Of a DNA stretch of 64,000 bases, positions 1-64,000 are shown in pieces. Numbering within the stretch: the first letter of the stretch is position 1; the number at the start of each line of letters is the position of its first letter. Below the pieces are notes generated by a model, which did not search any database, was not told where the DNA came from, and was given only the letters and a program-made list of their open reading frames with translations. The translations under genes and the position numbers were made by a program. Source of the stretch: Haloactinospora alba (GTDB taxonomy: Bacteria; Actinomycetota; Actinomycetes; Streptosporangiales; Streptosporangiaceae); assembly GCF_006717075.1 (NCBI RefSeq), contig NZ_VFQC01000001.1, positions 3,333,501 to 3,397,500 of the forward strand. Reading direction: 5' to 3'.

Positions 1-159
1 CCCGTCCAGGGCTGCACGCACCCACTGCCGGGCGAGGGGATCGAGCGGGGCCTCGGCCAGCCGCGCCAGGGCCTCTTGCAGCGCCCCGGCCCCACCGCTC
101 TCCCCTTCCGGTTCCGTCTCGGAGGAGGCACCAGGGACCGTTGTCACCGTCGTCACCAC
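1..159 (-). CDS. N-terminal fragment, probable Wadjet nuclease subunit JetD (TIGR02679-like)
   Basis: The start of a minus-strand gene that continues beyond the left edge; about 50 residues are visible. Adjacent GTG codons at 159 and 156 and further ones downstream could start it, and no SD is convincing. The visible residues are a Thr/Glu/Gly-rich stretch followed by a helix (motif EALARLAEAPLDPLARQW), with no diagnostic motif. The assignment rests on position: in this gene family the order is jetA-jetB-jetC-jetD, and this fragment lies immediately downstream of jetC on the same strand. JetD is the toprim-type nuclease that cuts plasmid DNA once the JetABC SMC complex has engaged it. An unrelated gene cannot be excluded. 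Confidence 0.4.
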   Translation of the reverse strand, partial: MVTTVTTVPGASSETEPEGESGGAGALQEALARLAEAPLDPLARQWVRAALDG

Positions 160-240
160 ACCACGTCTCGTTGTTGACGTTGCCTTGGCAGGCTAGCGTC
201 CGTTCGATGGGCGCCCGTCCCACCACGCTGCGCCCCAGCA

Positions 241-342
241 CCGCCCGGCCGCGTTCCCGTCAGTCGGCAGGGGATCCGCTCCGCCCCCTCCCCGGCCGTG
301 CCGGCGCAGCGCCGGACGCACCGCCCGTCGCGAACAGCGTCC
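241..342 (-). repeat. Dispersed hairpin-bearing intergenic repeat, copy A
   Basis: This 102-bp element lies in the gap between jetC and the presumed jetD. Read on the minus strand it begins with the inverted repeat GGACGC...GCGTCC (314-342) and ends in GACGGGAACGCGGCCGGGCGG minus its last base or so (241-261). The same two blocks at almost the same spacing occur at 20491-20594 on the plus strand, and the first part occurs again at 46247-46316. No protein is encoded here. Confidence 0.6.
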
Positions 343-422
343 ACCGGACCGACCCTAGAACAGGACGCGCCAGCTCCGACATCCTCCCAGCCGCCACGGG
401 GGCCGCTACCGGATGGGCTCCC

Positions 423-3400
423 CTACACCCCCACGAGGCGGCGCCTGCTGCCGTCCCAGGTGAAGTGCAACGTGGCGATGCCGGGTGTGGTGGGATCCCG
501 CAGGCACTCGTATATGTGCAGGCTCGGAACGTTGGAGAAGCATCCCCAGACGCGTTCGGAGGTCAGCACGAAGTCCAGATCCAACTCCACGAGCAGCCCG
601 AGCAGGCGCCCGTGGGTGGGCTCGTCGACCTTGGCGAACGCGTCGTCGAGCAGGATCAGACGCGGCGCTTCCGGCGCCTGGGCGGCGAGCGAGTCGAACT
701 GCGCCGCCGCGGCGGCGAACAGCACCAGGTAGGCCACGACCCGCTGTTCTCCCTGGCTGAGCGCCGTCCGGTGGCTGAGCTTGCGTTCCCGCTCCGGACG
801 GGCGGCGTCCGTGACGTAGACGGTGAAGGCGAACCACGACCGGTAGTCCAGGGCGGTACGCAGTTGGGCACCGGAGGTGGCCGCCGGGTCCATCCGGCGG
901 ATCGCCTCGATACAACGCCGCAGCGCGTCGCGCAGCCGCGTCGTTTCCACTCTGGTGCGCTGCTCGGGAGACCGGGCCAGCAGGGGCACCACAGCCTGGA
1001 TGTCCTCGTCCGCGTCGGGAGCCAGACGCCAGTCCAGCCGCACCCCCAGCCCCTGGGAGGTGGTGACCTCGCCCAGGACCCGGTTCATCGTGGCGACGAG
1101 CTGCTTCGCCTCCTCGATCTGTTGGGACAGGTGCGCGGCGAGCTCCCCGAGGAGGTGGCGTTCGAACGCCTCCTCCTCCCGCAGGAGGGCGGTCTCGTCC
1201 GCGTGGGCTATGGCGCGGTCCACGTGGGCGGCGTAGGCGGTGACGTCGTGCGCGCCGTCGTCGTCGTGCACGATGACACGTTTGATCCCGTTGACCTCGG
1301 TGAGTTCGGTGCGCGCCCCGGCGGCCCCGTCCCCGGCGAGGGCGGTGTGCAGCTCCTCGCGGCGGCGCAGGAGCTCGCTGCTGTCCACACTGGCCTCGCC
1401 GGTCGTTGCGGTGCCCTCCTCCGGGTGCTCCTCCGCCCGGGGGGTGAGCTCGCTCTCCAGTGCCGACAGCACGGTGTCCACGGCCCGTACCCGACTGTCG
1501 AGGGTGGCGTCCTCGGCGTCGATGCCGGCCCCGTTCTCGGAAAGGGGCTCCTCGATCCCGGTGATACCGGCGGCCTCCAACAGGGCGGGGTCGGGGCTTC
1601 CGGAGGTGTCGTGCAGTGTCCGGACCAGCCGCTCCCCGACGGCGAGCGCGCGCCGGGCCTGTTCGGCGCGTTCGGACACGGCGGTGTCCAGCCGGGTTTC
1701 GGCGGCCACCCGGTCGTCCCGGGCCCGCTGCGCGTCGCGTTCCAGCTCGGGAAGGCGGTCGTCGGCCCCGCCCATCCGCCCGCGCACCTGCTCCACGGCG
1801 GTGGCGACCTGTTCCGGGGCGGCGTTGCGCGCGCGGTCGGTGAGCTCGGTCTCCCGACGCACACTGATCATGTCCCCGATCGCCGCTGTGCGGGCGTCCT
1901 CGGCGATGGCGCGTTCACCGCGCGCCCGTTCCCACTCCTCGCTGTGCTGCCGGTACTCCTCCAACAGTACGGCCAGCGACTCCAACGCGCGTTTCGCCGC
2001 CGCGATCCGGATCCGCAGCTTCTCCGCGGCGGTGGCGGTCGCCGCGAGCCCCGCGGCGTCGGTGGGCATACTGTTGTCCTGTGCGGCCCGCGCGACCCGC
2101 GCGCGCAGTTCCAGGACGGTGGCGCGTTCCCGTTCGGCCGCCTCGCGGGCCGCGGTGTGCTCGCGCTGCTTCTCGGCCAGCCAGGAACGGGCGTTGTCCA
2201 GCGCTGCCCACGCCGACACCAGGTCCGACGGGTCCGGGATGTCGCGGGAGATGTCCACCAGCCTGGCGTACTGGCGTTCTATGTCACCGCGCCGCTCCTC
2301 GGCCTCGGCCAGCAGGGCCTCGGCTATGGCGATACGCCGGTCGACGTTGGCCACGTACCGGTCCCGGGCCTCGGTGCGGGCCTGCTCGCCGATGTACTCG
2401 GCGACGGTCTTGTGGTGGATCCCCGAGGCGACGCCGAGCCGCCACCGGCCGTCCAACGAGACGGCGCCCGCGGTGGAGGAGCCCCCTCCGACGGGCACGG
2501 TCTCCCGCCGGTGCTTGGGCTCGGCCGACTCCTCCTCGGTGGCGTCCGGCGGGTCCAGCAGAGCGACGGACTCCAGCAGCGTGGAGATGGTCTCGTGCGG
2601 GAGCTCCTCCGTGGGGACGGGGACGAGCACGTCGGACAGGTTCCTGCCGGGTGCCGCTCGCGCGGGAGCGAGCAGCAGGTCACCGGTCGTGTCCTCGGTG
2701 ACTGTCGCCCCTGCGGAGATCCGGCCCGCCAGCAGGCCGCTGGCCTCCAGCGCCGCTTCCAGGCCGGCCCGTTCCTCGGTGGTGAGCTCCGGGGCGAAGT
2801 CCACCGCGAGGTAGAGGGCGACCCCCGTTCCGTTCTCGTGGTTGTCCGGCGCCCATGCAGGCCGGGGCGGGGCGATGTGCTCGGACGTGCGGTTCTCGGA
2901 CAGCTCCTCGAGTTCGGCGGAGAGTTCGCGTTCCTCACCGACGGCGGTGTCCCGCAGGGTGCACAGTTCGGTGAGCAGCGGGTCCACGATGGCCCGGGCG
3001 TGCTGCTGCACACCGTGGGGTGTGTCCGTGTCCAGGACACGCATGGTGTCGTCGAGCGGGAGCTCGATGCGCTCCTCGATCCTGTCCAGTTCGGCGGAGA
3101 GGTCGCTCTGGGGGGCCGCCTCGCGCAAGCTCGCGCTCCACTCCCGTACACGTGACGCGTAGTCCACGCTGGCCGCGCTGACCGCCTCGGCAGCGTCCCT
3201 CTCCCGCGCCTGGGCGCTCTCGAGCGCGCCTTCCGCGACCTCGGCCTCGCCGAGCAGAGCCGCCTCCCGCCGCTCGGCCGCGGCCTGCTCGGTGGCCTGC
3301 TCGGCCAGCTCCGCTGCTGTACGGGAGCGTTCGGCGGCGTTGGTGTCCGTACGCGCCAGGCAGTCGTGGAGCTCGGCCAACCGGCCGCGGAGGTCGGCGA

Positions 3401-5015
3401 CGTCGATACCCGCCACGGGGGCGCGTTCGACGGCCTGTTCCACCCCCTCCAGGTCCACCTGGGTGACGCTCTCCCGTGCGGCGAGGGTGACCGGCAGCGG
3501 TTGCGGGACCTCCCCCAGTCCGGAGGCGTCGATCCCGCACTCCCCGGCGGCCTGGCGCAGTTCGGCGTGTACGTGCCGGAACTCCGCTATGTGGCGGTCG
3601 ATGGCGCTGATGTCGGCGGCGAGCCGCTTCTGGGCGTGCTCCTCCGTCGTGAGTGCGTACTCGGCGGCCTTCCACGCGGCTTCGGCGGACCGGATGTAGG
3701 CGTTGACGGCGGCGGAGCGCGCCTGGTGCTCGTCGCCGGTCGCCGGGGCCGTGGTCTGGCTTCCGGCGGAGAGGGTGGCGGCGTCCGAGGCGGCGGTGTC
3801 CCGGGTGCGGCGGAGCCGGTCCCGTTCCTCCTGCACGGAGCTCTCGGAGGCGATGAGCCGGTCGAGTTCGGACTCGAGGCGTCCGACCTCGGCGTCCCGC
3901 CCGTGGTAGGCGTCCACCTGTTCGCGCACCTCACGCGCCCGTTCCCGCAGGACGGTGCGCAGGTAGGCGCGGTAGTCGCTGAGGAAGGCGCCGACCTGTT
4001 CCCGGGCGGAGCGCAACGCTGCCAGCCGGGTGCGGGCGTCCTCGAGGTCGGAGACGTTGCGTGCGACCTGGTCGAGCACCGCCTCGTCCATGGGGGGCAG
4101 CGCCTCGGCCAGGACGGCGACGAGCTCTCCCGCTTCCAGTCGCTCCCCGATCGTGGGGCGGCGCAGCCGGTAGAGGAGGTGGATGAGGTTGCGGTACCGG
4201 ACCGGGTCGTCGATCCCGAACAGTTCCCGCATCACCCGGTTCCGGTAGGCCAGGGCGGAGTCGTAGCAGTTCCCGTCGCCGAGGGTCGCGCGCAACCGGT
4301 CGATCGGCATGGGACGCCCGTCGGAGACGAGTTCCACGTCGACCCCGACCCTGCGGTCCGTGACGAAGAACACGCTGCGCGCGTCGGCGCCGGGTGTCGC
4401 GGTGACGGCAGCGCCGACCGTGACCCACTGGTCCCCGTCCTCACCGGAGCGCACGAACTCGACCCACAGGTAGCCGAGCGCGGAGGTCTCCGTGGCGGTT
4501 TCCTCCGCGTCGTCCCCGTCCGCGGAACCGTCGGTGGCTTCGGTGGCGGTGCGGCCCTCGAGCATGAGCCAGCGCAGGCTGGTGCGGCTGGTCCCGGTGG
4601 TGTCGAGGCGGCGGGCGTCCCCGTCGAGCAGGAACGGGAGGAGCATCTCCAGAGCCTTGGACTTGCCGGTCCCGTTCCGGCCGCGGAGGAGGAGCCGCCC
4701 GTCGGAGAACTGGAAGACGTGGTCGTCGTACTGCCACACGTTCTGGATACCGGCCCGGTTGAGCCGGTAACGGGGGTGGGGGTTCGCGGTGGCGGCCACC
4801 TCGAGCGGGGCGGTGTCGGCCAGATCCGCCGTGTCCCCTCCGGCACGCGCGGCCGTCGCGGGCGGGGCGTCGTCCTGACCGTCCTCTGGGACCGTCTCGG
4901 TTCCGTCCTCTGGGAGCGTCGTGGTTCCGGCGGTCCCGGTCGCCGGTTCGTGGTCACTGCCCGCGGTGACGGGAGTCGACGGGTCCGCGCCCTCTGCCGC
5001 GTTCGCGTCGGTCAT
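423..5015 (-). CDS. jetC: Wadjet-type SMC ATPase JetC (TIGR02680 family)
   Basis: A large SMC/MukB-like ATPase, the motor of Wadjet (Jet/Ept/Mks-type) systems, which extrude and cut closed circular plasmid DNA. The 1530-residue product starts with about 80 acidic, probably disordered residues. The P-loop GRNGTGKSK is at 112-120. A very long Glu/Arg/Ala-rich coiled-coil arm pair follows, with the ABC signature LSQGEQ at about 1419 and Walker B LILLDDAF at about 1453. It is longer than the roughly 1350-1400 residues usual for TIGR02680, through the acidic leader and expanded arms. It lies 160 bp after jetB, whereas these genes normally abut. The ATPase looks intact, but its kleisin partner upstream is truncated. 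Confidence 0.88.
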   Translation of the reverse strand: MTDANAAEGADPSTPVTAGSDHEPATGTAGTTTLPEDGTETVPEDGQDDAPPATAARAGGDTADLADTAPLEVAATANPHPRYRLNRAGIQNVWQYDDHVFQFSDGRLLLRGRNGTGKSKALEMLLPFLLDGDARRLDTTGTSRTSLRWLMLEGRTATEATDGSADGDDAEETATETSALGYLWVEFVRSGEDGDQWVTVGAAVTATPGADARSVFFVTDRRVGVDVELVSDGRPMPIDRLRATLGDGNCYDSALAYRNRVMRELFGIDDPVRYRNLIHLLYRLRRPTIGERLEAGELVAVLAEALPPMDEAVLDQVARNVSDLEDARTRLAALRSAREQVGAFLSDYRAYLRTVLRERAREVREQVDAYHGRDAEVGRLESELDRLIASESSVQEERDRLRRTRDTAASDAATLSAGSQTTAPATGDEHQARSAAVNAYIRSAEAAWKAAEYALTTEEHAQKRLAADISAIDRHIAEFRHVHAELRQAAGECGIDASGLGEVPQPLPVTLAARESVTQVDLEGVEQAVERAPVAGIDVADLRGRLAELHDCLARTDTNAAERSRTAAELAEQATEQAAAERREAALLGEAEVAEGALESAQARERDAAEAVSAASVDYASRVREWSASLREAAPQSDLSAELDRIEERIELPLDDTMRVLDTDTPHGVQQHARAIVDPLLTELCTLRDTAVGEERELSAELEELSENRTSEHIAPPRPAWAPDNHENGTGVALYLAVDFAPELTTEERAGLEAALEASGLLAGRISAGATVTEDTTGDLLLAPARAAPGRNLSDVLVPVPTEELPHETISTLLESVALLDPPDATEEESAEPKHRRETVPVGGGSSTAGAVSLDGRWRLGVASGIHHKTVAEYIGEQARTEARDRYVANVDRRIAIAEALLAEAEERRGDIERQYARLVDISRDIPDPSDLVSAWAALDNARSWLAEKQREHTAAREAAERERATVLELRARVARAAQDNSMPTDAAGLAATATAAEKLRIRIAAAKRALESLAVLLEEYRQHSEEWERARGERAIAEDARTAAIGDMISVRRETELTDRARNAAPEQVATAVEQVRGRMGGADDRLPELERDAQRARDDRVAAETRLDTAVSERAEQARRALAVGERLVRTLHDTSGSPDPALLEAAGITGIEEPLSENGAGIDAEDATLDSRVRAVDTVLSALESELTPRAEEHPEEGTATTGEASVDSSELLRRREELHTALAGDGAAGARTELTEVNGIKRVIVHDDDGAHDVTAYAAHVDRAIAHADETALLREEEAFERHLLGELAAHLSQQIEEAKQLVATMNRVLGEVTTSQGLGVRLDWRLAPDADEDIQAVVPLLARSPEQRTRVETTRLRDALRRCIEAIRRMDPAATSGAQLRTALDYRSWFAFTVYVTDAARPERERKLSHRTALSQGEQRVVAYLVLFAAAAAQFDSLAAQAPEAPRLILLDDAFAKVDEPTHGRLLGLLVELDLDFVLTSERVWGCFSNVPSLHIYECLRDPTTPGIATLHFTWDGSRRRLVGV

Positions 5016-5175
5016 AGACCGTCCTCCGCTCCGTGCCGTTCCGTGCCGTCGTACCGGTCGCTACCGGTGATCGGGGGGTGCAGGGGATGGTGCCATTCTC
5101 CCGGATCCGGGGCGCCTCCCGACAACGGTTCCTCCGGCCGGTGGACGACACCGTTGCCGCGCTCCCTCTCCCGGC

Positions 5176-6396
5176 TCACTCGGGTTCCTCCGTTCCGGGG
5201 CTCGGTGGTCGGCCACCGTAACGGGCGGCGGCGGGACGCAGGCACCACCCCTCGTGGGGCCCAGCCGCGGCATCCCCGGTCCGTGCCGCCAGGCCGCACG
5301 TGTGCAGCAGGTCCAGTACCTGGTTCGTGGTCTCCCCGGGGTCGGGAACGTGCTGGGCGGCGGTGCGCGCCCATCCCCGTTGCTCCCCGCCCTCCGGGTC
5401 GGTGACCGCGGCGAGTTCCTGTTCCATCACCTCGGGGGGAACCGGCAGCGCATCGGTCGGGCCGCGTTCCGGGGCGAGCCGCGCGACCAGGCGTTCCAGG
5501 AGCACAAGCGCGGCGTGGCCGGTCGGGTCGGCGTTGGGGAAGACCGCGGCGCTCTCCCCACCGGTCTCACCCGGCAGCACCAGGGCCACGCCCTCGGCCC
5601 GGATCTCCGCGTCGCAGCCCAGCAGCTCCCCCAGCTCGGACACGGCTCGCCACTGGTGGCGGGCGAGCCGGGCGCGCTGGCGGTCGGAGAGGTCGGCGCG
5701 GTACACCACCGCGGTCTCGGCCAGCATGCGGCGTAGTTCCGTCTCACCGGCCGCGTCGTCGACCGGGTCGTCGTCGGCCATCGCCCCGAGGAAGACGGCG
5801 GGCTCCGAGGTGGAGGTCGGAGGGTGGGCCATCGCGTCGCGGGCGATGGCGGCGTGGACGCCGAGTTCCGCCTGTGCGGTTCCGTCGGTGACGTAGGCGG
5901 ACAGCGCGCTGCCGTCCACGGTGACCGCCCCCCACCAGGCGAGGTGGCGCAGCGCGGCCACGAGAGCGCCGCGTTCCCCCCTGCGCGTGTCCGGGTCGAG
6001 GTCGACGCCCGCTTCCGAGGCGGCCGCGCGCACCTGGGCGGCGAGCTGCGCCACCGTGATCCGGGGCGGGGCCTCCACGAGGACGGCGAGGCACAACGCG
6101 AGACAGGTGTAGGTGCGCGGTGTGAACGGGACACCGCTCGCGCGGCGGGGCGGTTGGGAGACGGGGCGGACCAGTCCGGCTTTCGCCAGTCTCGCGTGGT
6201 CCTCGGCGACGGTCAGCTCGTAGCCCAGTGTCCGGTGGAAGCGCTGGATCAACCAGTCGGAGTGCGAGCGGATGAGGGCGAACTCCTCCGGAGCGCGCCG
6301 CGCGGCGATGAGTGGACGGGCGAGGAGGCACCTGGCTGCGGTCTGGCGTTCCCCGGTGAGGGCGTTGTCCGTACTGGACGCCACGGGAGCCGTCAC
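5176..6396 (-). CDS. jetB: Wadjet subunit JetB (DUF2398/TIGR02678, KITE-like)
   Basis: A 406-residue protein of the DUF2398/TIGR02678 family. In the Wadjet SMC complex this is the KITE-type winged-helix subunit that bridges kleisin and SMC heads. Family features include the N-terminal stretch with LLARPLIAARRAPEEFALIR, the following RFHRTLGYELTV segment, and a central block with FTPRTYTCLALCLAVL. Length is normal and the frame is open. It starts 69 bp after the end of the jetA remnant and precedes jetC on the same strand. The C-terminal 30 residues are Gly/Pro-rich. No catalytic activity is expected of the family; its role is architectural. Confidence 0.82.
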   Translation of the reverse strand: MTAPVASSTDNALTGERQTAARCLLARPLIAARRAPEEFALIRSHSDWLIQRFHRTLGYELTVAEDHARLAKAGLVRPVSQPPRRASGVPFTPRTYTCLALCLAVLVEAPPRITVAQLAAQVRAAASEAGVDLDPDTRRGERGALVAALRHLAWWGAVTVDGSALSAYVTDGTAQAELGVHAAIARDAMAHPPTSTSEPAVFLGAMADDDPVDDAAGETELRRMLAETAVVYRADLSDRQRARLARHQWRAVSELGELLGCDAEIRAEGVALVLPGETGGESAAVFPNADPTGHAALVLLERLVARLAPERGPTDALPVPPEVMEQELAAVTDPEGGEQRGWARTAAQHVPDPGETTNQVLDLLHTCGLAARTGDAAAGPHEGWCLRPAAARYGGRPPSPGTEEPE

Positions 6397-6465
6397 CTCC
6401 TGGGTCGTTGTCTGTGGTGCGGGTTGTCGTGCTCGCCGTTGTCCGCTGGGACCGTCGGGAAGGGG

Positions 6466-7185
6466 TTACGCCTGGCGGGCCGGCCAGAGGTCGGTGTCCG
6501 GTGTCTCGGGCGGGTTCCTCTCCGCCGGGGTGTCGGAGTCGAACTCGGCCGGGTGGAACGCGTACGTGGTGGCGCGCAGGCGGAGTCCTTCCAGGGTGAG
6601 ATCCCCACCGGAAGAACGCAATGTGAGGGAGGCCGTCGGACAACGCTGGGCGTGCAGCCGGATTCCCAGCTCGAGGTCACCCGCCGAGACGGGGCCGCGG
6701 GTGGCGTCCTCGGACCCCAGCGCGGCCGTGAGGAGTTCCATCACGACCTGCGAGGCGAGCCCGGAGAGGTGGACACTGGCGTCCTCACCCGTCGGTTCGC
6801 GGAGGGCGCGACGGACCTCGTGGGCAGCCGAACGGCGCCAGTGGGCCGAGGCCTCCGCCTCGTCACGCAGGCGGGCGCGCTGGTGGGTGTGGTCCTGCAC
6901 CGGCGCGACGGGCAGGGCGCTGGTGGCGCGGGAGTCGGCGGTGTGCGCCCGGGGAGCGTTCCACCAGCTCGTCGTCGCGGCGGTCGAGCCGCCGCTCAGG
7001 CTGCCGAGGTGCCGGGCGCCGTAGGTGGTGAACGCGGCCGTGAATATGTCGTGTGCCGTGGCGGCGTCGGCGTCGTCGAACCAACGCGCCAGCTGCAGCA
7101 GTGCAGCACGGCCGTGGCGGGGGGCGGGGCGGTCCGCGCCGCCGCCCGGTGCTTGTGTCGTCTGCTGGTCCGCTGAGTCACCCAC
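6466..7185 (-). pseudogene. jetA: Truncated Wadjet kleisin JetA (DUF2397/TIGR02677), C-terminal half only
   Basis: The open frame encodes 239 residues, while DUF2397/TIGR02677 proteins are about 490. The recognisable part begins near residue 26 (RAALLQLARWFDDADAATAH, then FTTYGARHLGSL) and matches the C-terminal half of JetA, the part expected to contact the SMC head. An in-frame TGA lies two codons before the GTG at 7185, there is no SD, and I find no N-terminal half in any frame up to the secreted-protein genes at 7422. Loss of the N-terminal half should prevent the kleisin from closing the SMC ring, so the system is probably inactive unless a second jetA exists elsewhere. Confidence 0.72.
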
Positions 7186-7421
7186 AATTCAGCAGACTAA
7201 GGACCGTGGGCGACCGCAGCGCCCACCGCGGTCGGTCGCGGGCGGCACGGCACGGGACCAGGGGGCCGGTGAGCTGCGAACTCATACGTACTGTGATTTT
7301 CGTGCGCGGTCGCCTCGCGCGGCGGGGAGCACTTCCCCGGGCCCCGGCACGACAGTGCGGGTGGGCGGCGGCGCCCGTACGGACACCGCTGCCCACCCGC
7401 TAGGACCTGGCTCGGCCTCCG

Positions 7422-7694
7422 CTACTCCGGGATCGCGTCGTAGGCGTCCTGGGAGTCGAGGTTGGCCACAGCCGGGCCGTTGGTGCAGTCGCCCGTCTTC
7501 TGCGGCGAGCCGAGCGGGACGCTGGCACCGAGCACACCGACGTTGGCGTTGCACACCTCGATCGGTAGCACCTGCAGGTTCTGATTGAACTGCTGGTCAC
7601 CGCCGTGGTCCGACGCCTGCGCGGGTCCGGCCATCAGGACGGCACCCATCGCCGCCCCGGCGACGGCACCAGCCATGCACAGTCTGCGCAGCAT
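7422..7694 (-). CDS. Small secreted chaplin-like protein, copy 4 (most diverged)
   Basis: A 90-residue exported protein. A signal peptide ends near AQAS (about residue 28), followed by a short mature domain DQQFNQNLQVLPIEVCNANV with two cysteines 21 residues apart. I start it at the ATG at 7694, which has GGAAG about 10 nt upstream; an upstream start would add out-of-family sequence. It carries a 16-residue tail (ending DAYDAIPE) absent from the other three copies. The Q-V-P-x-x-V-C-N pattern and paired Cys recall chaplins (surface amyloid proteins of aerial hyphae), but the Cys spacing is longer than in classical chaplin domains, so 'chaplin-like' is inference. Confidence 0.65.
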   Translation of the reverse strand: MLRRLCMAGAVAGAAMGAVLMAGPAQASDHGGDQQFNQNLQVLPIEVCNANVGVLGASVPLGSPQKTGDCTNGPAVANLDSQDAYDAIPE

Positions 7695-7708
7695 GGTGGC
7701 ATCGCTTC

Positions 7709-7960
7709 CTAGTCGACGTTGGCGCCGACCGGGCCGTTGGTGCAGTCGCCCGTGGTCTGCGGCGACAGGATCGGCACGGCGAAGCCGATGGCGGCGCCGA
7801 CGTTGGCGTTGCACACCTGAGCGGGAACACCCTGCAGGTTCTGGTTGTACTGCTGGTCACCACCGTGGTGTCCACCCGACGCATGCGCAGGAGCGGCCAT
7901 CAGGACGGCACCCATCGCCGCCCCGGCGACGGCACCGGTGATCGCGAGTTTCCGCAGCAT
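7709..7960 (-). CDS. Small secreted chaplin-like protein, copy 3
   Basis: An 83-residue secreted protein with a signal peptide cleaving near APAHASG and a mature domain rich in Gly/His then Gln/Asn. Its two cysteines lie in VCNANVGAAIGF and TGDCTNGP. The SD GGAAAGGGAAGC lies just before the ATG. Its N-terminal half and upstream leader are base-for-base identical to copy 2, but the middle (AAIGFAVPI instead of VLGAAVPV) differs. It ends 14 bp before copy 4 starts, so the array may be transcribed together. Probable cell-surface role; not assigned. Confidence 0.68.
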   Translation of the reverse strand: MLRKLAITGAVAGAAMGAVLMAAPAHASGGHHGGDQQYNQNLQGVPAQVCNANVGAAIGFAVPILSPQTTGDCTNGPVGANVD

Positions 7961-8428
7961 CGCTTCCCTTTCCGAAAAAAACGAATGTGTGTGAGGTCGG
8001 ATATCCGTCGACTAGTCGACGTTCGCGGTCCGCGGGCCGTTGGTGCAGTCGCCCGTGGTCTGCGGCGACAGGACCGGCACAGCGGCACCGAGCACACCGA
8101 CGTTGGCGTTGCACACCTGAACGGGAACACCCTGCAGGTTCTGGTTGTACTGCTGGTCACCACCGTGGTGTCCACCCGACGCATGCGCAGGAGCGGCCAT
8201 CAGGACGGCACCCATCGCCGCCCCGGCGACGGCACCGGTGATCGCGAGTTTCCGCAGCATCGCTTCCCTTTCCGAAAAAAACGAATGTGTGTGAGGTCGG
8301 ATATCCGTCGACTAGTCGACGTTCGCGGTCCGCGGGCCGTTGGTGCAGTCGCCCGTGGTCTGCGGCGACAGGACCGGCACAGCGGCACCGAGCACACCGA
8401 CGTTGGCGTTGCACACCTGAACGGGAAC
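7822..8428. repeat. Exact 307-bp tandem direct repeat, period 300 bp
   Basis: Bases 7822-8128 and 8122-8428 are identical, with a 7-bp overlap. The repeat covers the 5' half of one secreted-protein gene, its complete leader and SD, and the 3' half of the next gene. It is bounded by a G/A difference at 7821/8121 and a difference at 8129/8429. Perfect identity extending through non-coding spacer indicates a recent unequal crossover or gene conversion, rather than selection on protein alone. Confidence 0.95.
8012..8260 (-). CDS. Small secreted chaplin-like protein, copy 2
   Basis: An 82-residue secreted protein: signal peptide to about residue 27 (APAHA), a short GGHHGG linker, then a domain with VPVQVCNANVGVLG and TGDCTNGP (two Cys) ending in TANVD. 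It has the SD GGAAAGGGAAGC. The C-terminal half, stop codon and 3' spacer are identical to copy 1, and its 5' half and leader are identical to copy 3, so it is the product of the 300-bp tandem duplication. The function is probably surface-associated, as for its neighbours. Confidence 0.7.
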   Translation of the reverse strand: MLRKLAITGAVAGAAMGAVLMAAPAHASGGHHGGDQQYNQNLQGVPVQVCNANVGVLGAAVPVLSPQTTGDCTNGPRTANVD

Positions 8429-8560
8429 GACCTGCAGGTTCTGGTTGAATTGCTGGTCACCGCCGTGGTGTCCACCCGACGCATGCGCAGGAGCGGCCAT
8501 CAGGACGGCGCTCATCGCCGCCCCGGCGACGAAACCAGCAGCAGTCAGCTTCTTCAGCAT
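8312..8560 (-). CDS. Small secreted chaplin-like protein, copy 1 (first in array)
   Basis: An 82-residue exported protein, the promoter-proximal member of the four-gene array. The signal peptide (KKLTAAGFVAGAAMSAVLM) ends at APAHA. The mature domain GDQQFNQNLQVVPVQVCNAN is followed by a second Cys in TGDCTNGP. SD-like GGGAGAATC precedes the ATG. Its signal peptide and leader differ from copies 2 and 3, so only the 3' part took part in the tandem duplication. Small, hydrophobic, two-Cys secreted proteins in tandem are typical of actinomycete hyphal coat genes, but the family identity is inferred from pattern only. Confidence 0.68.
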   Translation of the reverse strand: MLKKLTAAGFVAGAAMSAVLMAAPAHASGGHHGGDQQFNQNLQVVPVQVCNANVGVLGAAVPVLSPQTTGDCTNGPRTANVD

Positions 8561-9046
8561 GATTCTCCCGAAAATTCAAGCGAGATGATTGGGAAAGGGC
8601 GCGAGCATGCGCCCGATGATTGCGGTGGACTTGGACAATCATCGACCGGGAGAACGGGTTATGTCAACGCCAAAATCAAGAAATCAGGATGCCCGTTTCG
8701 TCCGATGAAATATGAATAGACCGGGAATATCCAACGCCCCACCAGGGACTTTGGGCAATTTTTTCCAATCATTTTCCCTCCGCTGTTCCAGAGAGAGGGG
8801 TGCCGGAACACCGTGCGCGGCGGCCGGAACCGTTCGCTCCCCCGCCGGCTCCGAATCCCCCACGCAACCGCCCCCATTGCGGACATGCTTTAACCCGCCA
8901 GGCGACATTGGCCGGGAAACGCCGCTACCGACCCGCCGCACCGGGACAGCAAACGGACAAATCTCCCCTTTTTGCCCCCCGCCCCCGATGGAGCGCGCGT
9001 TGCGGCCGACAATTGGGAAAACCATCCCCTTCCGGAAAGAGCACCC
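8561..9046. other. Intergenic region between divergent genes, relatively AT-rich
   Basis: A 486-bp stretch between the minus-strand secreted-protein array and the plus-strand nuclease gene. The part from about 8570 to 8790 is clearly more AT-rich than its surroundings, with runs such as GGCAATTTTTTCCAATCATTT, and presumably carries the array promoter on the minus strand. I see no convincing coding frame, RNA gene or repeat in it. Confidence 0.5.
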
Positions 9047-9649
9047 GTGACCCTTCCACTGACGGACCGCCTCCGGCGCACCGCTGGCATCACCGCCGGC
9101 GCGGCGTTCCTCCTCGCCGCAGCGATCGAGCAGGGCGCCACCAGTTCCCCGTGGTTCTGGATCATCGGCGTTCCCGTGGTGCTGGCGACCCTCGCCGGAG
9201 CGGTGCTGTGGCTGCGCCGCCGCTGGGAAACCTGGCGACTGCGCCGTGTCGTTGCCCGCACGGACCTCACGACCATCGACACAATGTCCGGTACCCGGTT
9301 CGAACACCGCGTCGCCGACCTGATGCGCCACACCGGCTACCGGAATGTCGCCGTGGTCGGTCAGCGCGGCGACGGTGGTGTCGACATCCGGGCGGAGACA
9401 CCGGACGGCCGACCGTGCGCCGTCCAGTGCAAGCGGCTGCGAAAACCCGTCCCACCGAACGAGATCCGCGCCTTCCAGGGTGTGCTGGCCCATACCCACA
9501 GCGGATACCTTGGGTTGTTCGTCGCTTCCCAGGGGTTCACCGCAGCGGCGGAACGGGAGGCGGGAGACAGCATGACCCTGGTGGGCCGGGAGGAGCTCGC
9601 CCTGTGGATAGCTGGGTACCAGCAACCACACCTTCCCCCCGCTACATGA
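9047..9649 (+). CDS. Membrane-anchored Mrr-like restriction endonuclease
   Basis: About 200 residues. Two hydrophobic segments near the N-terminus (ITAGAAFLLAAAIEQG and WIIGVPVVLATLAGAVLW) are followed by a PD-(D/E)xK nuclease fold of the Mrr_cat type. Key motifs are GTRFEHRVADLMRHTGY, the acidic RGDGGVDIRAE and the VQCKRL motif that supplies the metal-binding Q-x-K, then a FLVAS-like strand (LFVASQGF). I chose the GTG at 9047 because GGAAAGAG sits 5-6 nt upstream; an in-frame ATG at 8972 has none. Mrr-type enzymes cleave modified or foreign DNA, but membrane-anchored forms are poorly characterised. It stands alone, with no methylase nearby. Confidence 0.75.
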   Translation: MTLPLTDRLRRTAGITAGAAFLLAAAIEQGATSSPWFWIIGVPVVLATLAGAVLWLRRRWETWRLRRVVARTDLTTIDTMSGTRFEHRVADLMRHTGYRNVAVVGQRGDGGVDIRAETPDGRPCAVQCKRLRKPVPPNEIRAFQGVLAHTHSGYLGLFVASQGFTAAAEREAGDSMTLVGREELALWIAGYQQPHLPPAT

Positions 9650-9682
9650 ACGTCCGCGCCACAGAGCGAAGGAGGCCGCCCC

Positions 9683-10270
9683 ATGGAACCGACGCCGGAC
9701 CTCACACCGGCGGCCAACCGCATGAAGGCGCTCATCGACGGAACCCCCTCCGGCCGGTTGCCCGATCCCACCCCGTGCGCTGGCTACTCCGTCGGAGACC
9801 TTCTCATCCACGTGATGCAGCTCTCCGCCGCTTTCCGGAACGCCGCCGACCACACCGCCACCGTGGCGGACGGACCGGCACCGGAACCGTCAGAGGCGAA
9901 CCTGCCCACCAACTGGCGGGCGCACCTGGAACAGCGGCTCGACGACCTCGCGGCCGCCTGGGCCATCCCACAGGCGTGGGAGGGGGACACCGCGGCCGGG
10001 GGTCTGGAGCTTCCCGCTCCGCAGGCGGGTGTGATCGCGCTGAACGAGCTGGTGCTGCACGGTTGGGACCTCGCCCGGGCGACCGGACAGCCCTACGAGT
10101 GCGATCCGGAAAGCGCCGAGGCGTGCTTCGCGTTCGTCTCCCGGGTTCCCACCGACGACCCGCAGGCCCGCGCCGGGCTCTTCGGTCCGGTGGTGGACGT
10201 TCCGAAGGACGCGCCCCTGTTCGACCGGCTTCTCGGCCTCAGCGGGCGCGACCCCTCGTGGGGCCGGTGA
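9683..10270 (+). CDS. DinB-like / mycothiol-dependent maleylpyruvate isomerase-family protein (TIGR03086-like)
   Basis: A 195-residue protein with the DinB/MDMPI four-helix-bundle pattern. Metal-ligand-type histidines sit in LLIHVMQLSAAF and in ELVLHGWDLARATGQ, the latter being the hallmark of the TIGR03086 group. A strong SD (AAGGAGG) lies 7 nt before the ATG. In actinobacteria such proteins are often mycothiol-dependent transferases or isomerases, but few substrates are known. It follows the Mrr-like gene by 33 bp and could be co-transcribed with it, though no functional link is apparent. Confidence 0.72.
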   Translation: MEPTPDLTPAANRMKALIDGTPSGRLPDPTPCAGYSVGDLLIHVMQLSAAFRNAADHTATVADGPAPEPSEANLPTNWRAHLEQRLDDLAAAWAIPQAWEGDTAAGGLELPAPQAGVIALNELVLHGWDLARATGQPYECDPESAEACFAFVSRVPTDDPQARAGLFGPVVDVPKDAPLFDRLLGLSGRDPSWGR

Positions 10271-10373
10271 GCGCCCTGTCCCGGAGCACCCCACGCCACC
10301 ACTGGTTGTCACCTGATACCCCCGACCGGAGCGGGTTGCGTTCCGTGAGAGTCCCACTCCTACGGTGAACGTC

Positions 10374-11657
10374 ATGGCTGACTCCCCCAGGCCTTCCACT
10401 GCCGGTCCGCGGCGGGGGAGGATCGCATCGCCCCGGTGGGCACGCAAGGGACGTCGTGCACTGACCCGGCTCCCGGAGTTGGGGCGCCTGATCGGAGTGG
10501 CCTGGGCCCTCGTGATCACCGCAGTGGCAGCGATAAGCGCCGGAGCGTGGTGGTTCCTCGGCTCCCCGCCACTGCGCGCACCCGCCGAACTCACCGCCCG
10601 GGATCTGAACGCGATCACCACACGGGCCTTCGCCGTGGTGGCCGGCCTGGTCGGAACCGCGTTGTTGGTGATCTCGTACCGAAAACAGCGCACCGCCGAG
10701 TTCGGGGAGGACCGTGAGAGAACCCGGCTCTTCAACGAGCGTTTCACGGCCGCGTACACGGAGCTGGGAAGCGAGCACGCCGCGGTCCGGCTGGGCGCGG
10801 TCCACGCTCTGGCTCACCTGGCCGACGACGCCCCGACACGGGAGCTGCGCCAGATGTGCATCGACGTGCTGTGCGCCTACCTGCGCATGCCCCACACTCC
10901 CGCTCCCGACGAACCGTCCGACGGTGCCACCGAGGAGCAGCGCTGTGAGCGTCAGAGACGTCAACTGGAATTCGCCTCCCTCCGTGAGGTGCGCCACACC
11001 ATCATCCGCACCATCGCGGCCCGCCTGCGCGAGGATGCACATGTGTCCTGGCAGGGCCACGACTTCGACTTCACCGGCGTCGTCTTCGACGGCGGCGACT
11101 TCTCCGAAGCCCGCTTCTCCGGCGGCCTGGTGAACTTCCGCGACGCCACCTTCTCCGGAGGCACGGTCAGCTTCCGTGACGTCCTCGTCACCATGGGAAC
11201 GGTCAACTTCAGCGGCGCTGCCTTCACCGGAGGGACAGTGGACTTCCGCTACGCCGCCTTCGCCGGGGGGACAGCACGCTTCAGCGCTGCTCAATTCGCC
11301 GGCGGCACGGTGGACTTCGGCGATTCTGCCCTTTCCGGCGGCACCGTGGACTTCACCCGCTCCGCCTTTTCCCGCGGAACGGTGAACTTCGGTTTCGCTC
11401 GCTTCCTCAACGGCACGATGGACTTCGGTGAGGTGACCTTCACCGGCGGCCTGGTGGACTTCCGTTACGCCGCCTTCGCCGGCGACACGGTGAACTTCCG
11501 TGGTGTCGTCCTCGCCGGCGGCACCGTGGACTTCGGTACGGCCAAAGGACCGTGCCCGGGGGGATTGCTGGATGCGGTGGCGGCCGGGGAGCCGGGAACG
11601 GCCGTGCTGCCGCGGGGGTGGGAAGACGCTGCGGGTGAGGCACCCGGCACGGAGTAA
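10374..11657 (+). CDS. Membrane protein with C-terminal 12-residue (G-G-T-V-x-F) repeat domain
   Basis: About 427 residues. Two membrane segments lie near the N-terminus (IGVAWALVITAVAAISAGAW and AFAVVAGLVGTALLVISY). A helical, HEAT-like cytoplasmic region follows (LGAVHALAHLADDAPTRELR). From about nucleotide 11088 to 11540 there are at least ten tandem copies of a 12-residue unit, for example GGTVDFRYAAFA, GGTVDFTRSAFS and RGTVNFGFARFL. The unit keeps G-T-V at positions 2-4 and Phe at positions 6 and 11. Automatic annotation would probably say pentapeptide-repeat protein, but the period here is 12, consistent with a beta-solenoid of a different rung length. Related proteins are common in actinomycetes without assigned function. 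A GTG three codons earlier is an alternative start. Confidence 0.65.
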   Translation: MADSPRPSTAGPRRGRIASPRWARKGRRALTRLPELGRLIGVAWALVITAVAAISAGAWWFLGSPPLRAPAELTARDLNAITTRAFAVVAGLVGTALLVISYRKQRTAEFGEDRERTRLFNERFTAAYTELGSEHAAVRLGAVHALAHLADDAPTRELRQMCIDVLCAYLRMPHTPAPDEPSDGATEEQRCERQRRQLEFASLREVRHTIIRTIAARLREDAHVSWQGHDFDFTGVVFDGGDFSEARFSGGLVNFRDATFSGGTVSFRDVLVTMGTVNFSGAAFTGGTVDFRYAAFAGGTARFSAAQFAGGTVDFGDSALSGGTVDFTRSAFSRGTVNFGFARFLNGTMDFGEVTFTGGLVDFRYAAFAGDTVNFRGVVLAGGTVDFGTAKGPCPGGLLDAVAAGEPGTAVLPRGWEDAAGEAPGTE

Positions 11658-11705
11658 CGATACGGATCAGATGTCCCTGTACGTCTCTCTCGTCCGGCCA
11701 CGTGG

Positions 11706-12788
11706 TCACTCGGTACGCAGCAGTTCGGTGTAGGGCCCCAGCCGCATGTGCGTCCCCTTGAGCCGGGAGGTGGTCTCGGCACCCAGCACACCCGTGTCGG
11801 GCGTGTAGGAGGCCCCGCCCGTGGGGCCCAGCGGAAGGACGATGCTCGGCGGCGCGGGGTCGTAGGTGTCCAACCTGTCCCCGCCGAGGATCAGCGTGCG
11901 GATGTTGGCCGCGGCCACCGCGGCGTGCTGTTCGGCCGCCTTCGCCTTCTTGCTCTCCGCGATCGCGGTGAGGTCACCGACAGCGAACACGTGGTCGTGG
12001 CCGGGCAGCCGCAGTTCAGCGGTAACGTCGACGTGCCCGGTCGGCCGCCGGGCGGCCGCCAGATCGCCGGCGACGTAGTCACTGTTCGGTGCGGCCCCGA
12101 AACAGCGGAACCAGATGTCCGCGGTGACCTCCCGTCCCGAGTGGGTCGTGGCGGTGAACGTTTCGGCCTCTCCCGCCTCCGAGGGCGGCCCTTCACGCAG
12201 CGAGGTACCCACAAGCAGCTCCACTCCCAGCTCACCGAGCTGCCGGCGCAGTTCGGCGCGGAACTCCGCGGGAAGGTCCCCGGAGACGATGTCCTCGGCC
12301 GGGTCGACGACCGTCACGGTCTTGTCGGCCCACACGGCCTTGATCTCACCGGCGAGTTCGAGGCCGACCGGTCCCCCGCCGAGCAGGAGGACGCTCCCGG
12401 CACCGGACAACGCCTCGCGCGTGGCCCGGATCCTCGCTCTCGCGGCCGTGCTGTCGTCAGTGCCGACCTTCGCGGGGAAGGGGTAGGTCGACCCGGTCGC
12501 GAGGATCATGTAGTCCGCGTCGATCCGTTCCCCCGAGGCGAGCGTGACGCCCGCGGCGTCCGCGCGGACCACCCCCTCGTGGACCACTCGGCCGCGGTCG
12601 AGCAGCCGGTCGTAGGAGAGGAAGATCCGATCGGTCCAGGCGGGGTCAGCAAGGCCACGTAGCGCGGCGACGTTGTGGACGAATGTGTCCCGAGGGTCGA
12701 CGAGGACCACGTCGGCCACGTCATCCAGCGCCCTCGCCGCCGTAATACCGCCGTACCCACCGCCGACGACAACCACGGTCGCGGTCAT
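11706..12788 (-). CDS. FAD-dependent NAD(P)H oxidoreductase (AIF/NDH-2-like)
   Basis: A 360-residue pyridine nucleotide-disulfide oxidoreductase. The FAD-binding motif VVVVGGGYGGITAARAL is at the N-terminus. A central NAD(P)-binding motif VLLLGGGPVGLELAGEI follows, then the second FAD contact VFAVGDLTAI. There is no CxxxxC redox pair, so it belongs with AIF/NDH-2-type enzymes that pass electrons to quinone or other acceptors. I start it at the ATG at 12788, because AAGGA lies 5 nt upstream; upstream codons fall in the operator. It is divergent from the MarR gene and almost certainly controlled by it. Confidence 0.82.
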   Translation of the reverse strand: MTATVVVVGGGYGGITAARALDDVADVVLVDPRDTFVHNVAALRGLADPAWTDRIFLSYDRLLDRGRVVHEGVVRADAAGVTLASGERIDADYMILATGSTYPFPAKVGTDDSTAARARIRATREALSGAGSVLLLGGGPVGLELAGEIKAVWADKTVTVVDPAEDIVSGDLPAEFRAELRRQLGELGVELLVGTSLREGPPSEAGEAETFTATTHSGREVTADIWFRCFGAAPNSDYVAGDLAAARRPTGHVDVTAELRLPGHDHVFAVGDLTAIAESKKAKAAEQHAAVAAANIRTLILGGDRLDTYDPAPPSIVLPLGPTGGASYTPDTGVLGAETTSRLKGTHMRLGPYTELLRTE

Positions 12789-12796
12789 AACCATCC

Positions 12797-12842
12797 TTAG
12801 TTCGTAATACCAAATATTGGCTTCACGAACTAAATTAGTTCG
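12797..12842. promoter_or_regulatory. MarR-type operator between divergent marR and oxidoreductase genes
   Basis: An AT-rich island in GC-rich DNA with three TTAGTTCG half-sites. TTAGTTCGT (12797-12805) faces ACGAACTAA (12825-12833), and the overlapping 17-bp palindrome CGAACTAAATTAGTTCG fills 12826-12842. The first half-site sits against the SD of the oxidoreductase gene and the last lies 44 bp before the marR start. Binding here would repress both genes, the usual autoregulatory MarR layout. Confidence 0.8.
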
Positions 12843-12886
12843 CAGTGCCAACGGAGGTCAAATACACTGCGCGGAAAGGAGGCGTT

Positions 12887-13345
12887 GTGACGGAGACACC
12901 CCCGGGGAGAAGGCTCGCCGAGAGCCTGGTGCGACTGACGCATCTCGTGGAGCACGTGTTCGCGGAGACCGGCCGGCGTTACGACATCACTCCGCAGCAG
13001 GCCCAGCTTCTCTGTGTCCTCCACCACACCCAGCTCGGCATGACGGAACTGAGCCGGTCCCTGCACCTGGAGAAATCCAGCCTCACCGGGCTCGTGAACC
13101 GCGTCGAGCGCCGCGGGCTGGCCGTCCGCAGGCGCGACTCCCACGACCGGCGGGAATGCCGGGTCGCGTTGACCGAGCAGGGCTCCCGGATCGCCGTCGA
13201 CTTCCACGAGGAGGTGTCCGGGCGGCTGGAGGAACTCGTCGGTGACCTGGCACCCGAGGAGAGCGGGCAGCTCACCTCGGTCATCGCCCGGGTCCTCGCC
13301 GGGGCCGAGACCGAACCCGGCCGCGAGGGGCGTCCCGATTCCTGA
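12887..13345 (+). CDS. MarR-family transcriptional regulator
   Basis: About 152 residues with the MarR winged-helix core. The helix-turn-helix region is MTELSRSLHLEKSSLTGLVN, the wing is RRRDSHDRRECRVALTEQG, and a C-terminal dimerisation helix follows. The GTG at 12887 is preceded by AAAGGAGG and is preferred over the ATG at 12845. It is divergent from the FAD oxidoreductase across a palindromic operator. MarR proteins of this arrangement usually sense phenolics, quinones or oxidants, and a quinone- or thiol-reactive ligand would fit the partner gene, but no sensing cysteine is evident in the core. Confidence 0.85.
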   Translation: MTETPPGRRLAESLVRLTHLVEHVFAETGRRYDITPQQAQLLCVLHHTQLGMTELSRSLHLEKSSLTGLVNRVERRGLAVRRRDSHDRRECRVALTEQGSRIAVDFHEEVSGRLEELVGDLAPEESGQLTSVIARVLAGAETEPGREGRPDS

Positions 13346-13538
13346 GTGAGCGTCCGCGTGCCGCTGTCGGCCCGCGCCGGATGCGTCGCGGGTCAGGGCC
13401 GCCGCCCCGGCGCACGGCCGGGAACGCGTTCAGCACGGTCCCAAACGTTCCGTCCAAGGGCCACTAAAGCTTCGACACGCATTCGGCACAGACAGCCGTT
13501 CGCGGCCGGACGGTCCCGGACATGGCCGGACGCACGAG

Positions 13539-13578
13539 AACGGCCCCTGACCGAGGATCCTCCCGGTCAGGGGCCGTT
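13539..13578 (-). terminator. Stem-loop terminator downstream of tRNA-Tyr
   Basis: A perfect 15-bp inverted repeat (AACGGCCCCTGACCG / CGGTCAGGGGCCGTT) with a 10-nt loop begins about 10 bp beyond the tRNA 3' end on the minus strand. It lacks a long U-tract, as is common in actinobacteria. Confidence 0.7.
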
Positions 13579-13587
13579 CCCTGCGAG

Positions 13588-13669
13588 TGCCAGGTCAAGG
13601 ATTCGAACCTTGGAAGGCAGTGCCGGCGGTTTTACAGACCGCTCCCTTTGGCCGCTCGGGCAACCTGGC
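13588..13669 (-). tRNA. tRNA-Tyr (anticodon GTA)
   Basis: An 82-nt class II tRNA on the minus strand. The acceptor stem GCCAGGT/ACCTGGC pairs perfectly. The D-loop region is CCCGAGCGGCCAAAGGGAG, the anticodon loop CTGTAAA carries GTA, a long variable arm follows, and the T-arm reads GGTTCGAATCC. The discriminator base is A and CCA is not encoded. A strong hairpin follows. Confidence 0.93.
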
Positions 13670-13920
13670 TGGGGTGCGCGGGCTTCTCGCCGCGGCGCGT
13701 AAGCAATCCTAGCGGAGATCCGGGCCAGATACGAAATCACTGCCTCACCGCCCGTCGGCGCCCGCGTGGCGGGGACCGGAACGTCGCTGGAACAGCACCG
13801 GGAACACCCGGTTAGGCTCGGGTTCTGCTGCGTCCGGATGGTGCGCGCAGCCACCGGACGCACCGGAAACAAGCCCTCGGGCCGACAGGCCCGGTGACCG
13901 TCGCAGATGTGGGAGCCTAC

Positions 13921-14418
13921 GTGGCCGCTGAATCCAGTTTCGACGTCGTGTCCAAACTTGACCGCCAGGAAGTCGACAATGCGCTGAACCAGGCAGCCAA
14001 GGAGCTCTCCCAGCGCTTCGACTTCCGGGGCACCGGTGCCACCATCGCGTGGTCCGGTGAGCAGGGAGTCGAGATCAAGGCGAACACGGACGAGCGTGTC
14101 AACGCCGCTGTGGAGGTGTTCAAGGAGAAGCTGATCAAGCGCGGCGTGTCGCTGAAAGTCCTCGACCCGGCGGACGAACCGACCACTTCCGGCAAGGAGT
14201 GCCGCCTGCCCATCTCCCTCAAGGAGGGGATCTCCAGCGAGGACGGCAAGAAGATCGCCAAGATCATCCGCGACGAGGGGCCGAAGGGCGTCAAAGCCCA
14301 GGTGCAGGGTGACGAGCTGCGGGTCACCTCCAAGAAGAAGGACGACCTGCAGGCGGTGATGAACCTGCTGCGGGAGAAGGACCTCGACGTCCCGCTCCAG
14401 TTCGTCAACTACCGGTAG
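13921..14418 (+). CDS. yajQ: YajQ family nucleotide-binding protein (DUF520)
   Basis: A 165-residue protein, full length for the family, opening with [20 protein letters not shown], the YajQ signature. It also has [10 protein letters not shown] and the C-terminal YajQ strand [16 protein letters not shown]. YajQ proteins have two RNP-like domains and bind RNA or nucleotides; some bind cyclic-di-GMP as part of transcriptional control in proteobacteria, which is not shown in actinobacteria. The GTG at 13921 follows GGGAG by 5 nt and matches the family N-terminus. It converges with htpX over a palindromic terminator. Confidence 0.93.
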
Positions 14419-14436
14419 AGCGCCCGGCCGGGCGCT
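14419..14436. terminator. Palindromic bidirectional terminator between yajQ and htpX
   Basis: The 18-bp perfect palindrome AGCGCCCGGCCGGGCGCT begins right after the yajQ stop codon and lies between two convergent genes. It probably serves both, with no U-tract on either side. Confidence 0.55.
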
Positions 14437-14451
14437 GCCGCCGCTTCCCGG

Positions 14452-15315
14452 TCAGTGTGTCCCCCACCGGTCGGCCATCCGCTGTAGGCGGCGGATGCGG
14501 TCGCCCGTGGGGGGATGTGCCGCGAACAGCTTGCTCATGCCGCGCAGCGGAAACGGGTGGGCGATCATCAGGTGTCCGGCCGTGAGCAGGCGCCGTTCGG
14601 TGGGCAGGGGGTGGGTGCGTGTTCCCACCTCGATCCTGCGGAGCGCGTTGGCGAGCCCGAGCGGGTCCCCGGTCAGCTGCGCGGCCGCCCGGTCCGCGCG
14701 GTACTCGCGGTTCCGGCTGACACCGAGCTGGATCACGAGGGCCGCCGCCGGGCCGAGGACGAGGAACAGCAGGCCGCCGAGCAGGCTCGGGACGTCCTCG
14801 TCCTCCGAGTCACCCAGTGGCAGCAGCAGGGCCAGCGCTGTCATGGACGTGATGATCGCCGCCAGCATGGCCGCGACCGAGCACACGAGCGTGTCCCTGC
14901 TGCGGATGTGGGAGAGCTCGTGCGCCAGAACCCCGCGCAGCTCCCGCTGGGACAGGTGGCGCAGCAGACCGGTGGTGCAGCACAGCGCGGAACCACGGGG
15001 GCTGCCGCCGGTGGCGAAGGCGTTGGGGGCGGGAGTGGGTGACAGGTACAGCCTGGGCATCGGCTGGCGGGCCGCGGTGGCGAGTTCCCGCACGATCCGG
15101 TACAGGTCCGGCTGTTCGATCTCGCTGACGGGGCGTGCCCGCATGGCACGCAGCGCCATCGAGTCGCCGAAGAAGTAGACCAGCCCGTTGACGCCGACAG
15201 CGACGACGATGCCGAGCTGCAGCCCCTGGGCCCCGCCGCAGCCCCAGCAGACGAGGGCGACCAGCACCGAGAGGCTGGCGAGAAGGCCGACGGCGCGGAT
15301 CGTGTTGCGCTGCAC
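14452..15315 (-). CDS. htpX: HtpX-like membrane zinc metalloprotease (M48)
   Basis: A 287-residue M48B peptidase. Two N-terminal membrane segments (about residues 8-25 and 33-50) precede the zinc motif HELSH at 132-136, with the third ligand Glu in NREYRADRAA (about 204). Two more hydrophobic segments lie between (around 145-168 and 178-198). The active site faces the cytoplasm in this family, which degrades misfolded membrane proteins. The GTG at 15315 has GGGAG 5 nt upstream and gives the usual HtpX length; frames extending further upstream are non-homologous. Confidence 0.92.
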   Translation of the reverse strand: MQRNTIRAVGLLASLSVLVALVCWGCGGAQGLQLGIVVAVGVNGLVYFFGDSMALRAMRARPVSEIEQPDLYRIVRELATAARQPMPRLYLSPTPAPNAFATGGSPRGSALCCTTGLLRHLSQRELRGVLAHELSHIRSRDTLVCSVAAMLAAIITSMTALALLLPLGDSEDEDVPSLLGGLLFLVLGPAAALVIQLGVSRNREYRADRAAAQLTGDPLGLANALRRIEVGTRTHPLPTERRLLTAGHLMIAHPFPLRGMSKLFAAHPPTGDRIRRLQRMADRWGTH

Positions 15316-15534
15316 GATGTCTCCCAGCCCCCTTCGGTCGTGTTCGTCGCGGCGTACCCGACGGGAAAACGTACGACTTCGGGGCGCGCGTTCCCACCGC
15401 AGGGCGAGGAAGTTCACGTTCGTCAGCCGCGAGGCCGGCGGGGCGCCCGCCCCGGCGCGCCCCGAACATCCCGACCGCGCGCGGCGTGTGAGTTCCACCA
15501 CCCACAGCCCTCTTCGGTGGAGGAACGCCCTACA

Positions 15535-15681
15535 GTGTTGAGCGTGGCTGTCAATACTGCGATCGCGTCGCCGGGAGCTCTGCTCGTGGCCCGGCGGCAT
15601 GTGGACTTGCTGCGGATCGCCAGCGCGTTGTGTCGCCGGCTCCCCGGCGTGCCTGGCGAACGCGGAACGCGACGGTTCTGA
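15535..15681 (+). CDS. Short leader peptide with RRHVDL...SALCRR motif upstream of korA
   Basis: A 48-codon open frame preceded by GGAGGAA 9 nt before a GTG; a second GTG at 15544 is also possible. Its core reads ARRHVDLLRIASALCRR. Actinomycete genomes carry many short 'putative leader peptides' with R-R-H-V/I-D-L then S-A-x-C-R, usually upstream of sulfur or cysteine genes, which are thought to act as attenuators that sense charged tRNA. Here the motif ends in a single Cys codon (TGT) followed by Arg codons and a stop, 213 bp before korA. Its presence suggests that expression of the Fe-S enzyme KorAB responds to cysteine or sulfur supply. Coding is supported by motif and SD only. Confidence 0.6.
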   Translation: MLSVAVNTAIASPGALLVARRHVDLLRIASALCRRLPGVPGERGTRRF

Positions 15682-15845
15682 CGCGTCCGACGACCACGGA
15701 CGCAGTGTTAGGACCACCCGCGACGTTCACCGTCGTCCGCGGGTTCGTAGGCTGGCACATAGGTCCCCGCTCACGTTCACAGATCCCGCCGCGTTTCCAG
15801 CGACCGGCCGGTTCCTAAGCTGGTCGGCGGGATCCGAGGCAAGCC

Positions 15846-15872
15846 AAGCCGCCGTGCTCCCCACGGCGGCTT
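15846..15872 (+). promoter_or_regulatory. Strong stem-loop in the korA leader
   Basis: A perfect 11-bp stem (AAGCCGCCGTG / CACGGCGGCTT) with a 5-nt loop ends 4 nt before the korA SD AGGAGG (15877-15882). With the leader peptide upstream, it is a candidate for the terminator or SD-proximal arm of an attenuator. It could equally be a transcript-stabilising hairpin. Confidence 0.5.
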
Positions 15873-15894
15873 ACCTAGGAGGTCGGCGATCTCA

Positions 15895-17748
15895 GTGACC
15901 AAACAGGTCGAACAGGTCGATCGTGTCATCATCCGGTTCGCGGGAGATTCCGGCGACGGTATGCAGCTGACCGGTGACCGGTTTACTCAGGAAACAGCGT
16001 CGTTCGGCAACGACCTATCGACTCTGCCGAATTTCCCGGCGGAGATCCGCGCCCCCGCGGGGACCCTTCCAGGCGTCTCCAGCTTCCAGTTGCACTTCGC
16101 CGATCACGACATCATGACACCGGGCGATGCCCCCAACGTCCTGGTCGCCATGAACCCGGCGGCGCTGAAAGCCAACCTGGAGGACGTGCCGAAGGGCGCC
16201 ACCATCATCGTCAACACGGACGAGTTCACCAAGCGCAGCCTGGCGAAGGTCCAGTACGAACAGAACCCGTTGGACGACGGGACGCTGGACGAGTTCAAGG
16301 TGAGCCGGGTCCCGTTGACGTCCATGACGGTCAAGGCGGTCGAGGAGTTCGACGTCTCCAAGAAGGAGGCGCAGCGCGCCAAGAACATGTTCGCGCTGGG
16401 GCTGCTCTCCTGGATGTACAACCGGCCGACGGAGGGAACGCGCAGTTTCCTGGAGTCCAAGTTCGCCGGGAAACCCGAGATCCTGAACGCGAACCTGGCC
16501 GCGTTCAACGCCGGGTGGAACTTCGGGGAGACGACCGAGGACTTCGCCGTCTCCTACGAGATCAAACCGGCCCGTCTCCCGTCGGGGACGTACCGCAACA
16601 TCACCGGCAACCTCGCGCTGTCGTACGGGTTGCTCGCCGGAACCCAGCTGTCCGGGCTCCCGCTGTTCCTCGGCTCGTACCCGATCACCCCGGCGTCGGA
16701 CATCCTGCACGAGATGTCCAAGCACAAGCGGTTCGGGGTCCGGACGTTCCAGGCGGAGGACGAGATCGCCGGTGTCGGGGCCGCGCTCGGCGCCTCCTTC
16801 GGCGGCTCGCTGGGGGTGAGCACGACCTCGGGGCCGGGGATGGTCCTGAAGGCGGAGACGCTGGGACTCGCGGTCATGACCGAGCTTCCGCTGCTGGTGA
16901 TCGACGTGCAGCGCGCGGGCCCCAGCACGGGAATGCCCACCAAGACGGAGCAGGCGGACCTGCTGATGTCGATGTTCGGACGCAACGGTGAGTCCCCCAT
17001 GCCGGTACTCGCGCCGCGGTCCCCCTCGGACTGCTTCGACATCGCGATCGAGGCCACCCGGATCGCCACCAAGTACCGGACCCCGGTCATCGTGCTCTCC
17101 GACGGTTACCTGGCCAACGGTTCCGAACCGTGGCGCATCCCGGCCGTGTCCAACCTTCCGGACCTGTCGGTGGACTTCACGACGGAGCCCAACACCGAGG
17201 ACGGAACGTTCCTGCCGTACCGGCGCGACCCCGAGACCATGTCCCGCCCGTGGGCGGTCCCCGGAACCCAGGGGCTGGAGCACCGCATCGGCGGGATCGA
17301 GAAGAGCGACGGGTACGGCAACATCTCCTACAGCCCGGGCAACCACGACCTGATGGTGCGGTCGCGTCAGGGCAAGGTGGACCGGATCGCCAGCGACGTC
17401 ACACCGGTGGAGGTGGACGACCCATCCGGGGAGGCCGACGTTCTCGTCCTCGGCTGGGGAGGGACCTACGGCTCCATCGGTGCCGCGGTGCGGCGCGCGC
17501 GCCGCGCCGGCGAGAAGGTCGCCCAGGCCCACCTGCGCCACCTCAACCCGTTCCCCGAGAACCTCGGCGAGGTGCTGCGCAGCTACGAGCGCGTCATCGT
17601 CCCCGAGATCAACCTCGGCCAGCTCGCGCTGCTGCTGCGCGGGAGGTTCCTGGTCGACGTCATCAGCTACACGAAGGTCAGCGGACTGCCGTTCAAGGCG
17701 GAGGAGCTGGCGAACGTGATTCAGGAGGTCATCGACCGTGGCGAGTGA
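15895..17748 (+). CDS. korA: 2-oxoacid:ferredoxin oxidoreductase, alpha (fused gamma-alpha) subunit KorA
   Basis: A 617-residue fused subunit. Residues 1-190 are the gamma domain (RFAGDSGDGMQLTGDRF, NFPAEIRAPAGTL). The rest is the pyrimidine-binding alpha domain (LGSYPITPASDILHEMSKH, FQAEDEIAGVGAALGASFGG). With KorB it forms the CoA-dependent 2-oxoglutarate:ferredoxin oxidoreductase of actinobacteria, which makes succinyl-CoA and reduced ferredoxin and can replace 2-oxoglutarate dehydrogenase. The GTG start at 15895 is 12 nt from AGGAGG, a slightly long spacing. It overlaps korB by 11 bp. Confidence 0.92.
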   Translation: MTKQVEQVDRVIIRFAGDSGDGMQLTGDRFTQETASFGNDLSTLPNFPAEIRAPAGTLPGVSSFQLHFADHDIMTPGDAPNVLVAMNPAALKANLEDVPKGATIIVNTDEFTKRSLAKVQYEQNPLDDGTLDEFKVSRVPLTSMTVKAVEEFDVSKKEAQRAKNMFALGLLSWMYNRPTEGTRSFLESKFAGKPEILNANLAAFNAGWNFGETTEDFAVSYEIKPARLPSGTYRNITGNLALSYGLLAGTQLSGLPLFLGSYPITPASDILHEMSKHKRFGVRTFQAEDEIAGVGAALGASFGGSLGVSTTSGPGMVLKAETLGLAVMTELPLLVIDVQRAGPSTGMPTKTEQADLLMSMFGRNGESPMPVLAPRSPSDCFDIAIEATRIATKYRTPVIVLSDGYLANGSEPWRIPAVSNLPDLSVDFTTEPNTEDGTFLPYRRDPETMSRPWAVPGTQGLEHRIGGIEKSDGYGNISYSPGNHDLMVRSRQGKVDRIASDVTPVEVDDPSGEADVLVLGWGGTYGSIGAAVRRARRAGEKVAQAHLRHLNPFPENLGEVLRSYERVIVPEINLGQLALLLRGRFLVDVISYTKVSGLPFKAEELANVIQEVIDRGE

Positions 17749-18802
17749 CAACGGCTCCAACGGACAGCTCCCGGGCGGCCTGGACCTGGTACCGCGCAGC
17801 GACGCCCAGTACAAGATGAAGGACTTCAAGTCCGACCAGGAGGTGCGCTGGTGCCCCGGCTGCGGGGACTACGCGATCCTGGCGGCGTTCCAGGGGTTCC
17901 TGCCGGAGCTCGGCGTCCCCAAGGAGAACATCGTCATCATCTCCGGGATCGGGTGCTCCTCGCGGTTCCCCTACTACCTGTCCACCTACGGCATGCACTC
18001 CATCCACGGCAGGGCGCCGGCGATCGCCACCGGTCTGGCGTCCAGCCGGCCGGACCTGTCGGTGTGGGTGATCACGGGTGACGGCGACGGGCTGTCCATC
18101 GGCGGCAACCACCTCATCCACGCGCTGCGGCGCAACGTCAACATCAACGTTCTGCTGTTCAACAACCGCATCTACGGGTTGACGAAGGGCCAGTACTCCC
18201 CGACCTCCGAGTCGGGCATGGTCACCAAGTCCTCCCCGATGGGGTCGGTGGACTCGCCGTTCAACCCGGTGTCGCTGGCGCTGGGCGCCGAGGCGGGGTT
18301 CGTCGCGCGCACGGTCGACTCCGACCGCAAGCACCTCACCAGTGTGCTCCGCTCCGCGGCCGACCACCCGGGGGCCTCGTTCGTGGAGATCTACCAGAAC
18401 TGCCCGATCTTCAACGACGACGCGTTCGGCCCGCTGAAGGACTCCGACGAGCGGGACACGCGCCTGCTGCGGCTGGAGCACGGCCAGCCGCTGCGGATCG
18501 GGGACGACCGCGGGGTCGTGCTCGGCGAGTACGGGGACCTGAACGTGGCGGACGTGGCCGAGGTGGGTGAGGAGCGCGTGCTGCGGCACGACGCGCACCG
18601 GGAGGACAGCGGGTACGCGTTCGCGCTGTCCCGGATGGACTACCCGGAGTTCGCGCACGTTCCCATCGGGGTCTTCCGCGACGTGCAGCGGGACACGTAC
18701 GACGGCATGATGACGGAACAACTGTCCACGGCCCGCTCCTCCCAGGGGGAGGGTGACCTCGCCGCGCTGCTGGCGAGCGGGGACACCTGGACCGTGGACT
18801 GA
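17738..18802 (+). CDS. korB: 2-oxoacid:ferredoxin oxidoreductase, beta subunit KorB
   Basis: A 354-residue thiamine-diphosphate subunit. The WCPGCGDY motif (Cys 39 and 42) contributes to the [4Fe-4S] cluster and further cysteines follow (GIGCSS, QNCPIF). The ThDP/Mg motif is GDGDGLSIGGNHLIHALRRN with NNRIYGLTKGQYSPTS. This is the catalytic partner of KorA: it decarboxylates the 2-oxoacid and passes electrons through the cluster to ferredoxin. The gene starts inside the end of korA, so the two are translationally coupled, and it is followed by a strong hairpin. Confidence 0.93.
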   Translation: MASDNGSNGQLPGGLDLVPRSDAQYKMKDFKSDQEVRWCPGCGDYAILAAFQGFLPELGVPKENIVIISGIGCSSRFPYYLSTYGMHSIHGRAPAIATGLASSRPDLSVWVITGDGDGLSIGGNHLIHALRRNVNINVLLFNNRIYGLTKGQYSPTSESGMVTKSSPMGSVDSPFNPVSLALGAEAGFVARTVDSDRKHLTSVLRSAADHPGASFVEIYQNCPIFNDDAFGPLKDSDERDTRLLRLEHGQPLRIGDDRGVVLGEYGDLNVADVAEVGEERVLRHDAHREDSGYAFALSRMDYPEFAHVPIGVFRDVQRDTYDGMMTEQLSTARSSQGEGDLAALLASGDTWTVD

Positions 18803-18818
18803 CAGGCAGCCGGCGGAC

Positions 18819-18866
18819 GAGCGCGCGGCCGCGCACGGGACCGGGTTCCGGCGCGGCCGCGCGCTC
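18819..18866 (+). terminator. Terminator of the korAB operon
   Basis: A 16-bp perfect inverted repeat (GAGCGCGCGGCCGCGC / GCGCGGCCGCGCGCTC) with a 16-nt loop begins 17 bp after the korB stop codon. It has no U-tract. Confidence 0.7.
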
Positions 18867-18934
18867 CCGCAGTGTCGACCGCGGCTCCACCGCCGGTTCG
18901 CTCGGTGCGGCCACCGGAACTACCCTGTGCCGCC

Positions 18935-19663
18935 ATGGTTTCGCGCTCCGTCCCCTCCCGAGAACACTGCGGCACCGAACCTCGGCCGTGTGACCCGCTC
19001 CCCCGCCAGCGCCGCCCCCTGACCGGTGCCACCCTGGTGGCGACGGTCGCGCTCGTGCTGCTGGGGACACTGGTGGCCGTGGGATGGGGCCCGTTGGTGA
19101 CGGCGGACCGTGTCGTCGCCGGAGCGCTGTACGGGCTGGTCCACGGATCCGCGGCGGCGCACGGGGTGGAGCTGTGGACGGAGGCGTTCGGCACGTGGAC
19201 GATGCGGATCGTCGCGCTCGCGACCGCCGCGTGGCTGCTGTTGCGGCGCCGGATCAGCACGGCGGTGTGGGCCGCCGGCACGGTGTTCGCCGCGAACCTC
19301 GCCGGTCTGGCGCTGAAGCTGACGGTCGGCCGGCAACGGCCCGCCTTCGACGATCCGATCACGACGGCTGTCGGCCCGTCCTTCCCGTCCGGACACGCGC
19401 TCATGGCGGTCACCGGTACGGCCATCCTGCTGTTCGCGGTCCTGCCGCTGCTCCCCTCCCGGCTGCGTCCGGCCGCGTGGGCGGCGGCGCTCGCCGTCAC
19501 CGTCAGCACGGCGCTGAGTCGCCCGCTGCTGGGGGTGCACTGGTTCAGTGACGTCCTCGCCGGTGCCGCCCTCGGCGTGGCGGTCGTCGCCGGCTCGCTG
19601 CTGCTGTGGACGTTCCTGCCCGCGGGTGCGCGCCGGTGGGACCGGCCGGCCTTCCGACCGTGA
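18935..19663 (+). CDS. PAP2-superfamily membrane phosphatase
   Basis: About 242 residues with six predicted membrane spans and all three PAP2 catalytic motifs: KLTVGRQRP, the P-S-G-H motif in FPSGHALMAV, and SRPLLGVHWFSDV carrying the catalytic His and Asp. Enzymes of this kind dephosphorylate undecaprenyl diphosphate, phosphatidylglycerol phosphate or diacylglycerol diphosphate at the outer face of the membrane; which one cannot be told here. The ATG at 18935 is preferred although its SD is weak; an in-frame GTG at 18872 would add a non-homologous leader overlapping the inter-operon region. Confidence 0.85.
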   Translation: MVSRSVPSREHCGTEPRPCDPLPRQRRPLTGATLVATVALVLLGTLVAVGWGPLVTADRVVAGALYGLVHGSAAAHGVELWTEAFGTWTMRIVALATAAWLLLRRRISTAVWAAGTVFAANLAGLALKLTVGRQRPAFDDPITTAVGPSFPSGHALMAVTGTAILLFAVLPLLPSRLRPAAWAAALAVTVSTALSRPLLGVHWFSDVLAGAALGVAVVAGSLLLWTFLPAGARRWDRPAFRP

Positions 19664-19731
19664 CACCCCACACCGCGCGCCGGTGCCCCAGGCAGCTGTT
19701 TCCGGCCGTGTGAGCGCATACCCTACGGGCC

Positions 19732-20394
19732 ATGCGTATCGTTATCGCCGGAGGCCACGGAAAGATCGCCCTGCACCTGGAACGGTTGCTGGCACAGCGC
19801 GGGGACACCCCTGTCGGCCTCGTTCGCAACCCGGACCATACCGAGGACGTGCGCGCCACCGGCGCGGAGGCGGAGCTGCTCGACCTGGAGAACGCCACCG
19901 TGACCCAGGTCGCGGAGAAACTTATGGGGGCGGACGCGGCCGTGTTCGCCGCCGGGGCGGGTCCGGGCAGTGGAGCGGCCCGCAAGGAGACCGTGGACCG
20001 GGACGCGGCGATCCGGATGGCCGACGCCGCCGCCCTGGCCGGGGTGAACCGTTACGTCGTGGTGTCGGCCATCGGGGTGGACGAGGGTCCCGCTCCCGAC
20101 GCGGAACCGGTGTGGGCCGCCTACGTCGCGGCCAAGCGGGACGCGGACGCCGACATCCGGGGGCGGGAGCTGGACACGGGGTGGACCATCCTGCGCCCGG
20201 GGCGGCTCACCGACGACGCGGGCACCGGCAGGGTGCGGCTGGCGCCGCGGGCCGAACGGGGCGAGGTTCCCCGCCAGGACGTCGCGGCCGTCATCGCTGC
20301 GCTTCTGGACGAGCCCGCGACGATCGGCCACGTGCTGGACCTCGTCGGGGGCAGCACCCCCGTCGCCGACGCGGTCGCTTCCGTCACGAGCTGA
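19732..20394 (+). CDS. NAD(P)-binding atypical SDR-family protein
   Basis: A 220-residue Rossmann protein. The dinucleotide-binding motif is MRIVIAGGHGKIALHLERLL, a strand-turn with FAAGAGPGSGAA follows, and then YVVVSAIGVDEG, where the atypical SDRs of the NmrA/HSCARG/BVR-B type have their active-site region. It lacks the canonical YxxxK of true dehydrogenases, so it may be a redox sensor or a reductase of unknown substrate. The ATG at 19732 has no clear SD and the transcript may be near-leaderless. It is followed by a 360-bp non-coding stretch. Confidence 0.8.
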   Translation: MRIVIAGGHGKIALHLERLLAQRGDTPVGLVRNPDHTEDVRATGAEAELLDLENATVTQVAEKLMGADAAVFAAGAGPGSGAARKETVDRDAAIRMADAAALAGVNRYVVVSAIGVDEGPAPDAEPVWAAYVAAKRDADADIRGRELDTGWTILRPGRLTDDAGTGRVRLAPRAERGEVPRQDVAAVIAALLDEPATIGHVLDLVGGSTPVADAVASVTS

Positions 20395-20756
20395 ACATTC
20401 CGGGGGCGTGTGGCTACACACCTCCGATAACCGGCATTATGGGAAGCCGGAACGGTCCGGCGTTTTCCGCAGCGCTGGGCCCCGCCCGGCGGACACTGTT
20501 CGTGACGAGCGGCGCGTCCGGCACCGCACTGGCGAGGCCGGGGGACCAGGGCAACCGGAGCCCCGGCTGAGAGGACGGGAACGCGGCCGGGCGGTCGGGC
20601 GTCACGTAGTGGACAAGCGTCCGTCGGACGGGGTCCGGGCCCTGTCTGGGGGTGCGGGCGGTGGACCTCCCCGCTGGGAAGCCGGAGCGGCTTCCGGGGA
20701 CGATGCGATGACCGGGCACGCCCGCTCGCCGCGACGAGCAGATAGGTACGGTACAC
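20395..20756. other. Intergenic stretch holding one dispersed repeat
   Basis: This 362-bp gap contains the hairpin-bearing repeat described separately at 20491-20594 and a smaller inverted repeat around 20432-20460 (AAGCCGG...CCGG). I see no coding frame with an SD. The 3' end presumably carries the promoter of the following gene, where GATAGGTACGGT is the only A/T-rich patch. Confidence 0.45.
20491..20594 (+). repeat. Dispersed hairpin-bearing intergenic repeat, copy B
   Basis: A 104-bp copy. GGACACTGTTCGTGACGAGC opens it, the closing arm GCGTCC completes a partial hairpin (20491-20519), and GACGGGAACGCGGCCGGGCG closes it (20574-20594). Both end blocks match copy A (241-342, minus strand) at nearly the same spacing, with a diverged middle. 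Confidence 0.6.
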
Positions 20757-21284
20757 ATGAGCGTCACGCAGGTCGTGAAAGACAGCACCGTCGTCGAACA
20801 CGCGAGAGTCGCCGCGCAGCAGAAACGCAGGCTGTTCATCGTGCAGTTGGACATTGACGGTTACGACGACGATTCCAGCAAGGTGCGCCCCGGCTTGTCC
20901 CGCATCCTCGAGGGCATCGAGGAGGCCGGGTGGCAGCTGGACCAGATGACCCCGAGCGGGAGCGGGGAGTCGACCCGGTTGTGCATCTTCCGGCCGGCCG
21001 CGCAGACCCCGAAGGAGGCCGAGCAGCCCAACCAGGCCCAGCGGGAGCAGACCTCGGGCCAGCAGCGGCCGTACCAGCACTACCCCACGGGCGCCCAGCA
21101 GCCGGACCCGTACGCGGCCTACCAGTACCAGACGGGACAGCAGTACGGCGGCTATCCGCAGCAGTACCCGGGCTACGGGTACCCCCAGCAGCCCGGCTAC
21201 AACCAGCAGTACCCCGGTTACGGCCAGCCCCAGCAGCCCGGCTACAACCAGCAGTACCCGGGCTACGGCCAGCCGGGTTGGTGA
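20757..21284 (+). CDS. Conserved actinobacterial protein with YP/Q-rich repetitive tail
   Basis: A 175-residue protein in two parts. Residues 1-80 form a compact alpha/beta domain (QQKRRLFIVQLDIDGYDDDS, then RLCIFRPAAQ). From about residue 100 the chain is low complexity, rich in Tyr, Pro, Gln and Gly, with near-exact copies of QPGYNQQYPGYG. Such tails resemble prion-like or condensate-forming sequences and are found on actinobacterial envelope and division proteins. There is no signal peptide or membrane segment, so it is probably cytoplasmic. A strong terminator follows. The function is unknown. Confidence 0.6.
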   Translation: MSVTQVVKDSTVVEHARVAAQQKRRLFIVQLDIDGYDDDSSKVRPGLSRILEGIEEAGWQLDQMTPSGSGESTRLCIFRPAAQTPKEAEQPNQAQREQTSGQQRPYQHYPTGAQQPDPYAAYQYQTGQQYGGYPQQYPGYGYPQQPGYNQQYPGYGQPQQPGYNQQYPGYGQPGW

Positions 21285-21313
21285 CTCCCTCCCGAGGCGA
21301 ACACGCTCCGGAA

Positions 21314-21345
21314 CCCGCACGCGCCACGGTGGCGCGTGCGGGTTT
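21314..21345 (+). terminator. Intrinsic terminator
   Basis: A 13-bp perfect stem CCCGCACGCGCCA / TGGCGCGTGCGGG with a CGG loop, followed by TTT, 30 bp downstream of the YP/Q-rich gene. Confidence 0.85.
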
Positions 21346-21551
21346 CGTGTGTCCGGCGGCGTTGCGAACGGACGGCGGGGCCCCACGGCTCCGGTCGCGC
21401 CGCGGGGGCGGCTTCCCGCCCCTGACGGACAGCATTTCCGACGGGATTCCGCGAATCTCGGATTATCACGCGACACACAGATTCAGCTACGCTAAGTTAC
21501 ATTCCGGTGGGCGGTGCGCCCACCCCGTATGAACGTTCGAAAGGATCGACG

Positions 21552-21761
21552 ATGAAGCGTATCGCCGCAGTGTCCAGCCTGGTCGCCGCGACCGCCCTCG
21601 CCGTCGGCGCCATGTCCGGCACCGCGCAGGCCGACAACAACGCCGAGGTGCAGAACATCACCGTGCCGATCTGCGCCGACGTGCTGCAGGCCTCGGGCAT
21701 CGCGCCGGACGGCTGCTCGGTGATCGACTACCACACCGAGAAGGGCATGGGCGTCAGCTGA
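21552..21761 (+). CDS. Small secreted two-cysteine protein
   Basis: A 69-residue exported protein. Its Sec signal peptide (MKRIAAVSSLVAATALAVGA, cleavage near AQAD) leaves a mature chain of about 40 residues: DNNAEVQNITVPICADVLQA, then DGCSVIDYH. The two cysteines are 15 residues apart. AAAGGA lies 6 nt before the ATG, and an AT-rich promoter-like patch lies around 21440-21500. The Q-x-I-x-V-P-x-x-C arrangement loosely echoes the chaplin-like proteins at 7422-8560, though the sequence is otherwise different. Probably a cell-surface peptide, of unknown function. Confidence 0.65.
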   Translation: MKRIAAVSSLVAATALAVGAMSGTAQADNNAEVQNITVPICADVLQASGIAPDGCSVIDYHTEKGMGVS

Positions 21762-21960
21762 ACAGTGCCCGGCCCGGGGCGGGCGGGGCAGCTGCGCCCC
21801 CGCCCCGGGCCGCACCACCGGCTCGCGGCGGCCGCCGGGACCGCGTACGGGAACCCCGCCGGTGCCCGGAGTCGAAACCCCGGAGGACGGGTTTCGGGTT
21901 ACGCGCCCGTAGCCGGGCCGCGGGCCGCGATACTGGCCTCCATGCGAGCGAGGAGGCATC

Positions 21961-22560
21961 ATGGCTGTTATGAGCGCCGGAGAAGCGGACCCCCAGCAGC
22001 GGCCGTTAACCGTGGCGGACCTGGAGCGGATGCCGGACGACGGCAACCGCTACGAGCTGGTCGACGGGAGGCTTGACGTGTCTCCCGCTCCGGTCTCCCT
22101 GCACACCCTGATCGAGTCCCGGCTCACGATCCACCTCGGCGTCCTGGCCCCCGAGGACGTGATGGTCCTGGCCGGTCCCGGTATCAACCTCGACGAGCAG
22201 CGCACCCACCACCGGATCCCGGACGTCGCCGCCATCGGCGAGGCGGACTTCGAGCGGCCCTACCTGAGCCGCCCGCCGCTGCTGGCGATCGAGGTGGTCT
22301 CCCCGGAGAGCGTCTTCCGCGACCACCACACCAAGGCGCGGGAGTACGCCGAGTTCGGCGTCGCCTCCTACTGGATCGTCAACCCCGCTCCGGACAAGCC
22401 CGGCATCGCCGAGTTCCGCCTGGACGGCGGGAGCTACCGCGAGGTCACCCAGGTGTTCGGTCAGGACACCTTCCGGACGGAGGCGCCGTTCCCGGTCACG
22501 CTCGTGCCGCACTGGCTCGTCGCCGCCGGCCCGTGGAAGACCCGCATCGGCGGGGAGTAG
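21961..22560 (+). CDS. Uma2-family (DUF820) PD-(D/E)xK nuclease-fold protein
   Basis: A 199-residue Uma2/DUF820 protein. Diagnostic features in order are RYELVDGRLDVSPAP, the acidic RIPDVAAIG, then LLAIEVVSPES with the active-site-type Glu, and TKAREYAEFGVASYWIVNP containing the Lys and the family Y-W-I/V strand. AGGAGG lies 4 nt before the ATG. The fold is that of restriction endonucleases, but no substrate is established for this family, which is amplified in cyanobacteria and actinobacteria. It is a stand-alone gene converging with msrA. Confidence 0.82.
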   Translation: MAVMSAGEADPQQRPLTVADLERMPDDGNRYELVDGRLDVSPAPVSLHTLIESRLTIHLGVLAPEDVMVLAGPGINLDEQRTHHRIPDVAAIGEADFERPYLSRPPLLAIEVVSPESVFRDHHTKAREYAEFGVASYWIVNPAPDKPGIAEFRLDGGSYREVTQVFGQDTFRTEAPFPVTLVPHWLVAAGPWKTRIGGE

Positions 22561-22636
22561 AGCCGGCCTCCGCGGCGAACGCGCCGCGCTCGCGGTCCGC
22601 CGGTTCCGCTCCCGCCACGGGCCGGATGGTCCCGGT

Positions 22637-23302
22637 TCACGCGCCCTCGCGCGCCACCCCCACCGGGCAGGAGGCGCCGGTCCCGCCGAGGCCGCAGTAG
22701 CCGTTGGGGTTCTTGGCATCGGACAGGTATTGCTGGTGGTACCCCTCGGCGAAGTAGAACTCGCCCGCCGGCACGATCTCCGTGGTGATGGTGCCGTGTC
22801 CGGACCGGTCGAGGACGCGTTGGAAGGCCTCCCGGCTCTCCTCGGCCGCGGCCCGCTGCGCCTCGCCGTGGTACAGGATCATCGACCGGTACTGGGTGCC
22901 CACATCGTTGCCCTGGCGCATCCCCTGCGTGGGGTCGTGGCCCTCCCAGAACACTTTGAGCACGTCGCGGTAGGAGATCCGCTCGGGGTCGAACACCACC
23001 CGCACCGCCTCGGTGTGCCCGGTACGGCCGCTGCAGACCTCCTCGTAGGTGGGGTTGGGGGTGTAGCCCCCGGCGTATCCCACCGCGGTGGTGATGATGC
23101 CGTTGTGCGCGCCGAGCCTCCAGAACGCGCGTTCCGCGCCCCAGAAGCAGCCCATGCCGACGTCGGCGACCTCGCTACCCTCCGGGTAGGGCGGGGTGAG
23201 CTGGGTTCCCAGCACCTCGTGGCGCGGCGGGGCGGCGAGCGGGGTTTCCCGGCCGGGCAGCGCCCGGTCCGGCTCGACCATGGTTACCTTCTGCCCGAAC
23301 AT
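22637..23302 (-). CDS. msrA: Peptide-methionine (S)-S-oxide reductase MsrA
   Basis: A 221-residue MsrA. The catalytic GCFWGAE motif (Cys 52) and the family strand [18 protein letters not shown] are intact, and resolving cysteines lie near the C-terminus ([12 protein letters not shown]). It repairs oxidised methionines using thioredoxin. The N-terminal extension up to [10 protein letters not shown] is typical of actinobacterial homologues, which supports the ATG at 23302. The ATG at 23281 has the better SD (AAGG, 5 nt) and would remove seven residues. Confidence 0.94.
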
Positions 23303-23398
23303 ACTTTCAGCCTAATAGGTGGCCGACGCCGTGCCACTGCGGTCACGACGCGCCGCCGCTCGGCAACGCCCGTGCGCGTCGGCTAGTTTCCCAGTGGC

Positions 23399-24019
23399 AT
23401 GCCCGACACGGTCACCGAGATCAACGCGCGGGCCCGCAGGCTGGAGCGCGGGCTCGCCGTTCCGGTGCTGGTCGCCGCTGTCGCCTCCGTACCGGCGCTG
23501 TTCCTGACCGTGTGGGGGTCGGGTGCAGCCTCCGCCCTGGGCCGGGCGGCCAACTGGCTCGTCAGCGCCGTGCTGTGGGCGGAGTGGCTCGTGCTGTTCC
23601 TGATGGCGGACAGCCGCCTTCGGTGGATCCGCGACCACAAGTGGACGACGTTCGTCGCCTGCGCGACGGTCCCGGCTGTGATATTCCTCATCGGTCCGGT
23701 GCAGGTACTGCGTTTCCTCCAGGTTCTCGGGGCGCTGCGGGTGGTCCGGGTGACCCGGATCCTCAAGGCCGGCCGGGTGCTCCGCCGCCGCGCGGACCTC
23801 CCCCGCACCTGGCAGCGGGTCGTCATGACGGGCTCGGTCCTGCTCTCCGCGGGGTTCGTGGCGGTCGTACTGGCCGACCCGACCGCCCGGAGCCGTCTGC
23901 TGTTGGCCGACCTGCTCGGCTGGGCCGGTGTGTGGCCTCCCCTCGTCGCCGCGGTGCTGCTGTTCGCCGCGACCGTCGTCGTGCTCCGCGCACAGGAACA
24001 GGGACCGCTCCCGCCCTGA
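23399..24019 (+). CDS. Voltage-sensor-like membrane protein without a recognisable pore
   Basis: A 206-residue protein with four N-terminal helices laid out like S1-S4 of voltage-gated cation channels. S3/S4 read FLIGPVQVLRFLQVLGALRV and VVRVTRILKAGRVLRRR, with Arg/Lys recurring in the S4 pattern. Two further hydrophobic segments follow (about 140-160 and 172-195), but no K+ selectivity filter (T-V-G-Y-G) or other pore loop is visible. It may be an orphan voltage-sensor domain, a proton-conducting Hv1-like protein, or a degenerate channel. There is no SD before the ATG. Confidence 0.5.
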   Translation: MPDTVTEINARARRLERGLAVPVLVAAVASVPALFLTVWGSGAASALGRAANWLVSAVLWAEWLVLFLMADSRLRWIRDHKWTTFVACATVPAVIFLIGPVQVLRFLQVLGALRVVRVTRILKAGRVLRRRADLPRTWQRVVMTGSVLLSAGFVAVVLADPTARSRLLLADLLGWAGVWPPLVAAVLLFAATVVVLRAQEQGPLPP

Positions 24020-24128
24020 CCGGGAATCCGAGGGGTGACCCCAAGCGCGCCGGGACGTGCCGCCAGCGGCGCGACAGGACAGCAAAAACATCTACTCATA
24101 GGATGAATCGTCGTCTAAGCTGACGTCC

Positions 24129-25052
24129 GTGTCCGAACTGAACCGCGGTGTGCTCCTCGGGGCGAGCGCCTACGCCATGTGGGGCGTCAGCACCCTCTAC
24201 TGGCCCCTGCTGTCCTCCTCCGGAGCGGTCGAGATCCTCGCCCACCGGATGGTGTGGTCCCTGCTCGCGGTGGTGGTCCTGCTGGCGGTCGGCAGGAACT
24301 GGCGCTGGATCTCGGAGGTGCTGCGCACCCCCCGCCAGCTGCTGATACTGGCCGGCGCCGCTGCCGTCATCTCGGTGAACTGGGGGTCCTTCATCTACAC
24401 GGTGAACTCCGCGCACCCCTCGCAGGCGGCCCTCGGGTACTTCATCAACCCGCTGGTCAGCGTCACCCTCGGTGTGGTGATCTTCTCCGAACGGTTGCGC
24501 CGCCCCCAATGGGTGGCGGTGGCGCTGGGGGCGCTCGCGGTGGCCGTGCTCACCTACGCCTACGGCGCGGTGCCCTGGATGTCGCTGGTCATGGCGTCCT
24601 CCTTCGCCACCTACGGGGTGCTGAAGAAGTTCACCACACTCGACGGGGTGCAGAGCCTCACCGTCGAGACGCTGCTGATGTTCCTGCCCGCGCTCGGCTA
24701 CGTCGCCTTCCTCCAGAGCACCGGCCAGGGCACCTTCGGCGCAGGCTCCCCCGCCCACGACCTGCTGCTGGTGGGGTCCGGCGTCGTCACCGCGCTCCCC
24801 CTCGTCGCCTTCGGCGCGGCGGCCCGGCGGATACCGCTCACCCTGATCGGGTTGCTGCAGTTCATGGTTCCGGTGATGCAGTTCCTGTTCGCCTGGCTCG
24901 TCTTCGCCGAGGAGCTCCCGCCCAGCCGCTGGGTCGGGTTCGCCATCGTGTGGGTGGCGCTGGCGGTCTTCGCCGTGGACCTGGTCCGCAACGCCGGCAA
25001 CCGGGCCTCCCGCCCGGCGGACCGCGCCGCACCGGAGCGCTCCTCCTCGTAG
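24129..25052 (+). CDS. rarD: RarD-type EamA/DMT-superfamily transporter
   Basis: A 307-residue inner-membrane protein with ten predicted spans and two EamA halves. The RarD signature region reads GVLLGASAYAMWGVSTLYW at the start. Further typical stretches are VNWGSFIYTVNSAHPSQAAL and GYFINPLVSVTLG, then LIGLLQFMVPVMQFLFAW near the end. RarD proteins are putative drug/metabolite exporters (chloramphenicol sensitivity in enterobacteria); the natural substrate is unknown. The GTG start lacks a good SD. The short AT-rich leader (ACTCATAGGATGAAT, from about 24095) probably contains the promoter. Confidence 0.88.
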   Translation: MSELNRGVLLGASAYAMWGVSTLYWPLLSSSGAVEILAHRMVWSLLAVVVLLAVGRNWRWISEVLRTPRQLLILAGAAAVISVNWGSFIYTVNSAHPSQAALGYFINPLVSVTLGVVIFSERLRRPQWVAVALGALAVAVLTYAYGAVPWMSLVMASSFATYGVLKKFTTLDGVQSLTVETLLMFLPALGYVAFLQSTGQGTFGAGSPAHDLLLVGSGVVTALPLVAFGAAARRIPLTLIGLLQFMVPVMQFLFAWLVFAEELPPSRWVGFAIVWVALAVFAVDLVRNAGNRASRPADRAAPERSSS

Positions 25053-25060
25053 CGTCCCGT

Positions 25061-25106
25061 CACGCGCCTGCTCCCGCCTGGCCGCTCCGGGACGAGCAGG
25101 GGCGTG
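25061..25106. terminator. Hairpin between convergent genes
   Basis: An inverted repeat CACGCGCCTGCTC / GAGCAGGGGCGTG (12 of 13 paired) with a 20-nt loop lies between rarD and the convergent gene ending at 25193. It probably terminates rarD. Confidence 0.5.
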
Positions 25107-25192
25107 CGTGTCCGACCGGACCCGAGCGGCTGCGCACCGAACCGCGGGGGTTCCGTGGTGGGGGTCCGCCGCGTCACCGGCGGGTCGTTCCC

Positions 25193-25783
25193 TCACGGAT
25201 CCGGGCGCGTGAGCCGGTGGAACGACGACCGGTCGGCGCCGGCGGAGTCCCGGTGCACCACCGTGACCTCGGTGAAGCACCCGCGCCGCGTGTCGAGGAC
25301 GAGTTCCAGTCGACGCCTGCCGGTAAGGGAGAAACCGCTGTAGGGAGAGAGCTCGCTACCCGTCGGCTCCGCCGCCATCCGCATCCGCCCCTCGCCGTCC
25401 GGATCGCCCGTCGAGGTGACCCGTACGCGCGCGAGCAGATCGACCGGGCGGAGCATCTCCGCGAACCATCCCCGCGCGAACGCCGTCCATGAGCAGAAGT
25501 ACAGCGGATCGTCGCGCGTGGGCGGGTCGGGTACCGGGCAATGGCGCGTCCCACCGCGCCCTGGGAGTGTGGACCGGATCGCCGTGCCGTCGCAGGAGTG
25601 ATGCGCATCACCCCGCTCGTCGCGAACGGTGTAGTCCCAGTGCAGCCAGCCGTCGGCGCGGAGAAGGTGGCGCGACGTCTCGCGCTCGGTTCCGTCGGCT
25701 CCGAACCGGACGGACTCGGCGCCGGCCGCGCTCACGGAGAGGCGCACCGCCGACGGCGGGAACGCGGCGATGTCCGACGCCAT
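25193..25783 (-). CDS. Hypothetical protein, 196 residues
   Basis: I do not recognise a family. The start is the ATG at 25783 because AGGAAGGGAAC precedes it; the frame extends 17 codons further up without an SD. There is no signal peptide or membrane segment. The predicted content is mostly beta: alternating strands such as GWLHWDYTVRDERGD, RMRMAAEPTG and RRLELVLDTRRGCFTEVTVV suggest a small beta-barrel or sandwich. Trp-rich patches lie in the middle (YFCSWTAFARGWFAEML). It ends in RLTRPDP. It lies just downstream of the PRC-barrel gene on the same strand, 66 bp apart. Confidence 0.55.
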   Translation of the reverse strand: MASDIAAFPPSAVRLSVSAAGAESVRFGADGTERETSRHLLRADGWLHWDYTVRDERGDAHHSCDGTAIRSTLPGRGGTRHCPVPDPPTRDDPLYFCSWTAFARGWFAEMLRPVDLLARVRVTSTGDPDGEGRMRMAAEPTGSELSPYSGFSLTGRRRLELVLDTRRGCFTEVTVVHRDSAGADRSSFHRLTRPDP

Positions 25784-25849
25784 GTTCCCTTCCTGTCGCG
25801 TTGTGCTCCCAGAGCCCGCGACCAGTGAACACACTCGGAACGGGCCCGT

Positions 25850-26341
25850 CTAGGAGGGCGGCGGTTCCGCGCCGTTGTCGCGTTCCCTCGCGTGCCGGCC
25901 GCGGCGTTCGGCCAGTAGGTCGTCCAGGAACTCGGTGAACTCGGCCTCGTTCTGCCCCCGCGGGTCGGCGGGCCGCGCGTGCTTGCCCCTGCGGTACTCC
26001 CGGCCGTCACTGCCCCGCTGGTCCGGGATCTCCTGCAGTTCGTAGTGGCGGCAGACCGTGTTCTCCTGCCACGGCTGCAGGTGCTGGCCGGCGGGGAAGC
26101 TCGGCGCTTTCCTGATGACGGACTTGTGGTACGGCACCTGCACCTCGTCGTCGACCAGCTGCGCCCCCTTCAGGGGCACGATGTTCTCGTTCGTCCCGAA
26201 CAGCCCGGTGCGGACCGTGATCCACCTCGGCGTCTCGGTCCACTCGTCGAAGAAGACGTGACCGATCTTCCCGATGCTGTTGCCGTCCCGGTCCAGCAAA
26301 CGGTGCCCGACCAGGGACTGCGCCCCCAACTGTGTCGCCAC
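25850..26341 (-). CDS. PRC-barrel domain protein
   Basis: A 163-residue cytoplasmic protein. Residues 8-80 form a PRC-barrel: SLVGHRLLDRDGNSIGKIGH, then WTETPRWITVRTGLFGTNEN and IVPLKGAQLVDDEVQVPY. The C-terminal half is charged and disordered (Arg/Asp/Glu-rich, ending EPPPS). GGAGG precedes the GTG start by 7 nt. PRC-barrel proteins occur as stress- and RNA-related adaptors in actinobacteria; no catalytic residues are expected. The context gives no further clue. Confidence 0.78.
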   Translation of the reverse strand: MATQLGAQSLVGHRLLDRDGNSIGKIGHVFFDEWTETPRWITVRTGLFGTNENIVPLKGAQLVDDEVQVPYHKSVIRKAPSFPAGQHLQPWQENTVCRHYELQEIPDQRGSDGREYRRGKHARPADPRGQNEAEFTEFLDDLLAERRGRHARERDNGAEPPPS

Positions 26342-26582
26342 GGCGGCTCCTCCCCCGTAATTCCCCCGGTAGCAGGCGGTCGCGCGCGGGCACGAGCCCG
26401 GGCGCGGTTCCGCTCATGCGCAGATTCCCCGAGGTGGGAGGCGGGATGCCGGAGCTTACTCAACCAATACCGAGTCTGGACCCGGTTATTACCCGCGACG
26501 GGCACGGGGGACCGGGGCGAAACGTCGCCGGCCGGGGGCGAACGCCGCGCCCGCCGCGGCGGGTGGGGGAAGCGGGCAGCTC

Positions 26583-27587
26583 TCAGCCCGAGCGTTCCAC
26601 CACGTAGTCGCAGAGGGCCTCGAACGCCTCGCGCGGCGCCCCCTTGGGGAGGGTCGCGAGTTCGTCCCGGGCCGTGTCCGCCCACGCGCGCAGGTCGCCG
26701 CGCGCGCTTTCCAGGGCGGGGCTGGCCCGCAACAGGCGCAGCGCCTCGTCGGTCTCCTCGTCGTCCAGCGGCCGCCCCAGGAGCTCGCGCAGCCGTTCGT
26801 GCTGCGGACCGCGCTGGCGCAGGGCGTGGAACATCGGCAGGGTCAGCACGCCCTCGCGCAGGTCGGTCCCCGGGGTTTTCCCGGACTCGCCGGAGTTCCC
26901 GGAAACGTCCAGGATGTCGTCGGACAGCTGGAAGGCCATGCCCAACGCGTCGCAGGCACGGGTGATCGTGGCGGTCACCTCCGCCGGGGCGTTGGCGAAC
27001 GTAGCCCCGAACTCCGCGGAGGAGGCGATCAGCGACGCCGTCTTGTCCGCGATCACGTTCATGTAGTGGGTGAGGGGGTCGGTGCCCTCCGGTGCCCCCG
27101 AGGTCTCCAGGACCTGGCCCTGGACCAGTCTCCCGAACGTTCTGGCCTGCATCCGGACCGCGTCGGTTCCCAGGTCGGCGAGGAGCTCCGAGGCACGCGC
27201 GAAGACGTAGTCGCCGGTGAGGATGGCCACCGTGTTCCCCCAGCGCTGGTTCGCGCTGGCCTTCCCCCGGCGCAGCTCCGCCTCGTCCATGACGTCGTCG
27301 TGATAGAGCGTCGCGACGTGTGTGAGCTCCACCACGGCCGCGGCGCGGGTGAGTTCGGGAGCGTTCGGGTCGCCGAACCGCGCGGCGAGCAGTACCAGGG
27401 TGGCGCGGAAGCGTTTCCCGCCCGCGGACAGCAGGTGGCGCGCCGCGTCGGTGAGCATGGGGTCACTCGCCGCGACCGAGTCCCGCAACACGTCCTCCAC
27501 CTGTTGCAGGGCATCGTGAACTTCCCGGGCGAGGGTCGCGTCGATACCCGGCAAAGCGAGGAAACCGCTCGGGACAGCACCGCTCAC
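26583..27587 (-). CDS. Long-chain polyprenyl diphosphate synthase (menaquinone side chain)
   Basis: A 334-residue trans-isoprenyl diphosphate synthase. Both Asp-rich motifs are intact: the first, DDVMDE, at about 97-102 followed by RRGKASANQRWG, and the second, LSDDILDVSG, around 223. The GGKRFRATLVLL IPP-binding segment is present, and small residues before the first motif favour long (C35-C50) products. It condenses isopentenyl diphosphate units to make the menaquinone tail. I chose the GTG at 27587, with GGAG 6 nt upstream, over the GTG four codons earlier. It sits just downstream of nuoN, as in other actinobacteria, close to menG and the menaquinone reductase. Confidence 0.87.
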   Translation of the reverse strand: MSGAVPSGFLALPGIDATLAREVHDALQQVEDVLRDSVAASDPMLTDAARHLLSAGGKRFRATLVLLAARFGDPNAPELTRAAAVVELTHVATLYHDDVMDEAELRRGKASANQRWGNTVAILTGDYVFARASELLADLGTDAVRMQARTFGRLVQGQVLETSGAPEGTDPLTHYMNVIADKTASLIASSAEFGATFANAPAEVTATITRACDALGMAFQLSDDILDVSGNSGESGKTPGTDLREGVLTLPMFHALRQRGPQHERLRELLGRPLDDEETDEALRLLRASPALESARGDLRAWADTARDELATLPKGAPREAFEALCDYVVERSG

Positions 27588-27724
27588 CTGAAGCTCCACA
27601 CGTCAGCAGGCGCGCGGCAGCCGGACGGTCGGCGTACCGCGCGCTCTCGGGATGGACATAATCCAGCTAGCCAAGCTATCGGACCCGGTCTCAACAGCCA
27701 AGGCCACATACCGTTCGTGTCCCG

Positions 27725-29377
27725 CTACCGAACGAACCCGCTCGCCTCGGCCACCTGCTCCGCCTCCTGCTCCTGGGGCTGCGGGAGGAGATGCTCCAAC
27801 ACGGGTTGGGGGAACACTCCGAGGGCGATGGTGGCCGCGACGCCGGCGACGATCGCCGACCCTGTGGCCACGCCCGCCCGCAGCACGGTCGGTCCGCCCT
27901 CGGCCGGTTCGGCGAAGAACATCAGCACGATGATACGCACGTAGAAGAACGCCGTGACCGCACTGCTCAGCACGCCCACGATCACGAGCGGGGCCGCCCC
28001 GGCCGCCATGGCCGCCTCGAACACCGCGAACTTCCCGATGAATCCGCTGGTCAGCGGGATTCCGGCGAAGGCGAGCAGGAACAGTCCCAGTGACCCGGCC
28101 AACAGCGGGGCGCTGCGCCCCAGCCCGGCCCAGTGCGACAGGTCACCGGCCTCCGGCCCGTTGTGGTGCGTGCGCACCAGCGTGACCACGGCGAAGGCGC
28201 CGATGGTGGTGAAGCCGTAGGCGGCGAGGTAGAACATCGCGCCGGCCATCCCCTCGGGGCTGGCGGCGATGACCGCGGTCAGCACGAAGCCGGCGTGCAC
28301 CACCGACGAGTAGGCCAGCAGCCGTTTGATGTCCCGCTGGGTGACGGCGATGACGGCGGCGAGCACCATGGTGAGAATCGCAACGACCCACAGCATCGGA
28401 CGCCACTGCTCCACCGAGGCGCCGAACGCCGCGTAGAACACGCGCAGCATCCCGCCGAACGCGGCGACCAGGGTGCAGGACGCCATCAGGGCCGTGATCG
28501 GGGTGGGCGCGCCCTGGTAGACGTCGGGTTTCCAGTTGTGGAACGGCACCGCTCCGACCTTGAACAGCAGCCCCACACTGACCAGGGCGATCCCCAGCAG
28601 GAGCAGCGGTTCGGCGGTGGCTTGCTCGAACACGTCGGATCCGCCCGCCTCGATCGCCTCGTGCACCCCGGCGAAGTTCACCGACCCGGCGTAGCCGTAG
28701 ATCAGCGCCACCCCGAACAGGAAGAACGCCGAGGAGAACGCTCCCAGCAGGAAGTACTTCACGGCCGCTTCCTGGGAGAACAGGCGCCGGCGCCGCGCGA
28801 GTCCGCACAGCAGGTACAGCGGCAGGCTCAGCGTCTCCAGGGCGATGAACATGGTCAGAAAGTCGTTGGCCGCCGGGAAGAGCTGCATGCCCAGCAGGGC
28901 GAACAGGACCAGCGGGTACACCTCGGTGTGCTGCGACCCCGCCTGCACGTGGCGGCGTTCCTCCTCGCTTCCGGGCACCGTGGCGGCCTGCGCGGCGAAC
29001 GCGCTCTCCCCGCCGCGGTGCTCGGCGACGAGCAGCAGGCTGATGAACGCCAGAACCAGGACTGTTCCCTGGAAGAACAGGGCGGAGCGGTCGACCGCGA
29101 CCGCTCCCATGGCCACGGTCGTGCCGGGCTCACCTGCGGGCAGGGACCCCACCACCAGCACGGTCAGCACGAACGCCGCCAGCACGGACGCCAGGGACAG
29201 GCCGAGCTGCAGCGACCTGCGCCGCGCGTGGGGGACGAACGCCTCGACGAGCACGGTCAGCACGCCCGCGCCGAAGATCGTCAGCATCGGTGAGAGGAGC
29301 CAGTAGTCGATCTGGGGCGCCTCGGTCACGGGGGCGTCGGCGAGCGCGGTCACGGCCGCCTGGGTCACCGCCATCAC
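27725..29377 (-). CDS. nuoN: NADH-quinone oxidoreductase subunit N
   Basis: A 550-residue antiporter-like subunit of the membrane arm of complex I, with about 14 spans. Key features are LLVAEHRGGESAF-type N-terminal helices, the conserved KVGAVPFHNWKPDVYQGAP loop (lysine TM7 region) and ALMASCTLVAAFGG, then DIKRLLAYSSVVHAGFVL with the second conserved Lys. It is the last gene of the nuo operon. Its GTG/ATG start overlaps the nuoM stop, with GGAGG upstream, giving translational coupling. Confidence 0.96.
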   Translation of the reverse strand: MMAVTQAAVTALADAPVTEAPQIDYWLLSPMLTIFGAGVLTVLVEAFVPHARRRSLQLGLSLASVLAAFVLTVLVVGSLPAGEPGTTVAMGAVAVDRSALFFQGTVLVLAFISLLLVAEHRGGESAFAAQAATVPGSEEERRHVQAGSQHTEVYPLVLFALLGMQLFPAANDFLTMFIALETLSLPLYLLCGLARRRRLFSQEAAVKYFLLGAFSSAFFLFGVALIYGYAGSVNFAGVHEAIEAGGSDVFEQATAEPLLLLGIALVSVGLLFKVGAVPFHNWKPDVYQGAPTPITALMASCTLVAAFGGMLRVFYAAFGASVEQWRPMLWVVAILTMVLAAVIAVTQRDIKRLLAYSSVVHAGFVLTAVIAASPEGMAGAMFYLAAYGFTTIGAFAVVTLVRTHHNGPEAGDLSHWAGLGRSAPLLAGSLGLFLLAFAGIPLTSGFIGKFAVFEAAMAAGAAPLVIVGVLSSAVTAFFYVRIIVLMFFAEPAEGGPTVLRAGVATGSAIVAGVAATIALGVFPQPVLEHLLPQPQEQEAEQVAEASGFVR

Positions 29378-30924
29378 TCGTGGCCTCCTTCCTGGCCGTC
29401 AGCGGTCAGGACGTCGCCCGGGAGGAACGCCGGGTCGGGTGGGTCGAGTTGCTGCATGGTCTGCTCCACGGCCGGGTTGATGACGTCCAGCAGCGGCTGC
29501 GGGTAGACGCCGAAGAGTACGATCAGCGCGAGCAGCGGCCCCACCGCCCACACTTCGCGCCGGGACAGGTCGCTGATCCTCGCCAGACTGTCCGGGAGCG
29601 GTCCGGTCATGGTGCGCTGGTACAGCCACAGGATGTACAGGGCGGCCAGCACCACGCCGACGGTGGCGATCACCGCGGGCACGGGGTGGAACGCGAACGT
29701 GCCGACGAACACCAGGAGTTCGCTGATGAACGGGGAGAGCCCCGGAAGCGACAGGGCGGCCAGTCCCGCCAGGAGGAACGTCCCGGCGAGCACCGGCGCC
29801 CCCTTCTGCACTCCCCCGTAGTCGGCGATGGCCGCCGACCCGCCGCGGGCGATGAGGAATCCCACGAGGAGGAACAGCGCGCCCGTGGCGAACCCGTGGT
29901 TGATCATGTAGAGGGCCGCGCCGGACTGGCCCTGGGTGGTCATCACGAAGATCCCCAGGGTGATGAACCCGAAGTGGGACACGGAGGTGTAGGCGATGAG
30001 CCGCAGCATGTCGCTCTGCCCGATCGCCAGCACGGCGCCGTAGAGGATGCTGACGAGGCTCAGCACCACGACGGGCCACACGAACCACGCCGCCGCCCCC
30101 GGGAACAGTTCGAGGCAGTAGCGCAGCATCCCGTAGGTGCCGACCTTGTCCAGCACGCCGACCAACAGCACGGCGGTTCCCGGGCGGGAGGAGCCGGCCG
30201 CGTCCGGCAGCCAGGTGTGCAGCGGCCACATCGGCGCCTTGATGGCGAAGGCGACGAAGAAGCCGAGGAAGATCCACCGCAGTGCCGCCGTGTCCGCGCC
30301 GGCCAGGGCGCCGCCGGTGAGCTCGTCCCAGCGGAACGTGCCGCCGATGACGTAGACGCCGATGACGGCGGCCAGCATGAGCAGCCCGCCCAGCAGGCTG
30401 TACAGCAGGAACTTCACCGCGGCGCGGCGCCGCTGCTCCCCGCGGCCGTACCGTCCGATCATGAAGTAGACCGGGATGAGCATGGCCTCGAAGAACACGT
30501 AGAACAGGAAGACGTCGGTGGCGGCGAACACCCCGATCATCATCGCCTCGAGCAGCAGGATCAGGGCGAAGTACCCGTGCCCGCCGCCGGACGGCCCGGT
30601 GTCGGACTCCCGCCACGCGGCCAGCAGCACCAGCGGGACCAGCACCGCGGCCATCAGGATCAGCAACAGCGCCACACCGTCGACGCCGACCGAGTAGCTG
30701 ACCCCGAACCGCGGTATCCACGGGTGGCTCTCGGTGAACTGCATCCGGGGGCCGTCGGGGGAGAAACCGGACGCCATGGTGGCGACGAGCAGCAGGGTTC
30801 CCGCGCTGACCCCGAACGCGAGGCGTTTGGCGAGTTCGGGGCGCTCGCGCGGGACCAGCGCGAGCGCCAGCGCGCCCACGGCGGGAAGCGCTATGGCGAG
30901 GGTGAGCCAGGGGATGTCGGTCAA
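29374..30924 (-). CDS. nuoM: NADH-quinone oxidoreductase subunit M
   Basis: A 516-residue proton-pumping membrane subunit. Recognised by FYVFFEAMLIPVYFMIGRYG, the conserved KAPMWPLHTWLPDA (Lys on the half-helix) and IAYTSVSHFGFITLG, then MINHGFATGALFLLVGFL. It probably starts at the TTG at 30924, one base after the nuoL stop, using GAGGA inside the end of nuoL 6 nt upstream. It is one of three antiporter-type modules (L, M, N) that translocate protons. Confidence 0.96.
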   Translation of the reverse strand: MTDIPWLTLAIALPAVGALALALVPRERPELAKRLAFGVSAGTLLLVATMASGFSPDGPRMQFTESHPWIPRFGVSYSVGVDGVALLLILMAAVLVPLVLLAAWRESDTGPSGGGHGYFALILLLEAMMIGVFAATDVFLFYVFFEAMLIPVYFMIGRYGRGEQRRRAAVKFLLYSLLGGLLMLAAVIGVYVIGGTFRWDELTGGALAGADTAALRWIFLGFFVAFAIKAPMWPLHTWLPDAAGSSRPGTAVLLVGVLDKVGTYGMLRYCLELFPGAAAWFVWPVVVLSLVSILYGAVLAIGQSDMLRLIAYTSVSHFGFITLGIFVMTTQGQSGAALYMINHGFATGALFLLVGFLIARGGSAAIADYGGVQKGAPVLAGTFLLAGLAALSLPGLSPFISELLVFVGTFAFHPVPAVIATVGVVLAALYILWLYQRTMTGPLPDSLARISDLSRREVWAVGPLLALIVLFGVYPQPLLDVINPAVEQTMQQLDPPDPAFLPGDVLTADGQEGGHE

Positions 30925-30925
30925 T

Positions 30926-32899
30926 TTAGATCCTCACAGCCAGCGTTGCCACGACGATGGCGGCGCCGAACAGCATCGTCAGCGCGTAGGTCCGGGCGAA
31001 GCCGGTCTGCACGGTGCGCAGGCCCTGCGAGCCCTCGCGCACGGTCGTGCCGACCCCGGTGACCATGCCGTCGACCACCGTGGTGTCGATGGCGACCATG
31101 GCCCTGGTGAGCGTGTTTCCGGGGCGCATGAACAGCCCTTCGTTGATGGCGTTGCCGTAGAGCTCGTTGCGGGCGGCGACGGTGACGGGGTTGCCCGCCG
31201 GTGCCACGCGCGCCACCGGCGCCCGGCCGTACATGAACCAGGCGACGGCCGCGCCGCCGACCATCAGCGCCAGCGCGGCCAGGCTGGGAACGCTGGTGAG
31301 CATGGTGGCGAGGCTGAACGCGTGGTGCTCCTCGGGGCCGCCGACCGCCGGTTCCAGGAACGCCGCGAACCGGTAGCCGAACACGAGGAGCCCGCCCAGG
31401 AACACGGACCCGAGGGCGAGGACCACCATCGGGGCCGTCATGGAGGCCGGCGACTCGTGCGGGTGCGCGCCGTCGTCCCAGCGCCTGGTTCCGAAGAACG
31501 TCAGGATCATCACGCGGGTCATGTAGAAGGCGGTCAACCCGGCCCCGACCAGGGCGGCGGTACCGAGCAGTTGGCCGCTGAGGCCGCCGCTGGTGAACGC
31601 GGCCTCGATGATGCCCTCCTTCGTCCACCACCCGGAGAGGAACGGGAACCCGATGATCGCCAGGTAGCCCAGACCGAACGTGGCGAAGGTGATCGGCATG
31701 GCGGTGCGCAGGCCGCCGAACCTGCGCATGTCGACCTCGTCGTTCATGCCGTGCATCACCGAGCCCGCACCCAGGAACAGGCCCGCCTTGAAGAAACCGT
31801 GCGTGAGCAGGTGGGCGATGGCGGCGGCGTAGCCCACCGGGCCCAGTCCGGCGGCCAGCGTCATGTAGCCGATCTGGCTCATGGTGGAGCCGGCCAGGGC
31901 CTTCTTGATGTCGTCCTTGGCGCACCCGATGACGGCGCCGGCGAGCAGTGTGGCCGCGCCCACGACGGCGGTGGTGGTCTGGGCTGCCGGTGCGGCCTCG
32001 AAGATCGGGCCGGCGCGCACGATGAGGTACACGCCGGCGGTGACCATGGTGGCCGCGTGGATGAGGGCGGAGACCGGGGTGGGGCCCTCCATCGCGTCGA
32101 GCAGCCAGGCCTGCAGCGGGAGCTGCGCGGACTTCCCGCACGCCCCCAGCAGGAGCAGCAGCCCCAGCGCCGTCGTCACGACCGGCCCGGCCTCCCCGGC
32201 GTTGTCGAGGACGCCGCCGAAGGCGACGGTGCCGAACACGCCGAACATCAGCATGATGGCGATGAGCAGCCCCAGGTCGCCGACCCGGTTGATCAGGAAC
32301 GCCTTCTTGGCGGCGACGGCCGCTGCCGGCCGCTGCTGCCAGAACCCGATCAGGAGGTAGGAGGCGAGGCCGACACCCTCCCAGCCGAGGAACAGCAGGG
32401 CGAAGTTGTCCGCCAGGACCAGCACCAGCATGGCCGCGACGAACAGGTTCAGGTAGCCGAAGAAGCGCCGCCGGTTGGCGTCGTGGGCCATGTAGCCCAC
32501 CGAGTAGATGTGGATCAGCGACCCCACGCCGGTGATGAGCAGGGCGAAACTGATCGACAGCGGGTCGATGAGGAGGTTGGCCCGGACGGTGACGTCGCCG
32601 GCGGAGAACCACTCGTAGACCGGGACCTCACGGCTGCGCTGGACCGGGTCCGCCTCCAGCAGCCGGAGCAGGGCCAGCACCGCCCAGCCGAAGCTGGCCA
32701 GCGGGAGGGCGGTGCCGAGCCAGTGGCCCCACCCGTCGGTGCGGCGTCCGCCCAGGAGCAGGACCGCCGCGCCCGCCAGCGGGAACGCGATGAGCAGCCA
32801 GGCGTTGCTGAGGACCGCGCCGGTGGCCTCGGTGGTGACCGTGTGCGGGCCGGCGGCGAGGGTTACGTCTGACACTGTCGTGAACACTGTCACAGCCAC
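30926..32899 (-). CDS. nuoL: NADH-quinone oxidoreductase subunit L
   Basis: A 657-residue distal antiporter-like subunit with the long lateral C-terminal helix. Features are [40 protein letters not shown], the catalytic lysine loop [20 protein letters not shown], and [24 protein letters not shown] lies about 4 nt before the GTG start. It is 8 bp downstream of nuoK in the operon. The family role is proton pumping at the tip of the membrane arm. Confidence 0.96.
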
Positions 32900-32907
32900 G
32901 TCGCCTT

Positions 32908-33207
32908 CTAGTGCTTGAGCAGGTTGGCGTCATCCACGGACGCCGACCCGCGGGTACGGAAGATCTGCATGATGATCGCCAGACCCACGACGACCTCGGC
33001 GGCGGCGACGATCATCACGAAGAACGCGATGACCTGGCCCCCGATGTCGCCGTGCATCCGCGCGAAGGCGACGAACGCCAGGTTGCACGCGTTGAGCATC
33101 AGCTCGACGCACATGAAGAGGATGATCGCGTTGCGCCGCACCAGTACGCCGACGGCGCCGATCGTGAACAGGATCGCCGCCAGCACGATGTAGTTCATGG
33201 GGTCCAC
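32908..33207 (-). CDS. nuoK: NADH-quinone oxidoreductase subunit K
   Basis: A 99-residue membrane subunit with three spans. The buried glutamates needed for proton transfer are present in [20 protein letters not shown] and [18 protein letters not shown]. The GTG at 33207 has AGGAGG 7 nt upstream; the ATG at 33198 aligns with typical NuoK starts but lacks its own SD. It overlaps the end of nuoJ by 13 bp. Confidence 0.95.
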
Positions 33208-34154
33208 GTCGGCGCCTCCTGCCCGTCGGCCGAATCGCCGTTCTCGTCGGTGTCACTGCTGCTGGTCGCGCCGGTGTCGTGCCGTGTGCCGTTCGACCGT
33301 TCCGCCACCGGCTGGCTCTCGCCCCCGCTGACCTCCTTGGAGGCCGCCGAGTCGGCCGCGCCGCCGGGTTCGGGGATGTCGCCCAGCTGGATGTCGGCGG
33401 GCACGTGCGACTGGTGGGCGGGGTCGCGTGCGGTGAGCACCGGGTTGAGGGACAGTTGGGACACGGACCCGTCCGGCAGCAGGGCGGGCATGTCGATCGC
33501 GTTGTGGCGCGCGTAGGTTCCCGGACCCGGCAGCGGGGTGATGTGGTCGCCGCGGGTGCGCTCCTGGGACTGCTGCCGCTGGGTGCGGCGCTGGGAGGTG
33601 CGGGCGGCGTGCGCCAGCACCAGCGCCCCCAGCACGGCGGTGATGAGCAGGGCCCCGGTCGCCTCGAACGCGATGATGTAGGTGTAGATGACCTCGCTGG
33701 CGATCCAGGGGACGTTGCCGCCGGCGAGCGCCACGCCGGCGCCGAGCCCTTCGGGGTCGCCCGCGACGATCCGGGTCAGGCCGGTGGCCAGTGCCGCCAG
33801 GAAGCACACCGTGACGGTGGCCGCGAGGGCGCGTTGGCCGCGGATCGTCTCGACCAGGGAGTCGGCCGAGCTCACCCCGACGAGCATCAGCACGAACAGG
33901 AACAGCATCAGCACGGCGCCGGTGTAGACGACGATCTGCACCACCATCAGGAACGGCGCCTCGTTCATGCCGTACAGCACGGCCAGCCCCAGCATGACGA
34001 CCGCCATCAGCACCGCCGAGTGGACGGCCTTGCGGCTGGTGACGACACCGACGGCGCCGAGGATCACGAGGGCGCCGAGGAACCAGAAGGCGGTGCTCTC
34101 TGTTCCGGATATGGGAGCGGCCAGGGTCTGTGTCTGTAGGGGGGTCACGGTCAC
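33195..34154 (-). CDS. nuoJ: NADH-quinone oxidoreductase subunit J, with long C-terminal extension
   Basis: A 319-residue subunit. The first 190 residues are five-span NuoJ ([53 protein letters not shown]). The remaining 130 residues are hydrophilic, Gln/Arg-rich then Ser/Asp/Glu-rich (ending in [17 protein letters not shown]). Such a tail is longer than in E. coli and common in actinobacteria. It would extend into the cytoplasm with no known role. The start overlaps nuoI by 4 bp. Confidence 0.94.
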
Positions 34155-34708
34155 TGCGCCGCCTCGCTGTTCCCGTCGTGGACACTCGGCTGGTCCTGGG
34201 TGGTCTGGCTGGCGCCCGAGCGGTAGTAGTCCTGCTCGGTCTCACCGAGCCGCATGGGGTGCGGCGGCGCCTCCATGCCCTCCTCCAGCGGCGCGAGGAG
34301 CTGCTCCTTCGTCCAGATGAGGCTCTCGCGCTCGTCGTCGGCGAGTTCGTACTCGGTGGTCATGGTGAGCGCCCGGGTGGGGCAGGCCTCCACGCACAGG
34401 CCGCAGAGGATGCACCGCAGGTAGTTGATCTGGTACACGCGGCCGTAGCGCTCTCCGGGGGAGTACCGCTCCTCCTCGGTGTTGTCGCCTCCCTCGACGT
34501 AGATGGCGTCGGCCGGGCAGGCCCAGGCGCACAGTTCACAGCCGATGCACTTCTCCAGCCCGTCGGCCCAGCGGTTCAGCTGGTGCCGGCCGTGGAAGCT
34601 GGGCGCGGTCGGGCGCGGTTTCTCGGGGTACTCGACCGTGGGCACCTTCGTGAACATGGTGTGGAAGGTGACGCCGAACCCTTTCACCGGGTTGAGCCAT
34701 TCAAGCAC
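34151..34708 (-). CDS. nuoI: NADH-quinone oxidoreductase subunit I
   Basis: A 185-residue ferredoxin-like subunit carrying clusters N6a and N6b. Both [4Fe-4S] motifs are complete: [18 protein letters not shown] and [18 protein letters not shown]. It links the peripheral arm to the quinone site. The GTG at 34708 is preceded by GAGGAGG with 6-nt spacing and starts [13 protein letters not shown], matching homologues; an in-frame GTG five codons up would lack an SD. It overlaps nuoH by 8 bp. The C-terminal 35 residues are hydrophilic. Confidence 0.95.
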
Positions 34709-36071
34709 CGGTAACCTCCTCACGCTTGTCGGTCGAGGCCGGTGGGGTCAGTCGCGGGTGTTCCGCCGGGACGCTGCTGCCGTAGTGCGGGGCGTCGGGC
34801 GGCGGTACGGGGAACCCGCCGTGTTTCGGGTCGTCGCGCATCCGCCGCAGCTCCGTGGCGCGTTCGGCGGCGGTCTCCTCGCGCCGGCGGCGGGCCGAGC
34901 GCGCGCAGGCGTACAGGCAGGCGACGGTGAGCACCGAGAAGGCGGCGATGACGCCGCCGGTCACCGCGGCCGGGGCGCCCTCGTTCATCAGCAGCCGGAT
35001 CGCGGCGATGGCGGTGATCCACACCAGCTGCACCGGGATCAGGACCTTCCAGCCGAGCTGCATGAGCTGGTCGTAGCGCACCCGGGGGACGGTCCCCCGC
35101 AGCCAGATGAACAGGAACATGACGCCGCAGAACTTGAGCAGCCACCACAGGGCGGGCCACCAGCCCTCGGCCGCGCCGGCCCACAGGGTGGTGACGGGCG
35201 GTGGGGCGTGGTAGCCGCCCAGGAACAGGGTGACCGACACGGCCGCGACGGTGGTCATGTTCACGTACTCGGCGAGGAAGAACATCGTGTACTTCATCGA
35301 GCCGTACTCGGTCATGAAGCCGCCGACCAGCTCGCCCTCGCCCTCCGGAAGGTCGAACGGCAGCCGGTTGGTCTCCCCGACCATGGTGACCAGGTAGATC
35401 GCGAACGACGGGAACAGGATCACCGCGAACCAGATCGGCCGCTGCGCCTCCACGATTCCCGACATGGTCAGCGTCTGGGAGTACATGAAGACCGCGACGA
35501 ACGACAGTCCCATGGCGATCTCGTAGCTGATCACCTGGGCGGAGGCGCGCAGGCCGCCGAGCAGGGCGTACGGCGAGCGGGACGCCCACCCGCCGAGGAC
35601 GATGCCGTACACCCCCATGGCCGCGGCCGCCAGCACCAGGAGCGCCGCGACCGGCAGATCGGTGAGCTGCAGCGGCGTCACCACACCGAAGATGGTGACC
35701 TCGGGGCCGATCGGGATCACCGCGAACGTCATGAACGCGGGCGCCGCCGCGATGATCGGGGCCGCGATGTAGAGGACCCGGTCCACGTCCCGGGGCACCA
35801 GGTCCTCCTTGAGGGAGAGTTTCACCCCGTCGGCCAGGGACTGCAGCAGCCCCCAGGGGCCGAAGCGGTTGGGTCCGTGGCGCTGCTGCATGCGTCCCAT
35901 GACCTTGCGGTCGGCCATGATCATCATCAGCACGCAGACCATCAGGAAGACGAAGATCGTCACCGCCTTGCCCAGGACGAGCCACCACGGGTCGGTGCCG
36001 AAGGCCTCCAACCCGGGTTCGGCGGCCACGAGCGCCTCCCCGTTGCCGTGTGTCACTGCCGCGGATGTCAC
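34701..36071 (-). CDS. nuoH: NADH-quinone oxidoreductase subunit H
   Basis: A 456-residue membrane subunit forming the quinone chamber. Typical segments are [35 protein letters not shown] (quinone-proximal loop), [19 protein letters not shown] and [18 protein letters not shown]. The C-terminal 70 residues are charged, Arg-rich and predicted disordered (ending EEVTGA), an extension seen in actinobacteria. The GTG start overlaps the nuoG stop by 4 bp. Confidence 0.96.
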
Positions 36072-38548
36072 TTGTCGCTCCCAGCGCTCGTCGGCTCAAC
36101 GGTGTCGGCGGCCAGGCGCACGACGTCTCCGGCGCGGGCACCGAGGTCACGCCCGACGTCGCACTCCTGGGCGTTGGCGGGCAGCCACACCACCCGGTCG
36201 GGCATGCCGGCGTCGACGGCGACGGGCACCGTCACGGCGCCGCTGTCCGTGGCGACACGCACCGTCGCCCCGTCGGCGACGGCGGCCTCCGCCGCCGTGG
36301 CGGCCGACATGTGGGCCGTGGCGGGCCGCGCGGTCCCGGCGAGGTAGGGCTCACCGTCCTCCATCCGGCCGTTGCCCAGGAGTTGGCTCCAGGCGGACAG
36401 CACCGCCTGGCCGGCTCCGGGACGGGCCGGCGCCGCGGGCCGGTCGAGCGGGTCGGGAGTGCGTTCGCCGGTCCAGGAGCCCAGCCGGGACAGTTCCCGC
36501 TGGGCCGCCTCGGCGTCCGGAAGGGCCAGGTGCACGTCCATCTCGTCGGCGACGGCGGACAGCACCCGCAGGTCGGAGAGGACGCCCGGGGTTTTCAGCG
36601 CGTTGCCGAACGGGCGCTGGCGCCCCTCCCAGTCCACGAAGGTGCCCGCTTTCTCCGCCACGGCGGCGGCGGGCAGGACCACGTCGGCGCGGTCGGTGAC
36701 GTTGCTGGCGCGCAGTTCCACGCTGACCACGAGTCCGACCCGGGCGAGCGCGTCGCGGGCGGCCCGCGGGTCGGGGAGGTCGTCCAGGTCGAGGCCGGCG
36801 ACCACCAGGGCGTCCAGCTCGCCCGCCGCGGCGGCGTCGAGGATCTCGGCGGTGGAGCGCCCCTCCCGTTGCGGCAGGCCCGAGGTGTTCCACATCCGCG
36901 CCACCTCGGCGCGGGCGTTGGCGTCGGTGACGGGCCGGCCGCCGGGGAGCAGGTTGGGCAGCGCCCCGGCCTCCACCGCGCCGCGTTCCCCGGCGCGGCG
37001 CGGCACCCACGCCAGCCGCGCCCCGGTCCGGTTGGCGAGCTGGACCGCCGCGGACAGCGCTCCCAGGGTCTCGGCGAGCCGCTCGCCGACGAGGATGACG
37101 GCGCCCTCGGCCCGCAGCGCCTCCAGGGCCGCCGGCTCGGTCACACCGAGGTTCTCCAGTGTGCGCGCCTCGTCCCCCGGCACGGTGGGAACGAGGGTGC
37201 CGTTCGTCTTGGTCAGTCCCCAGCTCTCGCGCGCGGCGACCGAGTAGACCTCCGTGTTCCCCTTCCGTGCGGCCTTGCGCAGCCGCAGGAAGACCACGGG
37301 GGACTCGTCCTCGGGGTCGAACCCGGCCAGCAGCACGGCCGGTGCCGCCTCCAGGTCGTTGTAGGAGACGCTGATTCCGGTTCCGGCGACGCGGGCGGCC
37401 AGGAACTCGGCCTCCTCATCGGAGTGGGCGCGGGCCCGCATGTCGACGTCGTTGCTTCCCAGCGCCAGGCGGGCGAACTTGGCGTAGGCGTAGGCGTCCT
37501 CCAGGGTGAGGCGCCCGCCGGTGAGGACGGCGGCGCGGCCGCGCGCGGCCGCCTCGCCCAGCCCCTGGGCCGCGACGCTCAGCGCCTCCGGCCAGGAGGC
37601 CGTTTCCAGGGCGTGGCTGTCCTCGTCGCGGACCAGCGGGTGGTGGAGCCGGTCGGACCGGGTGGCGTAGGTGAACGCCCACCGGCCCTTGTCGCAGTTC
37701 CACTCCTCGTTGACCTCGGGGTCGTCGCCGGCGAGCCGCCGGGTGACCTTGCCGCGCCGGTGGTCGGTGCGCTGCGCGCAGCCCGCCGCGCAGTGCTCGC
37801 AGACGCTGGGCGTACTGACCAGGTCGAACGGGCGGGAGCGGAACCGGTAGGCGGCGCCGGTCAGCGCGCCCACCGGGCAGATCTGCACCGTGTTCCCGGA
37901 GAAGTAGGACTGGAAGGTGTCGCCCTCGGCTACCCCCACCTGCTCGTCGGCGCCGCGTTCCAGCAGCTCGATGAAGGGGTCGCCTGCGATCTCCGCCGAG
38001 AAGCGGGTGCAGCGGGCGCACTGGATGCAACGCTCCCGGTCCAGCAGCACCTGGCTGGACAGCGCGATCGGTTTGGGGAAGGTGCGTTTCTCGTCCAGGA
38101 ACCGCGTCTCGCCCTGGCCGGTGGACATCGCCTGGTTCTGCAGCGGGCACTCCCCGCCCTTGTCGCACACCGGGCAGTCCAGCGGGTGGTTGATCAGCAG
38201 GAGTTCCATGATCCCCCGCTGGGCCTTCTCCGCCATGGGCGAGGTGAGGTGCGTCTGGACGACCATCCCGTCCATGACGGGGATGGTGCAGGACGCGGCG
38301 GGTTTGGGCATGGCCCGCCCGTTCCCGCCGTCGGGCACCTCGACCAGGCACTGCCGACACGCCCCCGCCGGTTCGAGCAGGGGGTGGTCGCAGAACCGGG
38401 GGATCTGGATACCCAGCAGCTCGGCGGCCCGGATGACCAGCGTCCCCGGCGGCACTTGGATCTGGAACCCGTCGATGGTGACGGTGACGAGCTCCTCCGA
38501 CGGGACGGCGGGCGTCCCGTCCGTGGTCGCGTTGCTCGCGATGGTCAC
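36068..38548 (-). CDS. nuoG: NADH-quinone oxidoreductase subunit G
   Basis: An 826-residue large peripheral subunit. N-terminal Fe-S motifs in order: the [2Fe-2S] [33 protein letters not shown] with one His ligand (N5); [11 protein letters not shown] and CPVGALT (N4); and [12 protein letters not shown] (N7-type). The rest is a molybdopterin-oxidoreductase-like domain without cofactor. The GTG at 38548 has GGAGG 4 nt upstream. It belongs to the electron-transfer chain from NuoF to NuoI. A 76-bp gap separates it from nuoF. Confidence 0.96.
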
Positions 38549-38624
38549 TGCTCCTCCTCACGGGCCGCTGCGGGGGCGCCACAGCCGTGTGGCGCGGCCG
38601 GGTGGGGCCGCTTCCGGTTGGTCG

Positions 38625-39926
38625 TCACCGCTCGCCTCCCCACAGCGTCGACTTGGTGTGGTCGAACGGGCACCCGCCGTGTTTCATGTGGTCGATGTAC
38701 TCCTGGCGGAAGTACTTCACCGAGGACGTCACCGGGCTGGTGGCGCCGTCGCCGAGGGCGCAGAAGGAGCGGCCGAGCACGTTGTCACAGATGTCGAGGA
38801 GCTTGTCCACGTCCTCCTCGGTTCCGTCGCCCCGTTCCAGCCGGTGGAGCACCTGGACCATCCAGTAGTTGCCCTCCCGGCAGGGGGTGCACTTGCCGCA
38901 CGACTCGTGCGCGTAGAACTCGATCCAGCGGCCGACGGCGCGCACCACGCAGGTGGTCTCGTCGAAGATCTGCAGCGCGCGGGTTCCCAGCATCGAGCCC
39001 TCGGCGCTGATCGACTCGAAGTCCAGCGGGGTGTCCAGGTGCTCGGCGGTGAGTATCGGGGTGGAGGAACCGCCGGGGGTCCAGAACTTCAGCTCGTGGC
39101 CCCCGCGGACGCCGCCGGCCATGTCCAGCAGTTCCCGCAGGGTCACACCCAGCGGGGCCTCGTACTGCCCCGGTACGGCCACGTGGCCGGACAGGGAGAA
39201 GAGGCCGAAGCCCGCCGACTTCTCCGTCCCCATGGAGGTGAACCACTCCACCCCGTTGGCGACGATGCTGGGCACGCTCGCGATGGACTCGGCGTTGTTC
39301 ACCACGGTGGGTGAGGCGTACAGCCCGGACACGGCCGGGAAGGGCGGTTTGAGACGGGGTTGCCCGCGGTAGCCCTCCAGCGAGTCGAGCAGGGCTGTCT
39401 CCTCCCCGCAGATGTAGGCGCCGGCGCCGGCGTGCACCACGACCTCCAGGTCGAATCCGGTGCCCAGGATGTCGCTGCCGAGCAGCCCGGCGTCGTAGGC
39501 CTCGGCGACCGCGTGCTTCAGCCGCCGGATGACGTGCAGCACCTCGCCGCGCACGTAGATGAAGGCGTGGGAGCTGCGGATCGCGTGGGCCGAGATCGCG
39601 ATGCCCTCGATGAGCGCGTGCGGGTTCGCCAGCATCAGGGGGACGTCCTTGCACGTCCCCGGTTCGGACTCGTCGGCGTTGATGACGAGGTAGCGGGGGT
39701 TGGGGTTGTCCGCCGGGAGGAAGCTCCACTTCATCCCGGCGGGGAACCCGGCGCCGCCGCGCCCGCGCAGGCCGGCGGACTTCACCGTGTCCACCAGCGT
39801 GGCCGGCTCCATGGTGAGCGCGGTGCGCAGCGCCTCGTAGCCGCCGCTCTCCCGGTAGGCCTCGAGAGTGAAGGAGTCGGGACGGTCCCAGTTCGCCGAG
39901 AGGACCGGAGTCAGTGTGCTGGTCAC
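38625..39926 (-). CDS. nuoF: NADH-quinone oxidoreductase subunit F
   Basis: A 433-residue NADH dehydrogenase subunit. The NADH site is GLRGRGGAGFPAGMKWSFL, the FMN contacts are GAGAYICGEETALLDSLEG, and the N3 cluster motif is ESCGKCTPCREG. It oxidises NADH and passes electrons to the Fe-S chain. The true start is the GTG at 39926, overlapping the nuoE stop by 4 bp (GTGA); the longer frame upstream of it is the out-of-frame shadow of nuoE. Confidence 0.96.
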   Translation of the reverse strand: MTSTLTPVLSANWDRPDSFTLEAYRESGGYEALRTALTMEPATLVDTVKSAGLRGRGGAGFPAGMKWSFLPADNPNPRYLVINADESEPGTCKDVPLMLANPHALIEGIAISAHAIRSSHAFIYVRGEVLHVIRRLKHAVAEAYDAGLLGSDILGTGFDLEVVVHAGAGAYICGEETALLDSLEGYRGQPRLKPPFPAVSGLYASPTVVNNAESIASVPSIVANGVEWFTSMGTEKSAGFGLFSLSGHVAVPGQYEAPLGVTLRELLDMAGGVRGGHELKFWTPGGSSTPILTAEHLDTPLDFESISAEGSMLGTRALQIFDETTCVVRAVGRWIEFYAHESCGKCTPCREGNYWMVQVLHRLERGDGTEEDVDKLLDICDNVLGRSFCALGDGATSPVTSSVKYFRQEYIDHMKHGGCPFDHTKSTLWGGER

Positions 39927-40624
39927 GCCGTCCCCCCTTGGTCGGTGGTGGCTTCGGTGTCGGCCGCGTCGGGAGCGCTCCACCCGCGCTCGCGGGCGAC
40001 TCGCAGCCCGGCGAGGGTGGGTTCCCCGGCCTGGACCCCCTCGGTGGCGTGGTCGTCGGCGAAACCCGCCAGCAGCCGGGACGCCTGGCGCCAGGTGCAC
40101 AGCTGCTCGGGGCCGCGGGTGGGTCTGACGTCGGCGCCGCTGCGCAGGTTGTCGACCAGTTCCCGGGCGGAGTCGGGGGTCTGGTTGTCGAAGAACTCCC
40201 AGTTGACCATGACCACCGGGGCGAAGTCGCAGGCGGCGTTGCACTCCACGTGTTCCAGGGAGACCTTGCCGTCCTCGGTCGTCTCGGTGTTGTCCAGCTC
40301 CAGGTGCTCCTTGAGGGAGGCGAAGATCTCGTCGCCGCCCATGACGGCGCACAGGGTGTTGGTGCACACGCCGACGTGGTACTCGCCGCCCGGTTCGCGC
40401 TTGTACATCGTGTAGAACGTGACCACCGCGGCGACCTCGGTGCGGGTGAGGTCGAGCTGTTCGGCGCAGAAGGTGATCCCGGCCTGGCTGACGTAGCCCT
40501 CCTCCGCCTGCACCAGGTGCAGCAGCGGCAGCAGGGCGGAGCGTTTCCGCGGGTAGCGGTCGATGATGGTCGCGGCCTCGGCCGCCAGCCGCTGCCGCAC
40601 CTCCTCGGAGAAGTTCCTGCTCAC
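39923..40624 (-). CDS. nuoE: NADH-quinone oxidoreductase subunit E
   Basis: A 233-residue thioredoxin-like [2Fe-2S] subunit (cluster N1a). The ligands are in [12 protein letters not shown] and [11 protein letters not shown]. It is longer than the roughly 165 residues of the E. coli protein because of an acidic, Ala-rich C-terminal tail after [14 protein letters not shown]. It forms the NADH dehydrogenase module with NuoF. Its start overlaps nuoD by 4 bp. Confidence 0.95.
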
Positions 40625-41922
40625 CTGTCCACCCCTCCCATCACAGGGTCGATGCTGGCCACGGCCGCGATGACGTCGGCCACCGTTCCCCCTTCACACA
40701 TGGACGCCACCGCCTGCAGGTGGGTGAACGACGGGTCCCGGAAGTGCAGCCGGTACGGGCGGGTGCCGCCGTCGCTGACGGCGTGGCAGCCGAGCTCGCC
40801 CTTGGCGCTCTCCACCGGCTGGTAGACCTGGCCGGCCGGCACCCGGAAACCCTCGGTGACGATCTTGAAGTGGTGGATCAGCGCCTCCATCGAGCCGCCC
40901 ATGATGTGGGCGATGTGGTCGGGCGAGTTGCCCAGGCCGTCCGGGCCCAGCGCCAGTTCCGCCGGCCAGCCGATCTTGGGGTCGTCCACCATCACCGGGC
41001 CCGGCTGGAGCTTCTCCAGGCACTGTTCGACGATCCGCAGGCTCTGCTCCAGTTCGGCGATCCGCACCCGGTAGCGCGCGTACACGTCGCACCCGTCCGA
41101 CACGGGGACGTCGAACTCGTAGTTCTCGTAACCGCAGTAGGGCTTGGCCTTGCGCAGGTCCCAGGCCAAGCCGGAGGCGCGCAGCATCGGGCCGGTGACC
41201 CCCAGCGCCATGCACCCGGACAGGTCGAGGTGGGCGACGTCGCGGGTGCGGGCGAGGTAGAGGGGGCTGGAGTCGAGGAGCTTGCGCAGCGTCCTGATGC
41301 GTCTGGGCATCTCGGCGAGCAGCTCCCGGACCTTCGCGATCCCCTCCTCGGTGATGTCCTGGGCGACCCCGCCGGGGCGGATATAGCCGTGGTTCATGCG
41401 CAGGCCGGTGACGTGCTCGAAGATGTCCAGCACGAGCTCGCGTTCCCGGAACCCGTTGGTCATGATCGTGGTCGCGCCGAGCTCCATCCCGAAAGTCGAC
41501 ATCGCCACGAAGTGCGAGGACATCCGGTTGAGCTCCATCATCATCACCCGGATGATGGAGGCCCGCTCCGGGATCTGGTCGGTGATGCCCAGCAGTTTCT
41601 CCACCGCCAGGCAGTAGGCCGTCTCGTTGAACAGCGACGTCAGGTAGTCCATCCGGGTCACGAAGGTCGTGCCCTGGGTCCACGTCCGGTACTCGATGTT
41701 CTTCTCGATACCGGTGTGCAGGTACCCGATGCCGACGCGCGCGTCGGTGCAGGTTTCGCCGTCCAGGGTGAGGATGAGCCGCAGCACGCCGTGGGTGGAG
41801 GGGTGCTGGGGTCCCATGTTCACCACGAGCCGTTCGGCGCTGGTCCGCTGCGCCGCCGCGATGACCTCGTCCCAGTCGCCGCCGGAGGCGTCGATGTAGT
41901 CCTCGGTTACCGAGGTGCTCAT
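40621..41922 (-). CDS. nuoD: NADH-quinone oxidoreductase subunit D
   Basis: A 433-residue 49-kDa-type subunit lining the quinone site. Typical stretches are [20 protein letters not shown] (with the quinone-site His), [20 protein letters not shown], and [17 protein letters not shown]. It ends [19 protein letters not shown], with DPVMGGVDR last. GGGGATC precedes the ATG. The 75-bp gap from nuoC is the second longest inside the operon. Confidence 0.96.
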
Positions 41923-41997
41923 GATGATCCCCTATCGTTGCTCGACACTGCCGTCGGAGCGGGGCGCGCCGCGCGCCCGGGCTGGCGGTCCGAAGCG

Positions 41998-42765
41998 TTA
42001 GGCATACCACCTCCGTTCCTCCGGCGGCGGGATCGTGGCGCCGCGGTACTCCACCGGGATTCCGCCGAGCGGGTAGTCCTTGCGCTGCGGGTGGCCGTGC
42101 CAGTCGTCGGGCATCTCGATCCGGGTGAGCGCGGGGTGGCCGTCGAACACGATCCCGAAGAAGTCCCAGGTCTCGCGCTCGTGCCAGTCGGTGGTGGGGT
42201 AGGTCTCCACGACCGAGGGGATGTGCGGGTCGGCGTCGGGGCACACCGTCTCCACCCGGACCTCGGTGTTGTGGGTGATCGAGCGCAGCTGGTAGACGGC
42301 GTGCAGCTCCCGGTCGGTGTCCTCGGGGTGGTGCACCCCGGACACCCCCAGGCACAGCTCGAACCGCAGCGCGGCGTCGTCCCGCAGCCGCCGCATGACG
42401 GTGGGGAGGTGCTCGCGCCGCACCTCGAACGTGAGCTCGCCGCGGTCCACAATGACGCGTTCGATGGCCTCCCCGTAGGTCACGCTCCCCTCGGCCAGGG
42501 CGTTCTCCAACGCGTCGGCGATCCCGTCGAACCGTTCGGTGCGCGGGTCGTCGGGGTCGGTGAACGGCCGTTGCGCCCCCGGTACGGCGGGGCGGCGCAC
42601 CAGCAGCCGCCCGTAGCCCGACGTGTCGCCGCTGGTGTGGCCGCCGAACATGTCGGTGCGGGCGATGGGGGCGGCGAGGCGGCTCGCCCCGCGCTGCGCC
42701 GGGAGGTTCTCCTCGTCCCCGTTCTGCCCGTTGTCCGGGTGGGAGCCGTTGTTTCCGGGACTCAC
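41998..42765 (-). CDS. nuoC: NADH-quinone oxidoreductase subunit C
   Basis: A 255-residue 30-kDa-type subunit. The conserved C-terminal block reads [20 protein letters not shown] then [20 protein letters not shown] and GIPVEY. The first 60 residues are a polar, low-complexity extension ([16 protein letters not shown]). The GTG start at 42765 overlaps the nuoB stop by 4 bp; the open frame upstream of it is a shadow of nuoB. It sits beside NuoD at the quinone-proximal end of the peripheral arm. Confidence 0.95.
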
Positions 42766-43322
42766 CGCTGCTCCCCTCCCGTCTGCTCGACGACCGGGAG
42801 GTTGCGGCGGAGCTGGCGCTCTTCCTCCTCCTCGATCTCCTGCTCGCGGTGCGCGCCCAGCTTGGTGTTCTGGATCTTGTCCTGGAGTTTCAGCACGGCG
42901 TCCAGGAGCATCTCCGGCCGGGGCGGGCACCCGGGCAGGTACATGTCGACGGGGACGACGTGGTCCACCCCCTGCACGACGGCGTAGTTGTTGAACATCC
43001 CACCGCTGGAGGCGCACACGCCCATCGCGATGACCCACTTGGGTTCGGGCATCTGGTCGTAGATCTGCCGCAGCACGGGCGCCATCTTCTGGCTGACCCG
43101 GCCCGCGACGATCATGAGGTCGGCCTGCCGGGGGGTGGCGCCGAACTTCTCCATGCCGAACCGGGCTAGGTCGTAGTGCGGCCCGCCCACCGACATCATC
43201 TCGATGGCGCAGCAGGCGAGACCGAACGTGGCCGGCCACATCGAGCTCTTGCGTACCAGACCGGCCGCTTGCTCGACGGTTGTCAGCATGATGCCGCTGG
43301 GAACCTTCTCCTCAAGCCCCAT
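42762..43322 (-). CDS. nuoB: NADH-quinone oxidoreductase subunit B
   Basis: A 186-residue subunit holding terminal cluster N2. The tandem cysteines are in [11 protein letters not shown], with further ligands in MGVCASSGG and [11 protein letters not shown]. It transfers electrons to menaquinone at the NuoB/NuoD interface. The C-terminus carries a Glu-rich helix ([14 protein letters not shown]). The start is 87 bp after nuoA. Confidence 0.96.
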
Positions 43323-43409
43323 CCGACGACCCCCCTTTCCGGTCGCTGGTCGTGTGGATGCGCGCGGTGCCGCGCCCGTGAGGCGGGGGCGCGGCGGGCG
43401 CGGTGCGGG

Positions 43410-43769
43410 TCACTCCCATTCCAGACCTCCGCGGCGCCACTCGTAGGCGTAGGCGATCGACACGTTCACCAGGAACAGGACCATCGCGATCAGGCCGAAC
43501 AGTCCGAGTTCGTCGAAGTGGACCGCCCACGGGTAGAGGAAGATGATCTCGATGTCGAAGACGATGAACAGCATCGCCGTCAGGTAGTACTTGACGGTGA
43601 AGCGGCCACCGCCCGTGGGCTGCGGCGTGGGTTCGATGCCGCACTCGTAGGCCTGGAGCTTGGCCCGGTTGTAGCGCTTGGGGCCGGCGACGGCCCCGGC
43701 GACCATGGACACCACGACGAACGCGGCGCCGATCCCGCCGAGGACGAGCAGCGGTGCGTACAGTTCCAT
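43410..43769 (-). CDS. nuoA: NADH-quinone oxidoreductase subunit A
   Basis: A 119-residue three-span membrane subunit at the arm junction. Hallmarks are KLQAYECGIEPTPQP (loop with the conserved Cys) and VKYYLTAMLFIVFDIEIIFL with YPWAVHF. First gene of the operon nuoA-N. The 128-bp gap upstream, between it and the menaquinone reductase gene, contains an inverted repeat and is the likely operon promoter region. Confidence 0.96.
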   Translation of the reverse strand: MELYAPLLVLGGIGAAFVVVSMVAGAVAGPKRYNRAKLQAYECGIEPTPQPTGGGRFTVKYYLTAMLFIVFDIEIIFLYPWAVHFDELGLFGLIAMVLFLVNVSIAYAYEWRRGGLEWE

Positions 43770-43838
43770 CAGTGCGCACCTCCCCGGAACACGACGGGCC
43801 GTCCGGCGCGTGCCGGGAGCTTGTGCGTGTTTTCACGT

Positions 43839-43855
43839 GTGAGCCGGTTCCTCAC
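43839..43855. promoter_or_regulatory. Candidate operator upstream of nuoA
   Basis: The perfect inverted repeat GTGAG-CCGGTTC-CTCAC lies 70 bp before the nuoA start and 42 bp before the end of the upstream gene. In Streptomyces the redox regulator Rex controls nuo through sites of the form TGTGAAC...TTCACA; this site shares the GTGA/TCAC outer arms but not the full consensus, so identity is uncertain. Confidence 0.3.
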
Positions 43856-43897
43856 TGTTGTCGGCATGGCTCGGTTTCCCTCTCGCTGCCTACGGCG

Positions 43898-45202
43898 CTA
43901 GGCCGAGGGCGCCATCGTGGACAGGCCGTTGATCACCCGGTCCGCCGCGTCACCCCGGCGTGGTTCGGTCAGGTTCGCCAGCATCTTGAGCGTGAACCGC
44001 ATGAGAGTCTGCTGGGGAAGCCCGTAACGGGTCGCGTACTTCATGAAGTACGGGTTGCCGATCATCTTCACGAAGTAGCGGCCCAGCGTGTAGTAGCCGC
44101 CGTACACGTCGGCGAGGATCTGCGGGTACCGCAGCAGGGTGCGTTCCCGGGTCTGTTGGGTGGGGCGGGAGAGCGCCTGGACCACGACGTCGGCGGCGAG
44201 CTGCCCGGCCTCCATGGCGTAGGCGATGCCCTCCCCGTTGAAGGGGTTGATCATCCCGCCGGAGTCGCCGACCAGCATCAGCCCGCGCGAGTAGTGCGGG
44301 ACGCGGTTGAACCCCATGGGCAATGCCGAACCGCGGATGTTGCCGCGCTGGTTCTCCTCGGAGAAGCCCCACTCCTCGGGCATGCCCTGGGTCCAGTTCC
44401 GCAGCAGGCCGCGGTAGTCCACCTCGCGGAAGGAGGCCGTGGAGTTGAGGATGCCGAGACCGACGTTGCTGGTGCCGTCGCCGACGCCGAACACCCACCC
44501 GTATCCGGGCAGCAGCACCCGCTTGCCGTTCGACTCGCCCCACAGCTCCAGCCAGGACTCCAGGTAGTCGTCGTCGTGCCGGGGGCTGGTGAAGTAGGTG
44601 CGCACGGCCACGCCCATCGGCCGGTCGTCGCGTTTGCGGATGCCCATCGCCACGGAGAGCCGGGAGGAGTTGCCGTCGGCGGCGATCACGAGCGGGGCGC
44701 GGTAGGTGGTCCGCTCCCCGTCGGGGTTCTTGGCGCGCACCCCCACGATGCGCTGGCTTCGCTCCTCGATGACCGGCTCGACGACGCTGGTCCGCTGCAG
44801 CAGCCGCGCCCCCGCCTGCTGCGCCCGGTCGGCCAGCAGCTGGTCGAAGTCCGTACGGGTGCGGACCAGACCGAAGCCGGGGTACTCGGCGAGGTCGGGC
44901 CAGGGGAGCTCCAGCCGTACTCCGCCGCCGATGATCCGCAACCCGTGGTTGCGCATCCACCCCTCGCCCGTGACCGGGATACCCATGGCGGTGAGCTGTT
45001 TGACGGCACGCGGTGTGAGGCCGTCACCGCACACCTTCTCGCGGGGGAAGGCGGTTTTTTCCAGGAGGAGGACATCCAGTCCGGCCTGTGCGAGGTAGTA
45101 GGCGGTTGTGGAGCCGGCGGGGCCGGCACCGACGACGATGACGTCGGCTTCACTCTCCGGACGTTCCCGAACGGAGTGGAGGCTCAGGTGTGTCTCGCTC
45201 AC
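43898..45202 (-). CDS. menJ: Geranylgeranyl reductase-family FAD enzyme, MenJ-like menaquinone reductase
   Basis: A 434-residue flavoprotein. The N-terminal FAD motif VIVVGAGPAGSTTAYYLAQA and the GGR-family KVCGDGLTPRAVKQL are followed by the second FAD motif LMLVGDSGGMINPFNGEGI. In mycobacteria the homologue MenJ saturates one isoprene unit of menaquinone, and its position between menG and nuoA here supports that role. The GTG at 45202 (GAGGA 6 nt upstream) is preferred to the ATG at 45235. It may be co-transcribed with nuo. Confidence 0.88.
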   Translation of the reverse strand: MSETHLSLHSVRERPESEADVIVVGAGPAGSTTAYYLAQAGLDVLLLEKTAFPREKVCGDGLTPRAVKQLTAMGIPVTGEGWMRNHGLRIIGGGVRLELPWPDLAEYPGFGLVRTRTDFDQLLADRAQQAGARLLQRTSVVEPVIEERSQRIVGVRAKNPDGERTTYRAPLVIAADGNSSRLSVAMGIRKRDDRPMGVAVRTYFTSPRHDDDYLESWLELWGESNGKRVLLPGYGWVFGVGDGTSNVGLGILNSTASFREVDYRGLLRNWTQGMPEEWGFSEENQRGNIRGSALPMGFNRVPHYSRGLMLVGDSGGMINPFNGEGIAYAMEAGQLAADVVVQALSRPTQQTRERTLLRYPQILADVYGGYYTLGRYFVKMIGNPYFMKYATRYGLPQQTLMRFTLKMLANLTEPRRGDAADRVINGLSTMAPSA

Positions 45203-45463
45203 GGGCTGTCCTCGGCGTGCTGCGCTGTTGCGCATTGTGTTGGGGGATGCGCTGTCTGCGCCTGTGCGGCTGTTTCGTGTAACAAAGGCCTCGCACCCTT
45301 GTGAAGGCCTTCACAAGTTCTCGTCCCGCAGTCTAGACCTTTCGTCGTTTCGGGGCGACCCCTGAACGACATTCGTCTTTTTTTGCCACTTTCATAGGCA
45401 GAGATGCAGTTTGTTACCTTGCGTCACAAACAGAACAAAAAGGACAAAAGGAATAAAAATAAA
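45203..45463 (-). promoter_or_regulatory. AT-rich leader/promoter region of menJ with imperfect palindrome
   Basis: The stretch from about 45360 to 45463 is strikingly A/T-rich for this genome and lies upstream of menJ on the minus strand. It contains the 19-bp imperfect palindrome TTGTTAC-CTTGC-GTCACAA (45411-45429), whose TTGTGAC half-site resembles Crp/Fnr- or Rex-type half-sites. No coding frame is evident. Confidence 0.4.
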
Positions 45464-45494
45464 TTTGGCCCCGAAAGGGTCTTTCGGGGCCAAA
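45464..45494 (-). terminator. Intrinsic terminator of menG
   Basis: A 14-bp perfect stem TTTGGCCCCGAAAG / CTTTCGGGGCCAAA with a 3-nt loop. On the minus strand it is followed directly by TTTATTTTTATTCC, an unusually good U-tract for a high-GC genome. It lies 18 bp after the menG stop and separates it from menJ. Confidence 0.93.
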
Positions 45495-45511
45495 GGGAGA
45501 AAGTACGTGAG

Positions 45512-46222
45512 TCACGCACGCCGCACAGCGCGGTGCAGCGCCACCACCCCCAGGGTGAGGTTGCGCCAGGCGACCCGTGACCAGCCGGCCCGCTGCAACC
45601 GCGCCGCCAGCGCGCGCTGGTCCGGCCAGTCGGCGATCGACTCCGAGAGATAGGAGTAGGCTCCCGTGTTCGCCGTGAAGCACCGGGCGATCATCGGCAG
45701 CGCCGCCGCCAGGTAACGGCTGTAGACGCGGTCCAGCGCGGCGACGGGGATATGGCTGAACTCGCAGATCACGAGACGTCCGCCGATCTTGGTGACCCGG
45801 CGCATCTCCTGTAGCGCCTGGTCCACGTCGTGCACGTTGCGCAGGCCGAACGAGATGGTGACCGCGTCGAACGTGCGGTCGGCGAACGGCAGGGAGAGGG
45901 CGTCGCCCGCGACGAACGTCGCCCGGGAGGACCCCTCCTCCCGCTCGCGGCGCGCACCGACCCGCAGCATGCCCTGCGAGAAGTCGCAGGCGATCACCCG
46001 GGCGCCGCGGGAGGTGAAGGCGACCGACGAGGTCCCCGTACCCGCGGCCAGGTCGAGGACGAGTTCGCCGCTGTAGGCGTCGACCGCGCGTACGGCGGCG
46101 CCGCGCCACACGCGGTCCTGCCCCAGGGAGAGCACATCGTTCAGTAGGTCGTAGCGGCCGGCGATGTCGTCGAACATGGCGGCGACGTCCCCGGGGGACT
46201 TGTCGAGTGCGGCACGGGCCAT
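45512..46222 (-). CDS. menG: Demethylmenaquinone methyltransferase MenG (UbiE family)
   Basis: A 236-residue SAM-dependent methyltransferase. The SAM site is [16 protein letters not shown], the UbiE signature 1 region is [17 protein letters not shown], and signature 2 is [15 protein letters not shown]. It performs the last step of menaquinone synthesis, C-methylation of demethylmenaquinone. It is closed by a strong terminator, so it is transcribed separately from menJ-nuo although adjacent. Confidence 0.94.
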
Positions 46223-46246
46223 GCGTCCACTCTAGGCCCTGTTTTC

Positions 46247-46316
46247 GAGACGCTGTTCGTCGCGAGCGGCGTCTCCAGTGCCGCCCGGCACGGACGAGGA
46301 GGGAGGCGGGGCGGTC
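46247..46316 (+). repeat. Dispersed hairpin-bearing intergenic repeat, copy C (partial)
   Basis: About 70 bp matching the first part of copies A and B: GAGACGC...GCGTCTC flanks TGTTCGTCGCGAGCGGC (46247-46276), and a G-rich block GGCACGGACGAGGAGGGAGG follows. The closing arm changes together with the opening arm compared with copy A (GGACGC/GCGTCC), so pairing is kept. The distal GGGAACGCGGCCGGGCGG block is absent. Confidence 0.55.
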
Positions 46317-46436
46317 ACCTGTGCCGGGAGGGGCGCACCGCCGGCGCGGGAACGGATGTCGCGCGGTGCGGCGGGCGCGCGCCGCACCGGTCCCGCCACC
46401 GCGGGGCCGCGACGGGTCCCGGCCCGCCGGCGGGAT

Positions 46437-46754
46437 TCAGCGGGGTTCCTCGGAGGTGTCGCGGGCGGCGTTCCCGTCCGACCCGTCCGACTGGCCGGAC
46501 CCGGGTGCGGCGTCCTCGGCCGCGGCGCCCTCGTCCAGACGCTCGCGCACTCCGCGCATCCGTTCCATCCCGGTGACGATAGCCGAGGACATCGCGTCAC
46601 GCTGCGCGGACAGCAGTATGTAACTCGCTACTCCACTGATTCCGAAGGCGAGCGCGAGCGCGAGAAGTCCTCGCGCACCCAGAAGGTAGATCAGGCCCCA
46701 CGCGACCGCGAACAACAGAAGCCGAGACGCGGTATAGGCAAGGACACTTCGCAT
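46437..46754 (-). CDS. Small membrane protein (DUF4229-like)
   Basis: 105 residues. Two hydrophobic spans (LLLFAVAWGLIYLLGARG and LLALALAFGISGVASYILL) are followed by a cytoplasmic helix (RDAMSSAIVTGMERMRGVRE) and an acidic Ser/Asp/Gly-rich tail. This matches the actinobacterial DUF4229 pattern of unknown function, commonly found beside menG. The ATG at 46754 has GAGG 9 nt upstream; the in-frame extension upstream is not membrane-like. It precedes menG on the same strand with a 214-bp gap containing repeat copy C. Confidence 0.7.
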   Translation of the reverse strand: MRSVLAYTASRLLLFAVAWGLIYLLGARGLLALALAFGISGVASYILLSAQRDAMSSAIVTGMERMRGVRERLDEGAAAEDAAPGSGQSDGSDGNAARDTSEEPR

Positions 46755-47163
46755 GTAAAACTGCCTCACAACGGAAGATTCACGGAATACATTGGGGTCG
46801 GGTGGTGCGCGTGTCGGCCAGCACCGGGCAAGCACGGCATCACCGCCGCCCCTGTCGTGGTGTGGTTGGCCCGTCGCTTCCTCCCCAGGTTACGGCCGGG
46901 CCGACAGTGTCCACGACGGCGCTGCGCTGCGGCGCCGCACGGCGGCGTTGCGCGGCGGGCCAGTACGTCGGGAGGTCGTCCGGGTCTCCCGGCGGGGGTT
47001 GCTCGGAGGCCGGAACGCAGTGGTCACGTTTTGATCACGCATCGCGTTCTTGTTCCCAAATCCTCTCTATTTTTACGAAAACTAGGGAGGAAACGGACTA
47101 TCTCATGCACACTAGAGGACAACCGCCCATCTCCCAGACCAAGGTGGGCCGCGAAGGGGGATT
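46755..47163. other. Intergenic region upstream of bldC with possible 20-codon uORF
   Basis: A 409-bp gap between divergent genes. From about 47030 to 47090 it is AT-rich (CTCTCTATTTTTACGAAAAC) and is the likely bldC promoter/leader. An ATG at 47105 opens a 20-codon frame (MHTRGQPPISQ...) whose TGA at 47165-47167 overlaps the bldC GTG by 4 bp. Its SD (GGAGG, 14 nt away) is too distant to be convincing. Nothing else was found. Confidence 0.4.
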
Positions 47164-47364
47164 GTGAAGGTGGAAAGAGGAAGCGAACGTTTGTTGACCC
47201 CGGGAGAGGTGGCCTCGCTTTTCCGGGTTGACCCCAAGACAGTGACCAGGTGGGCCGCGTCCGGACGGATCAGCAGCATCCGCACCCCCGGCGGACACCG
47301 CCGTTTTCGCGAGGCCGAGGTCCGGGCCCTGCTCCACGGGGAACCGTCCGAAACCCCCACGTGA
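47164..47364 (+). CDS. bldC: Developmental transcriptional regulator BldC (MerR-like HTH)
   Basis: A 66-residue single-domain DNA-binding protein. The core LTPGEVASLFRVDPKTVTRW and SIRTPGGHRRFREAEVRALL is nearly that of Streptomyces BldC, which binds direct repeats cooperatively and holds back entry into development. It has no effector domain, as in BldC. AAGGGGG precedes the GTG by 3-4 nt. Its presence supports a differentiating filamentous actinomycete. Confidence 0.92.
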   Translation: MKVERGSERLLTPGEVASLFRVDPKTVTRWAASGRISSIRTPGGHRRFREAEVRALLHGEPSETPT

Positions 47365-47469
47365 CCCTCACGGCACCGGAACGACCGCGAGCCGCCTGCA
47401 ATCGTCCCCGCCACCCCCCGAACGGCATGCTCCCGGCACGGCGGGGTCGATCAGAGATAGGCTGGAAGC

Positions 47470-47814
47470 ATGGTGTGGCTCGCTAGCCTGATCACGCTGC
47501 TCTCGATCGTGGTTTGGGTGTACGCGTTCTTCGACGCGGCCACCACTCCAGGGGACGAGGTTCGCAATGTGCCCAAGATCCTCTGGTTGGTACTGATAGT
47601 GCTGTTCATGCCGGTGGCGGTTCTCTGGCTCTTCCTCGGCCGCCCCCGGAGAACGGAGACGGCCGCCTCGGAGCAGCTCTCCCAGAACACGTCCGTGGAG
47701 CACCTTGACCCGTCCGACGCGCACAAAACCTCCGGCCGCCAGCAGCCGCTCGGCCCGGACGACGACCCGGAGTTCCTCCGCAAACTGAACAGACGTATCA
47801 ACCCCGACGACTGA
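47470..47814 (+). CDS. PLDc_N-type two-span membrane protein
   Basis: A 114-residue protein. Two membrane helices (ASLITLLSIVVWVYAFFDAA and LWLVLIVLFMPVAVLWLFLG) carry the PLDc_N pattern, with aromatic residues and a terminal FLGRPRR positive patch. The domain is named from phospholipase D-like proteins, but stand-alone copies have no catalytic part. The remaining 60 residues are polar and end in FLRKLNRRINPDD. The function is unknown; the family is common near menaquinone and cytochrome genes in actinobacteria. It converges with ccsB over a hairpin. Confidence 0.75.
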   Translation: MVWLASLITLLSIVVWVYAFFDAATTPGDEVRNVPKILWLVLIVLFMPVAVLWLFLGRPRRTETAASEQLSQNTSVEHLDPSDAHKTSGRQQPLGPDDDPEFLRKLNRRINPDD

Positions 47815-47838
47815 GCGGGCCGAAAGCACCGCTAGGTG

Positions 47839-47870
47839 CGTGGGGCCGCCCCGTAGCGACCGGCCCCACG
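47839..47870. terminator. Hairpin between convergent genes
   Basis: A 10-bp perfect stem CGTGGGGCCG / CGGCCCCACG with a 12-nt loop lies between the PLDc_N gene and the end of ccsB, so it could serve both strands. Confidence 0.6.
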
Positions 47871-47906
47871 ACCGCACGCGGCCGGGCGGCCGGTCCGCTT
47901 CGCCCC

Positions 47907-48938
47907 TCAGGCGTAGCTGTGCAGGCCGCTGAATATGTAGTTCACCCCGAAGAAGTTGAACAGCAGGCACGCCAGTCCGACCAGACCGATCCACGTGGCG
48001 ACGTTCCCGCGCCAGCCCGCGGTGTGGCGCGCGTGCAGGTAGGCCGCGTAGACGGTCCAGGTGATGAACGACCAGACCTCCTTGGGGTCCCATCCCCAGA
48101 ACCGGCCCCACGCCTCGTCGGCCCAGATCGCCCCCGCGATGATGGCGAACGTCCAGATCGGGAAGGCGAACACGACGAACCGGTGCGAGACCCGGTCCAG
48201 CAGCCCCGAGGACGGGAGTTTGGCGGGGATCCCGGTGACGGTCTCCCCCGCGGCCTGCTTCACCTCGGTGCGCTGGGCCATCAGGTAGGCGATGCCCGCC
48301 ACCCCGGAGACGAGGAAACCGCCGGTGGCGATGATCATCGCCGAGACGTGGATCGCGATCCAGTAGGAGTCCAGCGCGGGGATGACCGGCCCCGCCTGGC
48401 TGTACAGCCACTTCACCCCGATGCCCAGTAGCAGCACGACCGGGATGAGGACGAACGTCCCCAGGAACCGCGCCTGGTAGCGGACGGCGGCGTAGAGGAA
48501 CGCCGCGACGGCGCACAGGCAGATCGCCACCACGAACTCGAACATGTTGCCCCACGGCCACCGGTCGGCCGCGATACCGCGGGTGACCACCTGGGCCAGG
48601 TTCAACGCGAACGCCACCGCGGTCACGAGCACCCCGACGCGGCCCACGAGGTGCCGGGGCGCGCGGGCCTGCTCCTCCTCGTGGCGGACGCTGACCTCCA
48701 TGTCGTCCGCCTCGTCCAGGTTCCCGCCGGCCGAGGAGCCGCTACCGCTCGCCCCCGCCCCCACGGACACGAGCCGGCCGCTTCTCAGCGCCTCCCGGCG
48801 CCCGTAGGCGGCCTCGCACGCGAACAGGAAAAGCGCGACCGCGTAGCCCACGATCGTGGCGACGAGCAACTCGTCACTGACCGAGGACAGTGTCGTGTTC
48901 TGGGCGGATGCCGCATCAGCGGCGAGCGCGTGTACCAC
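47907..48938 (-). CDS. ccsB: Cytochrome c biogenesis protein CcsB (ResC)
   Basis: A 343-residue integral membrane haem-handling subunit of System II. The tryptophan-rich WWD-type motif reads WGWDPKEVWSFITW (281-294), with conserved histidines at about 197, 252 and 302 flanking it. An insert of about 60 polar residues (GASGSGSSAGGNLDEADDME) follows the first span. With ResB it exports haem and attaches it to apocytochrome c outside the membrane. It starts 3 bp after the resB stop and is the last gene of tlpA-ccdA-resB-ccsB. Confidence 0.93.
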   Translation of the reverse strand: MVHALAADAASAQNTTLSSVSDELLVATIVGYAVALFLFACEAAYGRREALRSGRLVSVGAGASGSGSSAGGNLDEADDMEVSVRHEEEQARAPRHLVGRVGVLVTAVAFALNLAQVVTRGIAADRWPWGNMFEFVVAICLCAVAAFLYAAVRYQARFLGTFVLIPVVLLLGIGVKWLYSQAGPVIPALDSYWIAIHVSAMIIATGGFLVSGVAGIAYLMAQRTEVKQAAGETVTGIPAKLPSSGLLDRVSHRFVVFAFPIWTFAIIAGAIWADEAWGRFWGWDPKEVWSFITWTVYAAYLHARHTAGWRGNVATWIGLVGLACLLFNFFGVNYIFSGLHSYA

Positions 48939-48941
48939 CGG

Positions 48942-50537
48942 CTACTCCTTCGTTCCTTCGTCGGTCGTGGAACCGTCGTACTCCTGCCGCAGCCGGTTCC
49001 GAAGCTTCAGGCTGAGGTTGTGGAAGTCCGCTGTCGCTCCGGCCCCCTCGGACTTGCTCAACCCGGCGACCTCCACGTCCGTGCGCCCGTCCTCGCGCTC
49101 GGTGGCGCGGACCCACACGCGGCACGGCCGGATGAACAGCGTTCCCAACAGTCCCAGTACCGCCGCCGCGGCGGCGACGAGGGCGGGAACCCGGGCCGGG
49201 TCGTGGTTGACCTGCATGCTGATGTAGTCGCTGTGGCCCTTGAAGGTCACGGTTCCGGAACCGTCCGGCAGTTCCCAGCTGTCGCCCGGGGAGAGCTCCG
49301 GGGAGGAGCCGGCCTCCTCCATGTCCGAGGTGTCGAGCTGGTACACCGACTGGGGCTGGCCGCTGTCCATCCCGAGGTCGCCCTTGTAGCCGGTGAGCGT
49401 CACGACGGGGTTGCGGGCTCCGGGGAAGTCCGAGACGAGCTCCCCGTCCTCGGTCTCCGCGGCGGACGGGAGGAACACGCCGGTGAAGCCCAGCTGCTCC
49501 CCTCCGGCGTCGGGGACCTTGACCACACCGTCGGAGGTGAAGTTCCCCTCCTCTCGGTCGAGGAAGGGCACCGCCTGGTCGAACACCACCTCCCCGTCGG
49601 CGTTGGTCACCTCGAACTCGGGGGCGTAACCGTGCCCCAGCAGGTAGACCTGTGTCCCGTCCACCGAGAGCGGGTGGTTGACCTCCAGCTCGTGCTCCCG
49701 CTGCGGCCCGTCCGGACTCGCCCGGTAGGCGAGGTCGGCCGAGTAGGAGTCCGGCTGGCCGCTGAGGTTGCCGTCCTGGATGAACTCCGCGTGGAACTCC
49801 TCCACCGTGAACGAGAAGGGGTCCAGGTCCCCGGCGTCCACCGCCGTTCCGGGGTAGAAGGCGTCGTAGGACGGCAGGGTGTTGGCGAAACCGTCGCCCT
49901 CGATCACCAGCATGTTGCCGCGGTATCCCAGGAACGAGCCGGCTCCCAGCGCCAGCAGGAGCGCGAGCAGCGCCAGGTGGAAGGCCACGTTGCCGGTCTC
50001 GCGGAGGTAGCCCCTCTCCGCGGAGACCGCGTCCGCGCTGCCTTCGATCCGGTAGCCGCGGAGCAGGGTGCGCGCCCGCCCGAGGACCGTCGCCGGCGGG
50101 GCTCCGGTGGTGAAGTGCGCCGCGTAGGGCATCCTGCTGAGGTAACGCGGCGCCTTCGGGGGGCGGGAGCGCATCGCGCGGTAGTGCGCCCACGCGCGGG
50201 GCAGGACGCAGCCGGTGAGGGAGACGAACAGCAGCAGGTAGATCGCGGCGTACCACGGTGAGGAGTACACGTCGAACATGTACAGCCGGTCGAGCCACGG
50301 CGCGATGTCGGGGTGGTCGAGGTAGTAGTTCTGGACCTGTTCGGTGCTGACCGAGCGCTGCGGGAGCACCGATCCGGGGATGGCGCCCACCGCGAGCAGG
50401 AAGAGCAGGATGAGGGCGGTCCGCATCGAGGTGAGGACGCGCCATGTCCACCGCGCCCATCCGAGCGGGGACAGGCGCGGGCTCGCGCTCCCTTTCGCGG
50501 ACGTGCGGTCCGTGTTGGTGGCGTTGGCCGAAGTCAC
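48942..50537 (-). CDS. resB: Cytochrome c biogenesis protein ResB
   Basis: A 531-residue ResB-family protein. Three N-terminal spans (ALILLFLLAVGAIPGSVLPQ, then IYLLLFVSLTGCVLP and LALLALLLALGAGSFLG) precede a large extracytoplasmic domain and a last span (LVAAAAAVLGLLGTLFIRP) near residue 460. It forms the cytochrome c synthetase with CcsB. The GTG at 50537 overlaps the ccdA stop region with no clear SD, so translation may be coupled; the longer frame above it is out of family. Confidence 0.91.
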   Translation of the reverse strand: MTSANATNTDRTSAKGSASPRLSPLGWARWTWRVLTSMRTALILLFLLAVGAIPGSVLPQRSVSTEQVQNYYLDHPDIAPWLDRLYMFDVYSSPWYAAIYLLLFVSLTGCVLPRAWAHYRAMRSRPPKAPRYLSRMPYAAHFTTGAPPATVLGRARTLLRGYRIEGSADAVSAERGYLRETGNVAFHLALLALLLALGAGSFLGYRGNMLVIEGDGFANTLPSYDAFYPGTAVDAGDLDPFSFTVEEFHAEFIQDGNLSGQPDSYSADLAYRASPDGPQREHELEVNHPLSVDGTQVYLLGHGYAPEFEVTNADGEVVFDQAVPFLDREEGNFTSDGVVKVPDAGGEQLGFTGVFLPSAAETEDGELVSDFPGARNPVVTLTGYKGDLGMDSGQPQSVYQLDTSDMEEAGSSPELSPGDSWELPDGSGTVTFKGHSDYISMQVNHDPARVPALVAAAAAVLGLLGTLFIRPCRVWVRATEREDGRTDVEVAGLSKSEGAGATADFHNLSLKLRNRLRQEYDGSTTDEGTKE

Positions 50538-50539
50538 TT

Positions 50540-51367
50540 CTATATCACCGTCGTAAAGTCCGCGGTCCACCGCTGCATGATGGCTGTGAGGTCTGTCCAG
50601 ACGCCGGTGACCAGCAGCAGCCCCACGAGCACGAGCATCGCCCCGCCCGCGGCCGTCACCGTGCGGTAGTGCCGCTTCACCCAGTCGAACGCGCCCAGGG
50701 CGCGGCGGTACAGCAGCGAAGCCGCGATGAACGGCAGTCCCAGCCCCAGGCAGTAGAACAGGGAGAGCACCGCTCCGCGGGCCGCGCTGCCCTCGGTGAA
50801 CGCCAGCGTCTGCACCGCCGCCAGGGTGGGGCCGATGCAGGGGGTCCAGCCGAGGCCGAACAGCACCCCGAGCAGCGGGGCGCCGGCCAGTCCGGCTTTC
50901 GGGAGCCGGTGGATCCGGAACTCCCGGTTGAACCCGGGAACGACCCCCATGAACGCCAGCCCGAGCAGGATGGTCACCGCGCCCAGCACCCGGGTGACCG
51001 GCTCCGCGTAGTCCAGCAGCACACCGCCGATCCCTCCGACGAACACGCCGACGAGGACGAACACGAGGGTGAATCCCGCGATGAACAGCGCGCTTCCCGC
51101 GAGCATGGTCCAGCGGCGCGCTGCCAGTTCCGTGTCGAGGTCGGTCCCCGCCGTCGCCGTCCCGGCGGATCCTCCCGCCGCCGCGGGTTCCGGTTGGGCG
51201 GTGCGCCGGGACGCGGCGATGTCGGCACCGGTGAGCCCGGTCACGTAGGAGAGGTAGCCCGGAACGAGCGGAAGGACGCACGGGGACAGGAAGGACACGA
51301 GCCCAGCGGCGAACGCCAGCGGCACGGCGAGGAGGAGGGATCCCTGCAGGACCGTTTCCGCGATCAT
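50540..51367 (-). CDS. ccdA: Thiol-disulfide transporter CcdA
   Basis: A 275-residue membrane protein with six spans. The two redox cysteines of CcdA/DsbD-beta proteins are in LSPCVLPLVPGYLSYVTG (C30) and LGWTPCIGPT (C177). A polar Ala/Gly/Thr-rich loop separates the first two spans. It moves reducing equivalents from cytoplasmic thioredoxin to the extracytoplasmic TlpA/ResA protein. The ATG overlaps the tlpA stop by 4 bp. Confidence 0.93.
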   Translation of the reverse strand: MIAETVLQGSLLLAVPLAFAAGLVSFLSPCVLPLVPGYLSYVTGLTGADIAASRRTAQPEPAAAGGSAGTATAGTDLDTELAARRWTMLAGSALFIAGFTLVFVLVGVFVGGIGGVLLDYAEPVTRVLGAVTILLGLAFMGVVPGFNREFRIHRLPKAGLAGAPLLGVLFGLGWTPCIGPTLAAVQTLAFTEGSAARGAVLSLFYCLGLGLPFIAASLLYRRALGAFDWVKRHYRTVTAAGGAMLVLVGLLLVTGVWTDLTAIMQRWTADFTTVI

Positions 51368-52083
51368 TGGGCTCCCGCGTCCGCGTTGTCGTCGTCGTTC
51401 TTGACCGAGGTGACGAGGTCGCTCAGCTTGTTGTACTTCACCGGCCCGATCACCCGGGCCGCGATCCGGCCCTGCCGGTCGAGCACGAGGGTGCTGGGGA
51501 TGGCCTTGGGGGGGACGGTGTCCCGGAACGCCTGCGGGATCCTTCCGGGCTGGTCGTACAGGCTCGGGTAGTCGATGCCCTGGTTCTCCTCGAAGGACTC
51601 TGCGGCCGTCCGGTCGTCCTTGATGTTGACGCCGAGGAAGTCCACCCCGTCCCCCTTGTGGTCGGTGTAGACCTCGTTGAGGGCGTCGCTCTCGGCGCGG
51701 CACGGCCCGCACCAGCTCGCCCACATGTTCAGCACCAGCACGGTGCCCTCGTAGTCGTCGAGGCTCACCGTCTCGCCGTCGAGCGTCTCGCCCTCCACGT
51801 CCGGGGCGGGCTCGCGCTCGTCGGGTGCGAACGAGGTGGTGGAACCGTCCCCCTCGATGTAGCGGGTGTTGCCGTCGTCGTTGCCGGAGTCCGTCGCTGG
51901 GGAGTCCTCGGAACCGGAGCAGCCGGCCAGGACGAGTGTTCCGGCGAGGGCCGCCGCGGCGGCGGCCACCACCCGCCGTCGGAGGCGGGAAGGCGGTGTG
52001 CGGCCGTCCGTTCGTGCGCTGCGCGTGCGGTCACCGGCGCGTGCGGTGCCGCGGCGGTGGACAGCGGGCGTCGAATGGGGCAT
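51364..52083 (-). CDS. tlpA: Thioredoxin-like lipoprotein TlpA/ResA
   Basis: A 239-residue secreted lipoprotein. The signal region has basic residues (RLRRR) and a hydrophobic core ending in the lipobox LVLAGC (Cys 55). After an acidic linker comes a TlpA-type thioredoxin fold with WCGPC (125/128) and the cis-Pro region AIPSTLVLDRQGRI. It keeps apocytochrome cysteines reduced for haem ligation. The ATG at 52083 has GAGGG about 8 nt upstream. First gene of the cytochrome c maturation operon. Confidence 0.92.
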   Translation of the reverse strand: MPHSTPAVHRRGTARAGDRTRSARTDGRTPPSRLRRRVVAAAAAALAGTLVLAGCSGSEDSPATDSGNDDGNTRYIEGDGSTTSFAPDEREPAPDVEGETLDGETVSLDDYEGTVLVLNMWASWCGPCRAESDALNEVYTDHKGDGVDFLGVNIKDDRTAAESFEENQGIDYPSLYDQPGRIPQAFRDTVPPKAIPSTLVLDRQGRIAARVIGPVKYNKLSDLVTSVKNDDDNADAGAQ

Positions 52084-52215
52084 CAGCAAAACCCTCGGGC
52101 GGAGGCGACGGGGCACGAACTCAACAACGACAAAGTGTAGTAGAGGAGTTGGCGCGCCCCGCCTCCCCACCCTGGTCCGTCCACCCACCGCCGGAACCAC
52201 GGGACACGCGGGGGC

Positions 52216-52557
52216 TCACGCGCTCAGCAGCGACGCTCCCAGCACCAGCACGCTGATCCCGAGGAGCACGAAACCCCAGTACTGCATCGGGACGAAGAAG
52301 AGGGTGTGGCCGTTGCGGAAGTTCACGGGCGCCCCGGTACGCAGGTGGTAGCCGGGGGTGGGGGCGTTCAGGCGCTGACCCAGGAAGTAGACCGCAACAG
52401 CGGCGAGGGCGAGCCCGCCCGCCGCACCGATCCCGCTCGCCGTGTCGCTTCCCAGCGCGGAGCCGAGGGAGACTCCGCCCAGGCCCGCCAACGGCAACGC
52501 GATAACGAGGACGAGAATCCCCGCGCCTTTCCAGATGACCATCGGTTTCGCTCGCAT
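52216..52557 (-). CDS. Small membrane protein of unknown function
   Basis: 113 residues if started at the ATG at 52557; an ATG at 52542 is also possible, and the frame stays open to 52656. Two spans (GAGILVLVIALPLAGLGG and GGLALAAVAVYFLGQRLN) are followed by NGHTLFFVPMQYWGFVLLGI, whose H-T/S-L-F-F-x-P-M motif recurs in actinobacterial proteins near cytochrome genes. A third span ends the protein. It lies 132 bp upstream of tlpA on the same strand, but no SD is clear. The function is unassigned. Confidence 0.65.
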   Translation of the reverse strand: MRAKPMVIWKGAGILVLVIALPLAGLGGVSLGSALGSDTASGIGAAGGLALAAVAVYFLGQRLNAPTPGYHLRTGAPVNFRNGHTLFFVPMQYWGFVLLGISVLVLGASLLSA

Positions 52558-52956
52558 TCTGCCGGAGATGAGGGGGCGCCCAGGAGTTGTCTCCGGCAAC
52601 GGTTCCCCGTGCCCGATGACGGCGGCACGGTACCGGCGCCGGAAAGCCCTGGGCACCGGCGAACGCAGAGATTGTAGTGCCCCTACCGGACACAGCGCAC
52701 CACACCGGGATCACAGCCGCATGTCCTCCGAATCCGCACAGAGGAGGCGGTGTCCGCCCCATGCCTCCCCGGCCGCGCGTCTCCCCCGGCGGTGCCGCGG
52801 CGGACACGGCCCGAACCCCTGACACACACGCGCCGCCACCGGGAAACCGGACACGCGCGCGTTCCGTCCCATCCGGTCAGTGCGGGGCGCCCGCGCCGTA
52901 CGGAACACGGAACGCGGCGCCCCGGAAGCGTTCCCCAACCACTGAGAAGAGGACCC
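52558..52956. other. Intergenic region between divergent genes
   Basis: About 400 bp, of which up to 100 bp could be an N-terminal extension of the minus-strand gene. It contains a hairpin-forming segment around 52886-52924 (GGGGCGCCCGCGCC...GCGGCGCCCC) shortly before the DUF5685 gene. Other than a short A/T-containing patch near 52665-52685 (GAGATTGTAGTGCC) no promoter is obvious. Confidence 0.4.
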
Positions 52957-53973
52957 GTGTTCGGCATCCTGCGCCCGTGTCGCCACTCCCTGCCCGACGG
53001 TCTCGCCCAAGCGTGGATGTCCCACCTGTGTGGACTGTGTCTGGCGCTACGGGACGACCACGGACAACTCGCCCGCACGGCGACCAACTACGACGGTCTG
53101 GTGATCTCCGCGCTGACCACGGCCCAGGCGGCACCGGCCGCGGGTACCCGGACCGCGGGACCGTGCCCGCTGCGGGGGATGCGCGGGGCCGAGGTGGCGA
53201 ACGGGGCGGGTGCCCGGTTGGCAGCCTCGGTCTCGTTGCATCTCGCCTCGGCCAAACTCAGCGACCACGCGGACGACGGTGACGGCAGTGCCTCGCGGTG
53301 GCCGGTGCGCGGCGCCTCGCGGCACGTGGCCCGCCGGTGGTCGCGGCGCGCGCGCACCACCGACACCGCGCTCGGTGTGGACAGCACGCCCCTGGTGGCG
53401 GTCGCCGAGCGCCAGCGCACCGCGGAGCGGGAGGCCGAGGCCACGGGGGAGCTGCTGCGCGGCACCGCCCCCACCGAGGAGGCCACCGCCGAGGCGTTCG
53501 CCCACACCGCTGTGCTGGCCGAGTCCCCGGCCAACGAGGAGCCGTTGCGGGAGGCCGGGCGGTTGTTCGGCCGGATCGCGCACCTGTTGGACGCGGTCGC
53601 CGACCAGGAGGAGGACACCGCCGCCGCGGCGTGGAATCCGGTCACCGCCACCGGCACCCCGGTGTCCGAGGTGCGGCGGCTGTGCGACGAGGCCGCGTTC
53701 GGTGTCCGCCTGGCGCTGGACGAGGCGGCGTTCCACGACGACCGGCTGGTGCGGGCCCTGCTGGGGAGGGAACTGGAACGCTCCATCCACCGGACGTTCG
53801 CCCGCGCCGGCCACCAACCGCACTCCCACGGACATCACGGGCAGTACGACCAGTACGGGCAGTACGACCAGTACGGGCAGTACGACCAGTACGGGCAGTA
53901 CCGCAGCCAGGCGCGGCACCCGCGACTCCGGACCCGACGGGGGCTCGTGGTGCTGCCGACCCGGGGGAGGTGA
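52957..53973 (+). CDS. DUF5685 family protein, apparently frameshifted near its C-terminus
   Basis: As read, 338 residues from the GTG at 52957 (AGAGGA just upstream). The N-terminus FGILRPCRHSLPDGLAQAWM and HLCGLCLALRDDHGQLA is the DUF5685 hallmark, with Cys pairs that suggest metal binding. The rest is helical. Near 53839-53901 it runs into a QY-rich tandem repeat, then Arg-rich sequence to a stop at 53973. In the +1 frame the DNA downstream instead encodes a Cys-rich stretch (CCCDPCIRRCCGCEDP ... SGCCDCDCC) with a stop at 54091, the type of tail I expect in this family. A frameshift or sequencing error between about 53880 and 53960 is likely. The function is unknown. Confidence 0.7.
   Translation: MFGILRPCRHSLPDGLAQAWMSHLCGLCLALRDDHGQLARTATNYDGLVISALTTAQAAPAAGTRTAGPCPLRGMRGAEVANGAGARLAASVSLHLASAKLSDHADDGDGSASRWPVRGASRHVARRWSRRARTTDTALGVDSTPLVAVAERQRTAEREAEATGELLRGTAPTEEATAEAFAHTAVLAESPANEEPLREAGRLFGRIAHLLDAVADQEEDTAAAAWNPVTATGTPVSEVRRLCDEAAFGVRLALDEAAFHDDRLVRALLGRELERSIHRTFARAGHQPHSHGHHGQYDQYGQYDQYGQYDQYGQYRSQARHPRLRTRRGLVVLPTRGR
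53839..53901 (+). repeat. 18-bp tandem repeat within the DUF5685 gene
   Basis: Three and a half copies of GGGCAGTACGACCAGTAC encode GQYDQY units. The repeat length is a multiple of three, so copy-number change would not shift the frame, but the array marks a slippage-prone site close to the apparent frameshift. Confidence 0.9.
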
Positions 53974-54132
53974 CCGGTCCTGCTGCTGCGACCCCTGCAT
54001 CCGCCGGTGCTGCGGCTGCGAGGATCCCGACGACCGCTCCCGGGACGACCGGAACTCGTCGTCCGGCTGCTGTGACTGCGACTGCTGCTGAACACGCCGC
54101 GGGGCGACGCTGGGGACGGCATCGGGGGACAG

Positions 54133-54807
54133 TCAAAGAGACCCGTCGGGGCCGTCCCCTGTCGGGGGAGTGATCATCCCCCGACGGATGGCGTGCGCCA
54201 CGGCCGCCGTGCGGTCGCTGACACCCAGTTTCTCGTAGGACCGCAGCAGGTGGGTCTTGACGGTCGTGGCGCCGATGTGCAGGCGGTGGCCGATCTCTCC
54301 GTTGCCGCACCCCTGCGCGGCGAGCCGCAGCACCTCCCGCTCCCTGCTGGTGAGCTGGGCCTCGGGGTGGTCCCGGGAGGTGTCAGCGCCGCGCGTGTTG
54401 GCCAGGAGGCGGGTCGCCACCTCCGGGGCGAGTACCGTCTCCCCCTGCGCGGCCGCGCGGATGGCGTCGGTGAGCCGGGCTGGCGGGGTGTCCTTGAGGA
54501 GGTAGCCCGAGGCGCCCGCCTCGACCGCCGGCAGGATGTCGCTGTCCGTGTCGTAGGTGGTCAACACCACCACCGCGCACGCGGGACGGTCCCGCAGGAT
54601 TCCGCGAGTGGCTCCGGCTCCGTCCCCACCGGGCATCCTCAGGTCCATCAGCACCACGTCGGGGGCGTGCTTGGCGGCCGCGGCCACGGCCTCGTCCGCC
54701 GTCGCGGCCTCGCCCACGACGGCGATGTCCTCCACGGCCGCGAGCATGCCCCGCAGCCCCTCGCGCACCACGGGATGGTCGTCCACCAGCATCACGCGGA
54801 TCGTCAC
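54133..54807 (-). CDS. NarL/LuxR-family response regulator
   Basis: A 224-residue two-component regulator. In the receiver domain the phospho-acceptor is Asp 55 (VVLMDLRMP), with acidic pocket D9/D10, Thr 83 and Lys 105 (GYLLKDT). The LuxR-type HTH near the C-terminus reads LTSREREVLRLAAQGCGNGE and IGATTVKTHLLRSYEKLGVS. Its GTG overlaps the kinase stop by 4 bp. It is the last gene of the ABC exporter/two-component cassette and probably controls it. Confidence 0.92.
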   Translation of the reverse strand: MTIRVMLVDDHPVVREGLRGMLAAVEDIAVVGEAATADEAVAAAAKHAPDVVLMDLRMPGGDGAGATRGILRDRPACAVVVLTTYDTDSDILPAVEAGASGYLLKDTPPARLTDAIRAAAQGETVLAPEVATRLLANTRGADTSRDHPEAQLTSREREVLRLAAQGCGNGEIGHRLHIGATTVKTHLLRSYEKLGVSDRTAAVAHAIRRGMITPPTGDGPDGSL

Positions 54808-56009
54808 TGTTGTCGGCCTCCCGGTTCGTTCGTGACGGGAACGGTCATCCGCACCTCGGTCCCCGCTCCCGGGCGGCTGTGTACCTCACATGCGCCCCCG
54901 GCACGCTCGGCGCGGGCCGTGAGGCTCTCCAACCCGTGGCCGGGAGGGTGCGTCCCGCTGTCGAAACCGCGCCCGTCGTCGGTCACCTCCAACGCGACCC
55001 GGCCGGGCTCGTAGGCCAGCGTCACGGTGACCCTTCCGGCGGCGGCGTGCTTGCGCACGTTGGCGAGCGCCTCCTGCGCCGCCCGCAGCAGCCCCACCTG
55101 CACCGCCGACGGTGGTGGGAACCCCTCGCCCGTGGTGGTGAACCGCGCGTCGGCCCCCAGCTCCTCCCCCAGGCGGCGGGTGGCGCGGGACAGCGCCTCC
55201 TCCAGCGATGTCGCGTCCAACGCGGCGGGGCCGCGGGCGGCAACCAGCGCCCGCGCCTCGGCGAGGTTCTCGCTCGCGGTGTCGCGCATCATCGCCACGT
55301 GCCGCCGCGCCGCCTGGGGGTCGGCGCTGATCTCGGCCTCGACCGCGTTGGCGAGCGTGACGATACTGGTGAAGCCCTGGGCGAGGGTGTCGTGGATCTC
55401 GCGGGCCAGGTGCTCGCGTTCGGCCATCGCGCCCGCCTCCTCCGACAGCCGGGTGACCTCGGCCCGGCTGCGCCGCAGCTCGGTGATCAGCTCGGACCGT
55501 TCCGCGCTCTGGTCGATGATCCGCTCGATCCAGAAACTCATCCAGGCGGAGAACCCCAGGACCGGCACGTAGACCACCAGGATGAACGCGAGTTCGCCCG
55601 GGGTCGCGCGCCCCAGGGGAAGCTGCAGGATCTGCGGCACCAGCAGGACGGTCGCCACGGTGGCCAGGCCGAACCAGCGTCCGGCCAGCATGAAGCACAC
55701 CGGCGCCACCACGAACATGCCCCAGCTGGCGGGGGGCGTTATGACGCACACCGGGGTGTACAGCACCGCCACCACGAGGACGAAGACCGCATCCCGCGGG
55801 GAACCGTACCTGCTGCCCGCGGACAGCAGCAGCCAACCCCCCAGCGGGAACCACACGACGAGGGCACCCATCAGCGCGAGCGCGACCCAGCGCCACCCGG
55901 GCGGAGCGGTGGCGTAGGCGGTCCCGGCCACCACGGCCAGCCCGGCCAGCACCAGCGCGTGCCACCACCACGACACCTCCCACGCGTGGGTGTCGGACGG
56001 TTCGCTCAC
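54804..56009 (-). CDS. Histidine kinase (HisKA_3/NarX-type sensor)
   Basis: A 401-residue sensor kinase. Four to five membrane spans cover residues 15-160 with only short loops, so the signal is probably sensed in the membrane. A linker helix leads to the HisKA_3 motif EREHLAREIHDTLAQGF (His 206). The HATPase domain has EALANVRKHA (N-box) and VTDDGRGFDSGTHPPGHGLE (G-boxes). The GTG at 56009 overlaps the permease stop by 4 bp; the ATG at 56030 would add seven residues. The layout resembles LiaS/DesK-type intramembrane sensors. Confidence 0.9.
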   Translation of the reverse strand: MSEPSDTHAWEVSWWWHALVLAGLAVVAGTAYATAPPGWRWVALALMGALVVWFPLGGWLLLSAGSRYGSPRDAVFVLVVAVLYTPVCVITPPASWGMFVVAPVCFMLAGRWFGLATVATVLLVPQILQLPLGRATPGELAFILVVYVPVLGFSAWMSFWIERIIDQSAERSELITELRRSRAEVTRLSEEAGAMAEREHLAREIHDTLAQGFTSIVTLANAVEAEISADPQAARRHVAMMRDTASENLAEARALVAARGPAALDATSLEEALSRATRRLGEELGADARFTTTGEGFPPPSAVQVGLLRAAQEALANVRKHAAAGRVTVTLAYEPGRVALEVTDDGRGFDSGTHPPGHGLESLTARAERAGGACEVHSRPGAGTEVRMTVPVTNEPGGRQQ

Positions 56010-56857
56010 CCGTCCCTGGCGGTTCTCCATCGGAATGTCAGCAGGCACAGCACCAACCCCGCCACACACCATACTCCCAACACCCCCGCGGCGAGCGGCA
56101 GTTCCCAGCTCCCCGCCGGCTCCAGCGCCGCGGCCGACTCGGGATAGAAGACCGACCGCATCCCCTGGGCCATCCACTTCAGCGGGAACAGCGAGGCGAC
56201 CTCGACCACCCAGGTCGGCAGCGCCACGACCGGAACGAACACGCCGGAGAAGAACTGCAGCGCCAGGAACGGGACCACCACGACCGCCTGGGCGGCCCGG
56301 GCGCTGCGGACCAGGCCGCTGACGGTGAGTCCCAGCAGCGCGCAGCCGGACGTACCCAGCACCAGGACCCACGTGAAGGTGAACCAGGCGCCGGCGTCCG
56401 TGGGGAGGTCCACCCCGTAGAGCAGGGCCGCGCCCCCCAGGAGCACCACCACCTGACCGGCGGCCAGTGCCAGGACGAGAAGCGTCTTGCCGAGGAAGTA
56501 CGCCGCGGGCGGCATCGGGGTGCCGCGCAGCCACCGCAGCGTCCCGTTGCCGCGCTCGACCGCCACGCCGATGCCCAGCGTCTGGAAGCTGACCGACATC
56601 AGCCCCATGGCGACCAGCCCGGGAAGGTAGTACGCGGCGGCGCTCATGTCCGCCTCGACCAGGCCCTCGAATATCGCGGCGAACAGGACCAGGATCAGGA
56701 TGGGCAGGGAGAACGTGAACACGACGGTCTCCCACTCGCGGAAGAACTCGCGGATGTCCAACCACCCTCGGGACAGGCCCACGCGCAGCGCGGACGGCAG
56801 CCGGCGGTCGTGGTGGAGCGCCGTGTCACCCCCGGTCGGAGCGGTGGTGGTACTCAT
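56006..56857 (-). CDS. ABC-2 type exporter permease
   Basis: A 283-residue membrane protein with six spans of the ABC-2/DrrB type: VFTFSLPILILVLFAAIFEG, GLVAMGLMSVSFQTLGIGVA, FLGKTLLVLALAAGQVVVLL and VVVVPFLALQFFSGVFVPVV, with PLKWMAQGMRSVFYPE near the end. It pairs with the ATPase encoded upstream (4-bp overlap). The substrate is unknown; drug, peptide or lipid export are all possible for this family, and its co-linked sensor suggests a cell-envelope stress role. Confidence 0.9.
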   Translation of the reverse strand: MSTTTAPTGGDTALHHDRRLPSALRVGLSRGWLDIREFFREWETVVFTFSLPILILVLFAAIFEGLVEADMSAAAYYLPGLVAMGLMSVSFQTLGIGVAVERGNGTLRWLRGTPMPPAAYFLGKTLLVLALAAGQVVVLLGGAALLYGVDLPTDAGAWFTFTWVLVLGTSGCALLGLTVSGLVRSARAAQAVVVVPFLALQFFSGVFVPVVALPTWVVEVASLFPLKWMAQGMRSVFYPESAAALEPAGSWELPLAAGVLGVWCVAGLVLCLLTFRWRTARDG

Positions 56858-57786
56858 CCCCTGACCTCCTGTCCCGTGGTGCCTCCGGAGTTCGCGGCGC
56901 CGCCCTCCCGGCGGGGCGCGGTCTCGTCGTCCCCGCCGTCGACGAGCCCCAGGTAGGTCTCCTCCAGGCTCGGACGGTGCACGGCGAGTTCGGGCACCTC
57001 GCCCGGATACTCGGTGAGCAGCTCCCGCAGCAGCGCCGTGGGCTCGGCGGTGCGGACGCTGCGCCGCCGACCCTCGGACAGCCAGGACACGGTGGCACGC
57101 GCGTCGGCGCGCCCGCCCAGCGTGGCCGGGTCCCCTTCGGCCACGATCCGCCCCCGCGCGAGGACCACCACCCGGTCGGCCAGCGCCTCGGCCTCCTCGA
57201 GGTAGTGCGTGGTGAGCAGGATGGTGGTGCCGTCCAGGGCCAGGGACCGGACCAGGTCCCAGAAGGAGCGTCGGGCGGCGGGGTCGAACCCGGTCGTGGG
57301 CTCGTCCAGGAACAGCACCTCCGGCCGGCCGACGACGCCCAGCGCGACGTCCAGCCGGCGGCGCTGGCCACCGGAGAGTTCCCGCACCGCCGTACGGGCC
57401 TGGTCGGACAACCCGACCAGCTCCAGTACCTCCTCCGGGGCGCGGCGACGCGGGTAGTAACCGGCCACGTGCCGCACGATGTCGTACGCGCGCAGCGGGG
57501 AGCCCTCCGTCTCGTGCTGCCACACGATTCCGGTGCGGGCGCGCCACGCGCGTCCGGCGCGGGCCGGGTCGGCCCCCAGGACGCGGGCGGTTCCCCGGTC
57601 CCGGTCGCGGAAGCCGGCCAGGATCTCGACCGTGGTGCTCTTCCCGGCGCCGTTGGGGCCGAGCAGCGCCAGGATCTCTCCGGGAGCCGCGCTCAGGTCG
57701 ACACCGTCGACCGCTGCGTCGCCCCCGTAGCTCTTCGCCAGCCCCCGGGCCTCGACGGAGGGCGCGGGTGGGTTCGTCGCTGTCAT
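56854..57786 (-). CDS. ABC exporter ATP-binding protein
   Basis: A 310-residue ATPase of the DrrA/CcmA class. Walker A is LLGPNGAGKSTTVEIL, the Q-loop is IVWQHETEGSPL, the signature is ELSGGQRRRLDVALG, Walker B is VLFLDEPTTGFD, and the switch His is in LLTTHYLEEAE. The C-terminal 90 residues after the nucleotide-binding fold match the DrrA-type extension. The ATG at 57786 gives the family-typical N-terminus; the frame is open further upstream. It is first in a four-gene cassette with 4-bp overlaps throughout. Confidence 0.92.
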   Translation of the reverse strand: MTATNPPAPSVEARGLAKSYGGDAAVDGVDLSAAPGEILALLGPNGAGKSTTVEILAGFRDRDRGTARVLGADPARAGRAWRARTGIVWQHETEGSPLRAYDIVRHVAGYYPRRRAPEEVLELVGLSDQARTAVRELSGGQRRRLDVALGVVGRPEVLFLDEPTTGFDPAARRSFWDLVRSLALDGTTILLTTHYLEEAEALADRVVVLARGRIVAEGDPATLGGRADARATVSWLSEGRRRSVRTAEPTALLRELLTEYPGEVPELAVHRPSLEETYLGLVDGGDDETAPRREGGAANSGGTTGQEVRG

Positions 57787-58010
57787 ACTCCCGAGTCTGC
57801 GAACGCGCCCGGCCGGAACGCGTCCACCGCGGGGACCGGACCGGGTCCTCCGTTCGGAGGACAGGGCACCCGGGCCCGGGCCACGGCCGGGGCGTGACGC
57901 GCGCAACGACCGCCGCGCGGGAATACGCGGCACCGGGTGGGGAATTCCCCGGTCGGACCCCCGGTTGCGGCCGGGAGACCAACCGAACCCCGAGAACGTA
58001 AGGATCAGCT

Positions 58011-58838
58011 GTGCAGAGCGTTCCCACTGTCACCCTGAACAACGGCGTCGCGATGCCCCAGATCGGCTTCGGGGTGTTCCAGGTGCCCGACGCGGAGGCG
58101 GAGAGCATCGTGGCCACCGCCATCGAGGCCGGCTACCGCAGCATCGACACCGCGACGCTCTACGAGAACGAGGAGGGGACCGGGCGCGGTATCGCCTCCT
58201 CCGGTCTGGCGCGCGAGGAGCTGTTCGTCACCACCAAACTGTGGAACACGGACCAGGGCTACGACTCCGCCCTGCGCGCGTTCGACGCGTCGCTGAACAA
58301 ACTGGGACTGGACTACGTCGACCTGTACCTGATCCACTGGCCCGCCCCGGAGCGGGGGGCCTACCTGGACACGTGGCGGGCGTTCGAACGGATCCACTCC
58401 GAGGGCCGCGCCAGGGCCATCGGCGTGTCCAACTTCCAACCCGCCCACCTGGAGCGGCTCTTCGAGGCCAGCGAGGTCACGCCGGCCGTCAACCAGATCG
58501 AGCTGCACCCGAACCTGCAGCAGGCGCCGCTGCGCGAGTCCCACGCCAAGAACGGCATCGCGACCGAGGCGTGGAGCCCGTTGGGCCAGGGCAAGGGACT
58601 GCTGGACGACCCGGCGCTGGCCGGTATCGCCGCCAAGCACGGGGTCTCCCCCGCCCAGGTGGCGCTGCGTTGGAGCATCCAGCTCGGCAACGTCGTGATC
58701 CCCAAGTCCGCGACCCCCTCCCGGGTGCGGGAGAACCTGGACGTCTTCGGGTTCGAGCTGGACGAGGAGGACATGAGCACCATTGCCGGGCTGCACACCG
58801 GCAACCGGGTCGGTCCGGACCCCGACACCCTGAACTGA
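58011..58838 (+). CDS. Aldo/keto reductase (AKR5-like)
   Basis: A 275-residue NADPH-dependent TIM-barrel reductase. The catalytic tetrad is complete: Asp 46 and Tyr 51 (SIDTATLYENE), Lys 76 (FVTTKLWN), His 109 (YLIHWPAP). The cofactor region IPKSATPSRVRENLDVFGF and GVSNFQPAHLERLF are typical of the 2,5-diketo-gluconate reductase group. Its natural substrate is not predictable. AAGGA lies 6 nt before the GTG start. Confidence 0.92.
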   Translation: MQSVPTVTLNNGVAMPQIGFGVFQVPDAEAESIVATAIEAGYRSIDTATLYENEEGTGRGIASSGLAREELFVTTKLWNTDQGYDSALRAFDASLNKLGLDYVDLYLIHWPAPERGAYLDTWRAFERIHSEGRARAIGVSNFQPAHLERLFEASEVTPAVNQIELHPNLQQAPLRESHAKNGIATEAWSPLGQGKGLLDDPALAGIAAKHGVSPAQVALRWSIQLGNVVIPKSATPSRVRENLDVFGFELDEEDMSTIAGLHTGNRVGPDPDTLN

Positions 58839-59030
58839 CCCGTTCCCGTCGGGGAGGGTGGGCCCGCCGGTCCCGGGGGTGCGTCCGTCGTACTCGCTGG
58901 GCAGGAGCGGGCGGGCCGGGACCGGCACGGGTGCGGCGGGTCCGCCCCGCTGCCGCTGGCGAAGCGAGGGCCTCCCCCGGGGCGATAGCTCGGGGTGCGA
59001 TCGCCCCACGGGTGACGTTGCGGGTTGGGT

Positions 59031-59061
59031 CCTGTCGGACGGACGCTGTCCGCCGAACAGG
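59031..59061 (-). terminator. Probable terminator of the small HTH gene
   Basis: An imperfect inverted repeat CCTGTCGGACGGAC / GTCCGCCGAACAGG (11 of 14 paired) with a 3-nt loop lies immediately downstream of the minus-strand HTH gene. Confidence 0.5.
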
Positions 59062-59062
59062 C

Positions 59063-59266
59063 CTAACCCGCCTCGACGAAGGCCTCCCGGAGGTAGTCGT
59101 AGACGGCGCGTTCCGGCACCCGGTACGAACGCCCCACCCGGATGGCGGGGAGCACGCCGGAGTGGACCATTCGGTAGACGGTCATCTTGGATACCCGCAT
59201 GATCGTGGCGACCTCGGCCACGGTCAGGAACGTGACATCTTCCAGCGGAGCTTTACTCCCGTTCAT
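59063..59266 (-). CDS. Small helix-turn-helix (HTH_17/excisionase-like) DNA-binding protein
   Basis: A 67-residue single-domain protein: FLTVAEVATIMRVSKMTVYR, MVHSGVLPAIRVGRSYRVPE, then AVYDYLREA. This is the MerR-type HTH with the wing typical of the 'excisionase-family' DNA-binding proteins. In actinobacteria such a gene is conserved next to proC and acuC and is chromosomal, not phage-borne, so a regulatory rather than recombination role is likely. The target is unknown. Confidence 0.8.
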   Translation of the reverse strand: MNGSKAPLEDVTFLTVAEVATIMRVSKMTVYRMVHSGVLPAIRVGRSYRVPERAVYDYLREAFVEAG

Positions 59267-59487
59267 GATGCGGAGCCCTCACTTCCGGACGTGAGCTCGG
59301 GGTCCCTGCGTCGTCGCCCCTCGACCCGGCACGGTGTCCAGCCGACTGGAACCGCCCGCTACCGCACCGAGCGTGGCCGCGACACGGCTACTGACACGTC
59401 CGGTTTCAGGGTATGACGGGGATCACAGTATTGAAAGAGCAGTTTTGCTTCCCTTGCGGCTACAGGAAAGCGAGGGTCGCGTGAGGT

Positions 59488-60315
59488 TTAGGGGTGCTGC
59501 TGTCGCGCCGTCCCGTCGGTGAGACCGGCCCGGTGCAGCACATAGGCCGAGAGCGGCTCGTAGTCCTCGGTGTGGAAGCCGTCGTCCAGCGGCACCGCCG
59601 TGTGCAGTTTCCCCTCGTGCTCCCCCAGGAACAGCGCCGGGTCGTTGCAGTCGGCGAATCCGATGGTGGGCACTCCCGCCTCTCCCGCGGCGCCGGCGAA
59701 ACCGTGGTCGGCGATGACCAGCTGCGGCCACGGCCGCCCCCGCGAGGTGAGTTCCTCCAGCGCCGCCTCCATGGCGAACGGGTGGTGGCTGTGCCGGGGG
59801 TCGCCGTCGTCGTCCACCACGACCCCGACGCTGTCGGACCAGGCGAGGGTCCTGCGGTACGGCGGGTGCTCGGTGCTGATCTCGTAGGAGTAGCCGCCGG
59901 CCGCCGTCACCAGGGAGCAGCCGTGCGCCCGCAGCACCCGGCCCCACTCGGCGAGGGTCCCGTGGAGGTTGCCGGGGTGGCCGGTGGCGAGCATGACCCG
60001 CTCGCCCCGGGCCGCCGCCCGGGCCATCCGGTCGGCGAGGCTCTCCAACGCGTCGACGGTGCGTTCCGGGTCGATGGTGTCCACTCCCCACACGTGGTTC
60101 TCGTCGGACATCACCCCGCACCGCTTGGCCATCAGTGCGAGCACCTCCGGGAACGTCCACTCGTGGGAGAGGGTGAGCCCGAGCTCGTAGTAGGGGTTCC
60201 GGTCGCACAACCGCTGGTAGTGGCGGAGGTTCCCCTGCCGGGGAGTGTCGACGTGGCCGGCGATGCCGGTACGTACCAGGTGGTGGATGAGTTCCGCGCG
60301 TGAGGGCGGCGTCAC
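59488..60315 (-). CDS. Conserved actinobacterial protein, usually annotated phosphatase
   Basis: A 275-residue protein. Conserved-looking stretches are HDTPRQGNL-like near residue 23 (HVDTPRQGNLRHYQRLCDRN), MLATGHPGNLHGTLAEWGRV, a His-rich DDDGDPRHSHHPFAMEAAL, and QLVIADHGFAGAAGEAGVPT with GFADCNDPALF. The HPGN, HSHH and DHG motifs look like metal ligands. Homologues beside acuC and proC are commonly labelled phosphatase; I cannot confirm the activity from motifs. It starts 56 bp after the stop of acuC in the same direction. Confidence 0.65.
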   Translation of the reverse strand: MTPPSRAELIHHLVRTGIAGHVDTPRQGNLRHYQRLCDRNPYYELGLTLSHEWTFPEVLALMAKRCGVMSDENHVWGVDTIDPERTVDALESLADRMARAAARGERVMLATGHPGNLHGTLAEWGRVLRAHGCSLVTAAGGYSYEISTEHPPYRRTLAWSDSVGVVVDDDGDPRHSHHPFAMEAALEELTSRGRPWPQLVIADHGFAGAAGEAGVPTIGFADCNDPALFLGEHEGKLHTAVPLDDGFHTEDYEPLSAYVLHRAGLTDGTARQQHP

Positions 60316-60370
60316 CGGTGGCCCCTTTCTCGCTCTCCGTCAGCCCAGAACACCTCGCGAACCCGGCCGC

Positions 60371-61549
60371 TCACAGGCTGGGGTCGATCCCGTGGGAGGG
60401 GAAGACGGCCTTTCGGGTCTCCTGGATGGCCCGGTCGACCGGGTCCTCGGGGTCGAACCCGTTCTCGAAGGCCCGCACGTCGGGACTGCGGCCGTCCGTC
60501 ATGTACAACGGCGGCGCCTCCCCCGTACGTTCCAGCACGTAGCGCCGCCAGGCGTCCGGGGTGGTCGACGCCGGGTCGATGTCCGCCCCGGCCGCCTCGG
60601 CCAGCAGGTGTGTCCACGACCGGGGGACCACCTGGACGAGCTCGTAACCGCCCCCGCCGAGCAGCACCCACCGGCCCCCGGCCGCCGTGTTCGCCAGGCG
60701 GTGCAGCGCGGCGTAGGCACGGCGCTGGCCGTCCAGGCTCAGCACCAGGTTCGCGAGCGGGTCCAGCGCGTGGGTGTCCGCGCCCTGCTGCGTCACCAGG
60801 ATCTCGGGCTGGAACTCGCGCACGAGCGGTTCCACGGTCGCCTCGAACGCCCGCAGCCAGCGGGCGTCGTCCGTGCCCGCCGGCAGCGCCACGTTGACGG
60901 CGTAGCCCTCGGCGGCGCTCCCTCCGGTCTCGTTGGGGTTGCCGGTGCCGGGGAAGAGTGTCAGCGGGGACTCGTGCAGACTGATGGTGAGCACCCGCGG
61001 GTCGTCGTAGAAGCGCGTCTGCACCCCGTCGCCGTGGTGCACGTCGACATCCACGTAGGCGACGCGTTTCGCCCCCTGCTCCAGCAGCCACGCGATCGCG
61101 ACGGCCGGGTCGTTGTAGACGCAGAACCCCCACGCGTGGCCCGGCATGGCGTGGTGCAGCCCTCCGGCGATCCCGGCTGCGTGCTGCACCTCCCCCTGCC
61201 ACACCGACCGGGCGGCCTCCACCGAGGCGCCGGCGATGAGTGAGGACGCCTCATGCATGCCGGGGAACACCGGGTTGTCCGGGGTGCCCAGACAGTAGGG
61301 CTCGTCGGCCTGCAGCGTCTGGCCGGCGCGTTTCACCGCGGCGATGTAGTCCGGGGTGTGCACCAGTTCCAGCAGCTCGTCGGAGGCCGGTTCGGGACTG
61401 GCGAAGGAGACCCCGGGGGCGTCGAAAACCCCGAGTTCCCGGCTCAGCTCCATGGTGAGCTCCACCCGGACCGGCGCCAGCGGGTGCTGCGGACCGAAGT
61501 TGTAGGAACTCAGCCTCTCGTCCCATACGGTGCGAAGCGAACACCCCAT
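60371..61549 (-). CDS. acuC: Acetoin utilization protein AcuC (histone deacetylase family)
   Basis: A 392-residue class I/II HDAC-fold enzyme. Zinc and catalytic motifs are AGGLHHAMPGHAWGFCVYND, YVDVDVHHGDGVQTRFYDD, VLTISLHESPLTLFPGTG and WVLLGGGGYELVQVVPRSW. Bacterial AcuC deacetylates lysines, for example acetyl-CoA synthetase. GGGAGG lies 6 nt before the ATG at 61549, so the frame upstream is not used. It is followed by the phosphatase-annotated gene on the same strand. Confidence 0.9.
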   Translation of the reverse strand: MGCSLRTVWDERLSSYNFGPQHPLAPVRVELTMELSRELGVFDAPGVSFASPEPASDELLELVHTPDYIAAVKRAGQTLQADEPYCLGTPDNPVFPGMHEASSLIAGASVEAARSVWQGEVQHAAGIAGGLHHAMPGHAWGFCVYNDPAVAIAWLLEQGAKRVAYVDVDVHHGDGVQTRFYDDPRVLTISLHESPLTLFPGTGNPNETGGSAAEGYAVNVALPAGTDDARWLRAFEATVEPLVREFQPEILVTQQGADTHALDPLANLVLSLDGQRRAYAALHRLANTAAGGRWVLLGGGGYELVQVVPRSWTHLLAEAAGADIDPASTTPDAWRRYVLERTGEAPPLYMTDGRSPDVRAFENGFDPEDPVDRAIQETRKAVFPSHGIDPSL

Positions 61550-61621
61550 GCCGTGCCTCCCAGCAGACGCGTTTGTGTGTTCCCACACGTTAACCAACCG
61601 GCGCGTGTCGGCGCTCCCGGC

Positions 61622-62416
61622 TCAGTCGCCGGACAGTTCCCCGCTGCGCCGCGCCGCGGCCTCGATGGCGTCGGTGAACGCCGAGCGCACGCCGTGGCGC
61701 TCCAGTTCGCGCAGGGCGGCGGCGGTGGTGCCGCCGGGTGAGGTCACGGCCTCGCGCAGGACCACCGGGTGGTTGCCGGGCTCGTTCAGCATCGTCGCCG
61801 CCCCGGTGATGGTCTGGCTGACCAGGGTCCGCGCGCTGTCGCGCGGCATCCCCATCGCCACACCGGCCTCGATCATCGTTTCCGCGATGAAGTAGAAGTA
61901 GGCGGGGCCGCTGCCGGAGAGGGCGGTGACGGTGTCCATGTGGCGTTCCTGCACCCGCACCACCGACCCGACCGACTCGAGCAGCCGCTCTGCGCGGTCC
62001 AACTGCTCCGGCGTGGTGTGCGTCCCGCCGGACATGGCGGTCATCCCCGTGCCGGCCAGGGCGGGGGTGTTGGGCATGGCCCGCACGACCGCGGCGTCGT
62101 CGGTGATGTGCCTCTCCAGGGTCGAGGTGGTGACACCCGCCGCGACCGAGATGACCAGGGTCCCCGAGCCGAGCTCCCCGGAGACGTCGTCGAGGAGGTT
62201 GACCATGTCCTGGGGTTTGATCGCGAGCACGACGGTCTCCGCGCGTTTCGCCGCCTCCCTGGTGGAGACGACGTCGACCCCGTAGAGCTCGGCCACCTCG
62301 CGGGCGCGTTCCTGGCGCGGCTCCGCCACGAGCACGTCGGCCGGGGCGTAGCCGGTCCCGAGCAGACCGGCCAGCAGGGCCTCGCCCATCTTTCCTGCGC
62401 CAATGATTGCGACCAT
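61622..62416 (-). CDS. proC: Pyrroline-5-carboxylate reductase ProC
   Basis: A 264-residue enzyme catalysing the last step of proline synthesis. The NAD(P) site is MVAIIGAGKMGEALLAGLL. The family signature region is PGNHPVVLREAVTSPGGTTA with ALSGSGPAYFYFIAETMIEA in the dimerisation domain. The ATG at 62416 matches the family start although no SD is visible; the frame extends upstream without homology. A proline dehydrogenase gene lies 192 bp upstream on the same strand, so synthesis and breakdown genes are neighbours. Confidence 0.93.
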   Translation of the reverse strand: MVAIIGAGKMGEALLAGLLGTGYAPADVLVAEPRQERAREVAELYGVDVVSTREAAKRAETVVLAIKPQDMVNLLDDVSGELGSGTLVISVAAGVTTSTLERHITDDAAVVRAMPNTPALAGTGMTAMSGGTHTTPEQLDRAERLLESVGSVVRVQERHMDTVTALSGSGPAYFYFIAETMIEAGVAMGMPRDSARTLVSQTITGAATMLNEPGNHPVVLREAVTSPGGTTAAALRELERHGVRSAFTDAIEAAARRSGELSGD

Positions 62417-62608
62417 CGTGTGTTGGGCGGTCCGCGTCCGGCGTGCGGCCGCCGGGGACGCGCCCTCCTCCTTCCTGGTGGTGCGGGTGCGCGCGGGTGC
62501 GCGGAACAGGCCAGCCGGGCGGCGCCGGCGGGCGTGCACGTTGTCGTCCTTCCTCCAACCGTATAGGCAACCCGGCCGGCGGCGCGCGTGTCGTGCCCGG
62601 GAACGTTG

Positions 62609-63538
62609 TCATCCCCCGGAAGCCGTCACCCGCGCGGCCGACGCCAGAGCCGCGGGGCGGGCGGCGGCCCGCCGGAGGAGGTAGCCGTACCAGTCGTGCC
62701 CGTAGGGAACGTAGACCCGCACCTGCGCCCCCTGGCGGGTGAGCCTGCGCTGTTCGCGCGAATGGGCGCCGTAGAGCATCTGGTACTCGAACTCGTCCCG
62801 GGAACGCTCGTTGCGCTCGGCGAGCGTGGCGGCGATCCCGATTAGCCGGGGGTCGTGGGTCGCCACCATGGGGTAGGTGCTGCCGGCCATCAGCTGGCGC
62901 AGGATGCGCACGAAGGCGGCGTCCCCCTCCCGGCGGGTGGGGTGGGCGGCCGCGGGGTCGGAGGTGCCGCCCTTCGCCAGCCGGACGCGGGTGTGCGGCC
63001 CGGACATGTCGGCCGCGTCCCCGGCGGTGCGGCGCAGGTAGGACTGGAGGGCGCACCCGAGCGTGGGGAACTCCCGCCGCAGCGTCGTGACGGTGCGCAG
63101 GGTCGCCGTCACCTGCTCGGCGCCCTCCGTCTCCAGGGTGAGGGTCGTTCCCGCGTCCCGGGCCGCGGCGCAGATCCGGGCGATGTTCTCCCGCGCCAGG
63201 GACTCTCCCTCCGGTCCCAGCCCCAGGCCGACGGTGGTCGGTTTCACGGAGAGGTCCGCGAGCGGGGCGAGGCCGGTGTCGGAGAGCCGCTGGAGCAGGT
63301 GCAGGTAGGCGTGGGTGGTCTCCACCGCCTGGGAGGGGTGGTGCGCGCTCGCGGCGACGTTGTGGAGGGTGGTGAAAAGGCCGTGCTCGGCGAGGTCGGT
63401 GACGGCGCGCAGGGCGTCCTCGACGCTCTCCCCGGCGACGAACCGGCCGGCGGCGCCGCGTACGGCCCGGTTGTTCGTGACGAGCGTGCGCAGCCGCTGG
63501 TTTCCGGAGGCCGCGCGCAGGGTCTGCCGTAGTGCCAT
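62609..63538 (-). CDS. Proline dehydrogenase (monofunctional PutA/PruB type)
   Basis: A 308-residue FAD TIM-barrel enzyme that oxidises proline to pyrroline-5-carboxylate, passing electrons to quinone. Features are TTLHNVAASAH-type early helices, LSVKPTTVGLGLG, the FAD strand LETEGAEQ, LQSYLRRTAGD with the substrate arginines, RLAKGG and a C-terminal YVPYGHDWYGYLLRRAA. GAGGAG lies 7 nt before the ATG at 63538. It lacks the P5C dehydrogenase part, as usual in actinobacteria. Confidence 0.9.
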   Translation of the reverse strand: MALRQTLRAASGNQRLRTLVTNNRAVRGAAGRFVAGESVEDALRAVTDLAEHGLFTTLHNVAASAHHPSQAVETTHAYLHLLQRLSDTGLAPLADLSVKPTTVGLGLGPEGESLARENIARICAAARDAGTTLTLETEGAEQVTATLRTVTTLRREFPTLGCALQSYLRRTAGDAADMSGPHTRVRLAKGGTSDPAAAHPTRREGDAAFVRILRQLMAGSTYPMVATHDPRLIGIAATLAERNERSRDEFEYQMLYGAHSREQRRLTRQGAQVRVYVPYGHDWYGYLLRRAAARPAALASAARVTASGG

Positions 63539-63701
63539 TCCACCGCTCCTCGTTGGGGGACGCTGCGTCCCGCAGCTTACGCGCACGGCCCGGGTTTCGC
63601 CTCCGGATCCGGGGCGCCGCGGGCGCTCCCGCCGCCTCGGTGCCGAAGGCGCGGCTACGGTGTGGTGCGCCGCAGGGTCGCTGCTCCCAGGAGGAGCGCC
63701 G

Positions 63702-64000
63702 TCACTCCCGGGCCTCGCCCAGCACGGTACGCACCGCCGGGGCGTAGGTCGCCACCACCTCCTCCGGTGGGGCGGAGGCCAGCGGTTCGGCCGCGGCCAG
63801 GTAGCGCACCAGCACCATGCCGAACAGTTGGGCGGCGACCAGTGAGGCCCGCAACGGGGAGATGCCCACTTCCGCCGCGACGTGGCGCGTGATGACGTCC
63901 TGTGTGAATCCCCGGACGGCCTCGGCGGCCCGCTCGTTGGTGACCGCGGAGCGGACGAAGGCCAGCATGGGCTCCCGGGTCCCGGGGTCCTCCCACACGC
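63702..64000 (-). CDS. C-terminal part of a TetR-family regulator (partial)
   Basis: At least 99 residues of a minus-strand gene whose start lies beyond the right edge. The sequence MLAFVRSAVTNERAAEAVRG, then VGISPLRASLVAAQLFGMVL and RYLAAAEPLASAPPEEVVA matches the C-terminal ligand-binding domain typical of actinobacterial TetR proteins. The DNA-binding half is outside the window. It is oriented toward the proline dehydrogenase gene with a gap of about 160 bp. Confidence 0.75.
   Translation of the reverse strand, partial: VWEDPGTREPMLAFVRSAVTNERAAEAVRGFTQDVITRHVAAEVGISPLRASLVAAQLFGMVLVRYLAAAEPLASAPPEEVVATYAPAVRTVLGEARE

Follow-up and report, generated by a model that had tools for sequence, protein, structure and literature searches.

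A leader peptide with a conserved UGU codon upstream of korAB in Streptosporangiales as a candidate cysteine-responsive attenuator

Background

In the tna operon of Escherichia coli, the ribosome stalls on the TnaC leader ahead of a Rho-sensitive spacer. This TnaC/Rho attenuation is named as a parallel in a study of the Cys-codon leaders of cys and cbs operons (Seliverstov 2005, PMC1262725), which suggested Rho-dependent control for the cys leaders of Actinobacteria, with runs of Cys codons and no terminator. In Mycobacterium smegmatis, cysteine-dependent attenuation by leaderless ORFs with Cys codons has been described (Canestrari 2020, via PMC9031893 and PMC13091356), and the mycobacterial polycysteine sORFs (Canestrari 2020, via PMC9094748, PMC9031893, PMC13236596, and PMC13091356) combine a leaderless start with sensing Cys codons before the regulated gene. 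Ribosome-mediated attenuation was also proposed for uORFC-8-2, a Cys-codon uORF upstream of cysS in Rhodobacterales (PMC8632094), where UGC dominates and an intrinsic terminator is present. Finally, the NCBIfam model NF042934 (cis_reg_atten, 'putative leader peptide') covers short ORFs with an R-x-[HA]-V-D-L...C core located before a gene.

Here we analyzed a leader upstream of korAB in a stretch of 64,000 nucleotides from Haloactinospora alba, hereafter the window. Its core and its position before a gene are those of NF042934, while its target, korAB, is different. With the mycobacterial sORFs it shares a short ORF, predicted to be leaderless, and a Cys proposed to sense, but it has a single Cys instead of a Cys tract, and korA is not a cysteine-synthesis gene. 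The leaders of Seliverstov 2005 are alike in lacking a terminator, in the suggested Rho-dependent control and in their actinobacterial origin, but have runs of Cys codons; a korA case, a UGU rule, and a C>G skew are not among the points available from that study. In comparison with uORFC-8-2, the codon, the terminator, the phylum, and the target differ, and in comparison with TnaC/Rho the proposed logic is alike while signal, peptide, and codon are not, the stall on the korA leader being a prediction. A literature search returned no account of a korA leader or of the UGU rule, Canestrari 2020 having been judged via citing papers and mentions by RRHVDL alone being liable to escape such a search.

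Methods

KorA was found in 60 of 61 genomes of the family and in 98 of 118 genomes of the class; three places at contig ends (G110, G134, G167) were left out of the locus set. The 156 KorA loci were scanned with a profile of the first 20 korA leaders, a score of at least 27 being counted as a leader. There was too little upstream DNA to judge L136 (among the 92 loci of other families) and L029 (in the family). The 42 korA leaders compared below are the 39 loci scoring at least 27 together with L012, L015, and L027. A class-wide set of 114 leaders (63 genomes, 26 families) consisted of 30 and 80 loci from the ranked NF042934 matches listed, plus 4 from the window's genome; a ranked source of limited length under-samples weak members, and a few places were skipped (contig end, second match at the same place). 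The selection pattern demanded Cys at the ninth codon after the motif Asp (D+9) for the first 34 loci and not for the other 80, and never specified its codon.

Results

The following features of the window, all on the forward strand, are referred to below.

15531 to 15536, forward: predicted -10 box TACAGT of the leader promoter (TA[TC]AGT conserved in 41 of 42 korA leaders)
15544 to 15681, forward: predicted leaderless leader-peptide ORF of 45 codons, VAVNTAIASPGALLVARRHVDLLRIASALCRRLPGVPGERGTRRF (33.2 bits to NF042934; start placed by comparison)
15592 to 15609, forward: RRHVDL motif of the leader (peptide-level constraint across the 114 class-wide leaders)
15631 to 15633, forward: UGU Cys codon, nine codons past the motif Asp, proposed sensing codon (UGU in 114/114 class-wide)
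15682 to 15845, forward: untranslated C-over-G spacer, proposed Rho-loading region (C>G in 40 of 42 korA-leader spacers)
15846 to 15872, forward: 11-bp hairpin upstream of the korA Shine-Dalgarno, clade-specific (window sequence, folding, and comparison)
15877 to 15882, forward: korA Shine-Dalgarno (SD) AGGAGG (GGAGG kept in aligned relatives)
15895 to 17748, forward: korA, 2-oxoacid:ferredoxin oxidoreductase alpha subunit, fused gamma-alpha (TIGR03710 660.6 bits, cut-off 482.75; PF01558, PF01855)
17738 to 18802, forward: korB, beta subunit, TPP and Fe-S (PF02775; TIGR02177 249.6 bits, just under the cut-off of 261.9)

The first-pass annotation had read a frame with an RRHVDL core and a single Cys codon ahead of genes for a 2-oxoacid:ferredoxin oxidoreductase, and this reading was confirmed: the frame 15535-15681 has 48 codons and a stop (VLSVAVNTAIASPGALLVARRHVDLLRIASALCRRLPGVPGERGTRRF), its core is ARRHVDLLRIASALCRR, its only Cys codon is the TGT at 15631-15633, and the alpha subunit lies above the TIGR03710 cut-off, the beta subunit just under that of TIGR02177. 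The peptide had also been assigned to the actinobacterial leader peptides of sulfur genes, and it indeed passes the NF042934 cut-off of 27 (E 2.8e-8), staying below the cut-off of 45 of both mycobacterial Cys-rich models (NF042936 Ms4527A, 23.7; NF042933 Ms5788A, 16.6). The 'good SD' attributed to the frame did not hold up, as GGAGG (15519-15523) lies upstream of the TACAGT box and the leader is predicted to be leaderless.

This prediction comes from the comparison of the 42 korA leaders, 41 of which have a TA[TC]AGT box (39 TATAGT, 2 TACAGT) and an in-frame GTG 6, 7, or 8 nt further on (12, 8, and 21 leaders, respectively), an arrangement with no occurrence on the antisense of the same stretches; L074 is the sole korA leader without the box. 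Class-wide, TAnnnT stands 4-9 nt before an in-frame ATG or GTG in 60 of 114 leaders vs. 43 of 2280 shuffles. Leaderless transcripts of Streptomyces lividans have a -10 TAnnnT at 4-9 nt from the start site (PMC8079986), and since the conserved box and GTG have the same geometry, we predict GTG 15544 as the start of the window leader and its mRNA as leaderless. The window frame extends 15 codons beyond its Cys, the stop following 1-8 codons after the Cys in 40 of the 42 korA leaders; in L021 no stop occurs within the 150 nt read. Several korA leaders of the Actinomadura type have TACACT in place of TATAGT, and RQxSSLC or RQASSLC cores were seen in L074, L230, L231, L246, and other leaders of this type.

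The absence of the peptide upstream of korA in relatives had been named beforehand as grounds for abandoning the proposal; the peptide was found at 37 of the 60 loci of the family sample, and at 39 of 64 same-family (Streptosporangiales) loci of the whole scan. Another 20 of the 60 have no leader and three further ones only a degenerate form. Within the family, L012 and L015 score 10-14, and L027 scores below zero yet retains the GTG start and the terminal TGT. None of the 92 loci of other families in the scan carries the leader (best score 5.6; best on antisense strands 2.8). Among 80 named loci it occurs in 31, including Nocardiopsaceae, Actinomadura, Thermomonospora, Nonomuraea, Microbispora, Sphaerisporangium, Thermoactinospora, and Rhizohabitans, and in none of the 25 Streptomyces loci. 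The leader is thereby ruled out as a trait that korA has throughout the class. In many genera, the conserved -10 box, GTG, and UGU lie 145-405 nt from korA.

At nine Nocardiopsis-type loci (L205, L206, L207, L209, L211, L212, L215, L217, L222), RRHVDL is lost but the TATAGT box, the GTG, and a terminal UGU followed by one codon and the stop are kept in 9/9, which, going by their sequences, is a natural separation of codon and peptide motif. No such GTG...UGU frame was found at eight other Nocardiopsis korA loci. The records of L212 and L227 are titled Glycomyces fuscus and Mycobacterium sp. (MAG), respectively; their KorA loci are Nocardiopsis-/Streptosporangiales-like, and the titles may be misassigned.

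The most regular property of the leaders is the codon of the Cys at D+9, which is TGT in all 114 class-wide leaders, whereas the remaining Cys codons of the same leaders are TGC in 116 and TGT in 24 cases, and the Cys at D+2, where present, is TGC in 46 and TGT in 4. The difference between D+9 and the other Cys codons has a Fisher p of 1.7e-48, which ignores relatedness and is not to be taken at face value; because some of the sampled genomes are low-GC, where TGT is unsurprising, and the sequences share ancestry, what carries the argument is the contrast within the same leaders. The korA leaders have TGT at this position in 41 of 42 cases (one TAT) and TGC or TGT at D+2 in 20 and 2 cases, the sulfite-reductase leaders have TGT in 30/30, and the genes of the window use 102 TGC and 11 TGT. 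The next base is also biased (C 88, T 21, A 4, G 1 in the class set): G never follows the D+9 codon in the korA leaders (0/42) or the sulfite-reductase leaders (0/30), in comparison with 49 of the 113 Cys codons of window genes, and the 88 following codons that begin with C encode five residues. Purines 3' of a codon are known from suppression studies to help its decoding. We read UGU, decoded by wobble and without a following G, as the form in which a Cys codon is decoded least efficiently; being wobble-paired and followed by a non-G base, it would be the Cys codon that reacts most strongly when charged tRNA-Cys runs short.

The residues of the motif are conserved independently of their codons, as the position four before the Asp is Arg in 114/114 class-wide leaders with five codons in use, and the Asp is written GAC in 85 and GAT in 29. 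Retention of both residues despite synonymous change indicates that the constraint acts at the peptide level.

NF042934 matches at E ≤ 0.001 were present in 76 of the 98 genomes of the class sample and in 0 of 14 control genomes. The genes after the 114 leaders belong mostly to sulfur metabolism (Pfam DUF4395 24, rhodanese 21, nitrite/sulfite reductase 21, luciferase-like monooxygenase 6, PAPS reductase 5, ThiS 5, cysteine dioxygenase 4, and others), and no POR/KOR family was among the 25 of 30 Pfam families listed. In 4 of the 114 cases the following gene is a cysteine-degrading cysteine dioxygenase (CDO_I), where the regulatory sign is puzzling. A sulfur gene as target is a usual trait of NF042934 leaders and not a criterion of the model; at the window korAB follows instead, and the sulfur link of the korA leader is one that we infer. 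In the window's genome, three NF042934 matches exceed the cut-off, and two more fall short of it but have leader-like frames; downstream of the four leaders other than that of korA lie a symporter of the sodium:dicarboxylate family, a NirA-type sulfite reductase, an FMN reductase of the SsuE/MsuE kind, and a sulfurtransferase.

Each of the 30 korA-leader genomes tested has exactly one NirA-type sulfite reductase, and each copy is preceded by a leader; these genomes were picked for carrying a korA leader, and the comparison holds no leaderless ones. The copy of the window's genome matches the solved NirA 1zj8 of Mycobacterium tuberculosis (E 1.3e-90); although labeled as a ferredoxin-dependent nitrite reductase, this NirA is known to be a sulfite reductase. 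The window's genome has a full NirB nitrite reductase at another place. The KOR of M. tuberculosis gave no measurable reduction of NAD+ or NADP+ (PMC2773412). A single signal for the sulfite reductase and for the enzyme that makes reduced ferredoxin is the simplest reason for a leader before korAB, and it would mean more KorAB when cysteine is short.

An excess of C over G is a signature of Rho-loading RNA. In the 70 nt after the stop codon of the 114 class-wide leaders, C and G amount to 0.44 and 0.28, with C>G in 108/114 (at short spacers this stretch can run into the next gene), while upstream of the same leaders the values are 0.35 and 0.35, with C>G in 55/114; the shift sets in at the leader stop codon. 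The spacers of the korA leaders behave alike (0.41/0.30; C>G in 40/42), in contrast to the comparison sets, where C>G was counted in 10 of 22 leaderless family korA loci, in 46.7% of 107 leaderless loci, and in 9 of 24 5' regions and 14 of 28 3' regions of window genes. In the window itself the excess is modest (C 0.371, G 0.294 in 15682-15824), and the RNA from the leader to korA folds more stably than shuffled sequence (z -3.1), in contrast to a textbook rut site. No terminator-like site was found in 15300-15950, which speaks against an attenuator of the trp type with a GC-rich hairpin and a U-run. No Rfam riboswitch or leader reached its gathering score in the window, and the three matches in 15500-15920 (E up to 5, minus strand) were far below it.

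The 11-bp hairpin reported before the korA SD is present at 15846-15872, starting 164 nt past the leader stop and ending 4 nt before the SD, but the attenuator role given to it is not supported. Across 14 Nocardiopsaceae-type rows (the window and 13 of its 29 distinct relatives; L013, L017, L027, L046, L047, and the Nocardiopsis set except L203, in which the arms line up in another way, were excluded), 93.7% of cells pair vs. 34-52% when slid. Covariation is moderate: both partners vary in 3 of the 9 pairs, a number that 46 of 500 shuffles attain, and 3 of 500 attain the covariation score. Beyond this type the hairpin is weak or lacking, the mean z being -2.2 in 16 Nocardiopsaceae-type loci and -1.0 in 26 other leader-bearing loci, a few stretches outside the Nocardiopsaceae type (e.g., L049, L066, L073) including the SD itself. 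The hairpin persists in core Nocardiopsis loci that have lost the leader motif. Being restricted to the Nocardiopsaceae type, outliving the loss of the motif and lacking a U-run, it was rejected as a shared attenuator, and we regard it as a feature of its own, local to the korA 5' end.

A sequestration of the SD switched by the ribosome was computed over 41 of the 42 loci (one has no GGAGG) and no effect was obtained, the mean accessibility being 0.25, 0.23, and 0.24 with the ribosome free, at the UGU, and at the stop; in the window alone it fell from 0.49 to 0.16 on stalling. A strongly conserved element, GGATCTAGCAT, lies some 64-68 nt before korA in 19 of the 42 leader loci (e.g., L028, L033, L066). 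It is promoter-like without a conserved -35 and is possibly a second, nearer korA promoter or a binding site; as a promoter, it may keep a basal korA expression independent of the leader.

Discussion

With moderate confidence, we favor a cysteine-responsive attenuator in which low cysteine stalls the ribosome at the UGU, the spacer is sensitive to Rho, korAB is raised, and the resulting ferredoxin serves sulfite reductase. RNA polymerase would start at or beside GTG 15544, and ribosomes would begin on this 5'-terminal codon and translate a peptide in which RRHVDL precedes the single UGU Cys codon by about ten residues, UGU being proposed as the Cys codon most exposed to a lack of charged tRNA-Cys. 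With ample cysteine, the ribosome would finish and depart, the C-rich, G-poor spacer would be exposed to Rho, and most transcripts from the leader promoter would end ahead of korA. With low cysteine, the ribosome would be held at the UGU, mask the beginning of the spacer, and allow transcription into korAB. Reduced ferredoxin made by KorAB would then feed the ferredoxin-dependent sulfite reductase, which in these genomes has a leader of this kind too, and so provide sulfide for cysteine. This suggests that some Streptosporangiales may raise the electron supply for cysteine synthesis when cysteine is scarce. The conservation, the -10 box with its GTG, the UGU rule, the C>G skew, and the co-occurrence of sulfite-reductase leaders form the comparative basis, while the charging of tRNA-Cys as signal, the direction of the response, Rho, and the electron-supply logic are what we infer from it; cysteine as the signal, already proposed in the first-pass annotation, is supported as likely.

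Several points speak against this mechanism. A nearer promoter at GGATCTAGCAT would bypass the leader, a third of the family sample (20/60) is leaderless and three loci are degenerate, and RRHVDL is gone in the nine Nocardiopsis-type loci. In the window, 15 codons separate the Cys from the stop, which would leave the spacer beyond the reach of a ribosome stalled at the Cys, and the masking would be weaker at this locus. The Rho step is at odds with the structured RNA and the modest C>G excess of the window, and the M. smegmatis leaders are described as translation control by alternative RNA structures and not by Rho (PMC13236596, PMC13091356). Induction by shortage fits badly with the cysteine dioxygenase genes behind 4/114 leaders.

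A wider form of the proposal is tentative and, in our judgment, possible without being probable: one universal sensor of the actinobacterial cysteine leaders (UGU and never UGC, at D+9, hardly ever with a G behind it and hence decoded least efficiently, with a tunnel-resident RxHVDL that can aid the stall and a Rho-prone C-rich spacer right after it). Streptosporangiales would have extended its regulon beyond sulfur enzymes to the supply of electrons, with KorAB reducing ferredoxin for the NirA-type sulfite reductase. A single cysteine signal would then set the reductase together with its electron donor, and the price would be 2-oxoglutarate withdrawn from the TCA cycle.

Translational attenuation, in which the RNA would fold so as to cover or expose the korA SD according to where the ribosome stands in the leader, is unlikely, though it is the model reported for M. 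smegmatis (PMC13236596, PMC13091356) and the conserved hairpin 4 nt before the SD would suit it in Nocardiopsaceae-type loci. Against it, the computed mean SD accessibility was unchanged by ribosome position at the 41 loci (computed structures of GC-rich RNA this long are not reliable), and the hairpin is not common to the other leader-bearing clades.

We give a rather low probability to an arrest by the nascent chain, by which RRHVDLxR in the exit tunnel would stall the ribosome at the Cys and cysteine or Cys-tRNA would relieve or trigger the stall in a TnaC-like manner. The fixed distance between motif and Cys (114/114) and the residues kept under synonymous change (five codons for R, two for D) agree with it, but the motif is dispensable at least in the nine Nocardiopsis-type leaders, which keep GTG, terminal UGU, and stop without it. 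A model of the peptide only leaves the preference for UGU over UGC unexplained, and what is set after the Cys is the first base (C in 88/114 codons, for five residues) rather than the residue.

It is doubtful, and we rate it lower again, that the leader is a relic or acts for itself, with korAB transcribed from a nearer promoter and hardly dependent on it. The promoter-like GGATCTAGCAT near korA in 19/42 leader loci is in line with this, as is the fact that some members of the family have lost the leader or show it in decayed form, but the -10 box, GTG, and UGU are conserved at 145-405 nt before korA in many genera, and no such frame precedes korA outside the family.

Far less likely is the sign assumed in the first-pass annotation, namely that synthesis of an Fe-S enzyme is coupled to cysteine supply, so that less cysteine gives less korAB. 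KorB does bear an Fe-S cluster (PMC2773412; also known for the family), and the sign would fit if stalling exposed the RNA to Rho. The same leader type, however, precedes sulfite and PAPS reductase genes, which must rise as cysteine falls, and attenuation by cysteine is the direction reported for M. smegmatis (PMC9031893, PMC13091356). This rationale thus predicts the wrong sign: with the same sensor on shortage-induced sulfur genes, korAB, an Fe-S enzyme, would be expected to rise during shortage. A chance ORF without function is refuted by the conservation and the codon constraint (33.2 bits to NF042934; 39/64 family vs. 0/92 other loci) and has next to no probability.

If the favored mechanism is true, the regulation assigns the aerotolerant KorAB of actinobacteria a physiological role, that of donating electrons for sulfite reduction. 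The UGU rule would give the 'putative leader peptide' family, which is loosely defined, a mechanistic prediction, by which one synonymous change from UGU to UGC should blunt the cysteine response, and it offers a codon-level filter for finding such leaders. The C>G skew would make Rho-dependent attenuation in this leader family testable with a drug.

Two observations concern the surroundings of the leaders in the window's genome. The leader L002 (minus strand), located before the sodium:dicarboxylate-family symporter, has an inner UGC in addition to a UGU, and the symporter is perhaps a cystine importer. Upstream of the korA leader, the window carries a frame of 174 codons (13894-14418), followed by a divergent gene for an HtpX-like M48 protease (14452 to about 15319, minus strand).
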